NCBI RefSeq assembly: GCF_013359685.1
Contig: NZ_JABFMV010000003.1
Coordinates: 124,001 to 188,000, forward strand
Length of the DNA: 64,000 bases
Direction: 5' to 3'
From: Leifsonia sp. C5G2
GTDB taxonomy: Bacteria > Actinomycetota > Actinomycetes > Actinomycetales > Microbacteriaceae
Below are positions 1-64,000 of this stretch, piece after piece. The translations under genes were made by a program, and so were the position numbers. The number at the start of each line of letters is the position of its first letter. Within the stretch, counting starts at the first letter, position 1. The notes below the pieces were generated by a model. The model saw only the letters and a list, made by a program, of their open reading frames with translations. It ran no database searches and was not told the origin of the DNA.

Positions 1-20
1 AAAAACTCAGGAGCTGATGG
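1..20. repeat. Right half of intergenic palindrome, copy 3
   Basis: The first 20 bases match the right arm of the palindromes at 2808-2866 and 5425-5485 (core ACTCAGGAGCTG). The left arm lies outside the window. It sits just past the stop codon of the permease gene on the minus strand, so it probably acts as that gene's terminator, like the other copies. Confidence 0.7.
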
Positions 21-39
21 CTTGGGGCGGGGCCGGCGG

Positions 40-837
40 TCAGCGGCGGGCGGCGGAGCGGCGGAACAGCCACGCGGCCCAGGCGTACGCGGCGACGATG
101 ATCAGCGCGCACCAGCCGAGGGCCCACCAGAGGTCGGCGCCGGGAGCACGGCCGAACAGGAGAGCCCGGATCGTCTCGATGATCGGCGTGATCGGCTGGT
201 TCTCGGCGATCCACCGCAGCCAGACCGGCATCGTGTCGGTCGGCACGAAGGCACTCGACAGGTACGGCAGGAACAGCAGCGCGAAACCGTAGCCGCTCGC
301 CGCCGTCGGGCTCTTCGCCGCGAGACCGAGGGCTGCGTACAACCACGTGATGGCCAGGATGAACAGGGCGACGACTCCGAGCGCACCGAGCCACTGCAGC
401 ACATCGGCCGTCGGGCGGAAGCCCACCAGCAGTGCGACCCCGATCACCACGCCGGTCGCGAGCAGGTTCCGGAGCAGGCTCGCGACCACGTGTCCCGTGA
501 TGACCCCGCGGGAGCGCAGCGGCATGGTGCGGAAGCGGTCCACGATCCCGTCGCTCATGTCGCGGGCCACGTCCACGGCCGTGCTCGACGCGCCGAACCC
601 GGCGCAGAGCAGGATGATGCCGGGCACGACGTACTGGACGTAGCCGCCCTCAGCGTCCAGCGCACCGCCGAACACGAACGTGAACAGCAGCATGAGCATG
701 ACGGGGAGGACGATCGCCATCGTGAGCGCCTCGACGTCGCGCAGCGAATGGCGGATGCTGCGACCGACGAAGACGGCGGCGCTCGCGAGCGGCGAGACGG
801 CGTGCTCGGGACGGGCGGGGATGCTGACGGCGGTCAT
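40..837 (-). CDS. ABC-2 type drug exporter permease, DrrB-like
   Basis: Membrane component of an exporter, about 265 residues. An N-terminal cytoplasmic stretch is followed by about six hydrophobic segments typical of ABC-2 (DrrB/daunorubicin resistance) permeases. The start chosen is the ATG at 837, which overlaps the stop of the ATPase gene as ATGA, the usual translational coupling of this pair. The family pumps hydrophobic antibiotics or lipids outward, but the substrate cannot be read from sequence. The divergent TetR gene suggests drug-inducible expression. A longer open frame continues upstream inside the ATPase gene and is ignored. Confidence 0.88.
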   Translation of the reverse strand: MTAVSIPARPEHAVSPLASAAVFVGRSIRHSLRDVEALTMAIVLPVMLMLLFTFVFGGALDAEGGYVQYVVPGIILLCAGFGASSTAVDVARDMSDGIVDRFRTMPLRSRGVITGHVVASLLRNLLATGVVIGVALLVGFRPTADVLQWLGALGVVALFILAITWLYAALGLAAKSPTAASGYGFALLFLPYLSSAFVPTDTMPVWLRWIAENQPITPIIETIRALLFGRAPGADLWWALGWCALIIVAAYAWAAWLFRRSAARR

Positions 838-1739
838 CGGACGGCCTCCTTCTCGGTCTCGTTCGCTGCGGACGACTGCCCGGTGAGGGCGAGGAAGGCG
901 TCGTCGAGCGACGGCTTCCGGATGGCGATCGTCCCGCCTGCCACCCCGAGGGCGTCCAGCCGGTCGATGGCGGTGCGCAGCGCCTCCACGCTGCCGTCGG
1001 TCGGGAGCTCGCGGACCACGTCGCCCCGGGCGTCGCGCAACTCGACCACCTCGCCGTCGACGCGTGCCTTCAGCTCGTCCGCCGTGCCCTCGGCCACGAT
1101 GACGCCGTGGTCGAGCACGGCGATCCGGTCGGCGAGCTGGTCGGCCTCCTCCAGGTATTGCGTGGTCAGCAGGACCGTGGTCCCGCGGCGCGCCAGGTCC
1201 TGGATGATCTCCCACAGCGTCTGCCTGCTGCGGGTGTCGAGTCCGGTCGTCGGTTCGTCGAGGAAGATGACGGGCGGGGTGGCGACCAGGCTCAGCGCCA
1301 GGTCGAGGCGGCGGCGCATCCCGCCCGAGTAGGTCGCGACGCGTTTACGGGCGGCGCCGCCGAGGTCGAAGCGGTCGACGAGCTCGGCCGCCCGACGCTT
1401 GGAGTCCGCTGCGCTGAAGCCGGAGAGCCGGGCCATCATCCGCAGGTTCTCCTCCCCGGTCAGGACGCCGTCGACGGCGGCCGCCTGGCCGGTGACGCTG
1501 ATGGCGCGCCGGATGCCGCCGGCGTCCGTCGCCAGGTCGTGGCCCGCCACCGTCACCGTGCCCTCGTCGGGCTGCACGAGGGTGGACAGGATGGTGATGA
1601 GCGTCGTCTTGCCCGCGCCGTTGGGCCCGAGCAGCGCGAAGACGGTGCCCGCCTCCACGCGCAGGTCGATTCCGTCGAGGACGGTCTGCGCACCATAGGA
1701 CATGCGCACTCCCCTCACCTCGATCGCTGGTCCGGTCAT
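834..1739 (-). CDS. ABC exporter ATPase, DrrA-like
   Basis: Energy-coupling subunit, 301 residues, pairing with the overlapping downstream permease. Visible are Walker A GPNGAGKTT near residue 40, signature YSGGMRRRLDLA near 140, Walker B VIFLDEP and the H-loop replaced by TTQYLEEAD. The C-terminal extension after about residue 220, ending in the KPSLDDAFLALTG motif, is typical of the daunorubicin-resistance DrrA subfamily. An AAGGGAT Shine-Dalgarno stretch lies just before the ATG. It is divergent from a TetR gene with palindromic sites in the 109-bp gap, so repression by that regulator is likely. Confidence 0.92.
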   Translation of the reverse strand: MTGPAIEVRGVRMSYGAQTVLDGIDLRVEAGTVFALLGPNGAGKTTLITILSTLVQPDEGTVTVAGHDLATDAGGIRRAISVTGQAAAVDGVLTGEENLRMMARLSGFSAADSKRRAAELVDRFDLGGAARKRVATYSGGMRRRLDLALSLVATPPVIFLDEPTTGLDTRSRQTLWEIIQDLARRGTTVLLTTQYLEEADQLADRIAVLDHGVIVAEGTADELKARVDGEVVELRDARGDVVRELPTDGSVEALRTAIDRLDALGVAGGTIAIRKPSLDDAFLALTGQSSAANETEKEAVR

Positions 1740-1756
1740 GATGATCCCTTCATTGT

Positions 1757-1804
1757 GTGTGTCGTAAACTGTTTATGCCGCATACGGTTGTTTAAGTGAT
1801 ACAC
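1757..1804. promoter_or_regulatory. Candidate TetR operator between exporter and regulator genes
   Basis: The divergent gap holds the perfect odd palindrome TAAACTGTTTA (1765-1775). Around it lie two imperfect inverted half-sites, GTGTGTCGTAAAC (1757-1769) and GTTTAAGTGATACAC (1790-1804). A TAGGAT -10 box for the TetR gene follows at 1810-1815. The placement fits autoregulation plus control of the exporter; the binding protein is inferred from position only. Confidence 0.5.
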
Positions 1805-1848
1805 AGTTCTAGGATGGGTGTCAACAACCCGTGAGGAGGACGCCGCAG

Positions 1849-2778
1849 ATGCCGGACGACGTCGAAGAGGCGCTCCCCCGCGCCGTCGCCCTGAGCTGGG
1901 GCGTCGCGGAGCACCCGCAGCGCGGCCCCAAGCGCGAACTGAGCATCGAGCGGATCGTCGACACGGCGATCGAGCTCGCCGACGCCGAAGGGCTCCCCGC
2001 CGTCTCCATGAGCCGCATCGCCGGTGAGCTGGGGTTCACGACGATGTCGCTCTACCGCTACGTCACCAGCAAGGACGACGTGCTCGCCCTCATGCAGGAC
2101 GCGGTGTGCGCCATCCCGATCCCGCCCGACCACGAGCTCGACCGGCGCGCGGACGGCGCGCACGACTGGCGGCAGGGGTTGCGCCGCTGGGCCATGGCGA
2201 CCATCGAGGTGATGCGCGAGCACCCGTGGTTCCCCGACATCCCGATCAACGGCATCCCGCTCATGCCCAACAACCTGGCCGTGCTCGACTGGGGGCTGCG
2301 CGAGATGCGCGCGCTGCCGCTGTCGGACGCGGAGAAGATGTCGACCGCGCTGCTGCTGTCGTCGTACGCGCGCGCCGTCGGGGTGGTGGAGCGCGATGTG
2401 ACGCGGTCACGCCAAGCCGACGGCCCCCCGGCCTACGGCGAGGCGTTCACGGCGGCCCTGGCCGAGCTGGTCACGCCGGAGCGGTTCCCGGACCTCGCAC
2501 CGCTCGTCGCGTCGGGAACCTACGCGGACGCCGACGGCGGCGAGCAGGACGACTTCGCCTTCGGCCTCGACCGCATCCTGGACGGCATCGAACGCTACGT
2601 CGCCGAGCGCGGCGGCGAGGCGCCGGCCGCGGCAGCGCCGCTCCCGGAGCCGGTGCCGCGCGACAAGGCCGTCCGCGAAGCAGCGAAGGCCCGGCGCGAG
2701 GCCGAGTCGCGCCTCCGCGAGGCCCGCAAGCGCGAGCGTGAGGCGATCGCCCGCGCCCGCGAGCGCGCCGCCCGCTGA
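1849..2778 (+). CDS. TetR family regulator with TetR_C domain
   Basis: DNA-binding repressor of about 309 residues. The helix-turn-helix lies within the first 80 residues (MSRIAGELGFTTMSLYRYV), followed by a ligand-binding TetR_C region. A long Ala/Arg/Glu-rich basic coiled tail covers about the last 50 residues, which is unusual in length. The ATG at 1849 is preferred because GAGGAGG stands nine bases before it; a GTG at 1831 would place that ribosome site inside the gene. It is divergent from a DrrAB-like exporter, which it probably represses until an inducing drug binds. Confidence 0.88.
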   Translation: MPDDVEEALPRAVALSWGVAEHPQRGPKRELSIERIVDTAIELADAEGLPAVSMSRIAGELGFTTMSLYRYVTSKDDVLALMQDAVCAIPIPPDHELDRRADGAHDWRQGLRRWAMATIEVMREHPWFPDIPINGIPLMPNNLAVLDWGLREMRALPLSDAEKMSTALLLSSYARAVGVVERDVTRSRQADGPPAYGEAFTAALAELVTPERFPDLAPLVASGTYADADGGEQDDFAFGLDRILDGIERYVAERGGEAPAAAAPLPEPVPRDKAVREAAKARREAESRLREARKREREAIARARERAAR

Positions 2779-2807
2779 CCCTGTCCCCCACCTCGCCCCC
2801 GCAGCGG

Positions 2808-2866
2808 TCAGCTCCTGAGTTCTTCGAGCGACACGCCGCGGCGCGGTCGAAGAACTCAGGAGCTGA
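2808..2866. repeat. Intergenic palindrome, copy 1 (bidirectional terminator)
   Basis: Two perfectly complementary 20-base arms (TCAGCTCCTGAGTTCTTCGA and its complement) flank a GC-rich self-complementary centre (GCCGCGG). It lies between the convergent tetR-type gene and cysE. A related copy lies at 5425-5485 and a half copy at 1-20, so this is a dispersed element as well as a likely terminator. Confidence 0.85.
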
Positions 2867-2887
2867 TGGCTGGGGGCTGGGGGCTGG

Positions 2888-3457
<570 letters not shown>

Positions 3458-3461
3458 CCGC

Positions 3462-4400
3462 TCAGTCCAGCAGGTCGGCCCACAGCGGGGTCGAGATGTA
3501 GCGCTCGCCGGTGTCGCAGACCACCGCGACGATCGTCTTGCCCGCGTTCTCGGGACGCTTCGCCAGCTGCAGCGCGGCCCAGACGATCGCACCGGAGGAG
3601 ATGCCCGCGAGGATGCCCTCCTCGCTCGCCAGGCGCTTGGCCACATCCAGGGCGTCCTCGAACGACACGTCGACGACCTCGTCGTACACCGTGGTGTCGA
3701 GGATCTCGGGGACGAAGTTGGCGCCGATGCCCTGGATCTTGTGCGGGCCGGGCTTGCCGCCGTTCAGGATGGGCGAGTCGATCGGTTCGACCGCGACGAT
3801 CTTCACGCCGGGCTTGCGCTCCTTGAGCACCTGGCCGACGCCCGTGATCGTGCCGCCGGTGCCGACGCCCGCGACGAAGATGTCGACGCCGCCGTCGGTG
3901 TCCGCCCAGATCTCCTCGGCCGTGGTGGCGCGGTGGATGGCCGGGTTGGCCTCGTTCGCGAACTGCTTCGCCCAGATGGCGTTCTCGGTGCTCTCGACGA
4001 TCTCCTGCGCCTTCTCGACCGCGCCGCGCATGCCGTCGGGACCGGGCGTCAGCTCGATCTTCGCGCCGAACGCGCGGAGCAGCACGCGCCGCTCCTTGCT
4101 CATGGTCTCCGGCATGGCCAGCACGACGTTGTAGCCGCGCGCCGCACCCACCATGGCGAGGGCGATGCCGGTGTTGCCGCTGGTCGCCTCCACGATCGTG
4201 CCGCCGGGCTTGAGCGCACCGGCCTTCTCGGCGGCGTCGATGATGGCGACGCCGATGCGGTCCTTCACACTGCCCGCGGGGTTGTAGAACTCGAGCTTGG
4301 CGAGGACCGTCGCGTCGACCCCCTCGGTGAGCCGGTTCAGCCGCACGAGCGGCGTCCGCCCGACAGCCTCGGTGACGTTGTCGTAGATGTGACCTGACAT
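3462..4400 (-). CDS. cysK: Cysteine synthase (O-acetylserine sulfhydrylase)
   Basis: PLP enzyme that converts O-acetylserine and sulfide to cysteine, 312 residues, normal length. The PLP lysine lies in [11 protein letters not shown] near residue 45, the substrate loop is TSGNTGIA, and the phosphate loop is [10 protein letters not shown]. The ATG is preceded by GAGGAGAGG. It is first in a two-gene operon with cysE; the two proteins are known to form the cysteine synthase complex in other bacteria. Confidence 0.96.
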
Positions 4401-4502
4401 GGCCTCTCCTCGTCGGATCGGGGTGGATGGGATCGCCTCACCACTCTAGACGCCGCATCGGGAAGGCGAAGGCGCGTGACAGCGTCAGGCTCTGCCGGGC
4501 GC

Positions 4503-4508
4503 TAGGCT
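4503..4508 (+). promoter_or_regulatory. -10 box of prmC, leaderless
   Basis: TAGGCT ends nine bases before the prmC ATG and there is no Shine-Dalgarno sequence. This is the spacing expected for a leaderless actinobacterial transcript. Confidence 0.55.
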
Positions 4509-4517
4509 CGACGGGCG

Positions 4518-5408
4518 ATGAGCCCCGAATCCCCCGCATCCCCTTCCTCCTCCGTGTCCGTCCGCGCCCTCCGGGACGAGACGGTCGCCCTGCTGGCGCG
4601 TGCGGGCGTCCCCGACCCGGAGGTCGACGCCGAGCTGCTGATCGGCCACGTGCTCGATGTCGGCCGTGGACGCGTCCAAGCGCTCGTGGTGATGGACTCA
4701 ACGGTCGCCATTGCGGACGCCGAGCGCCTGCGCGACCTGGCCGCGCGCCGCGCCGCCCGCGAGCCGCTGCAGCACATCACCGGCCGCGCGCCCTTCCGGT
4801 CGCTGGAGCTGAACGTCGGTCCGGGCGTGTTCGTGCCCCGGCCCGAGACCGAGCAGGTGGCGCAGTTCGCGATCGACGCGCTGCGCGCCGTCCCGTCGCC
4901 GACGCCGGTGGCCGTCGACCTGGGGACGGGCAGCGGCGCCATCGCGCTGGCGCTGGCGACCGAGGTGCCGCACGCGCGCGTCTACGCGGTCGAGAACTCT
5001 CCCGAGGCGTACATCTGGGCCCGGCGCAACATCGACGAGGTGGGCGCCGAGAACCTGACCCCTGTGTTCATCGACCTGGCGGACGCCCTGCCGGAGCTCG
5101 ACGGCACGGTGGACGTGGTCATCTCGAATCCGCCGTACGTGCCGGACGACGCCATCCCGCGCGACCCCGAGGTGCGGCTGCACGACCCGCACGCGGCGCT
5201 CTACGGCGGCCCGGACGGGCTGGATGTGGTCCGCACGATCTCGCGCGTCGCCCGGCGCCTGCTCCACCCCGGCGGCACGCTGGTGCTCGAGCACGGCGAG
5301 CTGCAGGGCGCCGCGATCCGCGCCCTGCTGACGTCCGACGGCTGGCGCGCCGCCGCCACCCACCGCGACCTCACCACCCGCGACCGGGCCACCACCGCCC
5401 TCCGCTGA
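4518..5408 (+). CDS. prmC: Release factor glutamine methyltransferase
   Basis: Methylates the glutamine of the GGQ motif in release factors RF1 and RF2 using S-adenosylmethionine. It is 296 residues. An N-terminal helical domain precedes the Rossmann methyltransferase fold with VAVDLGTGSGAIALAL and the diagnostic NPPYVP motif near residue 213. It is convergent with prfA, its substrate gene, rather than downstream of it in one operon. A TAGGCT box nine bases before the ATG suggests a leaderless mRNA. Confidence 0.94.
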   Translation: MSPESPASPSSSVSVRALRDETVALLARAGVPDPEVDAELLIGHVLDVGRGRVQALVVMDSTVAIADAERLRDLAARRAAREPLQHITGRAPFRSLELNVGPGVFVPRPETEQVAQFAIDALRAVPSPTPVAVDLGTGSGAIALALATEVPHARVYAVENSPEAYIWARRNIDEVGAENLTPVFIDLADALPELDGTVDVVISNPPYVPDDAIPRDPEVRLHDPHAALYGGPDGLDVVRTISRVARRLLHPGGTLVLEHGELQGAAIRALLTSDGWRAAATHRDLTTRDRATTALR

Positions 5409-5424
5409 CCCGCCCCTCCAAGCC

Positions 5425-5485
5425 AACAGCTCCTGGCTTTTTCGAGCGACGCGCCGCGGCGAGGTCGAAAAACTCAGGAGCTGTT
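5425..5485. repeat. Intergenic palindrome, copy 2 (bidirectional terminator)
   Basis: The arms AACAGCTCCTGGCTTTTTCGA and TCGAAAAACTCAGGAGCTGTT pair with two mismatches around the same GCGCCGCGG centre as copy 1. It lies between the convergent prmC and prfA genes. Confidence 0.85.
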
Positions 5486-5512
5486 GCCTTGGGACCGGGC
5501 TCAGAGGGAGGG

Positions 5513-6586
5513 TCAGTCGGCGAGGTTGGAGAGGCGGGTCTCCTCGTCGAGGGCGATGTTGCTGTCGATGACGGGGTCCAGGGCTCCGTTCATGACGGCG
5601 TCGAGGTTGTAGGCCTTGTAGCCGGTGCGGTGGTCGGCGATCCGGTTCTCCGGGAAGTTGTAGGTGCGAATGCGCTCGGAGCGGTCCATGGTGCGGATCT
5701 GGCCCTTGCGGAACTCGGCCGCTTCCGCGTCCGCCTCCTCCTGCTGACGCGCGAGCAGCCGGGCGCGCAGCACGCGCATGGCCGCCTCGCGGTTCTGCAG
5801 CTGGCTCTTCTCGTTCTGCATCGACACGACGATGCCGGTCGGGACGTGCGTGATGCGCACCGCCGAGTCGGTCGTGTTGACCGACTGGCCGCCGGGGCCG
5901 GAGGACCGGAACACGTCGATCTTGAGGTCGTTCGGGCTGATCTCGACCTCCTCCGGCTCGTCCACCTCCGGGAACACCAGCACACCGGCGGCGGAGGTGT
6001 GGATGCGGCCCTGCGACTCGGTCGCCGGCACGCGCTGCACGCGGTGGACGCCTCCCTCGTACTTCAGGTGCGCCCAGACGCCCTCGGCCGGGTCGCTGGA
6101 GGTGCCCTTGAAGGCCACCTGCACGTCCTTGATGCCGCCGAGGTCGCTGGAGGTCTGCTCGATGATCTCGGCCTTCCAGCGCTTCGAGTCGGCGTAGTGC
6201 AAGTACATCCGCAGCAGGTCGCCGGCGAACAGCGCCGACTCCGCGCCGCCCTCGCCCATCTTGATCTCCATGATCACGTCGCGCGAGTCGTTGGGGTCGC
6301 GCGGGATGAGCAGCCGCCGCAGCTTCTCGGACGAGTCGGCGAGGCTCTGCTCGAGGCCCGGGAGCTCCTCGGCGAAGGCCGCGTCCTCGGCGGCGAGCTC
6401 GCGGGCGGCCTCCAGGTCGTCCGACAGCTGCTTCCACTCCGTGTAGGCGGCGACGATGCGCGACAGCTCGGCGTAGCGGCGGTTGACGCGCTTCGAGCGC
6501 ACGGGGTCGCTGTGCAGCTCCGGGTCGGACAGCTGGCGCTGCAGGTCGTCGTGCTCGGCGATGAGGGCGTTCACCGATTCGAACAT
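5513..6586 (-). CDS. prfA: Peptide chain release factor 1
   Basis: Recognises UAA and UAG in the ribosomal A site and triggers peptide release. It is 357 residues, the normal length. The catalytic motif [19 protein letters not shown] is near residue 225, and the N-terminal coiled domain and C-terminal KAYNLD region are intact. It is preceded by rho on the same strand, with a strong terminator hairpin between them. The conserved neighbour prmC is on the opposite strand here. Confidence 0.97.
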
Positions 6587-6626
6587 GGGGTCTTCTTTCT
6601 GCGAGGGGGGGCCGGGGAACGACGAA

Positions 6627-6665
6627 GCGCCCGTCCGTCCTGCACGGGGCAGGACGGACGGGCGC
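6627..6665 (-). terminator. Terminator after rho
   Basis: A perfect 17-bp stem (6627-6643 with 6649-6665) with a five-base loop starts nine bases after the rho stop. On the minus strand it is followed by a weak T-rich stretch (TTCGTCGTTCC). It separates rho from prfA. Confidence 0.85.
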
Positions 6666-6674
6666 GAAACCGGG

Positions 6675-8879
6675 CTAGCGGTGGTCGTTCTCGTGGCCGT
6701 GCGAGTGCGCGGTGCCGTGGCCGTTCGTCGGCTGCGGCATCGACTTCTGCACCTGCATCAGGAACTCGACGTTGCTCGAGGTCTCCTTGAGGCGGCCGAG
6801 CACGATCTCCAGGGCCTGCTGCTGGTCGAGCCCGGCGAGGGCGCGGCGCAGCTTCCAGGTGATCTTGACCTCGTCCTGACCCATCAGCATCTCCTCGCGG
6901 CGGGTGCCGGAGGCGTTGACGTCGACGGCCGGGAAGATGCGCTTGTCGGCCAGCTGGCGCGACAGGCGGAGCTCCATGTTGCCGGTGCCCTTGAACTCCT
7001 CGAAGATGACCTCGTCCATCTTGGAGCCGGTCTCCACCAGCGCCGAGGCGAGGATGGTCAGCGAGCCGCCGTGCTCGATGTTGCGGGCGGCGCCGAAGAA
7101 GCGCTTCGGCGGGTACAGCGCGGACGCGTCCACGCCGCCGGAGAGGATGCGGCCCGACGCCGGAGCGGTCAGGTTGTAGGCGCGACCCAGGCGGGTGATG
7201 GAGTCGAGCAGCACGACCACGTCGTGGCCCAACTCCACCAGGCGCTTCGCACGCTCGATGGCGAGCTCGGCGACGGTGGTGTGGTCCTCGGCGGGACGGT
7301 CGAAGGTGGAGGCGATGACCTCGCCCTTCACCGTGCGCTGCATGTCGGTGACCTCTTCCGGACGCTCGTCCACCAAGACGACCATCAGGTGCACCTCGGG
7401 GTTGTTCGCCGTGATCGCGTTGGCGATCTGCTGCATCACGATCGTCTTGCCGGCCTTCGGCGGCGCGACGATCAGGCCGCGCTGGCCCTTGCCGATCGGG
7501 GCGACCAGGTCGATGATCCGCTGGGTCACCTTGGACGGCTCGGTCTCCAGGCGCAGTCGCTCCTGCGGGTACAGCGGCGTCAGCTTGCCGAACTCGACGC
7601 GGCCCGCCGCCTCCTCCGGGGTCTGCCCGTTGATGGAGTCGACCTTCACCAGCGCGTTGTACTTCTGGCGGGTGTTGTTCTCGCCCTCGCGCGGCTGGCG
7701 GATGGCGCCGACCACGGCGTCGCCCTTGCGCAGGTTGTACTTCTTGACCTGGCCGAGCGAGACGTACACGTCGCTCGCGCCCGGCAGGTAGCCGGTGGTG
7801 CGCACGAACGCGTAGTTGTCGAGCACGTCGAGGATGCCGGCGACCGGGATGAGCACGTCGTCGTCGGACAGCTCGGGCTCGAACTCGTCGCCGACCGCGC
7901 CGCCGCGGCGCTTGCGGTTGCGGTCGCGGTAGCGGCCGGAGCGCTCCCCCTCGGCCTGCTGGTCGGCGTTCTGGCCGCGGTTCTGCTGGCCCTGCTGCTG
8001 ACCGCCCTGACCGCCCTGGCCGCCCTGCTGGAGGTCCTTCGGCTGGCCCTGGCCCTGCTCGTTCTGCTGGGCGCTGTTCTTGTTGCGGTTGCGGTTGCGG
8101 CGGTTGCGGCCGGTGCCCTGCTGCTCGCCCTGACCGCCGTCGCCCTGCTCGCTCTGGCCCTCGGCGCGGGCGCCCTCGGGCTGGTCGGCCTGCTGCTCGC
8201 TCTGCGCGGCGGCGTCCTGGGCCTGGTCGGCGTTCTGACCGTTCTGGCCGCGGCCGCGACGACGACGTCCGCCGCCGTTGCCCTGGCCCTGGTCGCCGTT
8301 CTGGGCGTTCTGGCCGTTCTGCTGGCCGCGCGCCTGCTCGCGGGAGGCGAGGGCGGAGTCGAGCAGCGCATCCACGTCGGGGATGAGCGAGTCGACGCCG
8401 GTGGCGCCGGAGTTGACGTGCGTGCCGGCCGCGATGCCGTTGCCGGCCGCGATCCCGGTGCCGTCCGGGCTGCTGACGCGGCGCGAACCGCGGCGGCGCG
8501 GCTCGGAGCCGGCCTGGGCGGCGTCCGCCTGCGGCAGCACCGGGTCGCCGACGGTCGGCTCGACGCGCTCGGCGCCCGCCGGCTCGGCGATCAGGGGCTC
8601 GGCGATGAGCGTCTCGGTCGAGAGCGGCTCGGCGATGAGCGGTTCGGTGAGGACTTGCGAGGCGGCGGTCGCCGCCTCGGTCTGCTGCGGCTCGGCAGCG
8701 GCGTCGGCCGGAGCGGCGGCCGCACGCGCGGCGGCGATCGCTTCGACCAGTTCGCCCTTGCGGAGCCGGCCTGCGCCCTGGAGCCCGAGCCCGGCGGCGA
8801 GAGCCTGGAGCTCCGCCACCTTGAGCGAGGTCAGGTCGCTGGTGTCCACGCCCCCGGCGTGGAGTTCGACATCAGTCAC
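6675..8879 (-). CDS. rho: Transcription termination factor Rho
   Basis: Hexameric RNA-dependent ATPase that ends transcription. It is 734 residues, against 419 in E. coli. Order: SAP-like Rho_N near residues 8-55 ([18 protein letters not shown]); an acidic Ala-rich linker; a Gln/Asn/Gly/Arg-rich low-complexity insertion near 180-330; the cold-shock RNA-binding domain near 345-420; and the RecA-like motor with P-loop APPKAGKT near 475. The C-terminus ends in a short His-rich tail ([14 protein letters not shown]). Such insertions are known in high-GC Gram-positive Rho and aid RNA binding; the Gln/Asn content here is notable. Confidence 0.97.
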
Positions 8880-9129
8880 GGAAGAGGATCCTTTCCCCCG
8901 ACGCGCGTCTGCGCGCCGTCTGTGAGCTTCGCCACATGAACTGCCGGTACGTGCTGCGTTCTGATCCGCGCTACGTCGCCGCCCCGATGTCCGCTAAGGA
9001 AGACTCGGGAAGGCAGGCAGGAGTGACGGCATGATTGCTAGGAGATCACCCGGAAGCTGGATTCGCTCGTGACGCGGGTTCTTCGCGGGTGCACTGCAGT
9101 TTACCACCTCGGGCGTGAGGCTCGGGACG
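8880..9129 (-). promoter_or_regulatory. Long leader region of rho
   Basis: About 220 bases separate a TAAACT -10-like box (9098-9103, minus strand) from the rho start. No coding sequence or recognised RNA family is seen. Long leaders allow Rho to control its own transcription in other bacteria; that role here is inference. Confidence 0.4.
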
Positions 9130-10086
9130 CTACGCCGCCGGTGTGTCCGCCGACGCCGGCTCCACCCGCGCGACCGTCGCGCCCTTGAAGTCGACCGCGA
9201 GCATCAGCGGCTGCCAGCGCGTCTGCGCGGCCTCCTCCACCAGCTTCGCGGCGGCCAGCCGCTGGCTCGGGTCGCTGCCGAGGACCAGGATCGACGGGCC
9301 GGCGCCCGAGACGACGGCGGCGAAGCCGTTCTCGCGCAGCAGCGTGATGAGCCGGTCGGTCTCCGGCATCGCCGAGGCGCGGTAGCTCTGGTGGAGCTTG
9401 TCCTCGGTGGCCGCGTGCAGCAGTTCGGGGCTCTGGATGAGGGCCGCGACGAGCAGGGCGGAGCGGGAGACGTTGAAGACGGCGTCCTCGTGGGGCACCG
9501 ACTGCGGCTGGAGGCTGCGCGCCAGGGCCGTGGACATCACGTGCTCGGGCACCAGCACGAGCGGCGAGACGCCGCGGTGCACGATGAGCTTCTTGAAGCG
9601 CGGGCCCTCCGGGGTGACCCAGGCGATCGTCAGTCCGCCGAAGAGGGCGGGCGCGACGTTGTCGGGGTGCCCCTCCATGTCGTTCGCGAGGGCGAGCAGC
9701 TGCTGCGCGTCGAGATCGACGACGCCCTCCAGGAGTCCCTTCGCGGCCATGATGCCGGAGACGATCGCAGCTCCCGAGGACCCGAGGCCGCGGCCGTGCG
9801 GGATGCTGTTGCGCGCCCGCAGGTTCAGCCCCGGCATCGGCACGCCGACGGCGTCGAAGGTGTGCGCGATGGCGCGGACGACGAGGTTGCTCTCGTCGGT
9901 GGCCACCTCGCCCTCGCCGACGCCGACGACCTCGACGGTCGCGCCCGGCTCGTCGCGGACGGAGACCTCGAGCTCGTCGTAGAGGGCGAGTGCGAGGCCG
10001 AGCGTGTCGAAGCCGGGGCCGAGGTTGGCGCTGGTCGCCGGGACCTTGACGGCGACGGTCCGGCCGCGCAGGTCGGGCGAGGTCAC
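9130..10086 (-). CDS. thrB: Homoserine kinase
   Basis: GHMP kinase that phosphorylates homoserine for threonine synthesis, 318 residues. Motif 1 is PATSANLGPGFDTLGLAL near the start, the ATP loop is IPHGRGLGSSGAAIVSG near residue 95, and motif 3 is VVSGAGPSILVL near 265. The start is a GTG overlapping the thrC stop (GTGA). It is last in the lysA-hom-thrC-thrB operon. A longer open frame running back through thrC is not coding. Confidence 0.95.
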   Translation of the reverse strand: MTSPDLRGRTVAVKVPATSANLGPGFDTLGLALALYDELEVSVRDEPGATVEVVGVGEGEVATDESNLVVRAIAHTFDAVGVPMPGLNLRARNSIPHGRGLGSSGAAIVSGIMAAKGLLEGVVDLDAQQLLALANDMEGHPDNVAPALFGGLTIAWVTPEGPRFKKLIVHRGVSPLVLVPEHVMSTALARSLQPQSVPHEDAVFNVSRSALLVAALIQSPELLHAATEDKLHQSYRASAMPETDRLITLLRENGFAAVVSGAGPSILVLGSDPSQRLAAAKLVEEAAQTRWQPLMLAVDFKGATVARVEPASADTPAA

Positions 10087-11189
10087 GCGGTCGCCTCGGC
10101 GCGCTGCAGGCCGAGCACGTCGGCGATGGCGGTCGTGTCGACCGGGACGACGGTCGGCTGGACGTCGGAGCCGTCGGCCGTGCGGAGGGCCCACTGCGGG
10201 TCCTTCAGGCCGTGGCCGGTGACGGTCAGGACGACGGTGGCGCCGGCCGGGATGACGCCCGCCGCCGAGCGCTCCAGCAGGCCGGCGACGCTGATCGCGG
10301 AGGCCGGCTCCACGAAGATGCCGACCTCGGCGGAGAGCAGGCGGTGCGCCTCCAGGATCTTCGCGTCGTCGATGGCGCCGAAGTAGCCCTCGCTGTCGTC
10401 CCGGGCGTTGAGAGCGAGCTCCCACGACGCCGGGTTGCCGATGCGGATCGCGGTGGCGATGGTGTCCGGGTCCTTGACCGGGTGCCCGAGCACGATCGGG
10501 GCGCTCCCCGCGGCCTGGAAGCCGAACATCCGGGGCAGCCTGGTGGACTCCCCGCGCTGCAGCTCCTCGGTGTAGCCGCGGTGGTACGCGGTGTAGTTGC
10601 CGGCGTTGCCGACGGGCACGATGTGGAAGTCCGGAGCGTCGCCGAGCGCCTCGACGACCTCGAAGGCCGCGGTCTTCTGACCCTCGATGCGGTCGGGGTT
10701 GACCGAGTTGACCAGGTGCACCGGGTAGTTCGTCGCGAGGTCGCGCGCGATGTCGAGGCAGTCGTCGAAGTTGCCCTGCACCTGCAGCAGCTGCGCGTTG
10801 TGCGCGATCGCCTGGCCGAGCTTGCCCATCGCGATCTTGCCCTCCGGCACCAGCACGACGGCCTGGATGCCGGCGTGCGTGGCGTACGCGGCGGCGGACG
10901 CCGAGGTGTTTCCGGTGGAGGCGCAGATGACGGCCTTCGCGCCGTGCTCGACGGCCTTCGAGATCGCCATGGTCATGCCGCGGTCCTTGAACGACCCCGT
11001 GGGGTTCATCCCCTCGAACTTCACGTACACGTCGGCGCCGGTGCGCGCGGACAGAGCGGGTGCGGGGATGAGCGGCGTGCCGCCCTCGCCCAGCGTGACG
11101 ATCGGAGTGGCCTCGGAGATGTTCAGGCGGTCCGCGTACTCGCGCAGGACGCCTCGCCACTGACGACTGTAGGCCTTGGGCTGGGGCAT
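10083..11189 (-). CDS. thrC: Threonine synthase
   Basis: PLP enzyme that converts O-phosphohomoserine to threonine. It is 368 residues, the short class typical of actinobacteria and Bacillus. The PLP lysine is in NPTGSFKDRGMT near residue 60 and the phosphate loop is PVGNAGNYTAYHRG. Its ATG overlaps the hom stop codon (TAATG), and thrB overlaps its end, so the three are translationally coupled. Confidence 0.95.
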   Translation of the reverse strand: MPQPKAYSRQWRGVLREYADRLNISEATPIVTLGEGGTPLIPAPALSARTGADVYVKFEGMNPTGSFKDRGMTMAISKAVEHGAKAVICASTGNTSASAAAYATHAGIQAVVLVPEGKIAMGKLGQAIAHNAQLLQVQGNFDDCLDIARDLATNYPVHLVNSVNPDRIEGQKTAAFEVVEALGDAPDFHIVPVGNAGNYTAYHRGYTEELQRGESTRLPRMFGFQAAGSAPIVLGHPVKDPDTIATAIRIGNPASWELALNARDDSEGYFGAIDDAKILEAHRLLSAEVGIFVEPASAISVAGLLERSAAGVIPAGATVVLTVTGHGLKDPQWALRTADGSDVQPTVVPVDTTAIADVLGLQRAEATA

Positions 11190-12571
11190 TACGATCCTTC
11201 GACTCGGAGAACGGAAGAGATGGCGATCACGACGTCGCTCGCCGCGAGCGCCTCGACGGTGGCCGCGAGTGCGGCCTCCTCGGCTTCGTGGGTGCCGATG
11301 ACCAGGGTAGCGGTGGCCCTGCCGCCGCCGTGAATCGGGCCACCGGCCGGGCCGGCGGCCTCCGGCGCCGAACCGGCCACCACGACCGGCCCGGTGAGGC
11401 TCGGCACCGACTGCTGCACGGTCTCCACGCTGACACCGCCGTCGCTCAGGATGCGCGCCACCGCGGCGAGCACGCCGGGCTGGTCCTCCACATCCAGGGT
11501 GATCTGGTAGCGGGTCACCACGCGGCCGATGTCGAGCACCGGCAGGTCGGAGTGCGTCGACTCGGCGACGCCCGGACCGCCGACGACGTGCCTCCGCGCG
11601 GCGGAGACGACGTCGCCGAGCACGGCCGACGCGGTCTCGACGCCGCCGGCCCCCGCGCCGTAGAACATGAGGTCGCCGGCGGCGGCGGCCTGCACGAACA
11701 CCGCGTTGTGGGCGCCGTGCACCGCGGCGAGCGGGTGGTCGCGGCTGATGAGCGCCGGGTAGACGCGGGCGGAGACGCCCTCCTCCCCCGACTCCGGATC
11801 CCTCATCCGCTCGCAGATCGCGAGCAGCTTGATGACGGCCCCGGCCTCGCGGGCGGCATCCACCTGCGCCTTCGTCACGCCGGTGATGCCCTCGCGGTAG
11901 ACGCGGTCGAGCGGCACGGTGGTGTGGAAGGCGAGGCTCGCCAGGATGGCGGCCTTCTGCGCCGCGTCGTAGCCGCCGATGTCGGCGGTCGGGTCGGCCT
12001 CGGCGCACCCGCGGTCGGTGGCGGTGGCCAGCGCGTCCTGCAGGGTCTCGCCGTGCACGTCCATCCGGTCGAGCACGAAGTTGGTGGTGCCGTTGACGAT
12101 GCCGAGGATCCGCTCGATGCGGTCGCCGGCGAGACTGTCGCGCAGCGGGCGGATGATCGGGATGGCGCCGGCGACGGCCGCCTCGTAGTAGAGCTGGGCG
12201 CCGACCTGCTCGGCCGCCTCGAACAGCTCGGGGCCATGGGTGGCCAGCAGCGCCTTGTTCGCGGTGATGACGTCGGCACCGGAGTTGAGCGCCTCGAGCA
12301 CGTACCCGCGGGCCGGCTCGATGCCGCCCATCAGCTCGACCACGATGTCGGCGCCGAGGATGAGCGAGCTCGCGTCGGTGGTGAACAGCTCGCGCGGCAG
12401 GTCGACGTCCCGAGGAGCGTCGACGTCGCGCACGGCGATGCCGACGAGCTCGAGCCGGGCGCCGACGCGGGAGGCGAACTCGTCGCCCTGCTCCAGCAGG
12501 AGGCGGGCCACCTGGGAGCCGACGGAGCCGGCCCCGAGGAGGGCGACGCGGAGGTTGCGGTACTCGATCAT
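11189..12571 (-). CDS. hom: Homoserine dehydrogenase with ACT domain
   Basis: Reduces aspartate semialdehyde to homoserine. It is 460 residues. The N-terminal NAD(P)-binding site is VALLGAGSVGSQVARLLL. The catalytic domain includes KALLATHGPELF and GGYDAAQKAAILASLAF. A C-terminal ACT domain (QITLDVEDQPGVLAAVARIL, near residue 355) is the usual threonine feedback site. The ATG overlaps the lysA stop (ATGA), so the operon joins the lysine and threonine branches. Confidence 0.95.
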   Translation of the reverse strand: MIEYRNLRVALLGAGSVGSQVARLLLEQGDEFASRVGARLELVGIAVRDVDAPRDVDLPRELFTTDASSLILGADIVVELMGGIEPARGYVLEALNSGADVITANKALLATHGPELFEAAEQVGAQLYYEAAVAGAIPIIRPLRDSLAGDRIERILGIVNGTTNFVLDRMDVHGETLQDALATATDRGCAEADPTADIGGYDAAQKAAILASLAFHTTVPLDRVYREGITGVTKAQVDAAREAGAVIKLLAICERMRDPESGEEGVSARVYPALISRDHPLAAVHGAHNAVFVQAAAAGDLMFYGAGAGGVETASAVLGDVVSAARRHVVGGPGVAESTHSDLPVLDIGRVVTRYQITLDVEDQPGVLAAVARILSDGGVSVETVQQSVPSLTGPVVVAGSAPEAAGPAGGPIHGGGRATATLVIGTHEAEEAALAATVEALAASDVVIAISSVLRVEGS

Positions 12572-14022
12572 GCCTGGCTGCGCTCCTTCGACGCGGTGAC
12601 AGCGGATGCGGGGACGGCGGACGGGTCGTACGCCGCATCCCGGGCGAGGAGGTCCTCGATGGTCTCTCCCCGCACGATCACGCGCGCGTCGCCGTCGCGG
12701 ACGGCCACCACCGGCGGCCGCCCGAGATAGTTGTAGTTGCTCGCGAGCGACCAGCAGTAGGCACCGGTCGCGGGCACGGCGAGCAGGTCCCCCGGCTCGA
12801 CGTCGGCGGGCAGGTACTCGGCGTCGACCACGATGTCGCCGCTCTCGCAGTGCTTGCCCGCGACGCGCACGAGCGCGGGCGGGGCGAGGGAGACACGGCT
12901 CGCGATGCGGGCCGAGTAGTCGGCCTCGTACAGCGCGGGGCGGGCGTTGTCGCTCATCCCGCCGTCGACGCTCACGTAGCGGCGGACCGCGGTCTCGCCG
13001 TCGTCCTCGAAGGCGACGGGCACGTCCTTCGTGGTGCCGACCGTGTAGAGGGTGAGACCGGCGGTCCCGATGATCGACCGGCCGGGCTCGAACGCGACGA
13101 CGGGCATCGGGATGTCGAGCTCCTCGCATCCGGCCGCCACCGTCTCCGCGATGCGGCGCGCGAGCACCTCGATCGGGGCCGGGTCGTCGGCGGCCGTGTA
13201 GGCGATGCCGAAGCCACCGCCCAGGTTCAGCTCGGGCACGTCGCCCCCGGCCAGCAACCGCTTGTGCAACGTGAGCAGGCGCGCGGCCGACTCGGCGAAG
13301 CCGTCGGCGCCGAAGATCTGCGAGCCGATGTGGCAGTGCAGCCCGCGGAAGACCAGCGACGGGCGCGAGCGGATGAGTCCGACGGCCTCTTCGGCGCGGT
13401 CGAGCGCGATCCCGAACTTCTGGTCCTCGTGAGCGGTGGCGAGGAACGCGTGCGTGTGCGCGTGCACCCCGCTGTTCACTCGCAGCCGGACGCTCTGCCG
13501 GACACCGTGCCGCTCCGCCGCCTCGGCGACGCGGTCGATCTCCTGCAGGCTGTCGATCACGATGGCGCCGACGCCGACCTGCACGGCCCGGTCGATCTCG
13601 GCGAGCGACTTGTTGTTGCCGTGGAAACCGAGCCGCTCGGGGTCGACGCCGGCCGCCAGCGCGACCGCGAGCTCGCCCCCGCTGCAGACGTCGATGTGCA
13701 GGCCGGCCTCGGCCATCCAGCGGGCGACCTCGATGCTCAGGAACGCCTTGCCTGCGTAGTAGACCTTCGCGGCCGTCCCGATCTCGGCGAAGGCACGGTC
13801 GAAGGCCGTGCGCACCTCGACGGCGCGCGAGCGGGCGTGCTCCTCGTCGACGACGTAGAGCGGCGTCCCGAACCGCGCGGCGAGCTCCCCCGCCGCGACG
13901 CCGCCGACGACGAGCTCGCCGTCGGAACGCGAGACGGTGCGGGACCAGAGCCCGGGGACGAGCGCGTTCGCGTCGTCCGGGACATGCAGCCAGGAGGGTG
14001 CGAGGGGATTCGGATCGGCCAT
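12568..14022 (-). CDS. lysA: Diaminopimelate decarboxylase
   Basis: PLP enzyme of fold type III that makes lysine from meso-diaminopimelate, 484 residues. The PLP lysine lies in VYYAGKAFLS near residue 88. HIGSQIF, the glycine-rich loop NLGGGFGI and the C-terminal CESGDI motif that completes the active site are present. The ATG at 14022 is used with GTGAGG a few bases upstream as ribosome site; a GTG at 14034 would absorb that site. A TACACT -10 box at 14110-14115 gives the operon its own promoter besides read-through from argS. Confidence 0.95.
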   Translation of the reverse strand: MADPNPLAPSWLHVPDDANALVPGLWSRTVSRSDGELVVGGVAAGELAARFGTPLYVVDEEHARSRAVEVRTAFDRAFAEIGTAAKVYYAGKAFLSIEVARWMAEAGLHIDVCSGGELAVALAAGVDPERLGFHGNNKSLAEIDRAVQVGVGAIVIDSLQEIDRVAEAAERHGVRQSVRLRVNSGVHAHTHAFLATAHEDQKFGIALDRAEEAVGLIRSRPSLVFRGLHCHIGSQIFGADGFAESAARLLTLHKRLLAGGDVPELNLGGGFGIAYTAADDPAPIEVLARRIAETVAAGCEELDIPMPVVAFEPGRSIIGTAGLTLYTVGTTKDVPVAFEDDGETAVRRYVSVDGGMSDNARPALYEADYSARIASRVSLAPPALVRVAGKHCESGDIVVDAEYLPADVEPGDLLAVPATGAYCWSLASNYNYLGRPPVVAVRDGDARVIVRGETIEDLLARDAAYDPSAVPASAVTASKERSQA

Positions 14023-14109
14023 AGGGAACCTCACGGGTGGTGACGAGTGGGGGTCTCCTAGGCGAGCGGACCCGGATTGGCCCCTGAAGCCGGTGGAGAG
14101 GACAGGACC

Positions 14110-14115
14110 AGTGTA
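14110..14115 (-). promoter_or_regulatory. -10 box for the lysA-hom-thrC-thrB operon
   Basis: TACACT on the minus strand lies about 88 bases before the lysA start. No T-box, riboswitch or leader peptide was recognised in the leader. Confidence 0.4.
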
Positions 14116-14154
14116 TCCGGGAGCCGTATCCGCTTTCCGTGTGTTACATCCGGA

Positions 14155-14949
14155 CTAGGAGCAGCTGCCCTTGCTGTTCAGGAACTTCTCGTTCATCACG
14201 AAGTCACTGGCGGTCAGCCGGACGGTCGCGTGCCCCGGGGAGACCTGGATGTCATCGACCTGCACGCCATCAGGAAGGTACTGCGCCGCGCACACCGGGA
14301 ACGGCCCCTGCGCGGTGAGCGCCTGCAGCAGCCTGTCCAGGTTGACGTTGCCGGCGCCCGTCTTGAGGCTGGCCTTGTCGGCCTTCAGTAGCACCTGGTC
14401 GCCCGCGGCCTCCGGCGTCGCCGTGACCGTGTACTGGACGGGCAGCCCGAGCAGGCTGATGCTGCCGTCGTACCCGATGGTGCCGGCACCGAGGGTGATG
14501 TCGCCGGTCGCACCGGGGATCTGCACGAGCTTGTTGAGCGAGTCCTGGCTGATGCTCAGGGTGCCGGTCGCCTGCGAGATCGGCTTCGAGAAGTCGGTCG
14601 GGACGCCGGTGGCGACGAGCTTCGCGCTGAGTGGCGCACCGTTCGCCACCACCTTCGGCGCGTCGAGCTCCACGCGCTGGAAGGTGCCGGAGAGGTACTG
14701 CTGCAGCACGGAGAATCCCCCAATGTGCGTGGTGACCTGGCCCTTCACGTCGGCCGGCAGATTCTTCTCGATCTCGTCGGAGACGCGTTGCTCGGCGTAC
14801 GCGCGCGCTGCCGAGTCGACGACCACGAGCAGCACGACGATGACGACGACCGGGATGCCGACCCACAGCAGCAGCCGCAGCCAGCGCGGCCGGCGGCGGC
14901 GCTGCGGCGCACCCGTACCGGGCAGCACCTGGGTCGTGTCCTCGCTCAT
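14155..14949 (-). CDS. DUF2993 (LmeA-like) membrane-anchored protein
   Basis: 264 residues. A short cytoplasmic Arg-rich head is followed by one transmembrane segment (LLLWVGIPVVVIVVLLVVV, near 26-44), then an extracellular domain with the DUF2993 pattern (AEQRVSDEIEKNL, GFSVLQQYLSGTF, QVDDIQVSPGHA). Mycobacterial LmeA of this family is linked to lipomannan elongation, but that role cannot be assumed here. It lies 39 bp after argS on the same strand and probably shares its transcript. Confidence 0.85.
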   Translation of the reverse strand: MSEDTTQVLPGTGAPQRRRRPRWLRLLLWVGIPVVVIVVLLVVVDSAARAYAEQRVSDEIEKNLPADVKGQVTTHIGGFSVLQQYLSGTFQRVELDAPKVVANGAPLSAKLVATGVPTDFSKPISQATGTLSISQDSLNKLVQIPGATGDITLGAGTIGYDGSISLLGLPVQYTVTATPEAAGDQVLLKADKASLKTGAGNVNLDRLLQALTAQGPFPVCAAQYLPDGVQVDDIQVSPGHATVRLTASDFVMNEKFLNSKGSCS

Positions 14950-14988
14950 CGGGTCGCCTCCTTCGTCTCGTCGCTCGTCGTCCGCCGG

Positions 14989-16689
14989 CTACATCCGGTC
15001 CGGGGCCGAGACCCCGAGGAGGCCGAGGCCGTTGCGGATGACCTGGCCGGTCGCATCGTTCAGCCACAGGCGAGTGCGGTGCACGTCGGTGACAGGCTCG
15101 TCGCCGTGCGGGATGACGCGGGTCGAGCCGTCCCGCACCGCGTACCAGGCGTGGTACAGGCCGGCGAGCTCCTCGATGTACCGGGCGACCCGGTGCGGCT
15201 CGCGCAGCTCGGCCGACAGTGCCACGACGCGCGGGAACTCCTGCAGGCCGCCGAGCAGAGCGGACTCCGTCTCGTGCGTCAGCAGCTCGGGCGCGAACAC
15301 GCTCCGGTCGACACCGGCCTTCTCGGCGTTCGCCGCGACGGACCGGGTGCGGGCATGCGCGTACTGCACGTAGTAGACCGGGTTCTCGTTGCTGCGCTTG
15401 GCGAGCAGGTCGAGGTCGATGTCGAGCTGCGAGTCGGTCGAGGAGCGCACCAGGGCGTAACGGGCGGCGTCGACGCCCACCGCGTCCACGAGGTCGTCGA
15501 GCGTGACGATCGTTCCCGCGCGCTTGGACATCCGGACCGGCTCGCCGTCCTTCACCAGGTTGACCAGCTGGCCGATCAGGATCTGGAGGTTGACGTTCGG
15601 CACGTCGCCGAACGCCTCCACCATCGCCATCATGCGGCCGATGTAGCCGTGGTGGTCGGCGCCGAGCATGATGATGTTCTGCTCGAAGCCGCGCTCGCGC
15701 TTGTCGAGGTAGTAGCCGAGGTCGCCGGAGATGTACGCGGGCTCGCCGTTGGAGCGGATGACCACGCGGTCGCGGTCGTCGCCGAACGCCGTCGTGCGCA
15801 GCCAGATGGCGCCGTCCGCCTCGAAGATGTGGCCCTGCTCGCGCAGCCGCTCGATGGCGCGCTCCACGGCGCCGGACTCGTGGAGCGAGTCCTCATGGAA
15901 GTACACGTCGAAGTCGACGCCGAACGAGTGCAGGCGCTGCTTGATCTCCTCGAACATCAACTGCGTGCCGATGGAGCGGAAGACCTCCTGCTGCTGCTCG
16001 CGCGGGAGCGCGGCGAGGTCGCCACCGTCGCTCTCGGCGTAGGCCGCGACGACGCGGTCGGCGATCTCGCCGATGTAGGCGCCGCCGTAGCCGTCCTCCG
16101 GGGTCGGCTCGCCGAGGTAGGCGGCGAGGAGGCTGCGGGCGAAGCGATCGATCTGCGAGCCGTGGTCGTTGAAGTAGTACTCGCGGGTGACATCGGCGCC
16201 CTCGGCCTGGAGGATGCGCGCGAGGCTGTCGCCCACCGCGGCCCAGCGTGCGCCGCCCATGTGGACGGGGCCGGTCGGGTTGGCGGAGACGAACTCCAGG
16301 TTGACGCGCAGGCCATCGTAGGTGTGGCCGCGGCCGTAGCCGTCGGCCTGCTCCACGATCGTCTTGGCGAGCTGGCCGGCCGCGGCGGCCTCGAGCCGGA
16401 AGTTGATGAAGCCGGGACCGGCGACCTCCGCGGACGCCACCCCCTCGATGCCCGAGGCGGCCGCGGCGATCTCCTCCGCGAGCTCGCGCGGGTTGACCCC
16501 GACCTTCTTGGCCAGGCGCATGGCGACGTTGGAGGCCCAGTCGCCGTGGTCGCGGTTCTTCGGCCGCTCGAGCGGCACATCCGCCGCCGTGAGGGACAGC
16601 TCCGGGATGTCGGCGCCGGCCTCTCGTCGCCGCTCGACCACCGTCGTCACGATGTCGAGAAGGGCGGCGGAGAGGTCAGCGGGAGTCAT
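14989..16689 (-). CDS. argS: Arginyl-tRNA synthetase
   Basis: Class I synthetase charging tRNA-Arg, 566 residues, normal length. An N-terminal Add-1 domain is followed by [13 protein letters not shown] (the HIGH region, here HMGG) and the KMSKS equivalent RMSKRAGT. The C-terminal DALR anticodon-binding domain carries [12 protein letters not shown]. The ATG at 16689 is chosen because a TAGAAT box (16698-16703) stands eight bases upstream, giving a leaderless mRNA. A tRNA-Arg(CCG) gene lies less than 1 kb away. Confidence 0.96.
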
Positions 16690-16697
16690 GAGGAACG

Positions 16698-16703
16698 ATT
16701 CTA
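16698..16703 (-). promoter_or_regulatory. -10 box of argS, leaderless
   Basis: TAGAAT on the minus strand stands eight bases before the argS ATG, with no Shine-Dalgarno sequence. Confidence 0.6.
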
Positions 16704-16809
16704 CCGGGAGCCTGGGTGGACGCCGGGCGGGGTGGCCGCGCACGGTTGATAGGGTCGTCGCGACGCGCGCTCCCGCACGGCGCGCGCCGAGCAGAGAGAC
16801 GGATCCGCA

Positions 16810-17424
16810 ATGCCGACCACCCCCCGCCGCACCACGCTCCTGGCCGTCGCTGCCGCCGCCGGGATCCTCGCCTCCGCCGCCCTGTCCGGGTGCACCCCCG
16901 CCGCGAAGCCGGCCGGGCCGGCCACGGCCGCCGCGACGGGCGGGAGCACGCCCCGGACGGTCCCCTCGGCCACCCCGACGCCGACCGACCCTCCCACGCC
17001 GGTCGGGCTGACCTGCGAGCAGGTCGTCACGCCGGAGCAGCTGCAGGCGTCCGTGCCGGGCTACGCCGCCGACCCGGGGTACGCGCCGAAGGCCGGGTCG
17101 CTCGAGAAGAGGATCGCCGACTGGCAGGGCGTGGCGTGCGCCTGGCTCAACCAGACCAGCGGCGACGTGATCCAGGTCGCGGTCGCCCGGCCGCCCGCCA
17201 GTGCGCTCGAGGGACTCAAGAACAGCGCGATCACCGCATCCAACCCGGTGCCCACCTACGGCGTGCCGCCGCAGGTCGAGGGCTACTTCGCCCCGGGCAC
17301 CTCCGGCCAGGTGCAGATCTTCCGCGGGAGCTACTGGATCGTGGCCGACTCGACCGTGTTCCAGGAGCCGGGCGACGCGGCACCGCTGATGGAGAAGGTG
17401 CTGGAGAGCGTCCCCTCCTCCTGA
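16810..17424 (+). CDS. Secreted lipoprotein of unknown function
   Basis: 204 residues. The signal peptide ends in the lipobox LSGC with cysteine near residue 28. A Thr/Pro/Ala-rich linker (to about residue 60) follows, then a small domain beginning [11 protein letters not shown], with a second cysteine in [12 protein letters not shown]. The two cysteines of the domain could form a disulfide. It resembles actinobacterial cell-surface lipoproteins of the DUF3558-like kind, but I do not recognise a function. It is divergent from argS. Confidence 0.8.
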
Positions 17425-17441
17425 CCTCGGAGACCTCCCGG

Positions 17442-17472
17442 GCGGGCCGCGCGATTCACGGGCGCGGCCCGC
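17442..17472 (+). terminator. Terminator of lipoprotein gene
   Basis: An 11-bp perfect stem (GCGGGCCGCGC with GCGCGGCCCGC) with a nine-base loop lies 18 bases after the stop. It insulates the tRNA promoter that follows. Confidence 0.65.
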
Positions 17473-17479
17473 GGGATGC

Positions 17480-17485
17480 TAGCCT
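17480..17485 (+). promoter_or_regulatory. -10 box of tRNA-Arg
   Basis: TAGCCT lies 12 bases before the tRNA 5' end. Confidence 0.55.
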
Positions 17486-17497
17486 GGGAGCACCCTG

Positions 17498-17570
17498 GCC
17501 CCCATAGCTCAGGGGATAGAGCGTCTGCCTCCGGAGCAGAAGGCCGTAGGTTCAAATCCTACTGGGGGCA
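17498..17570 (+). tRNA. tRNA-Arg (anticodon CCG)
   Basis: A 73-base cloverleaf. The acceptor stem is GCCCCCA with TGGGGGC plus discriminator A, the D arm holds AGCTCAGGGGATAGAGC, the anticodon stem is TCTGC/GCAGA with loop CTCCGGA (anticodon CCG at 17531-17533), and the T arm is GGTTCAAATCC. The terminal CCA is not fully encoded. It decodes CGG, a frequent codon in this GC-rich genome. Confidence 0.97.
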
Positions 17571-17575
17571 CCCTT

Positions 17576-17848
17576 TCAGTCGACCGCGTCGAGGTCCGTC
17601 TCCAGCAGTGCCGCCAGCTCGTCGAGCGCTGCATCCGCATCCGGGGCGTCCGATCGCAGGGTGACGACGGTCCCCTTGCCCGCGGCGAGGCCCATCAGCG
17701 ACAGGATGCTCGCGGCGTTCAGCTGGGGCCCGTCGCCGACGGCGATCGTGATCGGGATGGCCTTCTCCTGCACCGCCTGCACGAACAGCTTGGCGGGGCG
17801 GGCGTGCAGGCCGGAGGCGCTGGCGACGGTGGCGTGACGTTCTGACAT
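17576..17848 (-). CDS. ptsH: Phosphocarrier protein HPr
   Basis: Small PTS phosphotransfer protein that passes phosphate from enzyme I to enzyme II. It is 90 residues. The phosphorylated His15 lies in GLHARPA, and a serine stands at the regulatory position (SILSLMGL). It is last in the fruR-fruK-fruA-ptsH operon, 77 bp after fruA. No enzyme I gene is in the window. Confidence 0.95.
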   Translation of the reverse strand: MSERHATVASASGLHARPAKLFVQAVQEKAIPITIAVGDGPQLNAASILSLMGLAAGKGTVVTLRSDAPDADAALDELAALLETDLDAVD

Positions 17849-17925
17849 GGTTCTCTCCTCGGGTGGTCGGGGGCCGGCGGGGTCGGGCGGGGTCGGTCGG
17901 GTGCGGGCGGCAGGGTGGCCGGCCG

Positions 17926-20025
17926 TCAGACGACGGCGGTCTCCATGCGCTCGTCGACGGCGTCCTCCTCGGCGATGGCGGCGGCCCGGCGGGGGGCCGC
18001 GAAGCGCTTCAGGCCGACGACGACGAACGCGGTGACCACGGTTCCGGCGACGAGCGCCAGCAGGAAGCCCCAGATCGGGTCGATGGCGAAGAAGACGAAG
18101 ATGCCGCCGTGCGGGGCGCGCGACTCGACGCCGAAAGCCATGGCGAGGGCGCCGGCGACTGCACCGCCCGCCAGGTTCGCGGGGATGACGCGCAGCGGGT
18201 CGGCCGCAGCGAACGGGATCGCTCCTTCGGAGATGAACGAGGCTCCCAGCAGCCAGGCGGCCGCGCCGTTCTCCCGCTCCACCTGGGTGAAGCCGCGGCG
18301 GTAGAGCACGGTCGAGGCGAGCGCCATGCCGAGCGGCGGCACCATCCCGGCGATCATCACCGTGGCCATGATCTGGAAGCTGGCCGGGGTCTGCGCGGCG
18401 AGGCCTGCGACCGCGAACGCGTACGCCACCTTGTTGACCGGGCCGCCCAGGTCGAAGGTCATCATGAGGCCCAGGATGATGCCGAGCGCGATCGCGCCGG
18501 CGCCGGTGAGGCCGTTGAGGAAGGTGGTCAGCTGCGCCATCAGCCAGGCGATGGGCGCGCCGAGGATGAGCAGCATCAACCCCGACGCGATGATCGAAGC
18601 GCCGAGCGGGATGATCACCACCGGCATCAGGCCGCGCAGCCAGCGCGGGACCGCAGGACGACCGATCAGCCAGGCGGCGAAGCCGGCCAGCAGTCCGCCG
18701 ATCAGGCCGCCGAGGAAGCCGGCGTTCATGAACACGGCGATCGCGCCTGCGACGAATCCGGGCGCGATGCCGGGCCGGTCGGCGATGGCGAACGCGATGT
18801 AGCCGGAGAGTGCGGGCACCAGGAAGCCGAGGCTCACGCTCCCGATCTCGAACGCGATCGCGCCGAGGTAGTAGCCGAGGCCCTGCGGCGGGAGGTCCCA
18901 GATCGCGTAGTGCTGCAGGGTGTACACGGCGTTGTTGACGCCGGAACTGCCGTGGGCCAGCGCGATCCCGTACCCGCCGAGGAACGGCAGGAAGCTGATC
19001 GCGATCAGCAGACCCCCGCCCGCGACGAACGGGATCATGTAGCTGACGCCGGTAAGGAGGATGCGCTGGATGTTGCGCCCCCAGGAGAGCTGCTGCGCGC
19101 CGGAGCCGGCCGAGCCGCCGCCTGTCGCTGTGACACGGGCGCCCTGCGGATCGCGGGCGACGGCCACGGCGTCCGCGATCAGCCGGTCGGGCTGCTCGAT
19201 GCCGCGCTTCACGGTGGAGCGCACGACCGGCTTGCCGCGGAAGCGGGCCTCCTCTCGCACGTCGACATCGTTGGCGAAGATGACCGCGTCTGCCGCGTCG
19301 ATGACGCTCTGCGGGAGCGCCTGGTAGCCGCTGGAGCCCTGCGGCTCCACGACGAGGTCGATCCCGGAGTCCTTGCCCGCCTTGGTCAGGGCATCCGCGG
19401 CCATGAAGGTGTGCGCGATACCGGTGGCGCAGGAGGTGACCGCGACGATCCGGGCAGGGCGGCCGTCGATGAGCAGGCCCTCGGGGGTCGAGCCGTCCGC
19501 GGTCGCAGCCGGGGCGGGATCGGGCTCGTCGGGTGCTGCGGCCTCGGCCGGCTTCGCGGCGGCCGCGGCGCCCTCGCCGATCGCCTCGTCGACCAGGGCG
19601 ACGACCTCCTCCGGCGTGGTCGCGGCGCGGAGGCCCGCGGTGAACTCGTCGAGCATGAGGCTGCGGGCGAGCTTCGAGAGCACCGCGAGGTGCACCTCGG
19701 CGGCGTCGTCGGGAGCCGCGATGAGGAAGACGAGGTCGGCAGGGCCGTCCGGCGCGCCGAAGTCGACGCCGGGCTTCAGCCGCGCGAACGCGAGCGACGG
19801 CACCGTGACGGCGGGGCTCTTGGCGTGCGGGATGGCGATCCCGCCGGGCAGGCCGGTCTCGTCCTTCTGCTCGCGCGCCCAGGCGTCCTCGAACAGCGCT
19901 TCGGCGTCGGTCGCACGCCCCTGGGCCGCGACCCGGGCGGCGAGGGCGCGGATGATGTCGCTCTTGTCGGCGCCCTCGCCGATGTCGAGGCCGACGAGGT
20001 CGGGGGTGATGGTCTTCGGTGACAC
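17926..20025 (-). CDS. fruA: PTS fructose-specific enzyme IIABC
   Basis: Membrane transporter that takes up fructose and phosphorylates it to fructose 1-phosphate. It is 699 residues in the order IIA, IIB, IIC. The IIA histidine is His67 in GIAIPHAKS, the IIB cysteine is in VTSCATGIAHTF near residue 198, and IIC occupies the second half with about eight to ten membrane segments. The start is a GTG with GGAGG a few bases upstream. It lies 28 bp after fruK and is followed by ptsH, so the local genes supply everything but enzyme I. Confidence 0.95.
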   Translation of the reverse strand: MSPKTITPDLVGLDIGEGADKSDIIRALAARVAAQGRATDAEALFEDAWAREQKDETGLPGGIAIPHAKSPAVTVPSLAFARLKPGVDFGAPDGPADLVFLIAAPDDAAEVHLAVLSKLARSLMLDEFTAGLRAATTPEEVVALVDEAIGEGAAAAAKPAEAAAPDEPDPAPAATADGSTPEGLLIDGRPARIVAVTSCATGIAHTFMAADALTKAGKDSGIDLVVEPQGSSGYQALPQSVIDAADAVIFANDVDVREEARFRGKPVVRSTVKRGIEQPDRLIADAVAVARDPQGARVTATGGGSAGSGAQQLSWGRNIQRILLTGVSYMIPFVAGGGLLIAISFLPFLGGYGIALAHGSSGVNNAVYTLQHYAIWDLPPQGLGYYLGAIAFEIGSVSLGFLVPALSGYIAFAIADRPGIAPGFVAGAIAVFMNAGFLGGLIGGLLAGFAAWLIGRPAVPRWLRGLMPVVIIPLGASIIASGLMLLILGAPIAWLMAQLTTFLNGLTGAGAIALGIILGLMMTFDLGGPVNKVAYAFAVAGLAAQTPASFQIMATVMIAGMVPPLGMALASTVLYRRGFTQVERENGAAAWLLGASFISEGAIPFAAADPLRVIPANLAGGAVAGALAMAFGVESRAPHGGIFVFFAIDPIWGFLLALVAGTVVTAFVVVGLKRFAAPRRAAAIAEEDAVDERMETAVV

Positions 20026-20053
20026 GGTTCCTCCAGGGTCTTTCGATGGGAGT

Positions 20054-21001
20054 TCAGAGGTGGAGTGCGGCGACGGGGATGTCGTCGCCGGGGAGGTCGG
20101 CCGCGCGCGGCGCCTGCGTTCCGGGCAGGGACGCGGCGGCGGACCCGTAGCGCACGGCGGTGACGAGCCGTTCGGGCTCGGAGGCCGCGGCGGATTCGGC
20201 CAGCAGGTAGCCCGCGAGCGCGCTGTCGCCCGCGCCGACGGTGCTCCTGACCCGGATGCGCGGGGCCCCGGCGACGTAGCCGCCATCGGCGGTCACGAGC
20301 ACCGAGCCGAGCGCGCCGAGGGTCACGAGGGCGGCTCCCACGTGCTCCGGCGCGAGTGTCCGTGCGACGGCGAGCACCGCCTGCGGGAGGTCGGCCTCGT
20401 CGAGCGGGACGCCGGCGAGCTCGGCGAGCTCGTCCTCATTGGGCTTGATGAGATCGGGATGCCCGTCGAAGACGGCCGCGCGCAGCGCCTCCCCCGACGT
20501 GTCGACGGCGATCTTGGGAGCGGCGCTCCCCCAGCGGATGCGCACCGCGCGGATCACCGTGACGTAGAAGTCGTCGGCGGCCCCCGGCGGAAGCGAGCCC
20601 GCGAGCACGAGCCAGCGTGCGCCGGAGCAGGCCTCGACCACCGCATCCACCAGCGCGGACGCCTCGGCCGGCTCGAGAACGGCGCCGGGGAGGTTGAGCT
20701 TGGTGGTCACTCCGGCGGGATCCGCGATCGTGAGGTTGGCCCGTGCGTGGCCTTTGATGCCGACGCGCCGGGTGGCGAGTCCGGCCGAGTTCAGGACGAT
20801 GCCGAAGGGGTCATCGGCGGCGAGCGGCAGCACCGCGACCGCCGGGACGCCCGCCGCGGTCACGACTCGGGCCACGTTGATGCCTTTGCCTCCCGCGTCC
20901 TCTCGGGACGCCGCGGCCGACTGCACCTCTCCCGCTCGCAGCGGGGCGGCGAGGGTGACCGTGCGATCCAGCGATGGGTTGGCGGTCAGCGTGACGATCA
21001 T
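20054..21001 (-). CDS. fruK: 1-phosphofructokinase
   Basis: PfkB-family kinase that converts fructose 1-phosphate to fructose 1,6-bisphosphate, 315 residues. It begins with the family pattern TANPSLDRTVTL. The C-terminal PfkB motif with the catalytic aspartate is STVGAGDSALAGYLLA near residue 255. Its ATG overlaps the regulator stop (ATGA), so it is translationally coupled to it. Confidence 0.95.
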   Translation of the reverse strand: MIVTLTANPSLDRTVTLAAPLRAGEVQSAAASREDAGGKGINVARVVTAAGVPAVAVLPLAADDPFGIVLNSAGLATRRVGIKGHARANLTIADPAGVTTKLNLPGAVLEPAEASALVDAVVEACSGARWLVLAGSLPPGAADDFYVTVIRAVRIRWGSAAPKIAVDTSGEALRAAVFDGHPDLIKPNEDELAELAGVPLDEADLPQAVLAVARTLAPEHVGAALVTLGALGSVLVTADGGYVAGAPRIRVRSTVGAGDSALAGYLLAESAAASEPERLVTAVRYGSAAASLPGTQAPRAADLPGDDIPVAALHL

Positions 21002-21783
21002 GCGATCCACACCTCCACGCCGGCCGCGGCGAGCGCGTCGGCCAGCTCGCCGCCCGGCGCCCGGTCGGTGACCAGCACGTCGAGCGCGTCGAGACCGGCG
21101 AAGGCGACGAGCGACTCCTGCCCGAACTTGCTGGCGTCGGCGACCAGCACCACCCGGCGCGCGGCCCGGACGATGGCCTCCTTGACGGCGGCCTCCTCCG
21201 GGTCGGGGGTGCTGAGCCCGAAGGCGGCGGAGACGCCGTTGGCTCCGACGAAGACGATGTCCGGGCGCAGCGACTGGATCGAGCGGACGGCGGCCGCACC
21301 GACGGCCGCGGCGGTGACCCCGCGGATGCGCCCGCCCACGACGGTGAGCCCGACGCGCTCGGCGCCGGCGAGCGCCGGGGCGAGCGTGATGGAGTGGGTG
21401 ACGACCTCCGCATCGCCGAGCGTCGCCTCGAGCCGCGCGGGAAGGAGTTGCGCGACCGCGGCGGTCGTCGTTCCCGCGTCGAAGTAGAGGGAGCCGCGGA
21501 ACCCGTCGCCGAGCGCGTCGAGCGCCCTCGCGGCGATCCGCTGCTTGGTGTCGGCGTTGAGCGCGGTGCGCTCCGAGACCGAGGCCTCGGCCGTGCTGCC
21601 GCGCTCCAGGGCGACGGCGCCGCCGTGCACGCGCCGCAGCGCGCCCGCCTGCTCGAGCGCATCCAGGTCGCGGCGCACGGTCTCGGTGGTGACGCCGAAC
21701 CGGTCGGAGAGCTCCACGACCGCGACGCGGCCCTCATCGCCGAGCAGTCGCTCGATCAGTGCCTGACGCTCCGTTGCATACAC
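20998..21783 (-). CDS. DeoR family regulator of fructose operon
   Basis: 261 residues. An N-terminal DeoR helix-turn-helix (ELSDRFGVTTETVRRDLDAL, near residues 22-41) precedes a sugar-phosphate-binding DeoRC domain with FDAGTTTAAV and the KEA.VRAAR motif. The start is a GTG with AAGGGAGG upstream. It is first gene of the fru operon, behind an AAAACAACATG palindrome and the array of TTCGTNACGAA sites. It most likely represses the operon and is released by fructose 1-phosphate or a related ester; that effector is by family analogy. Confidence 0.9.
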   Translation of the reverse strand: MYATERQALIERLLGDEGRVAVVELSDRFGVTTETVRRDLDALEQAGALRRVHGGAVALERGSTAEASVSERTALNADTKQRIAARALDALGDGFRGSLYFDAGTTTAAVAQLLPARLEATLGDAEVVTHSITLAPALAGAERVGLTVVGGRIRGVTAAAVGAAAVRSIQSLRPDIVFVGANGVSAAFGLSTPDPEEAAVKEAIVRAARRVVLVADASKFGQESLVAFAGLDALDVLVTDRAPGGELADALAAAGVEVWIA

Positions 21784-21830
21784 GCGGTGGCCTCCCTTGG
21801 TTTCGAACACAATACAACACGTTCCCACGC

Positions 21831-21856
21831 AAAACAACATGCTTTCATGTTGTTTT
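21831..21856. promoter_or_regulatory. Palindromic operator upstream of fru operon
   Basis: A perfect 11-bp inverted repeat AAAACAACATG / CATGTTGTTTT with a four-base spacer. A further half-site-like AATACAACACG lies just downstream at 21821-21831. It is 48 bases before the regulator start and AT-rich against its surroundings, as expected for a DeoR-type operator. Confidence 0.65.
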
Positions 21857-21889
21857 CGTTGGCTTCGCGTCGACCTCGCCACACCGCGA

Positions 21890-22025
21890 TTCGTCACGAA
21901 CGGCGGCGATTCGTGACGAATCGCGGCGATTCGTCACGAGTCAGCGGAGCGCGCTCGACTCGACGACGCGGCGATTCGTCACGAACGAGAGCGGTTCGTC
22001 ACGAACGAGAGCGGTTCGTCACGAA
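21890..22025. repeat. Array of six TTCGTNACGAA palindromes, 20-bp periodic
   Basis: Six 11-base odd palindromes begin at 21890, 21910, 21930, 21975, 21995 and 22015, in two runs of three with exact 20-base steps. Five are exact and the third ends in GAG. Spacers are CGGCGGCGA- or CGAGAGCGG-like. The array fills the gap between the tetR-type gene end and the fru operon promoter. Iterated operators or a dispersed repeat are both possible. Confidence 0.85.
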
Positions 22026-22047
22026 CGGCGGCACCGCGAGGGCGGGG

Positions 22048-22695
22048 TCAGGCCTCGCGCTGGTAGGAGGAGACGGCGGGGCCGGGGTGGAGCACGCCGT
22101 TCATGATCGCCTGGATGGCGAACTCGCTGGCGCTGGCGAGGTCGATCGCCGTGGGGTCGAGCAGCCACTGCAGCTGCAGACCGTCCATGACCGCGAGGAT
22201 GGCCGCAGACGCCTTGTCGATCTCGGCCGGGTCGGTCACGCCCTCCTGCTCGCAGAGCTCCCGGAAGGCGGTGTCGACCTCGCGGCGCAGCACGCGGTAG
22301 CGGTCCTCGAAGTACGTCTTGGCGGGGTGATCGTCGGTCACCGACTCGGCCGAGAGCACGGTGTACACCTGCACGATGCCCGGCCGCTGCGCGTTGCGCT
22401 GCGCCGTGCCGACCAGGTGCGCGAACAGCGCCGGCCCGCCCGGGATGTGCTGGTCCGCCAGATGGGCGACGTCGTCCTGATCGCGGAACTCGAGCACCTC
22501 GAGCAGCAGGTTCTGCTTCGACCCGAAGTGGTGCAGCACCCCGGCGTGCGTGATGCCGACCTGCTCGGCGATGTCGGCGAGCGTGCCGTTCGCCGATCCC
22601 TTCGTGCCGAAGGTCTCGATCGCCGCCCGCAGGATCTCCTTGCGCTTGCGCTCCGTCTCGGGGCGCGGGCTCGAACTGCCGCCGGAAACAGCCAT
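22048..22695 (-). CDS. TetR family regulator of ABC sugar locus
   Basis: 215 residues. The helix-turn-helix is TLADIAEQVGITHAGVLHHF near residues 35-54, with an all-helical ligand domain after it. The ATG at 22695 has GGGAG upstream. It is divergent from the solute-binding protein gene, and two related pseudo-palindromes lie in the 151-bp gap, one overlapping each promoter side. It probably represses itself and the importer plus GH3 enzyme; an oligosaccharide effector would be unusual but not unknown for this family. Confidence 0.88.
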   Translation of the reverse strand: MAVSGGSSSPRPETERKRKEILRAAIETFGTKGSANGTLADIAEQVGITHAGVLHHFGSKQNLLLEVLEFRDQDDVAHLADQHIPGGPALFAHLVGTAQRNAQRPGIVQVYTVLSAESVTDDHPAKTYFEDRYRVLRREVDTAFRELCEQEGVTDPAEIDKASAAILAVMDGLQLQWLLDPTAIDLASASEFAIQAIMNGVLHPGPAVSSYQREA

Positions 22696-22731
22696 TCCGT
22701 CACGCTCCCTGGTGTGCCGCTTGCGTGCGAG

Positions 22732-22747
22732 CTTACCACCCAGTAAC
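22732..22747. promoter_or_regulatory. Candidate TetR operator 1
   Basis: CTTACCACCCAGTAAC shares CTT-C---CCAGTAA with the site at 22762 and has TTAC/GTAA dyad symmetry. It lies 36 bases before the regulator start. Confidence 0.5.
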
Positions 22748-22761
22748 CTCACCCCAACGTG

Positions 22762-22777
22762 CTTTCTGACCAGTAAG
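22762..22777. promoter_or_regulatory. Candidate TetR operator 2
   Basis: CTTTCTGACCAGTAAG is a near-perfect dyad lying about 70 bases before the binding-protein start. Confidence 0.55.
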
Positions 22778-22846
22778 CAAGTTCCGTCGGCAGACGGCCC
22801 CGCAGCACCAGGACACAACGGATGTGTCCGTCACGAAGGAGAAGCA

Positions 22847-24526
22847 ATGAGGCTTAGGAAGTTCTTGATCACGGCATCGGCGGTCGCCGCCGTCAGCGCG
22901 ATCGCACTCACGGGATGCTCGTCCGACGGCTCGTCGAAGGGCGGCTCGGCGGGCGGCGGATCCCTCACGGTGGCGAAGCCCGACGGCGCGGCCGTCCTCG
23001 CCACGCAGATCAACAACCCGTTCATCGGCACCGGCTCGGGCATGTCCCTCGGCTACGACCGGATGCTCTACGAACCGCTCGCGATCGTCAACCCGGTCGG
23101 CAAGAACGAGACCACCCCGTGGCTCGCGTCGAAGGTGGAGTGGAACTCCGACTACACCCAGCTCACCGTGACCCCGCGCAAGGGCGTCAAGTGGAACGAC
23201 GGCAAGCCGTTCACCGCCGACGACATCGTCTACACGTACAACCTCATCAAGACGACACCGGCCCTCGACCTGGGCGGACTCAAGCTGAGCGACGTCAAGA
23301 AGGACGGGGACAACGTGGTCCTGTCCTTCAGCGAGTCCAAGTTCGTCAAGCAGGGCGACGTGCTCCAGGTGCCGATCGTCCCGGAGCACCAGTGGAAGAG
23401 CATCTCCGACCCGACGAAGGACCCGGTCAAGGAGGCCATCGGCACCGGCCCGTACACGATCAAGACGTTCTCCTCGCAGGGTGTCGTCCTGAAGTCGCGC
23501 AGCGACTACTGGGGCGGCGCGGTCCCGGTGGCCGAGCTCAAGTACCTCGAGTACAACGACAACACCGGCCTCCTCCGCGCGCTGCAGAGCGGCGAGACCG
23601 ACTGGGCGCAGATCTTCATCACCGACTACCAGAAGAACTACGTCGACAAGGACCCGAAGCACAACGTGTTCTGGGGCGCCAACGTCCTGAGCCCCGACAT
23701 GATCGTGGTCAACACCACCAAGGCGCCGTTCAACGACGTCGCGTTCCGCAAGGCCGTCAACATGGTGGTCGACCGCAAGGCCCACGCCGAGAAGGCCCGG
23801 AGCAACGCCGGACCGGAGCTCACCAACGTGACCGGCATCCCGCAGCCGACCGGCGACCAGTACATCGCCCCCGAGTACAAGGACCAGACCTTCACGATCG
23901 ATGTCGACGGCGCCAAGAAGGTGCTGAGCGACGCCGGCTACACCTGGAAGGACGGCGCCCTGATCGACCCGAAGGGCTCCCCCGTGTCGTTCACCCTGCA
24001 GGACCCGCAGGGCTGGAACGACTACGTCACCGGCATCCAGCTGGCGGCGACGCAGATCAAGAGCACGCTCGGCGCCGACGCGAAGGTCGCCACCCCGGAT
24101 GCCGACACCTGGCTCGCCAACATGGCGTCCGGCAACTTCGACGCCGCTCTGCACTGGACCGGCTCCGGCTCGAACCCGTGGCACATCTACGACGACGTCA
24201 TGAACTCGAGCTACCTCGACCAGGCCACGGACGGCAAGGTGTCCGACAACTTCGGCCGCTACAGCAACCCGGAGGCCACGGCCCTGCTCAAGGAGTACGC
24301 GCAGGCGTCCGACGACGGCGCCCGCACGGCGGCGCTGAACAAGCTGCAGAAGATCTTCGTGGAGGACGTCCCGGCGATCGCCGTCGGCACGCACCCGCAG
24401 CTGGCCGAGTACAACACCCGCAAGTTCACCGGCTGGCCGAGTGAGAAGGACCAGTACGCCACCGCGGACCCGACCCAGCCGTCGGCCGTCCAGGTGCTGA
24501 TGAACCTGAAGCCCGCGGGCAAGTAG
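22847..24526 (+). CDS. ABC importer substrate-binding lipoprotein, family 5
   Basis: Extracellular receptor of a peptide/oligosaccharide-class (SBP_bac_5) importer. It is 559 residues. The signal peptide ends in lipobox LTGC with cysteine 24. Family features include LAIVNPVGKNETTPWLASKV, the substrate-cradle segment GKPFTADDIVYTYN and the DAAL-type C-terminal lobe. GAAGGAGAAG precedes the ATG. The family mostly binds peptides, but a GH3 glucosidase ends this operon, so a beta-glucoside such as cellobiose is a reasonable guess. Confidence 0.92.
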   Translation: MRLRKFLITASAVAAVSAIALTGCSSDGSSKGGSAGGGSLTVAKPDGAAVLATQINNPFIGTGSGMSLGYDRMLYEPLAIVNPVGKNETTPWLASKVEWNSDYTQLTVTPRKGVKWNDGKPFTADDIVYTYNLIKTTPALDLGGLKLSDVKKDGDNVVLSFSESKFVKQGDVLQVPIVPEHQWKSISDPTKDPVKEAIGTGPYTIKTFSSQGVVLKSRSDYWGGAVPVAELKYLEYNDNTGLLRALQSGETDWAQIFITDYQKNYVDKDPKHNVFWGANVLSPDMIVVNTTKAPFNDVAFRKAVNMVVDRKAHAEKARSNAGPELTNVTGIPQPTGDQYIAPEYKDQTFTIDVDGAKKVLSDAGYTWKDGALIDPKGSPVSFTLQDPQGWNDYVTGIQLAATQIKSTLGADAKVATPDADTWLANMASGNFDAALHWTGSGSNPWHIYDDVMNSSYLDQATDGKVSDNFGRYSNPEATALLKEYAQASDDGARTAALNKLQKIFVEDVPAIAVGTHPQLAEYNTRKFTGWPSEKDQYATADPTQPSAVQVLMNLKPAGK

Positions 24527-24538
24527 CAGGCCACCATC

Positions 24539-24582
24539 CGTCCGGGGCGGGCGCGAGTCGCCCCTCGCGCCCGGCCCGGACG
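24539..24582 (+). terminator. Intercistronic hairpin after binding-protein gene
   Basis: A 19-bp stem with one mismatch (24539-24557 with 24564-24582) and loop TCGCCC begins 13 bases after the stop. There is no T-tract, so it probably protects the upstream mRNA and only partly reduces transcription into the ATPase genes. Confidence 0.65.
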
Positions 24583-24612
24583 ACCCGCGTGCAGCACGAA
24601 AGCGATGCCCTC

Positions 24613-25437
24613 ATGACAGACACCCTTCTCTCGGTACGCGACTTCTCGGTCGTGTACGACGTGGATCCGCCGGTCGCGGCGGTCAAGAACGTCACCCTCG
24701 ACATCAAGCGCGGCGAGATCGTCGGCCTCGCCGGCGAGAGCGGCTGCGGCAAGACCACCCTCGCCTACGGCGTCCAGCGCCTTCTCAAGCCGCCGGCGGT
24801 CATCACCAGCGGGAGCGTCGTCTTCCACGACCAGACCGGCGAGGACATCGACATCAACGCGCTCGACGCGGAGCAGATGCGCCGGTTCCGCTGGGACAAG
24901 ATCTCCATGGTCTTCCAGGGGGCGATGAACGCCCTCAACCCGGTCGCCACCATCGGCTCGCAGCTGGACGACGTGTTCCAGGTGCACCGGCCGGAGCTCA
25001 GCCGTTCGCAGCGGCGTGCGGCGGTGATCGAGCTCCTGGAGATCGTGAAGGTCGGCGGCCAGCGCGTCCGCTCCTTCCCGCACGAGCTCTCCGGCGGGAT
25101 GCGCCAGCGCGTGATGATCGCGATGGCCCTCGCCCTGCGCCCCCAGCTCATGGTGATGGACGAGCCGACGACCGCGCTCGACGTGCTCGTGCAGCGCGAG
25201 ATCCTCAAGCAGATCTCGCAGCTCCGGCACGACTTCGGGTTCTCCGTCGTCTTCATCACCCACGACCTCCCGCTCCTGCTGGAGATCAGCGACCGGATCG
25301 CGATCATGCGCGAGGGCGAGATCGTGGAGCTCGCCCCCGCGGAGCAGATCTGGAACGCGCCCCAGCACGAGTACACCCGCACCCTCCTGGAGTCGTTCCC
25401 GCGACTGACCGGAGAGAGAGGAGTGGTCGTCCGATGA
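24613..25437 (+). CDS. ABC importer ATPase, DppD/OppD type
   Basis: First of two ATPase subunits, 274 residues. Walker A is GESGCGKTTLAYG near residue 42, signature LSGGMRQRVMIA, Walker B LMVMDEPTTALD and switch His in FITHDLPLLLE. The C-terminus is slightly short for OppD and no Fe-S cysteine cluster is seen. The ATG at 24613 fits domain alignment; a GTG at 24589 is the alternative. The next gene overlaps as ATGA. Confidence 0.9.
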   Translation: MTDTLLSVRDFSVVYDVDPPVAAVKNVTLDIKRGEIVGLAGESGCGKTTLAYGVQRLLKPPAVITSGSVVFHDQTGEDIDINALDAEQMRRFRWDKISMVFQGAMNALNPVATIGSQLDDVFQVHRPELSRSQRRAAVIELLEIVKVGGQRVRSFPHELSGGMRQRVMIAMALALRPQLMVMDEPTTALDVLVQREILKQISQLRHDFGFSVVFITHDLPLLLEISDRIAIMREGEIVELAPAEQIWNAPQHEYTRTLLESFPRLTGERGVVVR

Positions 25438-26264
25438 CGACGCTCGAGTTCAGGAACGTCACCAAGATCTACAACGTCCGCGGCGCCGGCCAGCTGACCG
25501 CCCTCGACGACGTCAGCTTCACGCTGGGCCCGCGGCAGACCATCGGCCTGGTCGGGCAGTCGGGCAGCGGCAAGTCGACGATCGCGAAGATCCTCACCCA
25601 GCTGGAGACCCCGACCCGCGGCGACGTGCTGCTCGACGGCTCCCCCATCCCCCGCTCGGGGAAGGCGCTGCGGAAGTACCGCCAGCAGCTGCGGATGGTC
25701 TTCCAGGACCCGTTCGCCTCCCTCAACCCCTCGCACTCGATCCGGCATCACCTCGAGCGGCCGCTGCGGCTCGACCGCGTGGTGCCGCGCGGCGAGGTCG
25801 ACGACGAGGTGCGGCGGCTGCTGCAGCGCGTCCGGCTCGACGCGGACGCGGTCATCGACCGCCGGCCGCACGAGCTCTCCGGCGGCCAGCGGCAGCGCGT
25901 CGCCATCGCCAGGGCCCTGGCCTCCCGTCCGGCCCTGCTGGTGGCGGACGAGCCGGTGTCGATGCTGGACGTGTCCATCCGCCTCGGCGTGCTCAACCTG
26001 CTCGCCGACCTGCAGCGCGAGGAGGGCCTCGGCGTCCTCTACATCACGCACGACCTGGCCACGGCCCGGCACTTCAGCGACGAGATCATCGTGCTGAACC
26101 AGGGCAGGATCGTCGAGCACGGCACCGCCGACGACGTCATCCTGCGCCCCCAGGACCCGTACACGCGGGAGCTCCGCGCGGCGTCCCCCGACCCCGAGAA
26201 GCACTTCGGCGCCCGGGCGGCCCAGCCGGCCGCCGCCGCGCAGACGGCAGGAGGTGCGCTGTGA
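25434..26264 (+). CDS. ABC importer ATPase, DppF/OppF type
   Basis: Second ATPase of the importer, 276 residues. Walker A is GQSGSGKSTIAKI, the Q-loop is MVFQDPFASLNP (typical of the OppF/DppF branch), signature LSGGQRQRVAIA, Walker B LLVADEPVSMLD. An Ala/Gln-rich tail ends the protein. It starts inside the stop of the first ATPase and overlaps the permease gene as GTGA. Confidence 0.92.
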   Translation: MTTLEFRNVTKIYNVRGAGQLTALDDVSFTLGPRQTIGLVGQSGSGKSTIAKILTQLETPTRGDVLLDGSPIPRSGKALRKYRQQLRMVFQDPFASLNPSHSIRHHLERPLRLDRVVPRGEVDDEVRRLLQRVRLDADAVIDRRPHELSGGQRQRVAIARALASRPALLVADEPVSMLDVSIRLGVLNLLADLQREEGLGVLYITHDLATARHFSDEIIVLNQGRIVEHGTADDVILRPQDPYTRELRAASPDPEKHFGARAAQPAAAAQTAGGAL

Positions 26265-27382
26265 GCGCCCAGACCACGACCGGCCAGACCACGACCGGCC
26301 AGACCGCGACGGGCCTGTCGCCCGCAGAGCAGCCAGGCGATCCGACGCTCGTCGGCACCACCGCGACCCGGGCGGAGCGCCGCGGCGTCCGCGTCCCGTG
26401 GCGGTTCATCGGCGGCCGCGTCGCGTTCTACGCGTTCACCCTGTGGGCCGCCATCACGATCAACTTCTTCCTTCCCCGCCTGATGAAGGGCGACGCGGTC
26501 GACGCGTACATGGCGCGCAGCCAGGGCCAGCTGACCCCGGACGCGGAGAAGGCGCTCCGGCTCCTCTTCGGCCTCGACCACTCGGTGCCGCTCTGGCAGC
26601 AGTACCTCGACTACTGGAACATGCTGCTCCACGGCAACCTGGGCGTCTCCATCTCCACCGGCATGGCCCCGGTCGGCGACGCCATTGCCTCGGCCCTCCC
26701 GTGGACGCTGGGCCTCGTCGGCTTCGCGACCGTGGTCTCCTTCGTGATCGGCACCTCCCTCGGCGCCGTGATCGGCTGGCGGCGCGGCGGTCGGCTCGAC
26801 GTGCTCGTGCCGGTCACCACGTTCCTCGGCACCGTCCCCTACTTCTGGCTCGGCCTGATCTTCATCGCCGTGTTCTCCACCACGCTCGGCTGGTTCCCTG
26901 CCGGGCACGCCTACGAGCTGGGCGTCGAACCCGGCTGGAACGGGGAGTTCATCGGGCAGGTCGTCTCGCACGCCATGCTGCCGATGCTCACCATCGTCGT
27001 CGTCTCGCTCGGCGGCTGGGTGCTCGGCATGCGCAACATGATGCTCACCGTCCTCGACGAGGACTACATCACCGTCGCGCAGGCGAAGGGCATGCCCGAC
27101 CGCCGGGTGCTGTGGCGCTACGCCGCGCGCAACGCGGTGCTCCCGCAGATCCAGAGCTTCGCGCTCGCCCTCGGCTTCATCGTCAGCGGCACGATCGTGA
27201 TGGAGATGGTCTTCTCCTATCCCGGGATCGGCCTGCTGCTGCTCAACGCCACCAACGCGAAGGACTACGCGCTGATGCAGGGCATCTTCCTCGTCCTGGT
27301 GCTGGCCGTGCTCGTGGCGAACATCGTCGCGGACATCGCCTACGCCATCCTCGATCCCCGCACCCGTCAGACGGAGGCCTGA
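26261..27382 (+). CDS. ABC importer permease, DppB/OppB type
   Basis: Membrane subunit, 373 residues with six transmembrane segments. The EAA loop motif QAKGMPDRRVLWRYAARNA lies near residue 280. The N-terminus carries an unusual tandem repeat (TTTGQTTTGQTATG, from 15-bp DNA repeats at 26270-26314) before the first membrane segment. The GTG start overlaps the ATPase stop (GTGA). Confidence 0.92.
   Translation: MSAQTTTGQTTTGQTATGLSPAEQPGDPTLVGTTATRAERRGVRVPWRFIGGRVAFYAFTLWAAITINFFLPRLMKGDAVDAYMARSQGQLTPDAEKALRLLFGLDHSVPLWQQYLDYWNMLLHGNLGVSISTGMAPVGDAIASALPWTLGLVGFATVVSFVIGTSLGAVIGWRRGGRLDVLVPVTTFLGTVPYFWLGLIFIAVFSTTLGWFPAGHAYELGVEPGWNGEFIGQVVSHAMLPMLTIVVVSLGGWVLGMRNMMLTVLDEDYITVAQAKGMPDRRVLWRYAARNAVLPQIQSFALALGFIVSGTIVMEMVFSYPGIGLLLLNATNAKDYALMQGIFLVLVLAVLVANIVADIAYAILDPRTRQTEA
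26270..26314 (+). repeat. 15-bp tandem repeat at start of permease gene
   Basis: CAGACCACGACCGGC occurs twice exactly and a third time with two changes. It encodes an in-frame QTTTG repeat in the cytoplasmic N-terminus. Confidence 0.8.
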
Positions 27383-27385
27383 ACC

Positions 27386-28465
27386 ATGAGAACCCCCGCC
27401 GAAGAATCGGACACCCTCGCGCAGCCCGCGGGCGTCGGAAGCCCCGAGACCGCCTTCGTCCTCGCCGTCGGCCCTCGGCCGCCCGCGAAGGCGACCTTCT
27501 GGTCGCAGCTGAAGGCGTCCCTCGCCATGTTCGGCAACCGCAAGTCGGCCACCGGGCTCATCATCCTCGGCGTCTTCGTGCTCGTCGCGATCTTCGCCCC
27601 GTGGATCGCGCCGTACGACCCGAACGCGCAGCACCTCGATCAGACGCTGCAGCCGCCGTCGTTCCAGCACCTGCTCGGGACGACCCACATCGGGCAGGAC
27701 GTCTTCAGCCAGCTCGTCTACGGCACCCGCGGGGTGCTCGTGGTCGGGTTCCTCGCGACGATCATGGCCACCGTCGTCGCCATCGTGGTCGGTGTGACCG
27801 CGGGCTACCTGCGCGGCTGGAAGAGCGAGTCGCTGTCGGCGCTGTCGAACGTCTTCCTGGTCATCCCCGGCCTCCCGCTCATGATCATCGTCGCGTCGCA
27901 GTTCGACGACCCGCCGCTGTGGATCATCGCCGCCGTCCTCGGACTGACCGGGTGGGCGTGGGGCGCCCGCGTGCTGCGCGCGCAGACGATGTCGCTGCGC
28001 AACCGGGACTTCATCCAGGCGGCCCGGGCCAACGGCGAGCCGCTGCACCGCATCATCCTGGTGGAGATGCTGCCCAACCTGATGGCGATCATCGCGTCGA
28101 GCTTCGTCGGCACCATGACGGCCGCGGTCCTCGGCCTCACCACCCTCGCGTTCATCGGCGTCATCCCGGTGTCGAACCTGAACTGGGGCACCATCCTGTT
28201 CTGGGCGCAGCAGAACAACGCGTTCCCCGACTACTGGTGGTGGTACATCCCCGCCGGCCTGTGCATCGCGCTGCTCGGCGTGGCGCTCGCGCTCGTCAAC
28301 TTCGGCATCGACGAGTACGTCAACCCGCGCCTGCGGTCGGCGGGCGAGCGCGCCAGGGCGATGAAGCGCAAGGGCATGAACGTCAACGCCGCCGTCACCC
28401 AGGTCCGCACCGAACCCACCACGGCCGGTCCGGCCGGATCAGCACCGGAGAGCACCACCGCATGA
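27386..28465 (+). CDS. ABC importer permease, DppC/OppC type
   Basis: Second membrane subunit, 359 residues. It begins with a soluble N-terminal stretch, then the OppC_N segment and the periplasmic loop with LGTTHIGQDVFSQLVYGTR, typical of DppC proteins. The EAA loop is QAARANGEPLHRIILVEMLP. The stop overlaps the GH3 gene start (ATGA). It pairs with the preceding permease to form the channel. Confidence 0.92.
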   Translation: MRTPAEESDTLAQPAGVGSPETAFVLAVGPRPPAKATFWSQLKASLAMFGNRKSATGLIILGVFVLVAIFAPWIAPYDPNAQHLDQTLQPPSFQHLLGTTHIGQDVFSQLVYGTRGVLVVGFLATIMATVVAIVVGVTAGYLRGWKSESLSALSNVFLVIPGLPLMIIVASQFDDPPLWIIAAVLGLTGWAWGARVLRAQTMSLRNRDFIQAARANGEPLHRIILVEMLPNLMAIIASSFVGTMTAAVLGLTTLAFIGVIPVSNLNWGTILFWAQQNNAFPDYWWWYIPAGLCIALLGVALALVNFGIDEYVNPRLRSAGERARAMKRKGMNVNAAVTQVRTEPTTAGPAGSAPESTTA

Positions 28466-30741
28466 CAACCACCCTGCCGTCCACGAGTGCCGCGCCCGGC
28501 GGCGAGGCGCTCCCCTACCGGGACCCGTCCCTGCCGACCGCCGACCGCGTCCGCGACCTCCTCGGCCGCATGACGGTCGAGGAGAAGGTGGGGCAGATGC
28601 TCCAGCTGGATGCTCGCGACGACCTGCAGGACCACGTCCTGCGGCGTCACGTCGGCTCGATCCTGCACACCTCCCCCGAGCGCATCCTGGAGGCGAACCG
28701 GCTCACCGCGCAGACCCGGCTGCGCATCCCGCTGCTCGTCGGCGAGGACTGCATCCACGGCCACTCCTTCTGGCCCGGCGCCACGATCTTCCCCACCCAG
28801 CTCGGGATGGCGGCGACGTGGGACGCCGAGCTGATCGAGCGCGTCGCCCGGGCCAGCGCGGAGGAGGTCGCGGTGACGGGCGTGCACTGGACCTTCTCGC
28901 CCGTGCTCTGCATCGCCCGCGACCTGCGCTGGGGCCGCGTGGGCGAGACCTTCGGAGAGGATCCGTTCCTCATCGGCGAGCTCGCCAGCGCCATGGTGCG
29001 CGGCTACCAGGGCAGCGGCCTGGACGACCCCACCGCGATCCTCGCCACGGCGAAGCACTTCGCCGGGTACTCGGAGACGCAGGGCGGACGCGACGCGAGC
29101 GAGGCCGACCTCTCGCGGCGGAAGCTGCGCAGCTGGTTCCTCCCGCCGTTCGAGCGCGTCGCCCGCGAGGGCTGCCGCACGTTCATGCTCGGCTACCAGA
29201 GCACCGACGGCGTGCCCATCACCGTGAACGACTGGCTGCTCAGCGACGTGCTCCGCGGCGAGTGGGGCTACACCGGGACGCTCATCACCGACTGGGACAA
29301 CGTCGGGCGCATGGTCTGGGAGCAGCGGGTGCAGCCCGACTACGCCCACGCCGCGGCCGCGGCGGTGCGCGCGGGAAACGACATGGTGATGACGACGCCC
29401 GGGTTCTACGAGGGGGCGCTGGAGGCCGTCGAGCAGGGCCTGCTCGACGAGGACGCCTTCGACGCCGCCGTCGCGCGCATCCTGACGCTCAAGTTCGACC
29501 TCGGTCTGTTCGAGGACCCGCGGCTGCCGTCGCAGGATCTCGACGCCGTGGTCGGGAGCGCCGAACATGCCGCGCTCAACCTGGAGGTGGCACGGCGCTC
29601 GATCGTGCTGCTGGAGAACGACGGGACGCTGCCGCTCACCTCGCCTTCGGTCCGGGTGGCCGTGGTCGGGCCGCTCGCGGACGACGCCCAGACGCAGCTG
29701 GGCGACTGGGCCGGCGGCTCCGGCCAGGCCGGATGGCTGGACGGCCAGCCGCGCGAGATGATCGAGACCGTGCTCGACGGGCTGCGCGCGCTGCCGGGAT
29801 GGGAGGTGCGGCACGCCCGCGGGGCCGACATCCTGACCCTCGAGGACGACCCGCGCGGCACGACGTTCCCCGACGGCCAGCCGCGGCCGCCCGTGGTGGT
29901 GCCGTCGCCGCCCGATCGGGAGCTGATCGACGAAGCCGTCGCTGCGGCGGAAGGGTCGGATGTGGTGGTCGCGGTCGTGGGCGACCGGATCGAGCTCGTC
30001 GGCGAGGGGCGCTCCACGGCGACGCTGGAGCTCATCGGCGGCCAGAACGCGCTGCTCGACGCGGTGATCGAGACGGGCAAGCCGGTCGTCGTCGTGGTGA
30101 TGGCGTCGAAGCCGCTGGTGCTGCCGCCGTCGGTCGCCCGGGCTGCCGCCGTGCTGTGGGCGGCGAGCCCCGGCATGCGCGGCGGCACCGCGATCGCGGA
30201 GATCCTGGCCGGACGCGTCGAGCCGTCGGGCCGGCTCCCGATCTCGTTCGCGCGCCACGCCGGCCAGCAGCCGACGTACTACAACCAGCTGCGCGGCCAG
30301 CACGGCGACCGCTACGCGGACCTCACCCAGCAGCCCGCGTGGGCGTTCGGGGACGGCCTGTCGTACACGACCGTGGAGTATTCGGACCTCGCGCTGGAGC
30401 GCACCGCGCTCGGCCTCGCCGACGAGATCGTGGCCGAGGTGACGGTGCGGAACACGGGCGCGCGCCCGGTCCGCGAGACCGTCCAGGTGTACGTGCGGGA
30501 CACGGTCACCAGCGTCAGCTGGACGGACCGCGAGCTGAAGGCGTACCGCCAGGTGGAATTGCCGCCGGGAGAGTCGGCCCGCGTGCGGGTCGTGCTGCCG
30601 GTCGCGGACTGCACGATCGTGGATGCCGCGGGCACGCGCCTGGTCGAGCCGGGAGCGTTCGAGCTGCTGGTCGGACCCTCGTCGCGGGAGTCGTCGCTGC
30701 TGGCGGCGCCGTTCGAGGTCGTGAGGCCCGTCGCCCACTGA
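28462..30741 (+). CDS. Glycoside hydrolase family 3 beta-glucosidase
   Basis: Retaining glycosidase, 759 residues, without a signal peptide, so it acts in the cytoplasm on imported oligosaccharide. The GH3 N-terminal barrel includes KHFAGYSETQGGRDAS and nucleophile region LITDWDNVGRM near residue 278. The C-terminal sandwich (VAVVGPLADDAQTQLGDW) and a fibronectin-III-like end (RNTGARPVRETVQVYVRD) follow. It overlaps the permease stop and completes the uptake operon. Beta-glucosidase is the likely activity, though beta-xylosidase is possible. Confidence 0.9.
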   Translation: MTTTLPSTSAAPGGEALPYRDPSLPTADRVRDLLGRMTVEEKVGQMLQLDARDDLQDHVLRRHVGSILHTSPERILEANRLTAQTRLRIPLLVGEDCIHGHSFWPGATIFPTQLGMAATWDAELIERVARASAEEVAVTGVHWTFSPVLCIARDLRWGRVGETFGEDPFLIGELASAMVRGYQGSGLDDPTAILATAKHFAGYSETQGGRDASEADLSRRKLRSWFLPPFERVAREGCRTFMLGYQSTDGVPITVNDWLLSDVLRGEWGYTGTLITDWDNVGRMVWEQRVQPDYAHAAAAAVRAGNDMVMTTPGFYEGALEAVEQGLLDEDAFDAAVARILTLKFDLGLFEDPRLPSQDLDAVVGSAEHAALNLEVARRSIVLLENDGTLPLTSPSVRVAVVGPLADDAQTQLGDWAGGSGQAGWLDGQPREMIETVLDGLRALPGWEVRHARGADILTLEDDPRGTTFPDGQPRPPVVVPSPPDRELIDEAVAAAEGSDVVVAVVGDRIELVGEGRSTATLELIGGQNALLDAVIETGKPVVVVVMASKPLVLPPSVARAAAVLWAASPGMRGGTAIAEILAGRVEPSGRLPISFARHAGQQPTYYNQLRGQHGDRYADLTQQPAWAFGDGLSYTTVEYSDLALERTALGLADEIVAEVTVRNTGARPVRETVQVYVRDTVTSVSWTDRELKAYRQVELPPGESARVRVVLPVADCTIVDAAGTRLVEPGAFELLVGPSSRESSLLAAPFEVVRPVAH

Positions 30742-30793
30742 GGACCGGGTCGTGCCCCGCCGGGGGCGCGGCCCGCTCCCGACGGATCGCACG

Positions 30794-30799
30794 TAGAAT
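30794..30799 (+). promoter_or_regulatory. -10 box of rlmC, leaderless
   Basis: TAGAAT lies 10 bases before the rlmC ATG. A GC hairpin at about 30749-30772 precedes it and could end transcription of the GH3 gene. Confidence 0.55.
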
Positions 30800-30809
30800 C
30801 GTCGCCGGG

Positions 30810-31940
30810 ATGGACTGCTCGTACTTCGACGCCGGCGTGTGCCGCTCGTGCACCCTGATGGGCGTGCCGTACGCCGCGCAGCTGGCGGACAAGGACGCGC
30901 ACGCCCGCGACCTGCTCGCCGCCTTCGGCGACGCCGTCTGGCTGCCGCCGGTGGCGAGCGCGGAGTCCGGCTACCGGAACAAGGCCAAGATGGTGATCGG
31001 CGGCACCGTCGACTCCCCCACGATCGGCATCCTCGACGAGAACGGCCGCGGGGTGGACCTGCGCGAGTGCGGGATCTGCGCCCCGGGCATCCGCGCCGCG
31101 CTCCCGGTGATCGCGGACTTCGTGACGCGCACCCGGCTCGCGCCCTACAGCGTCCCGGAGCGTCGTGGCGACCTCAAGTACGTGCTGGTCACCCTCTCCC
31201 CCGACGACGAGCTGATGATCCGGTTCGTGGTGCGGTCGGAGGACGTCGTCGCCCGCATCCGCGCCCGGCTCCCGGAGCTGCGCGCCGCGCTGCCCTCCGC
31301 GCGCGTCGTGACGGCGAACATCCAGCCGGAGCACAAGGCCGTGGTGGAGGGCGACCGGGAGGTCGTGCTGACCCCGGACGCCTCGCTCGTGATGCGGGTG
31401 GGAGCGGTGCCGCTGCGGCTGCGCCCGCAGTCGTTCTTCCAGACCAACACGGCCGTGGCCGAGGCGCTGTACTCCCAGGTGGCCGACTGGGTGGACGCGG
31501 TGTCGCCCGCCAGCGTGTGGGACCTGTACTGCGGTGTCGGCGGCTTCGCGCTCAACGTCGCGGCCCCCGGGCGCCGGGTCGTCGGGGTGGAGACGAGCCG
31601 GGAGGCCGTGCGCAGCGCGCGGGCGACCGCGTCGGCGGCCGCGCTGCCGCACGTGGCGTTCCGTGCGGGCGACGCCACCGCGTTCGCGCGCGACGCGAAG
31701 ACGACCCCGGAGCTCGTGATCGTGAACCCGCCGCGCCGCGGCATCGGCGCGGAGCTCGCGGGCTGGCTCGAGGACTCCGGCGTGCCGTCGGTGGTGTACT
31801 CCAGCTGCAATGCCAAGAGCCTCGCCCACGACCTGGCCCGGATGCCGTCGTACCGCATCCGGACCGGCCGCGTCCTCGACATGTTCCCGCAGACCGGCCA
31901 CCTGGAGGTCGCCGTCCTGCTGGAGCGGTCCGCCGCCTAG
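30810..31940 (+). CDS. rlmC: 23S rRNA (uracil-C5)-methyltransferase, RlmC type
   Basis: SAM-dependent enzyme that makes 5-methyluridine in 23S rRNA, 376 residues. The [4Fe-4S] ligands are Cys3, Cys11, Cys14 (DCSYFDAGVCRSC) and Cys87. The position-3 to -87 spacing matches RlmC rather than the longer RlmD, which has a TRAM domain. The SAM site is DLYCGVGGFAL and the catalytic cysteine is in VYSSCNAKSLAHDL. The start at 30810 is fixed by a TAGAAT box 10 bases upstream. The open frame running back into the GH3 gene is not coding. Confidence 0.9.
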   Translation: MDCSYFDAGVCRSCTLMGVPYAAQLADKDAHARDLLAAFGDAVWLPPVASAESGYRNKAKMVIGGTVDSPTIGILDENGRGVDLRECGICAPGIRAALPVIADFVTRTRLAPYSVPERRGDLKYVLVTLSPDDELMIRFVVRSEDVVARIRARLPELRAALPSARVVTANIQPEHKAVVEGDREVVLTPDASLVMRVGAVPLRLRPQSFFQTNTAVAEALYSQVADWVDAVSPASVWDLYCGVGGFALNVAAPGRRVVGVETSREAVRSARATASAAALPHVAFRAGDATAFARDAKTTPELVIVNPPRRGIGAELAGWLEDSGVPSVVYSSCNAKSLAHDLARMPSYRIRTGRVLDMFPQTGHLEVAVLLERSAA

Positions 31941-31954
31941 CGTCGCCGCCCGCC

Positions 31955-32767
31955 TCAGCCGTCCTTGCGGATCCAGCGGAACGTGATGCGAGAGGCCACC
32001 AGCCCGGCGACGAGCCAGATGAGCAGCACGACCGCGATCCATCCCAGCTGCCAGCTGCCGCTCGGCTCCTGCGAGGCGAAGTCGGCGGGCAGGAAGACGC
32101 TGCGCATCCCCTCGGCGATCCACTTCAGCGGGAAGATGCTCGCGATCGTCTGCAGCCAGGAGGGCAGCACGTCGAACGGGATGTAGACCCCGGAGATGAA
32201 TTGGAGGATGAGCACGATCGGGATGATGACGGCGGTGGCGCTCCTCCCGCTGCGGGGCACAGCCGACAGCGCGATGCCGAGCACAGCGGAGGTCGTGATG
32301 CTGAGCAGGTAGATCCAGGCGAAGCGGAGCCAGAGGTCCGGCTCCGTCGGCAGTTCGACGCCGAAGGCGAGCCACGCGACGACGAGCAGCAGGCCGATCT
32401 GGAGGATGCTGGTCGCCAGCACCTGCCCCATCTTGCCGATGAAGTAGGACATGACCGGCAGCGGCGTTCCGCCGAGCCGTTTGAGGGTCCCGTCGCTCTT
32501 CTCGCCGGCGATGTCGACCGCGAGGTTCTGCACCCCGGAGAGCAGGATGCCCGCGGCGATCATCGCCGGGAGGTAGTACGCCGCCCGGCTGATGCCTCCC
32601 GTGCCGTCGGGCGCGGCCCCGACGTTCCCCAGCCCTTGGAACGCCACCGAGAAGATCCCGAGCATGACCACCGGGAAGAGGAAGGTGAAGAAGATGGTGT
32701 CGCTCTGGCGGAAGTAGAGCATCGTCTCGTAGCGGACCCGTTCGAGCCCCAGCACAGCTGCACTCAC
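31955..32767 (-). CDS. ABC-2 type exporter permease
   Basis: 270 residues with about six membrane segments in the ABC-2 membrane pattern. A long loop contains EKSDGTLKRLGGTPLP, the conserved element of this family. The start is a GTG overlapping the ATPase stop (GTGA). It ends only 14 bp from the end of the convergent rlmC. The substrate is unknown; no linked regulator is seen. Confidence 0.88.
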   Translation of the reverse strand: MSAAVLGLERVRYETMLYFRQSDTIFFTFLFPVVMLGIFSVAFQGLGNVGAAPDGTGGISRAAYYLPAMIAAGILLSGVQNLAVDIAGEKSDGTLKRLGGTPLPVMSYFIGKMGQVLATSILQIGLLLVVAWLAFGVELPTEPDLWLRFAWIYLLSITTSAVLGIALSAVPRSGRSATAVIIPIVLILQFISGVYIPFDVLPSWLQTIASIFPLKWIAEGMRSVFLPADFASQEPSGSWQLGWIAVVLLIWLVAGLVASRITFRWIRKDG

Positions 32768-33624
32768 GAGGCCACCTCCTCGCGGTGGACGAGCTCCAGG
32801 TAGATGTCCTCCAGGCTGGGCCTGACCACCTCCAGCTCCGGTGGTTCGCCGCCGCTGTCGGCGGTGAGCCGTGCGACCAGCGCCGCGGGCGTCTCGGTGC
32901 GCTCCGAGCGGAGGGACCCCGACGCGTCGCGCCAGCGGACGATCGGCACACGCGCCTCCTGGCCGCCGAGTTCACCGATCGCCCCGATGTCGACCAGCCG
33001 CCCGCGGGCGATGACGGCCGCCCGATCGCTGAGCTGTGCCGCCTCGTCGAGGTAGTGCGTGGTGAGAAGGATCGTGGTGCCCTCCCTCTTGAGGGAGCGG
33101 ATCAGGTCCCAGAACCGTCGCCGGGCCTCGGGGTCGAAGCCGGTGGTGGGCTCGTCCAGGAAGAGGAGCTCGGGTCGGCCGATCACGCCGAGGGCGACGT
33201 CGAGCCGTCGCCGCTGGCCACCCGACAGACTGCGCACCCGGGCTTTCGCCTTCTCCGTGAGCCCGACCGCGGCGATCACCTCGTCGACGTCCCGCGGGGC
33301 CGGGTAGAAGCGCGAGAAGTGGGTGAGCTGCTCCCTCACCGACGCGTTGCCCGCCTCGGCGCTGGTCTGGAGCACGATCCCCAGGCGCGCCTTCCACCGT
33401 GTCCCCGCTTTGCCGGGATCAGCCCCGAGCACCGACACCTCGCCGCCTGAACGGTCGCGATACCCCTCGAGGATCTCGATGGTGGTGCTCTTGCCCGCGC
33501 CGTTGGGTCCGAGCAGGGCGAACGTCTCGCCTGCTGCGACGTCGAAGTCGATGCCGCGCACGGCGTCGAAGGTCCCGTAGGACTTGCGGAGGGCCCGGAT
33601 GGAGATCGCGTTCGCAGACGGCAT
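32764..33624 (-). CDS. ABC exporter ATPase
   Basis: 286 residues. Walker A is GPNGAGKSTTIEILEG, signature SLSGGQRRRLDVALG, Walker B LLFLDEPTTGFD, and a C-terminal regulatory stretch follows. It is coupled to the permease by GTGA overlap. Two ATGs are possible, 33633 and 33624. A CATAAT box ends seven bases before the second, so a leaderless start at 33624 is preferred. The pair belongs to the drug/lipid exporter class, with no further substrate evidence. Confidence 0.88.
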   Translation of the reverse strand: MPSANAISIRALRKSYGTFDAVRGIDFDVAAGETFALLGPNGAGKSTTIEILEGYRDRSGGEVSVLGADPGKAGTRWKARLGIVLQTSAEAGNASVREQLTHFSRFYPAPRDVDEVIAAVGLTEKAKARVRSLSGGQRRRLDVALGVIGRPELLFLDEPTTGFDPEARRRFWDLIRSLKREGTTILLTTHYLDEAAQLSDRAAVIARGRLVDIGAIGELGGQEARVPIVRWRDASGSLRSERTETPAALVARLTADSGGEPPELEVVRPSLEDIYLELVHREEVAS

Positions 33625-33746
33625 GGTCTTCATTATGCGGACGCGACCGTGGTGCGGACACGCAGTGGCCGCAATACAAGACGGGCCTCCGCATCTCCAG
33701 CGGACCACGGCGAGCGCCCCGAGGGTCACCCCCTCACGGCGCCACC

Positions 33747-33771
33747 GCGGCCCGCCGCCCGGGCCGGCCGC
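33747..33771 (-). terminator. Possible terminator after msrA
   Basis: A GC-only dyad (GCGGCC ... GGCCGC) lies three bases after the msrA stop; there is no T-tract. Confidence 0.4.
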
Positions 33772-33773
33772 TG

Positions 33774-34283
33774 CTAGCTCGCCGCGGACTCCCGCTTCGG
33801 GAGCTTCCAGCCCGGCCGCACGAAGTGGCAGGTGTAGCCCCACGGGATGCGCTCCAGGTAGTCCTGGTGCTCGGGCTCCGCCTCCCAGAACGGGCCCGCC
33901 TGGCTGACCTCGGTGACGACCTTGCCCGGCCAGAGACCGGACGCGTCCACGTCGGCGATGGTGTCCTCGGCGATGCGGCGCTGCTCGTCGTCCTCGTAGA
34001 AGATCGCGGAACGGTAGCTGGTGCCGACGTCGTTGCCCTGCCGGTTCTTGGTCGACGGGTCGTGGATCTGGAAGAAGAACTCCAGCAGGTCGCGGTAGCT
34101 CGTGCGCTCGGGGTCGTACTCGATCTCGATCGCCTCGGCGTGCGTCCCGTGGTTGCGGTAGGTGGCCTTCGCGACGTCGCCGCCGGTGTAGCCGACGCGC
34201 GTGCCGGTCACGCCCGGCAGCTTGCGGATGAGGTCCTGCATGCCCCAGAAGCAGCCTCCGGCGAGGATGGCCTTCTCTGTCAT
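33774..34283 (-). CDS. msrA: Peptide methionine-S-sulfoxide reductase
   Basis: Repairs methionine-S-sulfoxide in proteins, 169 residues. The catalytic Cys11 lies in [10 protein letters not shown]. The substrate residues YTGG and the [11 protein letters not shown] segment are present. One further cysteine (GYTCHF, near residue 153) is the candidate resolving residue. It follows msrB by 11 bp in the same operon, so both methionine sulfoxide stereoisomers are handled together. The upstream open frame through msrB is not coding. Confidence 0.95.
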
Positions 34284-34294
34284 TGTCGTGCTCC

Positions 34295-34741
34295 TTACTT
34301 GTCGAAGATCGAGCGGTACTGGCCGTATCCGGCCTCGTCCAGCTCTGCGAGCGGGACGAAGCGGAGGGCCGCCGAGTTGATGCAGTAGCGCAGCCCGCCG
34401 GCCTCGGCGGGACCGTCGTCGAACAGGTGACCCAGGTGGCTGTCGCCGTGAGCGGACCGCACCTCGGTGCGCACCATCCCGTACGTGCGGTCGACCTTCT
34501 CGACGATGTTGCCCGGCTCCACCGGCACGGTGAAGCTCGGCCAGCCGGACCGGCTGTCGTACTTGTTCACGGATGCGAAGAGCGGCTCCCCCGACACGAT
34601 GTCGACGTACAGTCCCTCGTCGTGGTTGTCCCAGAACCTGTTGCGGAACGCGGGCTCCGTTGCAGCCTCCTGCGTCACCGCGTACTGCTGCGGCGAGAGC
34701 CGGGAGACAGCCTCCGGGTCCTTGCGGTAGTCGAGTGTCAC
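34295..34741 (-). CDS. msrB: Peptide methionine-R-sulfoxide reductase
   Basis: Reduces methionine-R-sulfoxide, 148 residues. The catalytic cysteine is in [13 protein letters not shown] near residue 128, and SGWPSF and GHLFDDGP are conserved. The four zinc-binding cysteines seen in many MsrB proteins are absent ([11 protein letters not shown]), so this is the zinc-free form. It lies between the DUF559 gene and msrA on one strand. Confidence 0.94.
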
Positions 34742-34777
34742 GTTTCCTCCTCGTGCGGCGCGCTGGCTGCGACGCCG

Positions 34778-35653
34778 TCAGTGGATGAAACACGGCGGAG
34801 CACCCAGTTGGTCCCTCCGTTCCTGTGAGTTCGCCGAGTGCGCAAGGACGCGATCCACCGCGTCGATCACCGCCTGCCAGTCGTCCGTCACCTGGCCGGC
34901 GGAGACCCGCAGTCGCGGCGACCCGCGAGCCGCAAGCCGGGCATCCCGCACCCGGTCCCGTTCGAAGGCCTCCCGGTCGCGGTGGAACGCGAACCCGTCG
35001 ATCTCCAGGAACAGCTCCCCGTCGATCCGCATGTCCACTCGGCCGACGCCGTCGACCTGCACCTGCTGCTCGACGAGATGACCGCGCGCCTGCAGTCGCT
35101 GCCGCACGATCGACTCCACGCCGGAGTCCGATCCCGGTCGTGCCAGCATCCACCTCCGTCGCGCGTTGACCGGCTGCCCGGCCAGGATCGCGCGCAGCTG
35201 CCGGAGGGTCACGAGGCCCGCGGTCAGCGCCGTGTCGAAGACCGCGACCGCGGTCTCCTCGTCGGCGCACCGCGCCACCGACCGCAGGCAGTCGGCGACC
35301 GTCACCCTCCAGACCTCCGCCGAGTGCTCGGTCGGCAGCCAGTGGCGCACGTGCGGGCCCTCTACCGGGCCGGCCCTGGCATGCCCACCGAACCGAAGGT
35401 GCAGCCGGGGGTCCGATCCCGCCCACAAGCCGTACGTCCGCGCGGCCGACACGCAGGAGAGACGCCCGCGCGCAAGCACGGCGGCGACCGCAGCGGGCGG
35501 CGCATCCGGCAGCGCATAGACGCCCCGCCGCAGACGGCGCAGCGCCCCCGCGCGGACGGCGGCGGTCAGGTCTTCGGACGTGGCGCCCGTGGCGCGCAGC
35601 TGGAGGGTGGAGGCGATTCCGCCGAGACGGTGCAGGGTTCGTTCGTCGATCAT
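34778..35653 (-). CDS. DUF559-domain protein with AbiEi-like N-terminus
   Basis: 291 residues. The N-terminal third resembles the winged-helix 'AbiEi antitoxin' domain common in actinobacteria ([14 protein letters not shown]). The C-terminal third is a DUF559/Vsr-like PD-(D/E)XK nuclease core with [18 protein letters not shown], giving the D...E-X-D pattern near residues 215-230. No AbiEii toxin gene is adjacent. The role is not established; DNA binding and possible cleavage are inferred from domains only. The ATG at 35653 has GGAG just upstream. Confidence 0.78.
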
Positions 35654-35736
35654 GGCTCCAGCATCCCGGCGAGCGGGAGACCCACTCGTCCCGATCCCGG
35701 GATCTGTGGAAAGCCCGCGACGCACTCCGCCTGTGT

Positions 35737-35817
35737 ACACCAGCGCTCGAACGTTCGAATCTCCGTCTGGGCCGCCTGACGTCGGAGATTCGAACGAACC
35801 GCGGCCGAATCCCCGAC
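35737..35817. repeat. 81-bp repeat, left copy
   Basis: Identical to 36652-36732 except for two bases, in the same orientation. It contains a 14-bp stem (35752-35765 with 35783-35796, TTCGAATCTCCG core) and the palindrome TCGAACGTTCGA. It lies between divergent genes, so it is not a terminator here. Confidence 0.9.
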
Positions 35818-35919
35818 CGAAGCGGCACGGGTAGACGCCCGACGCCCGAAGGCCGTAGCCTGGCGCCGTTCCGAGAGCCCGCACCCGTTCACAGCACCGA
35901 GCGAAAGAGCAGGAACACC

Positions 35920-36645
35920 ATGGCTTTGCCCACGATCGTCCTCGTCCACGGAGCCTGGGCCGACGCGTCCAGCTGGAATCCGGTCATCACCGACCTGCGC
36001 GACCGCGGGTTCACCGTGCTCGCCCCGCCGAACCTGCTGCGCGGCGCCGCCGGCGACGGAGCCTACGTGGCCTCCTTCGTCGCCCAGCGCACCGAGGGCC
36101 CCGTCGTGCTCGTCGGCCACTCCTATGGCGGGGCCGTCATCAGCGCCGCCGGGCTGAACGGCGGCGACGTGCGCGCCCTGGTCTACATCGACGCCTTCCT
36201 GCCCGACGAGGGCGAGACGGTGTTCGGCCTGCTCGGCGGCTCGGGCTCCGCGCTCGACGTGCCCGACCCGACCACGGTGCTCGACATCGTCGGCTTCCCC
36301 GGCGCCGAGGAGGGCAACGCCGACGCCTACCTCAAGCCGTCGACGGTGCACCAATTCTTCGCGCAGGATCTCGAGGAGGAGGCGCGCGACCAGATCGCGG
36401 CGGGCCAGCGGCCGATCTCGCTCGCGGCCAACACCGCCCCGGCAGGCGCACCCGCCTGGCGGAGCCTGCCGGTCTGGGCGGTCGTCGGCACGGAGGACCG
36501 GGTCATCCCGCCCGCCCTGCAGCGCCGGATGGCCGAGCGGGCCGACGCGACCATCGTCGAGACGCCCTCCAGTCACGTCTCGATGCTGTCGGCGCCGGAT
36601 GTGGCGGTCGGGATGATCGTCGCCGCGGCCGAGTCCTTGACCTAA
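35920..36645 (+). CDS. Alpha/beta hydrolase
   Basis: 241 residues, cytoplasmic esterase-like fold. The oxyanion region is LVHGAWADASSW, nucleophile Ser68 in VGHSYGGAVI, acid in VGTEDRVIP and histidine in SSHVSMLSAP near the end. It resembles the many stand-alone actinobacterial hydrolases of the EstC/salicylate-esterase-like type; the substrate is unknown. AGCAGGA precedes the ATG and a TAGCCT box lies near 35855. Both sides of the gene carry the same 81-bp repeat. Confidence 0.88.
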   Translation: MALPTIVLVHGAWADASSWNPVITDLRDRGFTVLAPPNLLRGAAGDGAYVASFVAQRTEGPVVLVGHSYGGAVISAAGLNGGDVRALVYIDAFLPDEGETVFGLLGGSGSALDVPDPTTVLDIVGFPGAEEGNADAYLKPSTVHQFFAQDLEEEARDQIAAGQRPISLAANTAPAGAPAWRSLPVWAVVGTEDRVIPPALQRRMAERADATIVETPSSHVSMLSAPDVAVGMIVAAAESLT

Positions 36646-36651
36646 GCGGGC

Positions 36652-36732
36652 ACACCAGCGCTCGAACGTTCGAATCTCCGTCAGGGCCGCCTGACGTCGG
36701 AGATTCGAACGAACCGCGGCCGAATCTCCGAC
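36652..36732. repeat. 81-bp repeat, right copy
   Basis: Direct repeat of 35737-35817 with two changes, starting six bases after the hydrolase stop. It could serve as a terminator between the convergent hydrolase and 36741-37175 genes. Confidence 0.9.
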
Positions 36733-36740
36733 GCAAGCCA

Positions 36741-37175
36741 CTAGGACGTCGGCCGGGCCTCGTGCCCCGGCTCGCCGTGCGTCCGCCGCTGCTCCTTGAG
36801 CTCCGCCTCGTAGAGGTGGCGGCGGCCGCCGGCCAGCCGGTCGCGGGCCTCGCGCTCCAGCTCCGTGAACAGCGCGTAGTAGCCGTCGTCGAAGTCCTCC
36901 ACGATCTGGAACGTCCAGCGCCCCTCGATCACGTTCCGGCCGACCAGCTCCCGCTCGATCCGGTCCGCCAGCTCGGCGTGCCCGGCGTCGCGCAGCTTCC
37001 CGGCCGCCTCCCCCAGCGTGAAGTCCGCCTTGCCGGTCAGCCGGTGGAACCCGTACAGCAGGCCGCGGGCGTGCTCCATCACCTCGAGCGCCTCGGAGAG
37101 GCTGCCGAGCGCCTCCACCGTGGCGTCATCCATGCCGTCGGGTCGGGTGTGGGCGTCGTCGGAGCGGTCGGTCAT
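36741..37175 (-). CDS. Conserved actinobacterial protein, unknown function
   Basis: 144 residues, soluble and largely helical, with many charged residues (EALEVMEHARGLLYGFHRL, LADRIERELVGRNVIEGRW, YYALFTELEREARDRLAGG). I do not recognise a characterised family. Its ATG overlaps the stop of the MscS gene (ATGA), so the two are co-translated. Confidence 0.75.
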   Translation of the reverse strand: MTDRSDDAHTRPDGMDDATVEALGSLSEALEVMEHARGLLYGFHRLTGKADFTLGEAAGKLRDAGHAELADRIERELVGRNVIEGRWTFQIVEDFDDGYYALFTELEREARDRLAGGRRHLYEAELKEQRRTHGEPGHEARPTS

Positions 37176-38422
37176 CGGATCTCCTTCTGGTCGGGGTCGG
37201 GGTCGGCGGCACGCGACGCGGGGTCGTCCGGGTCGACCGCGACGGGGTGGCCGTCCACATCCCGGATGACGGGGACGGCGTCGGTGAACTGCTGCGCGCG
37301 CTGCTCGTTCTCCGGTGTCCCGCTGAACAGGCGGCCCTCCTCCTCGGTGCGGGCGCGCGGCGGGCGCTCCGTCTGCTCCGGCTCCTCGACGAGCTCCACG
37401 CGCTGGCGCGGCAGCGACACGGGAGAGTAGCGCTGCATCCAGTCGATCAGGCGCTCCCGCACCAGGCAGCGGAGGTCGAACAGGGTCGGCGCGTCCTTCG
37501 CCGTGACGAGCACACGCACCCGCACCCAGCCGCCGACCGCGTCGGTGACCTGCAGGATCCCGGTGCGGTGGTCCCACAGGTCGGTGGTGGCGAGGATGCG
37601 GTTGAGTTCGGCGCGCATCCCGCCGGTGGAGACGCGCCAGTCGAGGTCGAACTCGACGGAGCCGAGCAGCTCGCTGTGCTGGCGGGTCCAGTTCTCGAAC
37701 GGTTTCGTGGTGAAGTACGTCGACGGCAGCACCAGCCGCCGGTCGTCCCACACGTGCACCACGACGTAGGTGAGCGTGATCTCCTCGATGGTGCCCCACT
37801 GCTGCTCCACGACGACGACGTCGTCGATCCGGATGGCGTCCGAGAACGCGAGCTGGATGCCGGCGAACAGGTTGGCGAGGCTCGACTGGGCCGCGACACC
37901 GGCGATGATGCCGATGATCCCGGCGGAGGCGAGCAGGCTGGCGCCCGCGGCCTGCAGCGCCGGGAAGGTGAGCAGGATGGCGCCGAGCCCGATCACGACG
38001 GCGGCCACGACCGTGAGCCGCCTCAGGATGAGCACCTGCGTGCGCACGCGCCGCGCGTACCGGTTGTCGGGCACGTCCAAGCGGTAGCGGGCGAGCCCCA
38101 GGTCCTCCACGAAGATCAGGAAGGCCGCCGCGAACCACACCCCGGTGGCGATCGACAGGATGAGGAACGTGTGGTGGAGGCCCGACCGCCAGGCGGCCGT
38201 GACGTCCGGCGGCAGCGCGAGTGTCACGGCGATCCACAGCACGATGACGAGCAGGAACAGCCGGAAAGGGACGCGGACGTGCCGGATCAGCAACTCCGGC
38301 CACTGCCGGCGCCGCCCGATCAGCCGCAGGATCAGGGCGAGGACGGCGGTGACGACGACCGCGACGACGACGGCGAGAAGGCAGGCCAGCGCGAGGCCGG
38401 GCCAGCTGCGCAGGGGGAACAC
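37172..38422 (-). CDS. Mechanosensitive ion channel, MscS family
   Basis: 416 residues. Four to five transmembrane segments lead to the MscS core: pore helix region LLASAGIIGIIAGVAAQSSL near residue 170, then the beta domain (IRIDDVVVVEQQWGTIEEI, VLPSTYFTTKPFENWTR). The C-terminal 60 residues are hydrophilic and acidic. It protects cells from osmotic downshock in the family. The GTG start at 38422 begins the protein shortly before the first membrane helix, with GAGGAG about 11 bases upstream. Confidence 0.88.
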   Translation of the reverse strand: MFPLRSWPGLALACLLAVVVAVVVTAVLALILRLIGRRRQWPELLIRHVRVPFRLFLLVIVLWIAVTLALPPDVTAAWRSGLHHTFLILSIATGVWFAAAFLIFVEDLGLARYRLDVPDNRYARRVRTQVLILRRLTVVAAVVIGLGAILLTFPALQAAGASLLASAGIIGIIAGVAAQSSLANLFAGIQLAFSDAIRIDDVVVVEQQWGTIEEITLTYVVVHVWDDRRLVLPSTYFTTKPFENWTRQHSELLGSVEFDLDWRVSTGGMRAELNRILATTDLWDHRTGILQVTDAVGGWVRVRVLVTAKDAPTLFDLRCLVRERLIDWMQRYSPVSLPRQRVELVEEPEQTERPPRARTEEEGRLFSGTPENEQRAQQFTDAVPVIRDVDGHPVAVDPDDPASRAADPDPDQKEIR

Positions 38423-38585
38423 GGGTGAAGGATCTCCTCGGAGGGTCGGAACTCGGCACGCAGTGTACGCCGCCCGCGCGCGCGGCCCGCCGGGTCCGGG
38501 CGCTCGCGGGAGCCGGTGGACCGGACTAGCCTGGCCCTTCGGGCGGTGTCCGGCGGACCCGCGACCACGACGTGAAGGAGCGGGA

Positions 38586-39581
38586 ATGGCAGCGACACGG
38601 ACACTCTTCATCGGCGGGACGGGCGTGATCAGCTCCGCCTGCGTCGCGGAGGCGCTGGGGCAGGGGCACGAGGTCACGGTGGTCAACCGCGGCAACAGCT
38701 CCACCCGGCCGCTGCCCGACGGCGTGGAGGTGCTGCACGCCGACATCCGCGACCCGGAGAGCGTCCACCGTGTGCTCGGGGAGCGCAGCTTCGACGTGGC
38801 CGCCGAGTTCCTCGCCTTCACGCCGGAGCACGTCCGCACCGACTTCGAGCTGTTCGAGGGCCGGGTCGGCCAGTACGTCTTCATCAGCTCCGCTTCGGCG
38901 TACCAGAAGCCGCCGTCGCGTGTGCCGGTGACCGAGTCCACCCCGCTGCGCAACCCGTTCTGGCAGTACTCGCGCGACAAGATCGCGTGCGAGGACGTGC
39001 TCGTCGAGGCGTACCGCGACCGCGGCTTCCCCGTCACCATCGTGCGTCCGTCGCACACCTACGACCGCACCCTGATCCCGACCTCCGGCCACTGGACCGA
39101 CCTCGAGCGGATGCGCCGCGGCGCACCGGTGGTCGTGCACGGCGACGGCACGAGCCGCTGGACGATCACCCACAACACGGACTTCGCGGTCGCCTTCACC
39201 GGGCTGCTCGGCCGGCCGGAGGCGGTCGGGGACAGTTTCCACATCACGGGCGACGAGGCCCCGACCTGGGACGAGATCTACTGCTACCTCGCGGAGGCCC
39301 TCGGCGTCGAGGCCGACCTCGTGCACGTGGCGAGCGAGTCGATCGCCAAAGCGATCCCGGACCTCGGACCCGGCCTCATCGGCGACAAGGCGCACTCGAT
39401 GCACTTCGACAACAGCAAGGTCAAGGCGCTCGTGCCCGGCTTCAGCGCGCGCGTGCCGTTCGCCCGCGGCGCCGGCGAGATCGTGGAGTGGTACCTGGCC
39501 GACGCCGACCGGCAGCGCGTCGACCCCGACCTGGATGCGGCGTTCGACCGGCTCGTGGAGCACGCCCGCGCGTTCGGCTGA
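38586..39581 (+). CDS. NAD-dependent epimerase/dehydratase
   Basis: Extended SDR protein, 331 residues. The nucleotide site is FIGGTGVISSACV at the N-terminus, and the active-site region has SSASAYQK with YSRDKIACE (Tyr-X3-Lys). The C-terminal substrate domain contains GDEAPTWDEIY. It resembles reductases/epimerases acting on nucleotide sugars, but the substrate is unknown. AAGGAGCGGGA precedes the ATG. It is divergent from the MscS gene. Confidence 0.88.
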   Translation: MAATRTLFIGGTGVISSACVAEALGQGHEVTVVNRGNSSTRPLPDGVEVLHADIRDPESVHRVLGERSFDVAAEFLAFTPEHVRTDFELFEGRVGQYVFISSASAYQKPPSRVPVTESTPLRNPFWQYSRDKIACEDVLVEAYRDRGFPVTIVRPSHTYDRTLIPTSGHWTDLERMRRGAPVVVHGDGTSRWTITHNTDFAVAFTGLLGRPEAVGDSFHITGDEAPTWDEIYCYLAEALGVEADLVHVASESIAKAIPDLGPGLIGDKAHSMHFDNSKVKALVPGFSARVPFARGAGEIVEWYLADADRQRVDPDLDAAFDRLVEHARAFG

Positions 39582-39610
39582 GCCGAGCCGCTCTCCCGGC
39601 TCCGGCCGGT

Positions 39611-39669
39611 GCAGGAGACGGAGGACCCGTGCCCACTGGCGGCCCGGATGTCCTCCGTTTCCTGCTTTT
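39611..39669 (+). terminator. Intrinsic terminator after epimerase
   Basis: A 16-bp stem (39611-39626 with 39650-39665, one G-T pair) with a 23-base loop is followed directly by TTTT. It lies 29 bases after the stop. Confidence 0.85.
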
Positions 39670-39724
39670 CGGGCGACATCGACCGCGAGTTCCTCCCTGT
39701 TCGACGCAGCGGCCGAAACAGGGT

Positions 39725-39745
39725 CTTTACTATAAAGAAACTTTC
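39725..39745. promoter_or_regulatory. Palindromic operator before ROK gene
   Basis: Overlapping dyads CTTTACTATAAAG (39725-39737) and GAAACTTTC (39737-39745) form an AT-rich block in GC-rich DNA, about 45-65 bases before the ROK start. Similar AT-rich dyads serve as operators for ROK repressors. Confidence 0.55.
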
Positions 39746-39789
39746 CTGATACATTTCCGGACGAGGATCGTTCCAACGAAGGGATGAGG

Positions 39790-40935
39790 ATGGCCGGACC
39801 CGTTCGCGGCACCCCCGGGTGGCTGCGCGAGACCAACGACCGCACCGCGCTGTCGCTGCTGCTGGAGCACGGCGTGCTCACCCGCAACCGCATCGGCGAG
39901 CTGTCCGGGCTCTCCAAGCCGACCGCCGCCCAGATGGTGGCGCGGCTTGAGACGGCCGGCCTCATCCACGCCGTCGGCGAGGTCTCCGGCGGCCGCGGCC
40001 CCAACGCCGCCAGCTACGCCGTACGCACCGACCGGATGCTCGGCGTCGCGATCGACATCGACGCCGAAGCACTGCGCTCGACGGTCGTCGACGCCTCCGG
40101 CGAGGAGCGCCCGATCGCCGTGACCCCGCTCGCCGGCCGCTCCCCCGAGGACGACGTCCGCGCGGCGGTGGACGCCGCGTGCGCCGCCGCCGGAGCCGAC
40201 GCCGACCGGGTCGGCGCCGTGTGCGTCGGCGTGCAGGGCGCGCTCGACCCGCGCACCGACGAGCTGACCTACATCGAGACGCTGCCCGGCTGGCCCAAGC
40301 AGGGCATCCGGCGACGGCTGGAGGACGCGCTCGGGCTCGCAGTCCGCATCGACAACGACGTGAACCTCGCGGCGCTCGCCGAGCGCACGGATGGCGCCGG
40401 CCGCGACACCGGCGGGTTCGCCCTGCTCTGGATGGGCGACGGCCTCGGCCTGTCGGTCGACCAGGGCGGAACGGTCCACCGGGGCGCGTCGGGCGGCGCG
40501 GGCGAGATCGGCTACCTGCCCATCCCGCACTCGGCGGCCGAGCTGGATGCGGACGCGCGAGACCTGCAGGACCTGATCGGCGGCCCCGCGGTCACCGCCC
40601 TCGCGGCCGCCCACGGGCTCGGCGCCGACCTCACGGGCGACACCGACGCGCGGGACGCGTTCCTCCTCGAGCTCGCCCGCCGCGTCGCCGTCGGCGTCGT
40701 GCCGGTGCTCGCCCTCCTCGACCCCGAGCTCGTCGTACTGGGAGGACCGACCGGCTTCGCCGGCGGCCCCCGCCTCGCCGAGCTCGTCACCCGAGAACTC
40801 CGCCCCGCCTGGGGCGAGCGGAGCGTCGTCGCCACCGGCGTCGCCGCCCACCCCGTGCTCCGTGGAGCACGGGAGCACCTCGTCGGCGAGGTGCGCGATG
40901 CGCTCTTCGCCGAAGTGTCGCGGATCGCACCGTAG
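39790..40935 (+). CDS. ROK family transcriptional repressor
   Basis: 381 residues. An N-terminal winged helix-turn-helix (NRIGELSGLSKPTAAQMVAR, near residues 35-54) precedes the ROK kinase-like sugar-binding domain with IDNDVNLAALAER and GGAGEIGYLPI. The zinc cysteine cluster of ROK glucokinases is not evident, in line with a regulator rather than an enzyme. The ATG at 39790 is chosen because GAAGGG lies six bases upstream; ATG 39784 would touch it. It heads the GH4/ABC locus and very likely controls it. Confidence 0.88.
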   Translation: MAGPVRGTPGWLRETNDRTALSLLLEHGVLTRNRIGELSGLSKPTAAQMVARLETAGLIHAVGEVSGGRGPNAASYAVRTDRMLGVAIDIDAEALRSTVVDASGEERPIAVTPLAGRSPEDDVRAAVDAACAAAGADADRVGAVCVGVQGALDPRTDELTYIETLPGWPKQGIRRRLEDALGLAVRIDNDVNLAALAERTDGAGRDTGGFALLWMGDGLGLSVDQGGTVHRGASGGAGEIGYLPIPHSAAELDADARDLQDLIGGPAVTALAAAHGLGADLTGDTDARDAFLLELARRVAVGVVPVLALLDPELVVLGGPTGFAGGPRLAELVTRELRPAWGERSVVATGVAAHPVLRGAREHLVGEVRDALFAEVSRIAP

Positions 40936-41010
40936 CGCCCGCGACCGCACCGCACCATCCATCCCACCCGCATTCACACCACAGGCACCACCGACAGTGA
41001 GGGAGCCACA

Positions 41011-42342
41011 GTGAAACACCGTCATCTCATCGCCGCCGCCGCGATCACCGCGGCCGCAGCGCTCGCCCTCTCCGGCTGCTCCGGCGGCTCCGGAGGCGGC
41101 AGCTTCAGCGACACCGCGCCCAGCGACCTCAGCGGCACGGTCTCGTTCTGGCACTTCTTCTCCGACCGGGAGGCGAAGGTGATCCAATCGGTCGTCGACG
41201 ACTTCGAGAAGAAGTACCCGAAGATCAAGGTCGACGTCCACTCCGGCCAGGACGACGAGAAGCTGCAGAAGGCCATCGCGACCGGCAGCAAGGTCGACGT
41301 CGGTCTCTCCTACTCCACCGACATCGTCGGCAACTTCTGCTCCAACGGCGCGTTCCGCAGCCTCAACAAGGTGATCGAGCGCGACAAGGTCGATATGGGC
41401 CAGTTCTCCGACACGGTGAAGTCGTACACCGAGTACAAGGGCACCCGCTGCGCGATGCCGATGCTCGCCGACGTCTACGGCCTCTACTACAACAAGGACC
41501 TGCTGCAGGCCGCCGGGTACACCGCGCCGCCGAAGACGCTGACCGAGCTGGAGTCGATGGCCGAGAAGCTGACCACCTTCAACGGGGACGGCTCGATCAA
41601 GACCCTCGGCTTCAACCCGACCATGGGCTGGTACGAGAACTCCGCGGCCCACTACGGGCCGGCCGCCGGCGCCGAGTGGCTGAAGAGCGACGGAAAGAGC
41701 GCCGTCGGGTCGAGCGACGGCTGGAAGCAGCTGATGACGTGGCAGAAGGGCTTCGTCGACAAGATCGGCTGGGACAAGCTGAACGCCTTCACCTCCGGCC
41801 TCGGCCAGGAGTTCTCGGCCGACAACGCGTTCCAGACCGGCCAGGTGGCGATGAACCTCGACGGCGAGTACCGCACGGCGTTCATCGACGACCAGGCGAA
41901 GAAGCTGAACTACGGCACCGCGCCGTTCCCGACCGCCGACGACCACACTGAGCTGTACGGCGGCGGTTACATCACCGGGAACATCATCGGCATCTCGAAG
42001 GGGTCGACGCATCCCGAGCTCGCCTGGGCGCTGCTGAAGTACCTCACGACCGACACGGACGCCGTGGTGAAGCTCGCCAACGGCCTGAAGAACGTGCCGA
42101 CGACGAAGGACGCGCTCGCCTCGCCGAAGCTGGAGGTCTCGGAGCAGTTCAAGACGTTCCTCGACATCTCGTCGGACAAGAACGTGCAGACGACCCCCGC
42201 GAGCCCGCTCGGCGCCGGGTACCAGCAGACCTTCGAGGACTACTGGAACAAGTACCAGAGCCAGGGCGGCGACCTCGACGCGGGCCTGAAGTCGGTCGAC
42301 AAGCAGATCGACGACGCGCTCGCGCTGAGCACCGGGCCGTGA
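41011..42342 (+). CDS. Sugar ABC importer substrate-binding lipoprotein, family 1
   Basis: 443 residues. The signal peptide ends in lipobox LSGC near residue 24. The mature protein begins with a Gly/Ser linker and the family-1 sugar-binding pattern (GTVSFWHFFSDREAKVIQSV, DVYGLYYNKDLLQAAGY, the FQTGQVAMNLDGEYR segment). The start is a GTG with GAGGGAG upstream. It delivers its sugar to the two permeases that follow. Confidence 0.92.
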   Translation: MKHRHLIAAAAITAAAALALSGCSGGSGGGSFSDTAPSDLSGTVSFWHFFSDREAKVIQSVVDDFEKKYPKIKVDVHSGQDDEKLQKAIATGSKVDVGLSYSTDIVGNFCSNGAFRSLNKVIERDKVDMGQFSDTVKSYTEYKGTRCAMPMLADVYGLYYNKDLLQAAGYTAPPKTLTELESMAEKLTTFNGDGSIKTLGFNPTMGWYENSAAHYGPAAGAEWLKSDGKSAVGSSDGWKQLMTWQKGFVDKIGWDKLNAFTSGLGQEFSADNAFQTGQVAMNLDGEYRTAFIDDQAKKLNYGTAPFPTADDHTELYGGGYITGNIIGISKGSTHPELAWALLKYLTTDTDAVVKLANGLKNVPTTKDALASPKLEVSEQFKTFLDISSDKNVQTTPASPLGAGYQQTFEDYWNKYQSQGGDLDAGLKSVDKQIDDALALSTGP

Positions 42343-42352
42343 GCCGACCGAG

Positions 42353-43333
42353 ATGACCGCCACCATCGACCGTGCGGGGCGGGTCGCCGCCCGCCCCGCA
42401 CGCTCCGGCGCCCGGCGTCGGCGCTCGCTCGTCACCCTCGCGCTTCTCGCACCGGCGCTGCTCGGGCTGCTGATCTTCTTCGTCTACCCGCTCATCGCGT
42501 CCCTCTACTACTCGTTCACGCGGTTCGACCTGGTGTCGCCGCCGCAGTGGATCGGCCTGCGCAACTACGAGTACCTGTTCACGCAGGACCCGAACGTCTG
42601 GCTGGCCACGCTGAACACGTTGTGGTTCGTGGTGATCTGGGTCCCGGTCAAGACGGCGTTCGCGCTGCTGATCGCCGGGCTCCTCGCCCGGGCGCGCCGC
42701 GCGTCCGGCATCTGGAGGACGATCTTCTACCTGCCGGCCCTCGTGCCGCCGGTGGCGAGCGTCGTGGCGTTCGTGTTCCTGTTCAACCCGGGCACGGGAC
42801 CGGTGAACCAGGTGCTCGCCTGGTTCGGGATCAAGGGGCCGCTCTGGTTCAACGACCCCGCCTGGTCGAAGCCGTCGCTGGTGCTGCTCGGCATCTGGGT
42901 CATGGGCGACATCATGATCATCTTCCTGGCCGCTCTCCTCGACGTGCCGCGGGAGCAGTACGAGGCGGCGTCCCTGGATGGGGCGAACGGCGTCCAGAAG
43001 GTCCGCTACGTGACCATGCCCTCCATCGCGCCGGTGCTGCTGTTCGCCGTCGTCACCGGCGTCATCGCGGCGATCCAGTACTTCACGGAGGCGGCCGTCG
43101 CGTCGTCCGTGGCGTCGGGCAAGGCGGTCGTCGGCCAGGGCATCAGCACCAACCTCGGCTACCCGGACGGCTCCCTGCTCACCTACACGCAGTGGCTGTA
43201 CGTGCGCGGCTTCGGCACCTACCAGCTGGGCTACGCCTCGGCGCTCGCGGTGCTGCTGTTCGTCGTCGCGGCCGTCATCCTCGTCCTGCTGCTGCGCCGC
43301 TTCAAGGCGTTCACCCCGGAAGGCGCCCAATGA
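42353..43333 (+). CDS. Sugar ABC importer permease, MalF type
   Basis: 326 residues with six membrane segments. An N-terminal cytoplasmic Arg-rich stretch precedes the first helix. The EAA motif EAASLDGANGVQKVRYVTMP lies near residue 205. It starts 10 bp after the binding-protein gene, and its stop overlaps the next permease start (ATGA). Confidence 0.93.
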   Translation: MTATIDRAGRVAARPARSGARRRRSLVTLALLAPALLGLLIFFVYPLIASLYYSFTRFDLVSPPQWIGLRNYEYLFTQDPNVWLATLNTLWFVVIWVPVKTAFALLIAGLLARARRASGIWRTIFYLPALVPPVASVVAFVFLFNPGTGPVNQVLAWFGIKGPLWFNDPAWSKPSLVLLGIWVMGDIMIIFLAALLDVPREQYEAASLDGANGVQKVRYVTMPSIAPVLLFAVVTGVIAAIQYFTEAAVASSVASGKAVVGQGISTNLGYPDGSLLTYTQWLYVRGFGTYQLGYASALAVLLFVVAAVILVLLLRRFKAFTPEGAQ

Positions 43334-44238
43334 CCTCCGCCACCCTCTCCCCCGACACGGCGACGCCCTCCCGGCCACCCGCGCCCCGCCGCATCCCGAC
43401 GCCGCGCTCGGCCCGGGCACGGCGCATCCTCGCCTGGATCGCCGAGCACGCGGTGCTCGTCGTGCTCGCCGTGCTGTTCATCGCGCCCGTGGTCTTCGTC
43501 TTCCTCACCTCGCTCATGTCGAGCGAGCAGACGCTGACCGCGTCGCTGTGGCCGCAGCCGTTCCAGTGGGACAACTACGTGAAGGTGTTCACGACCGTCC
43601 CGCTGGCGCAGTGGTTCGCCAACTCGGCGCTGTACGCGGTGCTGGCGACGGCGTTCATGCTCATCTCCAGCGTCCCGGCGGCGTACGCGCTCGCGAAGAT
43701 CCGCTTCCGCGGCTCCGGCGTGCTGTTCACGGTCATCATCATCGCGATGCTGCTGCCGCCGCAGGTGACCGCCATCCCGATCTACGTCATGTGGTCGCAG
43801 CTGGGGCTGACCGGGACGCTGTGGCCGCTGATCCTGCCGAACCTGCTCGGGGACGCGTTCTCGATCTTCCTGCTGCGGCAGTTCTTCCTCACCATCCCCA
43901 GCGAGTACTCCGACGCGGCGCGCATCGACGGCAACGGGGAGTTCGGCGTGCTGTGGCGGGTGGTCATCCCGATGGCGAAGCCCGGCATCGCGGCCACCGC
44001 GATCTTCCTGTTCTTCGCCTCCTGGAACGACTACTACGGCCCGCTGCTGTACACCTCGGAGAACCCCGCCGCCTGGCCGGTGGCCTACGGGCTGGCGTCG
44101 TTCCGCGGCGTGCACGGCACCGACTGGGGACTCACCATGGCCATGACGATGCTGGTGACCGTGCCCGTCGTCCTCATCTTCTTCTTCGCCCAACGCGTCT
44201 TCGTGGAGGGCATCACACTCACCGGCGTGAAGGGATAA
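43330..44238 (+). CDS. Sugar ABC importer permease, MalG type
   Basis: 302 residues with six membrane segments. The EAA motif DAARIDGNGEFGVLWRVVIP lies near residue 195, and the C-terminus VEGITLTGVKG is typical of the MalG branch. It is coupled to the MalF-type gene by ATGA overlap. No ATPase gene is present in the locus, so the pair must use one encoded elsewhere, such as an MsiK-type protein. Confidence 0.93.
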   Translation: MTSATLSPDTATPSRPPAPRRIPTPRSARARRILAWIAEHAVLVVLAVLFIAPVVFVFLTSLMSSEQTLTASLWPQPFQWDNYVKVFTTVPLAQWFANSALYAVLATAFMLISSVPAAYALAKIRFRGSGVLFTVIIIAMLLPPQVTAIPIYVMWSQLGLTGTLWPLILPNLLGDAFSIFLLRQFFLTIPSEYSDAARIDGNGEFGVLWRVVIPMAKPGIAATAIFLFFASWNDYYGPLLYTSENPAAWPVAYGLASFRGVHGTDWGLTMAMTMLVTVPVVLIFFFAQRVFVEGITLTGVKG

Positions 44239-44241
44239 CAC

Positions 44242-45513
44242 GTGAAACTGACGGTCGTCGGAGGCGGCTCCACCTACACCCCCGAGCTCATCGACGGGTT
44301 CGCGCGGCTGCGGGCCGTGCTGCCGATCGAGGAGCTGTGGCTGGTCGACCCCGACCCGGAGCGGCTCCGGCTGGTCGGCGGGATGAGCCAGCGGATGTTC
44401 CGCGCCGCAGGGCATCCCGGCCGCATCGTCCCGACCTCCGACCTCGTCGCGGGGGTCGCGGACGCGGACGTCGTGCTGCTGCAGCTGCGCATCGGCGGCC
44501 AGGCGGCCCGGCACGGCGACGAGACGTGGCCGCACGAGTGCGGCTGCATCGGCCAGGAGACGACGGGCCCGGGCGGCTTCGCGAAGGCGCTGCGCACGGT
44601 CCCGGTCGTGCTCCGGGTCGCCGAGGAGGTGCGCCGGCACGCGAAGCCCGGCGCGTGGATCGTCGACTTCACCAACCCGGTCGGCATCGTCACCCGCGCG
44701 CTGCTGCAGGAGGGGCACCGTGCGGTCGGACTGTGCAACGTCGCGATCGGCTTCCAGCGCCGGTTCGCGGGGCTGCTCGGCGTCGAGCCCGGCCAGGTGC
44801 GGCTCGGCCACGTCGGCCTCAACCACCTCACCTGGGAGCGCGCGGCCTTCGTCACCGACGCCTCCGGCACGCGCGACGCGCTGCCCGAGCTGCTGCACGA
44901 CCGGCTGGAGCAGCTGGCCGAGGAGATCGAGCTTCCCGCCTCGCTGATCCGGCTGCTGGGGGACGTGCCCAGCTACTACCTGCGCTACTACTACGCGCAC
45001 GACGAGGTGCTGCGCGAGCAGCTCGACTCCCCTACGCGTGCGGAAGCGGTGCAGCGCGTGGAGCGCGAGCTGCTGGAGCTGTACGGCGACCCGGCGGTGG
45101 ACACGAAGCCGGAGCAGCTGTCGCAGCGCGGCGGCGCCTTCTACTCGGAGGCCGCCGTCGACCTGATCGCGTCGCTCACCGGAGACCGCGGCGACGTGCA
45201 GGTGGTCAACCTGCGCAACGACGGCGCGCTGCCGTTCCTACCGGACGACCACGTCATCGAGGTGCCGGCCACGGTCGACGCGCGCGGGGTGACCGCTCTG
45301 CCGGTCGACCCGCTGCCCGCGGACCACGCCGGGCTGATCGCCCACGTCGCCGGCTACGAGCGCCTGGCGCTCGAGGCCGCGGTGCACGGCGGCCGCGACC
45401 GGGTGCTGCGTGCGATGCTCGCGCATCCCCTGGTCGGGCAGTACGACAAGGCCGAGAAGCTCACCGACCTGCTGATCGCGCACAACCGGGAGCACCTGGA
45501 GTGGGCGAAGTGA
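44242..45513 (+). CDS. Glycoside hydrolase family 4 (6-phospho-beta-glucosidase-like)
   Basis: NAD- and metal-dependent glycosidase with the unusual redox-elimination mechanism of GH4, 423 residues. The NAD site is VVGGGSTYTPEL at the N-terminus. The metal ligands are the cysteine in GLCNVAIG near residue 168 and histidine in VGLNHLTW near 197. DFTNPVGIVT is conserved. The start is a GTG three bases after the MalG-type gene. Most relatives hydrolyse 6-phospho-beta-glucosides, but this locus imports unphosphorylated sugar, so the substrate is open. Confidence 0.9.
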   Translation: MKLTVVGGGSTYTPELIDGFARLRAVLPIEELWLVDPDPERLRLVGGMSQRMFRAAGHPGRIVPTSDLVAGVADADVVLLQLRIGGQAARHGDETWPHECGCIGQETTGPGGFAKALRTVPVVLRVAEEVRRHAKPGAWIVDFTNPVGIVTRALLQEGHRAVGLCNVAIGFQRRFAGLLGVEPGQVRLGHVGLNHLTWERAAFVTDASGTRDALPELLHDRLEQLAEEIELPASLIRLLGDVPSYYLRYYYAHDEVLREQLDSPTRAEAVQRVERELLELYGDPAVDTKPEQLSQRGGAFYSEAAVDLIASLTGDRGDVQVVNLRNDGALPFLPDDHVIEVPATVDARGVTALPVDPLPADHAGLIAHVAGYERLALEAAVHGGRDRVLRAMLAHPLVGQYDKAEKLTDLLIAHNREHLEWAK

Positions 45514-46517
45514 CGACCGCGGAGGCGCCGCTCGGCGCTCCCCTCGCGATCGCGGTCGACGGCGGCGGCTCGAAGACCGACGCCGTCGCCCTCGAGCTCG
45601 ACGGGACCGTCGTGGCCGAGGCGCGCGGGACCACCTCCAGCCCGCACCTCATCGGGATGCGCGAGTCGGCCGACCTGGTGTCCGCCCTGATCGGCCGGCT
45701 GCTGGAGCAGACCGGGCCGCGCACCATCGCCGCGGTGAACCTCTACCTCTCGGGCCTCGACCTGCCGAGCGAGATCGACGCCTTCCGCGCGGCGATCGCC
45801 GGGACGCCGTGGGCCGCTGCGACGGTCGACAACGACCTCTTCGCCCTGCTCCGGGCGGGGACGGACGAGCCGGATGCGGTCGCCGTCGTCTGCGGCACCG
45901 GCATCAACGGCGTCGGCGTGCGCGCGGACGGCCGCACCATCCGCTACCCGTCGCTCGGCACCATCTCGGGCGACTGGGGCGGCGGCTGGCACCTCGGCGA
46001 GCGCGCCCTGTGGTTCGCCGCCCGCGCGGCCGACGGGCGCGGCGCCCGGACCGCGCTGGAGCAGGCGGTCCCGGCGACCTTCGGCCTGGGGAGCGTGCAG
46101 GAGGTGATCGAGGCGCTGCACTTCGGTCGCCTCCCGAATCGCGACCTCGCCCGCCTCTCGCCGACCGTGTTCGCGTGCGCGCGGGAGGGCGACGTCATCG
46201 CCGCCTCCCTCGTCGACGAGCAGGCGGAGGAGATCGCGACGCTCGCCGTGACCACGCTGCGGAGGCTCGACCTGCTCGACCGGCCCGTCCCGGTCGTGCT
46301 CGGCGGCGGCGTCATCGGCGGCCGCGACGAGCGGCTGCTCGGGACGGTGGAGCGGCTGCTCGCCGAGCGGTCTCCCCTGGCGCGGATGGAGCTCGTGACG
46401 GCCCGTCCCATCCTGGGCGCCGCGATGCTCGCGCTGGAGTCCGCCGGGGCCGGCCCGACGGCGGTCGAGAACGCCAGGAGCACTCTGGAGCAGCGACCCG
46501 CCGCGGTGGTTCAATAG
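45510..46517 (+). CDS. BadF/BadG-type sugar kinase (N-acetylglucosamine kinase-like)
   Basis: 335 residues of the ASKHA fold. The phosphate loop is AIAVDGGGSKTDAVAL, the second phosphate motif is VVCGTGINGVGVRADG, and adenosine motif VVLGGGVIGG lies near residue 270. Relatives phosphorylate N-acetylglucosamine or glucosamine. The GTG start overlaps the GH4 stop (GTGA), so kinase and glycosidase are co-translated. It could phosphorylate either the imported disaccharide before GH4 or a monosaccharide released by it. Confidence 0.86.
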   Translation: MTTAEAPLGAPLAIAVDGGGSKTDAVALELDGTVVAEARGTTSSPHLIGMRESADLVSALIGRLLEQTGPRTIAAVNLYLSGLDLPSEIDAFRAAIAGTPWAAATVDNDLFALLRAGTDEPDAVAVVCGTGINGVGVRADGRTIRYPSLGTISGDWGGGWHLGERALWFAARAADGRGARTALEQAVPATFGLGSVQEVIEALHFGRLPNRDLARLSPTVFACAREGDVIAASLVDEQAEEIATLAVTTLRRLDLLDRPVPVVLGGGVIGGRDERLLGTVERLLAERSPLARMELVTARPILGAAMLALESAGAGPTAVENARSTLEQRPAAVVQ

Positions 46518-46554
46518 GCGCACGGACCACGACCACAGCATCGAACGCGCGCGG

Positions 46555-47175
46555 ATGGTCGAGGAGCAGCTCGCCCGCCGCGGGATCGAGGACCAGCGGG
46601 TCCTCGACGCGATGCGACGTGTGCCTCGACACTTGTTCGTGGAGGAGTCGGCCGCGCCGTACGCGTACGAGGACCACCCGATGCCGATCGGCGACGGGCA
46701 GACGATCTCGCAGCCGTACATCGTGGCGCTCATGCTGCAGGCCGCGCGGATCGGCCCGGAGGACCGCGTGCTCGACGTCGGGACCGGATCGGGCTACGCG
46801 GCGGCCGTCGCCGCGCAGCTCGGCCACCGCGTCGTGAGCGTGGAGCGGCATCCGGATCTCGCGGTCGGCGCGGCGGCGACGCTGGAGGCGCTCGGCTACC
46901 GGGTCGAGGTGGTGACCGGCGACGGGACACTGGGCTGGCCGGCCGCGGCCCCCTACGACGCGATCGTGGCGGCGGCGACCGGTCCGTCGGTGCCGCGGGC
47001 GTGGGTCGAGCAGCTGGCGGCGGGCGGGCGCATCGTCATGCCGGTCGGCCGTCCGGGCCGCGCGCAGCACCTCGCGCTGTTCGAGCGGCTGGCGGACGGC
47101 TCGCTGCGGGAGACGAGCCTCGGCTCCGTCGCGTTCGTCCCGCTCCTCGGCGCCCAGGGCTGGCCCGTCCCCTAG
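46555..47175 (+). CDS. pcm: Protein-L-isoaspartate O-methyltransferase
   Basis: Repairs isoaspartyl residues in aged proteins using SAM, 206 residues. MVEEQLARRGI, VPRHLFVEES, the DGQTISQPYIVALM substrate motif and SAM site VLDVGTGSGYAAAV are diagnostic. It starts 38 bp after the kinase gene and may be read from the same mRNA, though its role is unrelated. No in-frame start upstream gives a better match. Confidence 0.92.
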   Translation: MVEEQLARRGIEDQRVLDAMRRVPRHLFVEESAAPYAYEDHPMPIGDGQTISQPYIVALMLQAARIGPEDRVLDVGTGSGYAAAVAAQLGHRVVSVERHPDLAVGAAATLEALGYRVEVVTGDGTLGWPAAAPYDAIVAAATGPSVPRAWVEQLAAGGRIVMPVGRPGRAQHLALFERLADGSLRETSLGSVAFVPLLGAQGWPVP

Positions 47176-47202
47176 ACCGTCTCTCCCTCTCCGGCCCGCC
47201 GC

Positions 47203-47259
47203 TGAGGTGCTCGCAGATGCGCGTTTTCCGCGCGAGGTGCTGCATGCGCGAGCACCTCA
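47203..47259. terminator. Bidirectional terminator between pcm and C26 gene
   Basis: Perfect 12-bp arms TGAGGTGCTCGC and GCGAGCACCTCA enclose a 33-base loop that holds a second hairpin (GCGCG/CGCGC). The genes on both sides converge here. Confidence 0.7.
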
Positions 47260-47275
47260 CGGGGAGGGGGAAGCG

Positions 47276-48013
47276 TCAGGCGGGGACGCGGGCGGCGAGT
47301 GCGGCGAGCGCGCCGAGGAGGGCGGAGAGCTGGCCTGCGGGGGCCGCGACGTCCTCCGGGTGCCACTGCACGGCGAGCACGGGGGCCTCCGCGTGCTCGA
47401 TCGCCTCGACGTGGCCGTCGTGCGACCGGGCGCTGACGACGAGGCCGGCGCCGAGGGCGTCGACGGCCTGGTGGTGGGCGCTGCGCACCGGCACCGGGCC
47501 GGACCCGAGCAGCTCGGCGACGCGGCTCCCCGCCTCCGGCAGCACCGTGTGCGTGGTGAGCACCTGCGGGATGGGCACCCCGCGGTTGACATGGACGCAC
47601 TGCTCGCCGAGGTCCTGCACGAGGGTTCCGCCGAGGGCGACGTTGACGATCTGCAGGCCTCGGCAGATGCCGAGCAGCGGGACACGACGCTCCAGCGCGC
47701 TGTGGACGAGCGCGATCTGCGCGGCGTCGGCCTCGGGCAGGTGCCGCGACTCGTTCGCGTACCCGGTCTGCGCGCCGTAGAACGAGGGGTGGATGTCCTC
47801 CCCGCCCACGATGACGACCGCGTCGACGTCGGCGGTCGCGTCGAGCAGCGGGTCCGTCCCGGCGTCGGCGGCGAGCCGGCGGACGCTCCAGCCGTCCTCG
47901 TTCGCGGCGGCGATGACGTTGCCGACCAGCAGCTGCACGTAGTCGTGGTACGCGGGGTCGTGGCCGCGGAAGCGCGTGGCCTCGACGACGGCCAGGGTGG
48001 GCTGCAGGGACAT
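47276..48013 (-). CDS. Gamma-glutamyl-GABA hydrolase-like class I amidotransferase (peptidase C26)
   Basis: 245 residues. The catalytic cysteine is in LLGICRGLQIVNVALGG near residue 112, and the His-Glu pair is in VLAVQWHPEDVAA. GGEDIHPSFYG is typical of the PuuD/C26 branch, which hydrolyses gamma-glutamyl bonds in putrescine use. No other polyamine gene is nearby, so the substrate is uncertain. The ATG at 48013 has GAGGAGGAG upstream. Confidence 0.88.
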   Translation of the reverse strand: MSLQPTLAVVEATRFRGHDPAYHDYVQLLVGNVIAAANEDGWSVRRLAADAGTDPLLDATADVDAVVIVGGEDIHPSFYGAQTGYANESRHLPEADAAQIALVHSALERRVPLLGICRGLQIVNVALGGTLVQDLGEQCVHVNRGVPIPQVLTTHTVLPEAGSRVAELLGSGPVPVRSAHHQAVDALGAGLVVSARSHDGHVEAIEHAEAPVLAVQWHPEDVAAPAGQLSALLGALAALAARVPA

Positions 48014-48159
48014 GCGCTCCTCCTCTCGACCCGACTCCCCCATCCCACCAGTCGTCGCCAACGGCCGCATCCCACCCTGTAACAGGCCGAAACAGTGACA
48101 CTGCCGGAGCACCCCAATAGACTCGGCTGGGTATCAGCCGGACCCGAGAGAGTGGGTGC

Positions 48160-50193
48160 ATGCGCTTGCGACGTCTGCTGACCGGTGGCCTGGTGGCGCT
48201 GGGCCTCGTGGCGGGTGCCCTGTTCGCCGCGACCGCGCCCGCCGCCGCCCAGGACCCGGTCGATCTCGGCCCGAACCACGTCGTCGACGAGGCCGGGGTG
48301 CTCACCGCCGCACAGGAGGCGGAGGTCACGGCGGCCGCCAAGACGCTGTACGACCAGCACCGCATCGACCTGTACGTGGTCTACGTCGACCGGTTCACCG
48401 ACCCGGCCGACGCGGCCGACTGGGCCAACGAGACGGCCGCGCGCAACGGCCTCGGCCAGCGCGACTACCTGCTCGCCGTGTCGACCGACGGCCGCACCTA
48501 CTACCTCTCGGGCGACGACGAGGGGCCGGTGAGCCCGAACCAGCTCGACAGCATCGAGCAGAACGACGTCGAGCCGAAGCTCCACGCCGGCGACTGGGCG
48601 GGCGCGGGAGTCGCGGCGGCCACGGGACTCGGGGACGCGGTCGGAGGCGGCGGGGGCGCGTGGTTCTTCTGGGTGCTCATCGGCGGCGTGATCGTCGTCG
48701 GGCTGGTGGTGTTCTTCGCCGTCCGCTCGCGCAGCAGCCGCAAGAAGCAGGCCGCGGCCGGCCCGGCGACGCCGCAGAGCGAGCTGCAGAGCATCCCGCT
48801 GAAGGAGCTGGAGCGCCGCGCCGGGTCGGCCCTGGTGCAGACGGACGACGCCATCCGGACGAGCGAGGAGGAGCTCGGCTTCGCCACCGCGCAGTACGGC
48901 GCCGAGGCGGTCGTCCCCTTCCAGACCGCGCTCGACCAGGCGAAGGCGCAGCTGCGCGAGGCCTTCACCCTCAAGCAGCGGCTCGACGACGCGGAGCCCG
49001 ACACCGACGAGCAGCGGCGGGAGTGGAACATCCACATCGTGCAGCTCTGCACGGCGGCGAACCAGGCGCTCGACGCCCAGGCCGACGCGTTCGATGAGCT
49101 GCGTGCGCTGGAGAAGCGCATCCCGGAGGCGAGCAGCGAGATCCAGACGCAGGCGGCCGGGCTACGGCAGCGGCTGGCGACCACGCGCTCGACGCTCGAC
49201 GGGCTGGCGCAGCGCTACACGGACGCCTCGCTCGCGACCGTGCACGACAACGTCGAGCAGGCGACCGACCGGCTCGACTTCACCGACACGGCCCTCGCCG
49301 GCGCCGCGCAGAAGGCCGCGGCCGGCGACGCCGGGGCGGCGGCGATCGGGGTGCGCGCGGCCGAGGAGTCGGCCGACCAGGCCGGCCTCCTCCTCGACGC
49401 AGTCGACCGGCTCGCCTCCGACCTCGCGGCCGCGCAGCAGTCCCTCGACGCGACCCTGGCCGAGCTCCGCAGCGACCTGGCGGAGGCGAAGGCCCTCGCC
49501 GGCGCCGGCGACCCCGGCGGCAGCATCGCCGCGGCCGTCGCCGGCACGGAGCAGACGGTGCAGGATGTGGAGTCCAAGCTCGCCGCCGGTCGCGTGAACC
49601 CGTTGGAGATCGCGCAGCGACTGGATGCCGCCAACCGATCCATCGACGGCGTGCTGCAGGGCGTGCGCGACGCCCGGGCGCAGACGCAGCGCGCCCAGTC
49701 GATGCTGCAGCAGACCCTGCTCGCTGCGAAGGCGCGGGTCTCCGCCTGTGAGGACTTCATCACCGCCCGCCGCGGCGCGGTCGGCCCCGAGGCGCGGACG
49801 CGGCTCGCGGAGGCCGGGCGGCTCGTCGTCCAGGCCGAGCAGACCGCCGCGGCCGATCCCGTCTCGGCCCTCGCGCAGGCGCAGCGCGCCGCGCAGCTCG
49901 CCGACGAGGCGACGCAGCTCGCCCAGCAGGACGTCGGCGGCTTCCAGCCGCAGCAGGGCGGCCTCGGCGACATCTTCGGCGGCGGCACCTCCGGTCGCGG
50001 CGGCGGGAGCGGCGCGATGGGAGCCATCCTCGGCGGCATCCTGATCGACTCCGTGCTGCGCGGCGGCATGGGCGGAGGCGGCGGCTGGGGCGGCGGCGGG
50101 AACTGGGGCGGCAGCGGCGGTGGCGGCGGCTTCAGCGCGGGCAGCTTCGGCGGAGGCGGGACCCGCAGCCGCCGCGGCGGCGGACGGTTCTGA
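48160..50193 (+). CDS. TPM-domain secreted/membrane protein with coiled coil and Gly-rich tail
   Basis: 677 residues. A signal peptide (cleavage near APAAAQ, residue 30) is followed by the TPM_phosphatase domain (VVDEAGVLTAAQEAEVTAAA, residues 40-150) facing outside. Then come one transmembrane helix (FFWVLIGGVIVVGLVVFFAV, near 170-189), a long cytoplasmic Ala/Gln/Glu-rich coiled coil (200-600) and a Gly/Trp/Phe-rich low-complexity end. It lies 53 bp before a pspA gene; TPM proteins with PspA partners are known in membrane-stress loci. Catalytic activity is unproven. Confidence 0.88.
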   Translation: MRLRRLLTGGLVALGLVAGALFAATAPAAAQDPVDLGPNHVVDEAGVLTAAQEAEVTAAAKTLYDQHRIDLYVVYVDRFTDPADAADWANETAARNGLGQRDYLLAVSTDGRTYYLSGDDEGPVSPNQLDSIEQNDVEPKLHAGDWAGAGVAAATGLGDAVGGGGGAWFFWVLIGGVIVVGLVVFFAVRSRSSRKKQAAAGPATPQSELQSIPLKELERRAGSALVQTDDAIRTSEEELGFATAQYGAEAVVPFQTALDQAKAQLREAFTLKQRLDDAEPDTDEQRREWNIHIVQLCTAANQALDAQADAFDELRALEKRIPEASSEIQTQAAGLRQRLATTRSTLDGLAQRYTDASLATVHDNVEQATDRLDFTDTALAGAAQKAAAGDAGAAAIGVRAAEESADQAGLLLDAVDRLASDLAAAQQSLDATLAELRSDLAEAKALAGAGDPGGSIAAAVAGTEQTVQDVESKLAAGRVNPLEIAQRLDAANRSIDGVLQGVRDARAQTQRAQSMLQQTLLAAKARVSACEDFITARRGAVGPEARTRLAEAGRLVVQAEQTAAADPVSALAQAQRAAQLADEATQLAQQDVGGFQPQQGGLGDIFGGGTSGRGGGSGAMGAILGGILIDSVLRGGMGGGGGWGGGGNWGGSGGGGGFSAGSFGGGGTRSRRGGGRF

Positions 50194-50246
50194 CCCCTCA
50201 CACGACCACAAGCGCCCATCGGGGGCGGGAGCGAAAGGAAGAGCAC

Positions 50247-50996
50247 ATGGCGAAGCAGTCCATCTTCGGACGGATCTCGCAGCTGTTGCGGGCGAACATC
50301 AACGCCCTGATCGACCAGGCGGAGGATCCGGAGAAGATGCTGGACCAGATGGTCCGCGACTTCACGAACAGCATCGCTGACGCCGAGAGCGCCATCGCGG
50401 AGACGATCGGCAACCTGCGCCTGCTGGAGGACGACCACCGCGAAGACGTGGAGGCCGCTGCCGAGTGGGGCGACAAGGCGCTGGCTGCGAGCCGCCAGGC
50501 CGACCAGTACCGCGCGGCCGGCAACACCGCCGACGCGGACAAGTTCGACAACCTCGCGAAGGTCGCGCTGCAGCGGCAGATCTCGTCGGAGAACGAGGCG
50601 AAGGCCGCCGAGCCGCAGATCGCCGCGCAGACCGAGGTGGTCGAGAAGCTCAAGGCGGGCCTGAACGGCATGAAGGAGCGGCTGGAGCAGCTCAAGACCA
50701 AGCGCGCCGAGCTGATCGCGCGCGCCAAGGCCGCCCAGGCGCAGTCGCAGGTGATCGACGCGGTGAAGAGCGTCGACATCATGGACCCGACCAGCGAGGT
50801 GTCCCGGTTCGAGGAGAAGATCCGCCGCGAGGAGGCCCGGGTGCGCGGCCAGCAGGAGCTCGCGGCCTCGAGCCTCGACGCCCAGTTCGAGCAGCTCGAC
50901 GACCTCGGCGAGATGACCGAGGTGGAGGCGCGGCTCGCGGCCCTGAAGTCGGGCGGCGGAAGCCAGGCGGCGGTCACGTCGGGCGCCGAGGGGTGA
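50247..50996 (+). CDS. PspA/IM30 family membrane-stress protein
   Basis: 249 residues, almost wholly coiled coil. The N-terminal amphipathic helix (FGRISQLLRANINALIDQAE) binds membranes in the family, and VRDFTNSIADAESAIAETIG follows the PspA pattern. It forms scaffolds that protect damaged membranes. GAAAGGAAGAG precedes the ATG. Its stop overlaps the arginase-family start (GTGA), an unexpected partner. Confidence 0.92.
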   Translation: MAKQSIFGRISQLLRANINALIDQAEDPEKMLDQMVRDFTNSIADAESAIAETIGNLRLLEDDHREDVEAAAEWGDKALAASRQADQYRAAGNTADADKFDNLAKVALQRQISSENEAKAAEPQIAAQTEVVEKLKAGLNGMKERLEQLKTKRAELIARAKAAQAQSQVIDAVKSVDIMDPTSEVSRFEEKIRREEARVRGQQELAASSLDAQFEQLDDLGEMTEVEARLAALKSGGGSQAAVTSGAEG

Positions 50997-51871
50997 GCGG
51001 GGCCTCCTTCCTCGTCGTCCCGCAGTGGCAGGGCTCGGGGTCGTCGCGCGCGATGCGGCTCATCGACGGAGCCGAGGCCATCCACGGCGACCTCCCCGCC
51101 GCCCGCACGCACCGCGTGCCGGTGCCGGCGGCCGCAGGCGAGTCGCTCGGGACCGGCGTGAACCGGTTCTCCTCCCTCACCGCCGTCCGCGATGCCACGG
51201 AGGCCGAGCTTGCCCTGCTCGAGGCCCCGGTCGTCACGATCGGCGGCGACTGCGGGGTGGAGCTGGCCGCCGTGCAGCACGCGCTCGCGGCGCATCCCGA
51301 CCACTCGGTCGCCCTGGTCTGGTTCGACGCGCACGCAGACCTGAACACCCCCGAGTCGTCGCCCTCCGGCGCGTTCACCGGGATGGTGGTCCGGGCATTG
51401 CTCGGAGAGGCGCCGGACGGACTCGCCGCCACCGGTGCGACACGGCTGGACCCCGGTCGGATCGTGCTCGCCGGGACGCGGGAGCTCGACGACGGCGAGG
51501 CGGCGTTCATCGAGGCGTCCGGCATCCGCGTCGTCGGCGTCGCCGAGCTCGACGACCCGCAGCGGGTCGTGGAGGCCGTGGCGGCGACCGGCGCGACGGC
51601 CGTCTACGTGCACATCGACCTGGACGTGCTCGACCCGTCGGCGATCGACGGCGTCGGCTCGCCGGTCCCGTTCGGAGTGCTGCCCGAGCGCCTGACCGAC
51701 GCGATCCGCGCCCTGCGCGCCCGCTTCGCGTTCGCCGGCGCCGGGGTCACCGAGTTCGCCCCCGAGTCGCCGGACGCGGCCGGGCGCGACCTCGCCGTGA
51801 TCCTGCGCGTGCTCGGCGCGCTGACCGGGCCGGTCCCCGGCGCCCCCGCGACCTCCTCGGGAGGGCAGTAG
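50993..51871 (+). CDS. Arginase/agmatinase/formiminoglutamase family hydrolase
   Basis: Binuclear manganese ureohydrolase fold, 292 residues. The metal ligands are His/Asp in GGDCGVEL (Asp in place of the usual first His), FDAHADLNTPES and HIDLDVLDPS. The first metal site is therefore altered from GGDHS, which is also seen in divergent actinobacterial members. The substrate is unknown. The GTG overlaps the pspA stop. It may process guanidino compounds, but no ureide or arginine gene is adjacent. Confidence 0.85.
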   Translation: MSGASFLVVPQWQGSGSSRAMRLIDGAEAIHGDLPAARTHRVPVPAAAGESLGTGVNRFSSLTAVRDATEAELALLEAPVVTIGGDCGVELAAVQHALAAHPDHSVALVWFDAHADLNTPESSPSGAFTGMVVRALLGEAPDGLAATGATRLDPGRIVLAGTRELDDGEAAFIEASGIRVVGVAELDDPQRVVEAVAATGATAVYVHIDLDVLDPSAIDGVGSPVPFGVLPERLTDAIRALRARFAFAGAGVTEFAPESPDAAGRDLAVILRVLGALTGPVPGAPATSSGGQ

Positions 51872-51881
51872 CGTGGGGAGC

Positions 51882-52667
51882 ATGAGCGAGCCCAAGATCC
51901 TCACCGAGCGGCGCGGGCACGTGCTGCTCATCGGCCTGAACCGTCCGGAGAAGCGCAACGCCGCCGACTTCGAGCTGCTCAGCGCCCTGGCCGACGCCTA
52001 CGGCGAGCTGGAGCGCGACCCGGAGCTGCGCGTCGGACTCGTGCACGCGGTCGGCGAGCACTTCACCGCCGGCCTCGACCTCGCCGACCTCGGACCGCGC
52101 ATCGGCCGCGACGGCCTCTCCTTCGTCGGAGAGGACGCGATCGATCCGTGGCAGGTCTCCGGCCGGCAGCTGACCAAGCCGGTGGTGATCGCCGTCCAGG
52201 GCACCTGCCTCACCCTCGGCATCGAGCTGATCCTCGCCTCCGACGTCGCCGTCGCCGCACGGGGCACGCGGTTCGGCCAGATCGAGGTGACGCGCGGCAT
52301 ACTCCCCTTCGGCGGTGCGACGCTGCGCTTCCCGCGGGCGGTGGGATGGGGGAACGCGATGCGCTACATCCTCACCGGCGACATGTTCGACGCCGCCGAG
52401 GCGCATCGCATGGGCCTGGTGCAGGAGGTCGTCGAGGACGGCGCGCAGTTCGACCGTGCGCTGGAGCTCGCCGAGCGGATCGCCGCGCAGGCGCCGCTCG
52501 CCGTGCAGGCGGCGCTCGCCAACGCCAAGCGGGCGGTGCGCGACGGCGACGCCGCCGCGGAGGCGGAGCTGCAGCCGGCGCTGGTCCGGCTGGTCGGCAC
52601 CGAAGACGCGAGGATCGGGATGGAGGCGTTCCTCACCCGCACCGAGGCGCGCTTCGTGGGCCGCTGA
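51882..52667 (+). CDS. Enoyl-CoA hydratase/isomerase family (crotonase)
   Basis: 261 residues. The oxyanion-hole segments are HFTAGLDLADLG near residue 60 and GTCLTLGIELILASDVAVAA near 110. A glutamate in RFGQIEVTRGILPFGG stands at the usual catalytic region. The C-terminal helices are full length. It starts 10 bp after the arginase-family gene. The specific reaction cannot be assigned. Confidence 0.88.
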   Translation: MSEPKILTERRGHVLLIGLNRPEKRNAADFELLSALADAYGELERDPELRVGLVHAVGEHFTAGLDLADLGPRIGRDGLSFVGEDAIDPWQVSGRQLTKPVVIAVQGTCLTLGIELILASDVAVAARGTRFGQIEVTRGILPFGGATLRFPRAVGWGNAMRYILTGDMFDAAEAHRMGLVQEVVEDGAQFDRALELAERIAAQAPLAVQAALANAKRAVRDGDAAAEAELQPALVRLVGTEDARIGMEAFLTRTEARFVGR

Positions 52668-52721
52668 GCCATCCGATCCACCGGCCGGGCACGAACTGAG
52701 ACAGAGGACGAGGGAGAAGGC

Positions 52722-54173
52722 ATGAGCGAGACCAGGGACTACGACGTCATCGTCATCGGCGCGGGCGCTGTGGGCGAGAACGTCGCCGACCGGGCCGTCC
52801 AGGGCGGCATGAAGACGGTGATCGTCGAGGCCGAGCTGGTCGGCGGCGAGTGCTCCTATTGGGCGTGCATGCCCTCCAAGACGCTGCTCAGGAGCGGCGC
52901 CCTGCTCCGGGCCGCTCAGCGGGTCGGCGGCACGCGCGAGGCCGTGACCGGCCCGCTCGATGTGGCCGCCGTGCTCAAGCGCCGCGACGACATGACGAGC
53001 AACTGGAACGACGACGGCCAGGTCGAGTGGCTGACCGGCGCCGGCATCGACCTGGTGCGCGGCTGGGGCGTCGTCACCGCGCCGCGGGAGGTGACGGTGA
53101 CCGCGGAGGACGGCACGGTCACCGTGCTGCGCGCGAAGCACGCGGTCGCGGTGGCGACCGGGTCCGCGGCACTGATGCCCGACATCCCGGGCCTGCGGGA
53201 GAGCGAGCCGTGGTCGAGCCGCGAGGCGACGAGCGTGCAGAGCGTGCCGGTGTCGCTGGCGATCCTCGGCGGCGGTGTCGTCGCGACCGAGATGGCGACC
53301 GCGTACGCGGGGTTCGGCACCGACGTGCACCTGATCGCGCGCAGCGGGCTGCTCGGCGGCCAGGAGCCGTTCGCCGGCGAGAAGGTGACGGAGTCGCTGA
53401 AGAAGCTGGGCGCGACCCTCCACCTCGACGTGCAGCCCGAGCGGGTGGAGCGGACGGAGGCCGGCGGCTTCCGCATCCACCTCGACGACGGCACCGTGGT
53501 GGAGGCCGACGAGTTCCTCGTCGCGACCGGCCGCCTCCCGCGCACCTCCGGCCTCGGACTCGACGCCTTCGGGCTGGAGGACGGCGCCTGGCTGAACGTG
53601 GACGACAGCATGCGCGTGCTGGGCGCCGACGGCGATCCGGTCGACGGCGGCTGGCTGTACGGGGTCGGCGACGTCAACCACCGCGCCCTGCTCACCCACC
53701 AGGGCAAGTACCAGGCGCGGGCCGCCGGGGACGCCATCGCGGCGCGCGCGCACGGCCGCGACGTCTCGCTCGCACCGTGGGGCGCCTTCGTCGCGACCGC
53801 GGACCACGAGGCGGTGCCGCAGGTGACCTTCACCGACCCGGAGGTGGCGTCGGTCGGGCTGACCGCCGAGCGCGCGGAGAAGGCCGGATACCGCATCCGT
53901 GTCGTCGACTACGAGATCGGCAGCGTCTCGGGCGCCCACGTCGTCGCCGACGGCTACGAGGGCACGGCCCGCATGGTCGTCGACGAGGACAGGAAGGTGG
54001 TGCTCGGCGTCACCTTCGTCGGGCAGGACGTCGGCGAGCTGCTGCACTCCGCCACCGTCGCCGTGGTCGGCGAGGTGCCGCTGGAGCGCCTGTGGCACGC
54101 GGTCCCGTCGTACCCGACGGTCAGCGAGGTCTGGCTGCGGCTGCTGGAGACGTACGGGCGGCCCGAGGAGTGA
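52722..54173 (+). CDS. FAD-dependent pyridine nucleotide-disulfide oxidoreductase
   Basis: 483 residues, the class of dihydrolipoamide dehydrogenase and mercuric reductase. The FAD site is VIVIGAGAVGENVADRAV. The redox pair is Cys44 and Cys49 (GGECSYWACMPSK, CX4C). The NAD(P) site is LAILGGGVVATEMATAY, and the C-terminal dimer domain has HSATVAVVGEVPLERLWHAV. The second half of the CX4C motif has W-A-C rather than V-G-C, and the terminal His-Glu pair of lipoamide dehydrogenases is not clear. It is probably a quinone or small-disulfide reductase; not a pyruvate-complex subunit. Confidence 0.9.
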   Translation: MSETRDYDVIVIGAGAVGENVADRAVQGGMKTVIVEAELVGGECSYWACMPSKTLLRSGALLRAAQRVGGTREAVTGPLDVAAVLKRRDDMTSNWNDDGQVEWLTGAGIDLVRGWGVVTAPREVTVTAEDGTVTVLRAKHAVAVATGSAALMPDIPGLRESEPWSSREATSVQSVPVSLAILGGGVVATEMATAYAGFGTDVHLIARSGLLGGQEPFAGEKVTESLKKLGATLHLDVQPERVERTEAGGFRIHLDDGTVVEADEFLVATGRLPRTSGLGLDAFGLEDGAWLNVDDSMRVLGADGDPVDGGWLYGVGDVNHRALLTHQGKYQARAAGDAIAARAHGRDVSLAPWGAFVATADHEAVPQVTFTDPEVASVGLTAERAEKAGYRIRVVDYEIGSVSGAHVVADGYEGTARMVVDEDRKVVLGVTFVGQDVGELLHSATVAVVGEVPLERLWHAVPSYPTVSEVWLRLLETYGRPEE

Positions 54174-54529
54174 TCCGCCGTCTCCTGTTCGATTCGCCGA
54201 TCAGCCGCCTCGGCTACCTCTACGCGACCGCGGTCGGGCTGACCTGGGGCTTCCTCTGGAGCACCGGACGCGTCGAGCGCCGGGCCGGGCTGGTCGTGTT
54301 CCGCGGCATGCCGAAGGCCACGTTCGGCCGCGGCGGCTCCTGCGTCGGCGGCGTCTACCTGACCGACCACAACGTGACGGACGACGTGCTCGAGCACGAG
54401 GCCGTGCACAAGCGGCAGTGGCAGCGCTACGGGATGCTGTTCCCGCTGCTCTACTTCGTGGCGGGGCGTGACCCGCTGCGCAACCGGTTCGAGATCGAGG
54501 CGGGCCTCGAGAAGGGCGGATACCGATGA
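54170..54529 (+). CDS. Small membrane-associated protein with HEAVH motif
   Basis: 119 residues. A hydrophobic segment near residues 15-30 (LGYLYATAVGLTWGFLW) precedes a conserved core GRGGSCVGGVYLTDH. DVLEHEAVHKRQWQRYG then fits HEXXH, and a further hydrophobic patch follows (MLFPLLYFVAG). Such small HEXXH proteins are common in actinobacteria without a known job; metal binding is inferred from the motif. GTG start overlaps the oxidoreductase stop, and the end overlaps the SDR gene as ATGA. Confidence 0.8.
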   Translation: MIRRLLFDSPISRLGYLYATAVGLTWGFLWSTGRVERRAGLVVFRGMPKATFGRGGSCVGGVYLTDHNVTDDVLEHEAVHKRQWQRYGMLFPLLYFVAGRDPLRNRFEIEAGLEKGGYR

Positions 54530-55371
54530 CCAGGACCGTCATCGTCACGGGTGCGAGCTCCGGCATCGGCGCGGTCGCCGCGGAGCAGCTGGCTGCGGGA
54601 GGCGACGAGGTGGCGGTCGTCGGCCGCAACCCCGAGCGCACGAGGTCGGTCGCCGAGCGGATCGGCGCGACCCCGTTCCTGGCCGACTTCGAGCGGCTGG
54701 ACGACGTGCGGGCGCTCGCGGAGGCCCTGCTCGACCGCTACGAGACCATCGACGTGCTCGCCAACAACGCGGGCGGGCTCTACCACGAGCACGCGCTGAC
54801 GGTCGACGGGTACGAGCGCACCATCCAGTCCAACCACCTCGCGCCGTTCCTGCTGACCGCGCTGCTGCGTCCACGGCTGATCGAGTCGGCCGCCTCCGGA
54901 CGCGACGTGCGCGTGGTCTCCACCGCGAGCCTCGCGAACCGGTTCGGCGACCTGCGGGTGGACGACCTCGACTGGGAGAGGCGGCCGTGGCGGGCCGGCT
55001 GGCGCGCCTACGGCACCGCCAAGCTCGCCACCATCCTGTTCGCGGTGGAGCTGGCCGAGCAGCTCACCGGGACGGGCGTGACCGCGTTCTCGTTCCATCC
55101 CGGGACAATCGCCACGAACTTCGGCAACCAGTCGCCGCTCGTGCGGTTCGGGCATCTGGTGACGCGGAGCACGTTCGGCATCCCGGTCGCCGAGGGTGCC
55201 GCTCCCCTGGTCCGGCTGGCCGGCCCGGCCGCGGTGGGCGCGCCCAGCGGCACCTATTTCGATCGGCTTCGCGCCAACGGCCGCACCCATCCCCAGGCAC
55301 GCAACGCGCAGCTCGGCCGCGACCTGTGGTCGGCCAGCGTGGGGCTGGTCGGGCTGGACGTCCCCGCCTAG
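54526..55371 (+). CDS. Short-chain dehydrogenase/reductase
   Basis: 281 residues. The coenzyme loop is VTGASSGIGAVAAEQL, the structural motif NNAG, the catalytic serine lies in VSTASLANRFGD and Tyr-X3-Lys is YGTAKLA. The C-terminal extension resembles the retinol-dehydrogenase-like SDR branch. It is coupled to the small HEAVH protein by ATGA overlap. Substrate unknown. Confidence 0.9.
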   Translation: MTRTVIVTGASSGIGAVAAEQLAAGGDEVAVVGRNPERTRSVAERIGATPFLADFERLDDVRALAEALLDRYETIDVLANNAGGLYHEHALTVDGYERTIQSNHLAPFLLTALLRPRLIESAASGRDVRVVSTASLANRFGDLRVDDLDWERRPWRAGWRAYGTAKLATILFAVELAEQLTGTGVTAFSFHPGTIATNFGNQSPLVRFGHLVTRSTFGIPVAEGAAPLVRLAGPAAVGAPSGTYFDRLRANGRTHPQARNAQLGRDLWSASVGLVGLDVPA

Positions 55372-55372
55372 G

Positions 55373-55420
55373 TGACACGACACGCCGTGGCGCACCTCTG
55401 CGAGACGGCGTGTCGCGTCA
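55373..55420. terminator. Bidirectional terminator between SDR and SIP genes
   Basis: A 16-bp stem with one mismatch (TGACACGACACGCCGT with ACGGCGTGTCGCGTCA) and a 16-base loop starts two bases after the SDR stop and ends 12 bases before the convergent gene's stop. Confidence 0.8.
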
Positions 55421-55432
55421 ACCAGGTGCGCG

Positions 55433-55873
55433 TCAGCGCAGGACGGTGAGGGCGTCGTCGGGCATGCCGACGACCTCGGCGAGGTGCTCCCGCACGTCGG
55501 CGGCGAGGGTGAAGCCGCCTGCGACGACGGCGCGCGTCGCGCCGGGGCCGTCGCACAGCATCTCGTCGCACCAGGCCCGCACGGCCCGGACCGCCGCCTC
55601 GCCGGGCGCGCACTGCTCGCCCGTGCCGGGACGGCCGCTGCGGCGGGACCGCGGCAGCCACGTGACCGTCATGCGCAGCGGAGACGCCAGCGGCACGATC
55701 TGGGACGCGTCCGCGACCTCGACGAAGACCCGCCCGCGGGCGCACAGCGGCAGCAGCGCGAGTTCGGCCTCAAGTGCGCCGAGCGACGTCTCGTCGCCCA
55801 CGACGAGGTACTGGACGCGGTCGTCCAGGTGCGCGGTCGAGGCGGTGTGGGTGGCGTGGTCGGGGCGGTGCAT
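55433..55873 (-). CDS. SIP-domain protein (C-terminal half of siderophore-interacting protein)
   Basis: 146 residues. It aligns with the NAD(P)-binding SIP domain of siderophore-interacting ferric reductases (VQYLVVGDETSLGALEAELA, ARGRVFVEVADASQ, VTWLPRS, GGFTLAADVREHL) but lacks the N-terminal FAD domain. An iron box overlaps the promoter. The start is taken at 55873 because the TATACT box ends eight bases before it, giving a leaderless mRNA; ATG 55879 would be only two bases from the box. Probable role in iron release from siderophores. Confidence 0.85.
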   Translation of the reverse strand: MHRPDHATHTASTAHLDDRVQYLVVGDETSLGALEAELALLPLCARGRVFVEVADASQIVPLASPLRMTVTWLPRSRRSGRPGTGEQCAPGEAAVRAVRAWCDEMLCDGPGATRAVVAGGFTLAADVREHLAEVVGMPDDALTVLR

Positions 55874-55881
55874 CGCCATCG

Positions 55882-55901
55882 AGTATAGGCATGCCTAACC
55901 T
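55882..55901 (-). promoter_or_regulatory. Iron box (DtxR/IdeR-type) over SIP promoter
   Basis: Read on the minus strand, AGGTTAGGCATGCCTATACT holds the dyad TTAGGCATGCCTA and matches the half-site TTAGG of DtxR/IdeR operators. It overlaps the TATACT -10 box, so iron-dependent repression is expected. Confidence 0.75.
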
Positions 55902-55982
55902 CACCTCGGCCGGATGCGCGGGTTATCCACAGGCCTCTCCGGCGCCCTTCCCGGCGTCGGCGGTTCGCGGCATGATCGGTGC

Positions 55983-57053
55983 ATGGCGCTCACCACCTCC
56001 TCCCCCGTCGCACCGATGCTCGCGAAGGCGGTCCCGGCCGTCCCGGAGCCCGACAGCGTCGAGGGCGGGCTGAGCTACGAGCCGAAGTGGGACGGCTTCC
56101 GTGCGATCGTCTACGCCGAGCCCGACGGCGACGGCGGCATCGGCGCCGTGGAGATCGGCAGCCGGGGCTCCAAGATGCTCACCCGGTACTTCCCGGAGCT
56201 GGTGGAGGCGTTCCGGCGCCTGCTGCCCGGCCCGTGCGTGCTCGACGGCGAGATCGTGGTCCCGACGGGCGAGCCGGGGAAGCAGCGGCTCGACTGGGAG
56301 GCGCTGTCGCAGCGCATCCACCCCGCCGCCAGCCGCGTGAAGCTGCTGTCGGAGCAGACGCCGGCGACCTTCGTGGCGTTCGACCTGCTCGCCCTCGGCG
56401 ACGAGTCGTATCTCGACCGTCCGTTCGCCGAGCGTCGTGCGGCGCTGGAGGAGTTCGCAGGCGACCTGCCCGACCCGATCCAGCTGACCCGCACCACGAC
56501 CGATGTCGATCTCGCCCGCCGCTGGCTGGTCGAGTTCGAGGGGGCCGGCCTCGACGGTGTCGTGGCCAAGCCGCTCGCCGGAGGCTACGCGCCGAACAAG
56601 CGCACCATGCTGAAGATCAAGCACCACCGCACGGCCGATGTCGTCGCACTCGGCTACCGCATCCACAAGAGCGGCCGCGGGGTGGGGTCGCTGCTGGTCG
56701 GTCTCTACGACGACAGCGGCCGGCTGCTCAACGTCGGCGGGGTGTCGGCGTTCAGCGACGCCAAGCGGCTCTCCCTCATCGACGAGCTGGAGCCGCTGGT
56801 CGAACGCGACGAGACCGGAGAGGCCGTGACCGGTGAGACCGACCGCAGCCGGTTCTCCGGCAGCAAGGACGTCTCCTTCGTCCGGCTGCGCCCCGAGCGC
56901 GTGCTCGAGGTGCGCTACGACCAGATGGAGGGCATGCGGTTCCGACACACCGCCCAGTTCGAGCGCTGGCGACCCGACCGCGAGGCACGCTCCTGCACCT
57001 TCGACCAGCTCGACCGGCCCATCGCCTACGACCTGGGCGGCGTCCTGAGCTGA
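55983..57053 (+). CDS. ligC: ATP-dependent DNA ligase, LigC type
   Basis: Seals nicks in DNA, 356 residues. Lysine 35 in EPKWDGFR accepts AMP. Further motifs are SRGSKMLTRYFPEL, VLDGEIVV, GLDGVVAKPL and the OB-fold entry MLKIKHHRTADVVALGYR. The length is that of a stand-alone ligase without polymerase or nuclease domain. It converges on a PolDom gene; the pair resembles mycobacterial LigC-PrimPolC used in excision repair. A perfect DnaA-like TTATCCACA lies 60 bases upstream. Confidence 0.9.
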   Translation: MALTTSSPVAPMLAKAVPAVPEPDSVEGGLSYEPKWDGFRAIVYAEPDGDGGIGAVEIGSRGSKMLTRYFPELVEAFRRLLPGPCVLDGEIVVPTGEPGKQRLDWEALSQRIHPAASRVKLLSEQTPATFVAFDLLALGDESYLDRPFAERRAALEEFAGDLPDPIQLTRTTTDVDLARRWLVEFEGAGLDGVVAKPLAGGYAPNKRTMLKIKHHRTADVVALGYRIHKSGRGVGSLLVGLYDDSGRLLNVGGVSAFSDAKRLSLIDELEPLVERDETGEAVTGETDRSRFSGSKDVSFVRLRPERVLEVRYDQMEGMRFRHTAQFERWRPDREARSCTFDQLDRPIAYDLGGVLS

Positions 57054-57099
57054 CGCCGCTGGGTGCCGCGCGCGCCGCTGCGCTGTCGAGGAGCCGTTC

Positions 57100-58119
57100 C
57101 TACGCCTTCTTCGCCCGGCTCGGCTGGACGCGCGGCGGCTCGCCCGGCATCTTCGGGTAGTCCGGCGGGAACGGCAGCTCGCCGAGCCCGTCGTTCACAT
57201 CCCGCTCCCACCAGCCGAGCAGCTCGTCGATCGAGCCGGGGTCGGCGCCGAAGTCCTCCCACGGGTCGCCGACCGTCCGCAACCGCTCCGGCATGGTCAG
57301 CACGGTGAAGTCGCGCGGGTCGACGTGCTCCAGCTCGTCCCAGCTGATCGGTGCGGACACCGGCGCGTGCGGAAGTGCCCGCGGGCTGTAGGCCCCCGCC
57401 ATCGTGCGGTCGCGGTTCGCCTGGTTGTAGTCGACGAAGATGCGCTCGCCGCGCTCCTCCTTCCACCACGCCGTCGTGACGCTCTCCGGCATCCGGCGCT
57501 CCAGCTCCCGGGCCGCCGCGATCACAGCGTGCCGCACGTCGAGGAACTCGCGCTGCGGCACGATCGGCGCGAACACGTGGAGGCCGCGGTTGCCGGAGGT
57601 CTTGATGAACGCCGTCAGCCCCGCCTCGCGCAGCACCGCCCGCAGCTCGACGGCGGCGGGGACGGCGTCGGAGAAGCCGGTGCCCGGCTGCGGGTCGAGG
57701 TCGATCCGCAGCTGGTCGGGGTTGTCCGGGTCCTCGGCGCGCGACGGCCAGGGGTGGAACACGACGGTGTTCATCTGCGCGGCCCACACGGCGGCCGCCG
57801 GCTCGTCGACCACCAGCTGCGGGTGCGAGCGCCCGCTGGGGTAGGTGACCGGAACAGAACGGACGTAGTCCGGCGTGCCGCGCGGCGGGTTCTTGGAGAA
57901 GAACTGCTCGCCGTCGATCCCCTCCGGGAACCGCTGCAGCGACACCGGACGGTCGCCGTTGGCGCGCACGAACGCGTCGCCCACCTCCACCAGATAGGTG
58001 GCGAGGTCGAGCTTGGTGATGCCCGCCTCCGGGAAGATGACGCGCCCGGGGCTTGAGATCCGCACCTCCCGATCGCCGTTCGGACCCGGGACGGTGAGTA
58101 CGACCGCATCGCCTGCCAT
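57100..58119 (-). CDS. LigD-type polymerase/primase domain (PolDom)
   Basis: 339 residues, an archaeo-eukaryotic primase-fold polymerase that fills short gaps, preferring ribonucleotides in known members. The catalytic DXD is in LRIDLDPQPGTGF near residue 140. KTSGNRGLHVFAPI and ERIFVDYNQANRDRTMAGAYS are family motifs. There is no ligase or 3'-phosphoesterase domain. It faces ligC tail to tail with a 46-bp gap. No Ku gene is in the window. Confidence 0.9.
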   Translation of the reverse strand: MAGDAVVLTVPGPNGDREVRISSPGRVIFPEAGITKLDLATYLVEVGDAFVRANGDRPVSLQRFPEGIDGEQFFSKNPPRGTPDYVRSVPVTYPSGRSHPQLVVDEPAAAVWAAQMNTVVFHPWPSRAEDPDNPDQLRIDLDPQPGTGFSDAVPAAVELRAVLREAGLTAFIKTSGNRGLHVFAPIVPQREFLDVRHAVIAAARELERRMPESVTTAWWKEERGERIFVDYNQANRDRTMAGAYSPRALPHAPVSAPISWDELEHVDPRDFTVLTMPERLRTVGDPWEDFGADPGSIDELLGWWERDVNDGLGELPFPPDYPKMPGEPPRVQPSRAKKA

Positions 58120-58263
58120 GCGACCACCGTACCCGTGGAACCGCCGGTGACGGCGATGTGAATTCCTTGTGGGATGACGCCTGTCCGCTTGAGCAGCGGC
58201 CGGAGTGGGCCAGAATGGCAGGGCGGGCGCGCATCCGTGCCGCCCGCGACGAGGTCCTTCGAG

Positions 58264-58959
58264 ATGAGGTGCATGACCCTGAGGATCGTGAGCTACAACC
58301 TTCGGAAGCACGCCGCCAGCGGTGAGCTGCTCGGCATCGCCGAGGCGTACGACATCGACGTCCTGTGCCTTCAGGAGGTGGACAGCGACGCTCTTCCGGC
58401 GCGCCTGCACGACCTGGTGCTCGCCGACACGACGCGTGCCAACCGGCTGGGTCTCGCCGTCTACGTGCGCGACGAGCGCTACGAGATCCTGCACTCGCAG
58501 GTCTTCGCCGTGCAGAAGTCGCTGCACGACCGGGTGCTCGCCCCGGCGAACGAGCGGCTCCTCGCGGTGCATCTGCGCGACCGCGACAGCGGGGAGGACA
58601 TCCTCGTCGGCTCCTTCCACGCAGCGCCGCTGACCGCGCTCAACTCGCTTCGCCGCAAGCAGATCGCCGCGGCGCACGACGGGATGCGGTCGCTCTCCCC
58701 CGACACCCCCGCCGTCATGGTCGGCGACTTCAACTACCCGTGGTTCATCCGCGGCCTCGAACGGCACTTGACCACCTCCGGGTACACGCTCAAGCGCACC
58801 ACCGAGCCGACCTACCTTCGCTACAAGTTCTTCTCCGGCTACTTCGACTTCGTGACCTCCACCGGTTTCGAGATCGAGCGCGTGGATGTGCTCCCTGCCG
58901 GCGCCTCCGACCACCGGCCGATCCGACTCGACGCGGAGCCGCTCGCCGACGCGGCCTGA
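58264..58959 (+). CDS. Endonuclease/exonuclease/phosphatase family protein
   Basis: 231 residues of the DNase I-like fold. Order: VSYNLRKHAA (asparagine motif), CLQEVDSDAL (metal glutamate), VMVGDFNYPW (Asp-Phe-Asn) and SDHRPIRL (terminal Asp-His). There is no signal peptide. The substrate may be DNA, a phospholipid headgroup or a phosphoester. The start at 58264 uses GAGG about 10 bases upstream; ATG 58273 is nearly as likely. Confidence 0.85.
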   Translation: MRCMTLRIVSYNLRKHAASGELLGIAEAYDIDVLCLQEVDSDALPARLHDLVLADTTRANRLGLAVYVRDERYEILHSQVFAVQKSLHDRVLAPANERLLAVHLRDRDSGEDILVGSFHAAPLTALNSLRRKQIAAAHDGMRSLSPDTPAVMVGDFNYPWFIRGLERHLTTSGYTLKRTTEPTYLRYKFFSGYFDFVTSTGFEIERVDVLPAGASDHRPIRLDAEPLADAA

Positions 58960-59027
58960 GGCGTCCCCGCCGCCTGCATGCGGACACACCGGCATCGCGG
59001 GCGCAGCACAGCTGCGACAATCGCGGC

Positions 59028-59708
59028 ATGAATGCCGCGACACCTCCGTATTCCGTGCTGGTCGACCGCTGGGGCCAGCAGGTGCTCCTCTACGTGCGGG
59101 AGTTGCCCGGGTTCCAGGTCACCGCCTTCGGGTACGGCCCGGCGGTGGCTCAGCTGGAGACCGCTCTTCGAGCGCACGAGGCATGGCTCCGCGAAGGCGG
59201 ACTCCCGACGCCCGGGGCCGGCCCCGACTTCCGCATCGTCGAGGATAAGGAGGCCCACGGCGGCGTCGGAGCCCTCCTCGATTCCGACCTGTCGTTGGTC
59301 ACCGCCGCGGATGTCGCGACCGCGACGGCCGTGTGCCGGGAGCGGATGACGCAACTGGAACGACTCGCCCGGTCCGCCGACCCGACGCGCGACGTTCCGC
59401 TCTATGACGTTCCGGACCGCGGAGAAGGGTACGACGCCGACCGGGTCCTGCTCCACCTGGCCGACATGGACTCCTACTACCTGCAGTGCGTCGGCGCACC
59501 TGCGATCGGCGCTGCTCCCGCGCATCCGCTCGCCGCTCTACAACAGACGGATCGGGCCTTCTGGGGGTGGGTCCGACGTGCCGCCGACGCGCCCGACTTC
59601 GCCGTGGTGACCGACGGGTCCGGCGAGTCGTGGACGACCACGAAGCTCCTGCGCCGGCGGCTGGGACACCTCCACGAGCATGTCGCCGACCTCGAGGCGC
59701 TGGGGTAG
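59028..59708 (+). CDS. Conserved protein with DinB-like C-terminal half
   Basis: 226 residues. The first 75 residues form a small alpha/beta unit ([20 protein letters not shown]). The rest is helical with [12 protein letters not shown] and [17 protein letters not shown], a His pattern like the metal site of DinB four-helix bundles. I do not recognise a characterised family. GACAAT six bases before the ATG suggests a leaderless mRNA. Confidence 0.78.
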
Positions 59709-59730
59709 CACGGCCTGGCAGGATGGACGG

Positions 59731-60273
59731 GTGACCGACACCGTGCCCTCCGCCCTGCTCGTGATCGACCTGCAGAAGGGCGTGCTGCCCGGCTGCGCCG
59801 ACGCCGACGGCGTGCTCTCGCGCACCATCGCGCTCGTGGACCGCGCCCGCGCCGCCGGCACGCCGGTGGTCTGGGTGCAGCACGAGGAGGACGGGATGGA
59901 GGAGGGCACGGAGCCCTGGCAGCTGGCCGACGGCCTTGTGCCGGCCGAGGGCGAGCCGCGCATCCTGAAGCACTACCGCGACGCCTTCGCCGACACCGAC
60001 CTCGACGAGGTGCTCGAGCGGCTGGACGTCGGCCGGCTCGTGGTCGCGGGCGCCCAGAGCGACTACTGCATCCGGACGACGACGCAGAGCGCGGCCGTGC
60101 GCGGCTTCGACGTGACCCTCGTGTCGGATGCGCACACCACGACCGACACCGAATGGGACGGCGTCGAGATCACTGGGGAGCAGATCATCGCGCACACGAA
60201 CCGCTACTTCGCCGGGCTGCGCTACCCGGGCCAGCTGTTCGGGGCCGAGCCCGCGGCATCCGTCGCCCTCTGA
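59731..60273 (+). CDS. Isochorismatase-like cysteine hydrolase
   Basis: 180 residues. The catalytic triad is visible: Asp in LLVIDLQKG, Lys in LKHYRDAF near residue 82, and Cys in [16 protein letters not shown] near 112. Members hydrolyse amides such as nicotinamide or N-carbamoyl compounds; this one is of the general bacterial type (YcaC/PncA-like) with unknown substrate. The start is a GTG 22 bp after the previous gene. Confidence 0.9.
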
Positions 60274-60368
60274 GCCCCCGAGGGACTTTGGACGCTGGCT
60301 GATCCCGCGCGCGGGGCGTACGGTGAACGCGTCCCGACGGCGAGGTGGTGCCGAGGGGAGGTGCCGTG

Positions 60369-61823
60369 ATGGAGTTCCCTGCCTGGCTGACCGGGTGGCT
60401 GGCCGGCGACGACTACACGATCGCCCGCGAGATCCTGGAGCGGGGTGTCGCGGCGCTGTTCCTGATCGCGTTCGTGCAGGCCGCGAACCAGTTCCCGGCG
60501 CTGCTCGGCGAGCACGGCCTGCTGCCCGCGCCGCGGTTCCTGCGGCATCCGTACGCCCGGAAGCAGCCGACGCTGTTCCGGCTGCGCTACTCCGACCGTC
60601 TCCTGCGGGCGGTGGCGTGGACGGGCGTTGTGCTCTCCGCGCTGATCGTCGTCGGCGTCGTGCAGCTCGCTCCGAGCTACGTCTTCGTGCCGGTGTTCCT
60701 GATCGTGTGGTTCCTGTACCTGTCGATCGTGAACGTCGGGCAGACGTTCTACGGGTTCGGCTGGGAGAGCCTGCTGTGCGAGGCGGGGTTCGTGGTGGCG
60801 TTCCTCGGAGCGTGGGACACCGCTCCCCCGATCACGATCGTGTTCTTCGTCCGCTGGCTGGTGTTCCGCCTGGAGTTCGGGGCCGGGATGATCAAGATGC
60901 GCGGCGACCGCTCCTGGCGCGACCTGACGGCGCTGTACTACCACCACGAGACGCAGCCGATGCCGAACCCGCTCAGCCGCACGGCCCACCTGCTGCCGAA
61001 GTGGTGGCACCGAGTGGAGGTGCTCGGCAACCACTTCGCGCAGCTGGTCGTGCCCTGGTTCCTGTTCTTCCCGCAGCCGGTCGCGAGCGTCGCGGCGGCG
61101 ATCGTGATCCTCACGCAGCTCTGGCTGGTGCTCACCGGCAACTTCGCCTGGCTGAACTGGATCACGATCGTCCTGGCGTTCGCCGGCGTCTCCGACGGCG
61201 TCTGGTCGTGGCTGCTCGGGGGTGCCGTGGTCGGCGGGATGGGCGCATCCGGCATCCCGCTCTGGTACGCGGTGGTCGCGCTGGCGGCGACCGTGTTCCT
61301 CGTCGTGCTGAGCTGGCCGCCGTTGAAGAACCTGTTCGCCCGGCGCCAGCTGATGAACGCCAGCTTCAACCGCTGGCACCTGGTGAACGCGTACGGCGCC
61401 TTCGGCAGCGTCACCAAGGAGCGCTACGAGGTCGTCGTCGAGGGCACCACGGACGACCCGCACGACCCGGACGCGCAGTGGCGGGAGTACGCCTTCAAGG
61501 GCAAACCGGGCGACCCGCACCGCGTCCCCCGGCAGTACGCGCCATACCACCTGCGGCTGGACTGGCTGATGTGGTTCCTCGCTCTCGGCTCGCGCGACTC
61601 CCCCTGGTTCGAGGTGTTCCTGATGCGGCTGCTGGAGGCCGACGCCCCGACTCTGCGGTTGCTCCGCCGTGACCCGTTCGGCGGCGAACGGCCGCGGGCG
61701 GTGCGGGCGCGGATGTTCCTGTACCGCTTCAGCACGCACGCCGAGAAGCGGCGGAGCGGCGACGTCTGGGTGCGGTCGGAGGTCGGCGATCTGGTGCCGC
61801 CGGTGAGCCTCCGGGGTCAGTAG
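60369..61823 (+). CDS. Lipase maturation factor family membrane protein
   Basis: 484 residues with about eight to ten membrane segments. LMF1-type motifs include the FRLEFGAGMIKMRGDRSW region near residue 165 and YYHHETQPMPNPLS near 190. The C-terminal soluble domain contains FNRWHLVNAYGAFGSVTKER and RVPRQYAPYHLRLDW. In animals LMF1 helps lipases fold; the bacterial role is unknown. GGGAGG lies seven bases before the ATG. The last seven bases overlap the end of the convergent gene. Confidence 0.88.
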   Translation: MEFPAWLTGWLAGDDYTIAREILERGVAALFLIAFVQAANQFPALLGEHGLLPAPRFLRHPYARKQPTLFRLRYSDRLLRAVAWTGVVLSALIVVGVVQLAPSYVFVPVFLIVWFLYLSIVNVGQTFYGFGWESLLCEAGFVVAFLGAWDTAPPITIVFFVRWLVFRLEFGAGMIKMRGDRSWRDLTALYYHHETQPMPNPLSRTAHLLPKWWHRVEVLGNHFAQLVVPWFLFFPQPVASVAAAIVILTQLWLVLTGNFAWLNWITIVLAFAGVSDGVWSWLLGGAVVGGMGASGIPLWYAVVALAATVFLVVLSWPPLKNLFARRQLMNASFNRWHLVNAYGAFGSVTKERYEVVVEGTTDDPHDPDAQWREYAFKGKPGDPHRVPRQYAPYHLRLDWLMWFLALGSRDSPWFEVFLMRLLEADAPTLRLLRRDPFGGERPRAVRARMFLYRFSTHAEKRRSGDVWVRSEVGDLVPPVSLRGQ

Positions 61824-62443
61824 CCGGTGCGCTGCTCCTCGAGGCGGGCCAGGTCGCGCCAGATGAGCAGCTTCAGGCGCGCCGGCTTCTCCCGCTCGTA
61901 GTCGGCCTTGAGCGCCTCAGCGCCCGAGAACGCGTCGAGTCCGGCCTCGATCGCGCGGCGCACCTCATCCCACGCGTCGTTCCTGCCGCGTTCGACGAGC
62001 GCCTCGAGCTCTTCCGGCGAGTCGGCCTTCGCCCGCAGCGCGGCCGCGAGGGCGACCGCCGCATCCCGCCGCAGCCGCAGGTTGTCGACGTCGACCTTGC
62101 GGTAGTCGTGCGGGTGCATCGCGTCGCCGCCGAGCTTCTCCGCGGCCTCCAAGTCCTCCTCGATGCGGCCGGCCGCCACGCCCTGCTCGCTGGCCAGCTC
62201 GCGCAGCATCGCCGCGGCCTCCATCGAGTGCATGGCGGGGTCGTAGGAGTTGCCGTACTGGATGGTGTCGACCACGATGTGGTTCTTCACCGCCATGCGG
62301 GTGGCGTATTCCGCGAGGAGCATGCCCTCCTCCACGGACTGCTCCAGCGTCGGCGCGACGGGTTCCGGCAGGGCGGTCTCGTCGAAGGGACGCGTGCGCG
62401 TCGTCTTCTCAGCACGCGTGCGGAACCACTTCGGCCAGCGCAT
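61817..62443 (-). CDS. Conserved actinobacterial protein, unknown function
   Basis: 208 residues, soluble and highly charged, mostly helical (SVEEGMLLAEYATRMAVKNH, GRIEEDLEAAEKLGG, EKPARLKLLIWRDLARLEEQ). I recognise no characterised domain. Its 3' end overlaps that of the lipase maturation factor gene by seven bases, so the two cannot both rely on a terminator between them. Confidence 0.75.
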   Translation of the reverse strand: MRWPKWFRTRAEKTTRTRPFDETALPEPVAPTLEQSVEEGMLLAEYATRMAVKNHIVVDTIQYGNSYDPAMHSMEAAAMLRELASEQGVAAGRIEEDLEAAEKLGGDAMHPHDYRKVDVDNLRLRRDAAVALAAALRAKADSPEELEALVERGRNDAWDEVRRAIEAGLDAFSGAEALKADYEREKPARLKLLIWRDLARLEEQRTGY

Positions 62444-62460
62444 GGAACTCCTCGAACGAA

Positions 62461-62478
62461 GGCGCCGGAACCGGCGCC
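62461..62478. terminator. Palindrome between 4-TM gene and upstream-reading neighbour
   Basis: GGCGCCGG-AA-CCGGCGCC is a perfect inverted repeat, 31 bases past the membrane protein stop on the minus strand. It may end that transcript or form a hairpin in the next gene's leader. Confidence 0.5.
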
Positions 62479-62509
62479 CCCTCTATTCTGTCCGATCGGA
62501 GCCCGCGGT

Positions 62510-62890
62510 TCAGCGACCTGTGAAGAACGCGTTCGCTCGGCGCGTGAACAGCAGGGCGACGATGAGGATCGACCACAGGATCTGGATGACGCCGGTGACG
62601 ACCTGCGACGTGAACAGCAGCAGCACGCCGTTCAGGATGTCGATGACCATGACGACCGCGACGAGCGCACGCGACACCGAGCTCCCGCGCAGCAACCCCC
62701 GCGCGACGACGACCGTGACGATCCCGAGCAGGATGGACACGATCGCGGAGGTGGTGATCGCCGCCGAGTTTCCGCCGCCGGCGACCTGGTCGCGGGCGAT
62801 CAGCAGGATGACCCCGCCGATGACGTCGAGGGCGCCGTTGATGTACGTGAGGACGGCCACGAAGGTGACCGATCCGGGGCGTGTGGCCAT
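62510..62890 (-). CDS. Small membrane protein with four transmembrane segments
   Basis: 126 residues, nearly all hydrophobic: helices near residues 8-30, 42-62, 72-90 and 98-116, ending RRANAFFTGR. It resembles DUF7144-like actinobacterial membrane proteins. Function unknown. GAGGAGT stands just before the ATG. It is divergent from the DUF1905 gene. Confidence 0.82.
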   Translation of the reverse strand: MATRPGSVTFVAVLTYINGALDVIGGVILLIARDQVAGGGNSAAITTSAIVSILLGIVTVVVARGLLRGSSVSRALVAVVMVIDILNGVLLLFTSQVVTGVIQILWSILIVALLFTRRANAFFTGR

Positions 62891-62939
62891 TCGTGACTCC
62901 TCGCGGATCTGCGGCCGCGCCGGTGTCGGCCGCTTCCGG

Positions 62940-62945
62940 TAGTTT
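62940..62945 (+). promoter_or_regulatory. -10 box of DUF1905 gene, leaderless
   Basis: TAGTTT ends seven bases before the ATG; there is no Shine-Dalgarno sequence. Confidence 0.55.
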
Positions 62946-62952
62946 GGCCGAC

Positions 62953-63252
62953 ATGGCCGGATACCGCTACGAATTCGAGGCGGAACTCTTCCGCTGGGCG
63001 TCCCGACGGGAGCTGTGGGTGTTCGCACGGCTGCCGCTGGAGGTGTCGGAGGAGATCCGGCTCCAGCCGCATCCGCCGGCCGGGTTCGACTCGGTGAAGG
63101 TGCAGGTGACGCTGGGCGGCTCGCGCTGGTCGACGTCCATCTTCCCGGAGTCCGACGGCACCTACGTCGTCCCGATCAAGAGCGCCGTGCGGCGCGCCGA
63201 GGGCGTCGAGCTGGGCGACCGCGTCCGGATCGGCGTGGAGACGCTGCTCTGA
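62953..63252 (+). CDS. DUF1905 domain protein
   Basis: 99 residues, a small beta-rich protein (YRYEFEAELFRWASRRELWV, SVKVQVTLGGSRWSTSIFP, GTYVVPIKSAVRRAEGVELG). DUF1905 is widespread and uncharacterised; it often occurs alone or fused to YdeI-like domains. Its last 25 or so bases (63224-63246) are repeated exactly at the window end, beyond the NYN gene, which suggests that something integrated at its 3' end. The encoded protein still looks full length (DRVRIGVETLL). Confidence 0.88.
   Translation: MAGYRYEFEAELFRWASRRELWVFARLPLEVSEEIRLQPHPPAGFDSVKVQVTLGGSRWSTSIFPESDGTYVVPIKSAVRRAEGVELGDRVRIGVETLL
63224..63246. repeat. 23-bp direct repeat, left copy (putative attL)
   Basis: TCCGGATCGGCGTGGAGACG followed by CTG is identical to 63978-64000. 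This copy lies inside the 3' end of the DUF1905 gene, six bases before its stop codon ends. Confidence 0.85.
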
Positions 63253-63339
63253 CCCAAGGGATGGAATTCACCGTTGTCCACAGAGGCGAGCGGTGAACTT
63301 GACGCCCACGAGAACGGACGCCAAGATTGTCGTATTGCT

Positions 63340-63377
63340 CCCCACCCTCCTACGGGACTGGTGGGGCTTTTCTTTTT
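63340..63377 (+). terminator. Intrinsic terminator upstream of NYN gene
   Basis: CCCCACC (63340-63346) pairs with GGTGGGG (63360-63366), followed by CTTTTCTTTTT. It is the most canonical Rho-independent terminator in the window. It ends 15 bases before the NYN start codon. Confidence 0.85.
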
Positions 63378-63391
63378 CTGGGGGGGCCTGG

Positions 63392-63976
63392 GTGGCAAAC
63401 GCGCACCTGTTCATCGACTACCAGAACGTGCACCTAAGCGCCTGGGAGCTCTTCTCCCCGTATGGAGCACCGAAGCACGATTTCCTCATCGATCCCTCGC
63501 GCTTCGCGACCCAGGTGTCGGCTGCCTGGGCCTCTGGATCCGGTGAGGCGCTCGAGGTCTCCGAGATCGTTGTCTTCCGTGGACTGCCCGATCCGCGGAA
63601 AGAGCGTGAGATGAACTCGCGAGTGAGTCGCCAGCATTCTGCGTGGCGTCGCGACCCCCGTGTCCAGGTGAAGACTCGTGCGCTGCGCTACCCGAGGGAT
63701 TGGCCGGACGAGCGGGCTCAGGAAAAGGGCGTCGATGTGATGCTGGCCTTGGCCGTGGTCCGGTGCGCATTGGCTGACGACTGCGACAAGGTGATCGTCG
63801 CAACCCGAGACACAGACATCCTTCCCGCGATCGAGATGGCGTCCGAGGAGAAGCCGGGCTGCGTCATGGTTGCGAGTTGGGACGGCGGGAGTGTGCTCCG
63901 GGCAGGCGCCGGAGTTCCCATCATCCGTATGAATAAGAACGCCTTCGCGAGAAGCCGCGATACCCGGAAGTATTAG
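63392..63976 (+). CDS. NYN domain protein, putative ribonuclease
   Basis: 194 residues, a PIN-like NYN (LabA/DUF88-type) domain. The acidic residues expected for metal-dependent RNA cleavage are visible: Asp in HLFIDYQNVH at the N-terminus, Asp in EKGVDVMLALAV near residue 115, and two in VIVATRDTDILPAIE near 137. The start is a GTG at 63392, just before the domain; an earlier GTG at 63293 would translate through the terminator hairpin. Codon use is less GC-biased (CAT, TCT, GAT, CGT are frequent) than in neighbours, which suggests acquisition. The stop lies one base before the right 23-bp repeat. Confidence 0.85.
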   Translation: MANAHLFIDYQNVHLSAWELFSPYGAPKHDFLIDPSRFATQVSAAWASGSGEALEVSEIVVFRGLPDPRKEREMNSRVSRQHSAWRRDPRVQVKTRALRYPRDWPDERAQEKGVDVMLALAVVRCALADDCDKVIVATRDTDILPAIEMASEEKPGCVMVASWDGGSVLRAGAGVPIIRMNKNAFARSRDTRKY

Positions 63977-63977
63977 C

Positions 63978-64000
63978 TCCGGATCGGCGTGGAGACGCTG
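63978..64000. repeat. 23-bp direct repeat, right copy (putative attR)
   Basis: Exact copy of 63224-63246, reaching the window end, so the true repeat may be longer. It starts one base after the NYN stop and is a displaced piece of the DUF1905 gene end. Confidence 0.85.

Follow-up and report, generated by a model that had tools for sequence, protein, structure and literature searches.

Type III toxin-antitoxin systems (ToxIN, CptIN, TenpIN) place a ribonuclease gene downstream of an RNA gene and an intrinsic terminator, with one promoter expected, and occur on mobile replicons. The passages of PMC5086642 that deal with such loci count tandem nucleotide repeats in the RNA gene among the features that help to define them, and describe the published toxins as sharing a ToxN-type fold. 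Excerpts of two further papers describe a phage antitoxin-like RNA without an enzyme gene, the pseudo-ToxI of PhiTE (PMC3475682), and a CRISPR-associated NYN-fold ribonuclease tied to a small RNA (PMC11346440).

Here we describe a locus of Leifsonia sp. C5G2, at the end of a window of 64,000 nucleotides (the whole stretch of DNA that was analysed), in which a conserved hairpin RNA precedes a gene for a predicted NYN ribonuclease. By sequence it shows the type III layout of RNA gene and terminator upstream of a ribonuclease gene, here with the hairpin itself as the terminator, and units of its kind likewise lie on mobile replicons. It differs from type III systems in that the enzyme is NYN (PIN-like) rather than ToxN-type, that the RNA is divergent in four loci and that restraint of the NYN protein is a prediction; tandem RNA repeats, which NYN loci of E. 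coli plasmids share with type III systems, give way in the window to a single hairpin. Compared with the CRISPR-associated NYN protein, as excerpted, the present RNA is encoded next to the NYN gene as a fixed hairpin; compared with the excerpted account of PhiTE pseudo-ToxI, mimicry by phage copies of the hairpin would be a conjecture from sequence identity.

Other described families lie further off. The Xanthomonadaceae small RNA sX5 (Rfam RF02224) aligns with the hairpin over UUGCUCCCC...GGACUGG (window positions 63324-63369), and membership was rejected because its 18.8 bits fall short of the gathering score of 50; two Xanthomonas plasmid NYN loci gave no sX5 match at E<=0.05. Profiles of the PADLOC HEC-09 and LabA-like NYN candidate defence proteins gave weak, partial matches to the NYN core (HEC-09 5.6e-5 for the window protein), and their library returned no RNA partner. 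A literature search, with bioRxiv and most subscription papers outside its scope, did not find type III toxin-antitoxin systems together with NYN, and the excerpts it covered named no RNA partner for NYN proteins; one article, as excerpted, contains both 'NYN domain' and 'RNA antitoxin' (PMC7180214).

The insertion and its direct repeat

A preliminary description of the window had proposed that a 23-bp direct repeat, starting at the 3′ end of a DUF1905 gene, flanked a terminator and an NYN gene. The identity of the two copies is exact, whereas the length had been set by the window's edge: reading the contig on past base 64000 added eight bases, giving a repeat of 31 (Table 1), TCCGGATCGGCGTGGAGACGCTGCTCTGACC, which spans the final DUF1905 codons, the stop codon and three more bases. 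Within the window, the 23-base identity (repeat family D7) is exact, and the other 19 of the 20 repeat families listed, from 29 found, are imperfect or short.

Table 1 Features of the inserted unit and its flanks
Feature	Position in window	Strand	Basis or remark
DUF1905 gene, intact insertion target	62953..63252	+	Pfam PF08922, 2e-26
Left repeat copy	63224..63254	+	DUF1905 end, stop codon, ACC
Insert	63255..63977	.	723 bp; missing from the empty site of 9/27 relatives
Promoter-like TTGACG - 18 nt - AAGATT	63299..63328	+	By eye; position matches the box of relatives
Conserved hairpin RNA with T-rich tail	63332..63374	+	Covariance model R1, 61.9 bits (not independent, the window hairpin being one of the 20 sequences that built R1)
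Hairpin stem	63340-63346 / 63360-63366	+	Bulged U 63359
Hairpin inner stem	63348-63350 / 63355-63357	+	UACG loop
G-rich run resembling a ribosome-binding site, ahead of the NYN start	63380..63386	+	Sequence
Predicted NYN ribonuclease gene, 194 aa	63392..63976	+	PF01936
Right repeat copy	63978..64008; window holds 63978..64000	+	Contig (G000:C29) 187978-188008

All 28 same-genus genomes, the window's own included, matched DUF1905. To its right, the insert is flanked by a minus-strand reading frame that resembles a membrane-protein gene. In nine of the 27 relatives, among them the closest one (95% identical), DUF1905 is followed directly by this gene, with one repeat copy. The remaining 18 relatives keep DUF1905, with alignments that end at or near the gene end and are uninformative on the site. 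The empty site with a single repeat copy in these nine genomes thus establishes a 723-bp insertion with a 31-bp duplication, which left the gene intact, as had been proposed.

The observations named beforehand as contrary to this were not encountered: none of the 27 loci, searched over 1500 bp on each side, showed a second repeat copy, and no tandem DUF1905 gene was found. A 321-base DUF1905 query had a single further match in its own genome, 38 bases at 87%. An assembly or tandem duplication of DUF1905 was rejected, since the interval is foreign and the relatives are single-copy.

The insert has a GC content of 0.622, against 0.715 for the whole window, and lies below every 723-bp window sampled in 100-bp steps (lowest 0.635). 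Third-position GC is 0.76 in the NYN gene and 0.93 in DUF1905, which bears out the lower-GC codon use ascribed to the former. As had also been noted, there is no integrase between the repeats; NYN is the sole gene of the insert, whose right edge falls one base past its stop codon. Only a promoter-like sequence and the hairpin accompany it, so that the proposed content held for the NYN gene but not for a plain terminator, the hairpin being a conserved RNA neighbour of NYN. The insert is best explained as a horizontally acquired, self-sufficient RNA-protein module.

Site-specific recombination at the 3′ end of DUF1905 by an enzyme supplied in trans, or the relic of a larger integrated element, is a tentative account of the insertion, to which we give somewhat less than an even chance. 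The repeat coincides with a gene's 3′ end and leaves that gene intact, which fits a recombinase attachment site, and a recombinase gene adjoins NYN in genome G160 (recognised by eye) and in Acidovorax pACP3.1 (annotated) and lies ~350 nt from NYN in a Frondihabitans plasmid (annotated). Against it stand the missing integrase, the absence by eye of terminal inverted repeats in the insert, and the failure to find an attP, the repeat core having no exact match in viral contigs and none of the listed matches to phages or plasmids spanning the full repeat. The 31-bp duplication may equally well be a target duplication left by break repair.

A further objection comes from other NYN units, 22 of which were tested (two being the same locus, and L087, L111 and L112 having a misplaced gene end because of a broken or fused frame). 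The search for exact flanking repeats yielded one longer than 15 bp around a single unit, 25 bp of duplicated terminator-like sequence on a Rothia plasmid. On this count a recurrent one-gene mobile cassette lacks support, and the idea of recurrent repeats around NYN units was rejected.

The hairpin RNA and its NYN gene

The window protein scores 25.8 bits with PF01936, slightly above the curated cut-off of 24.2, and is confidently modelled with an NYN/PIN-like fold and conserved acidic residues; it is predicted to be a ribonuclease. All positive matches listed for it are NYN and none is of the ToxN-type fold, an absence that is no proof. Its start codon lies 18 nt beyond the final base of the modelled RNA. 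G160 contains three near-identical NYN segments that by eye resemble assembly redundancy, and one of the three redundant copies (L107, ~8922-9976) carries, also by eye, a transposase-like insertion at the NYN stop. A SAM-IV riboswitch lies near a broken NYN locus (L038 2807-2922).

The hairpin folds at -17.9 kcal/mol (z -3.1). A MAFFT alignment of 20 sequences shows both-sided changes in 6 of 11 pairs and 96.4% paired cells, values that 0 of 500 shuffles equalled in either case; further pair types show no excess over shuffles (488 of 500 as high). In a model-fitted alignment of 43 distinct rows, which leans towards the model, both-sided changes reach 8 of 11 pairs (0 of 500 shuffles as high). 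The hairpin RNA is under structural constraint, as this covariation shows. The bulged T is present by construction in the locus scan and the exact-hit pattern, both of which require it, and is also visible in unselected upstream listings of NYN genes.

A -10-like box, TAnnnT, lies 14-24 nt upstream of the stem in 28 of 38 hairpins (39 minus L040), 24 of the boxes at 18-19 nt; five control windows held it in 2-8 of the 38. The window copy has no strict TAnnnT box. In four loci of the same phylum (L123, L124, L125 and L128) the hairpin and its own promoter-like sequence point away from NYN. Behind these divergent hairpins, frames of at least 40 aa occur within 250 nt in L123 (from 188 nt) and L128 (from 57 nt), and none start there in L124 and L125. 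Two successive hairpin copies precede a single NYN gene in Sphaerisporangium album (L094 6087-6129 and 6270-6312).

Searching by protein first, we found the hairpin adjoining NYN in 32 of 39 records, a count that includes near-duplicates (two Clavibacter and three Rhodococcus plasmids, with Clavibacter pCSL1 in two sets). The records with a hairpin comprise 8 of 8 family genomes at E<=1e-10, 11 of 15 phylum genomes (the window's own not counted), 9 of 12 records of actinobacterial plasmids and all 4 viral contigs, so that the same hairpin stands directly upstream of homologous NYN genes on unrelated replicons. It is missing in seven records, four from the phylum (L116, L122, L129, L130) and three Mycobacteriales plasmids (L054, L188, L190). 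L129 has a hairpin-terminator that lacks the conserved bulge, and R1 matches ~700 nt upstream in L116 (29.5 bits) and past the gene end in L122 (20.3 bits) were not counted. None of seven weaker family NYN matches (L042-L048, E 3.3e-5 to 6.5e-4) has the hairpin, which ties it to this NYN group.

The reverse search gave a similar picture. Across 84,980 species genomes there were 19 exact hairpin matches, all with actinobacterial titles, 14 of them directly before NYN (one genome contributing two broken copies); on these counts the hairpin was rejected as a common actinobacterial terminator. On plasmids, NYN is present at 7 of 10 matches, namely all seven with a query coverage of 80% or more. 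The covariance model reached E<=0.001 in 15 of 398 family genomes and at least 50 bits in 11, of which seven have NYN (own included), one an NYN remnant and three none. Among 396 phylum genomes, NYN at 1e-10 and the hairpin at 0.001 each occur in 16, and both occur, adjacent, in 11 (own included), against 0.65 expected if independent. Over 39 hairpin-bearing loci, 12 of which came from the hairpin-first scan, the hairpin lies just upstream of NYN and points towards it in 35. Locus L150 (G392) has a hairpin followed by an apparent degraded NYN remnant.

From these comparisons, the conserved hairpin RNA and the predicted NYN ribonuclease are one module, of which the window holds a complete copy and which recurs in other actinobacteria, on plasmids and in prophage-like contigs.

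Solitary hairpins and NYN genes of other phyla

Not every hairpin has an NYN gene. NYN is lacking behind 5 of the 19 exact genome matches, one being a 519-base stretch and undecidable, and beside the hairpin in 7 of the 15 family genomes at E<=0.001, including all four below 37 bits. Of five hairpin-only phylum genomes, one (L171) has an ordinary terminator and another (L164) a hairpin beside a masked stretch. In L147 (G245), L148 (G111) and L162 (G757), a promoter-like box (by eye) and the hairpin appear with no NYN signature within the fetched 3 kb; these hairpins are possibly solo RNAs.

Viral contigs hold 22 exact matches, of which 20 are without NYN and have a terminator-like hairpin. Thirteen of the 22, two of which are cut at the contig end, form one related group located ahead of a 103-aa protein; a glycosyltransferase-like gene follows three, four are others, and two have NYN. 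BLAST returned 12 phage records with the hairpin, of which five, one per group, were read. By our own grouping, 8 of 15 NYN-free lineages have a tRNA gene no more than 250 nt away, a raw count that does not factor in tRNA density (L135, L137, L138, L183-L186 and L079, in phages and prophages). The NYN-free phage hairpins may be plain terminators, or mimics.

NYN genes are also found on plasmids of other phyla. On E. coli plasmids (4.6 kb, one of 9.3 kb), tandem hairpin units are followed by a terminator and then by NYN, a distant homologue of the window's, an arrangement by which type III toxin-antitoxin loci are defined (PMC5086642). The units have a period of ~33 bases; one plasmid has four of them, while two others have five apiece and differ in which units are duplicated; 408 plasmid records match the E. 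coli NYN at 1e-5. Among 11 non-actinobacterial plasmid leaders (L172-L179 and L191-L193, near-duplicates L180-L182 left out), six have a terminator near the NYN start, ending at most 25 nt from it in L175, L177, L178, L192 and L193 and assigned by fold in L179; the other five have none just upstream, and the actinobacterial hairpin (R1, E<0.05) was found in none of the 11. An 18-base hairpin unit, CCTACGGCGTGCCGTAGG, is common to Phaeobacter and E. coli plasmid NYN leaders (L174, L178).

Proposed restraint of the enzyme and competing readings

The best and most economical reading of the module is that of an RNA-restrained NYN ribonuclease, which, judged from sequence, we consider to have about an even chance of being correct. 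The promoter would yield a hairpin RNA of ~40 nt ending at its own U-tract, and occasional read-through past the hairpin would give the mRNA of the ribonuclease. Like type III RNA antitoxins, the hairpin RNA would most likely bind the enzyme and hold it in check, and loss of the RNA supply, through phage takeover or plasmid loss, would free the ribonuclease. We infer hairpin transcription, read-through, RNA binding, inhibition, toxicity and a role in defence or maintenance. In favour of restraint are the reciprocal association of hairpin and NYN, the covariation, the upstream box, the divergent hairpins and the tandem units of E. coli plasmids. Opposed to it are the form of the actinobacterial RNA, a single hairpin with no tandem array and no pseudoknot shown, the seven NYN records that lack a hairpin, the hairpins without NYN, the further pair types at shuffle level and the five non-actinobacterial leaders without a terminator just upstream.

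Ribonucleases that control their own leaders are established, and the hairpin could be such a leader, attenuating the NYN mRNA while the NYN protein binds or cuts it to set its own level. The usual placement of the hairpin just upstream of and towards NYN (35 of 39 loci) agrees with this. However, in the four divergent loci the hairpin faces away from NYN and no attenuation is possible there, which argues against a purely cis attenuator; moreover, G245, G111 and G757 have the box (by eye) and the hairpin without an NYN signature within ~1.5 kb. We regard autoregulation as unlikely.

That the hairpin is an ordinary terminator, which merely insulates the gene and is conserved by common descent, is improbable. 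In form it matches an intrinsic terminator, and phages bear nearly identical copies at the ends of genes and in the vicinity of tRNA genes; yet its sequence and compensatory changes are kept across wide NYN divergence, it comes after a promoter-like box, and it is rare at large, with most of its few exact genome matches beside NYN. Least of all do we favour an RNA cofactor or guide, by which NYN would act within a ribonucleoprotein, with the RNA targeting or activating the enzyme, a very improbable reading for which the conserved RNA neighbour and the proposal, in excerpts of PMC11346440, of a CRISPR-associated NYN as guide-RNA trimmer speak, but against which stand the conservation of the RNA without a variable guide part and the lack of any hint of a target.

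Under restraint of the enzyme by its RNA, the wider picture would be that NYN ribonucleases of several phyla make up an as yet undescribed class of toxins restrained by RNA, each with a small RNA of its own, a bulged hairpin in actinobacteria and tandem hairpins on enterobacterial plasmids, and that the NYN-free hairpins of actinophages, often beside tRNA genes, are antitoxin mimics; as a whole, we consider this possible but doubtful. The NYN-free phage hairpins offer a concrete test of such mimicry. In the Leifsonia genome, a complete RNA-protein unit arrived as a 723-bp insert. NYN proteins are numerous on plasmids, and the conserved adjacent RNA gives them a function that can be tested directly, and a simple handle.
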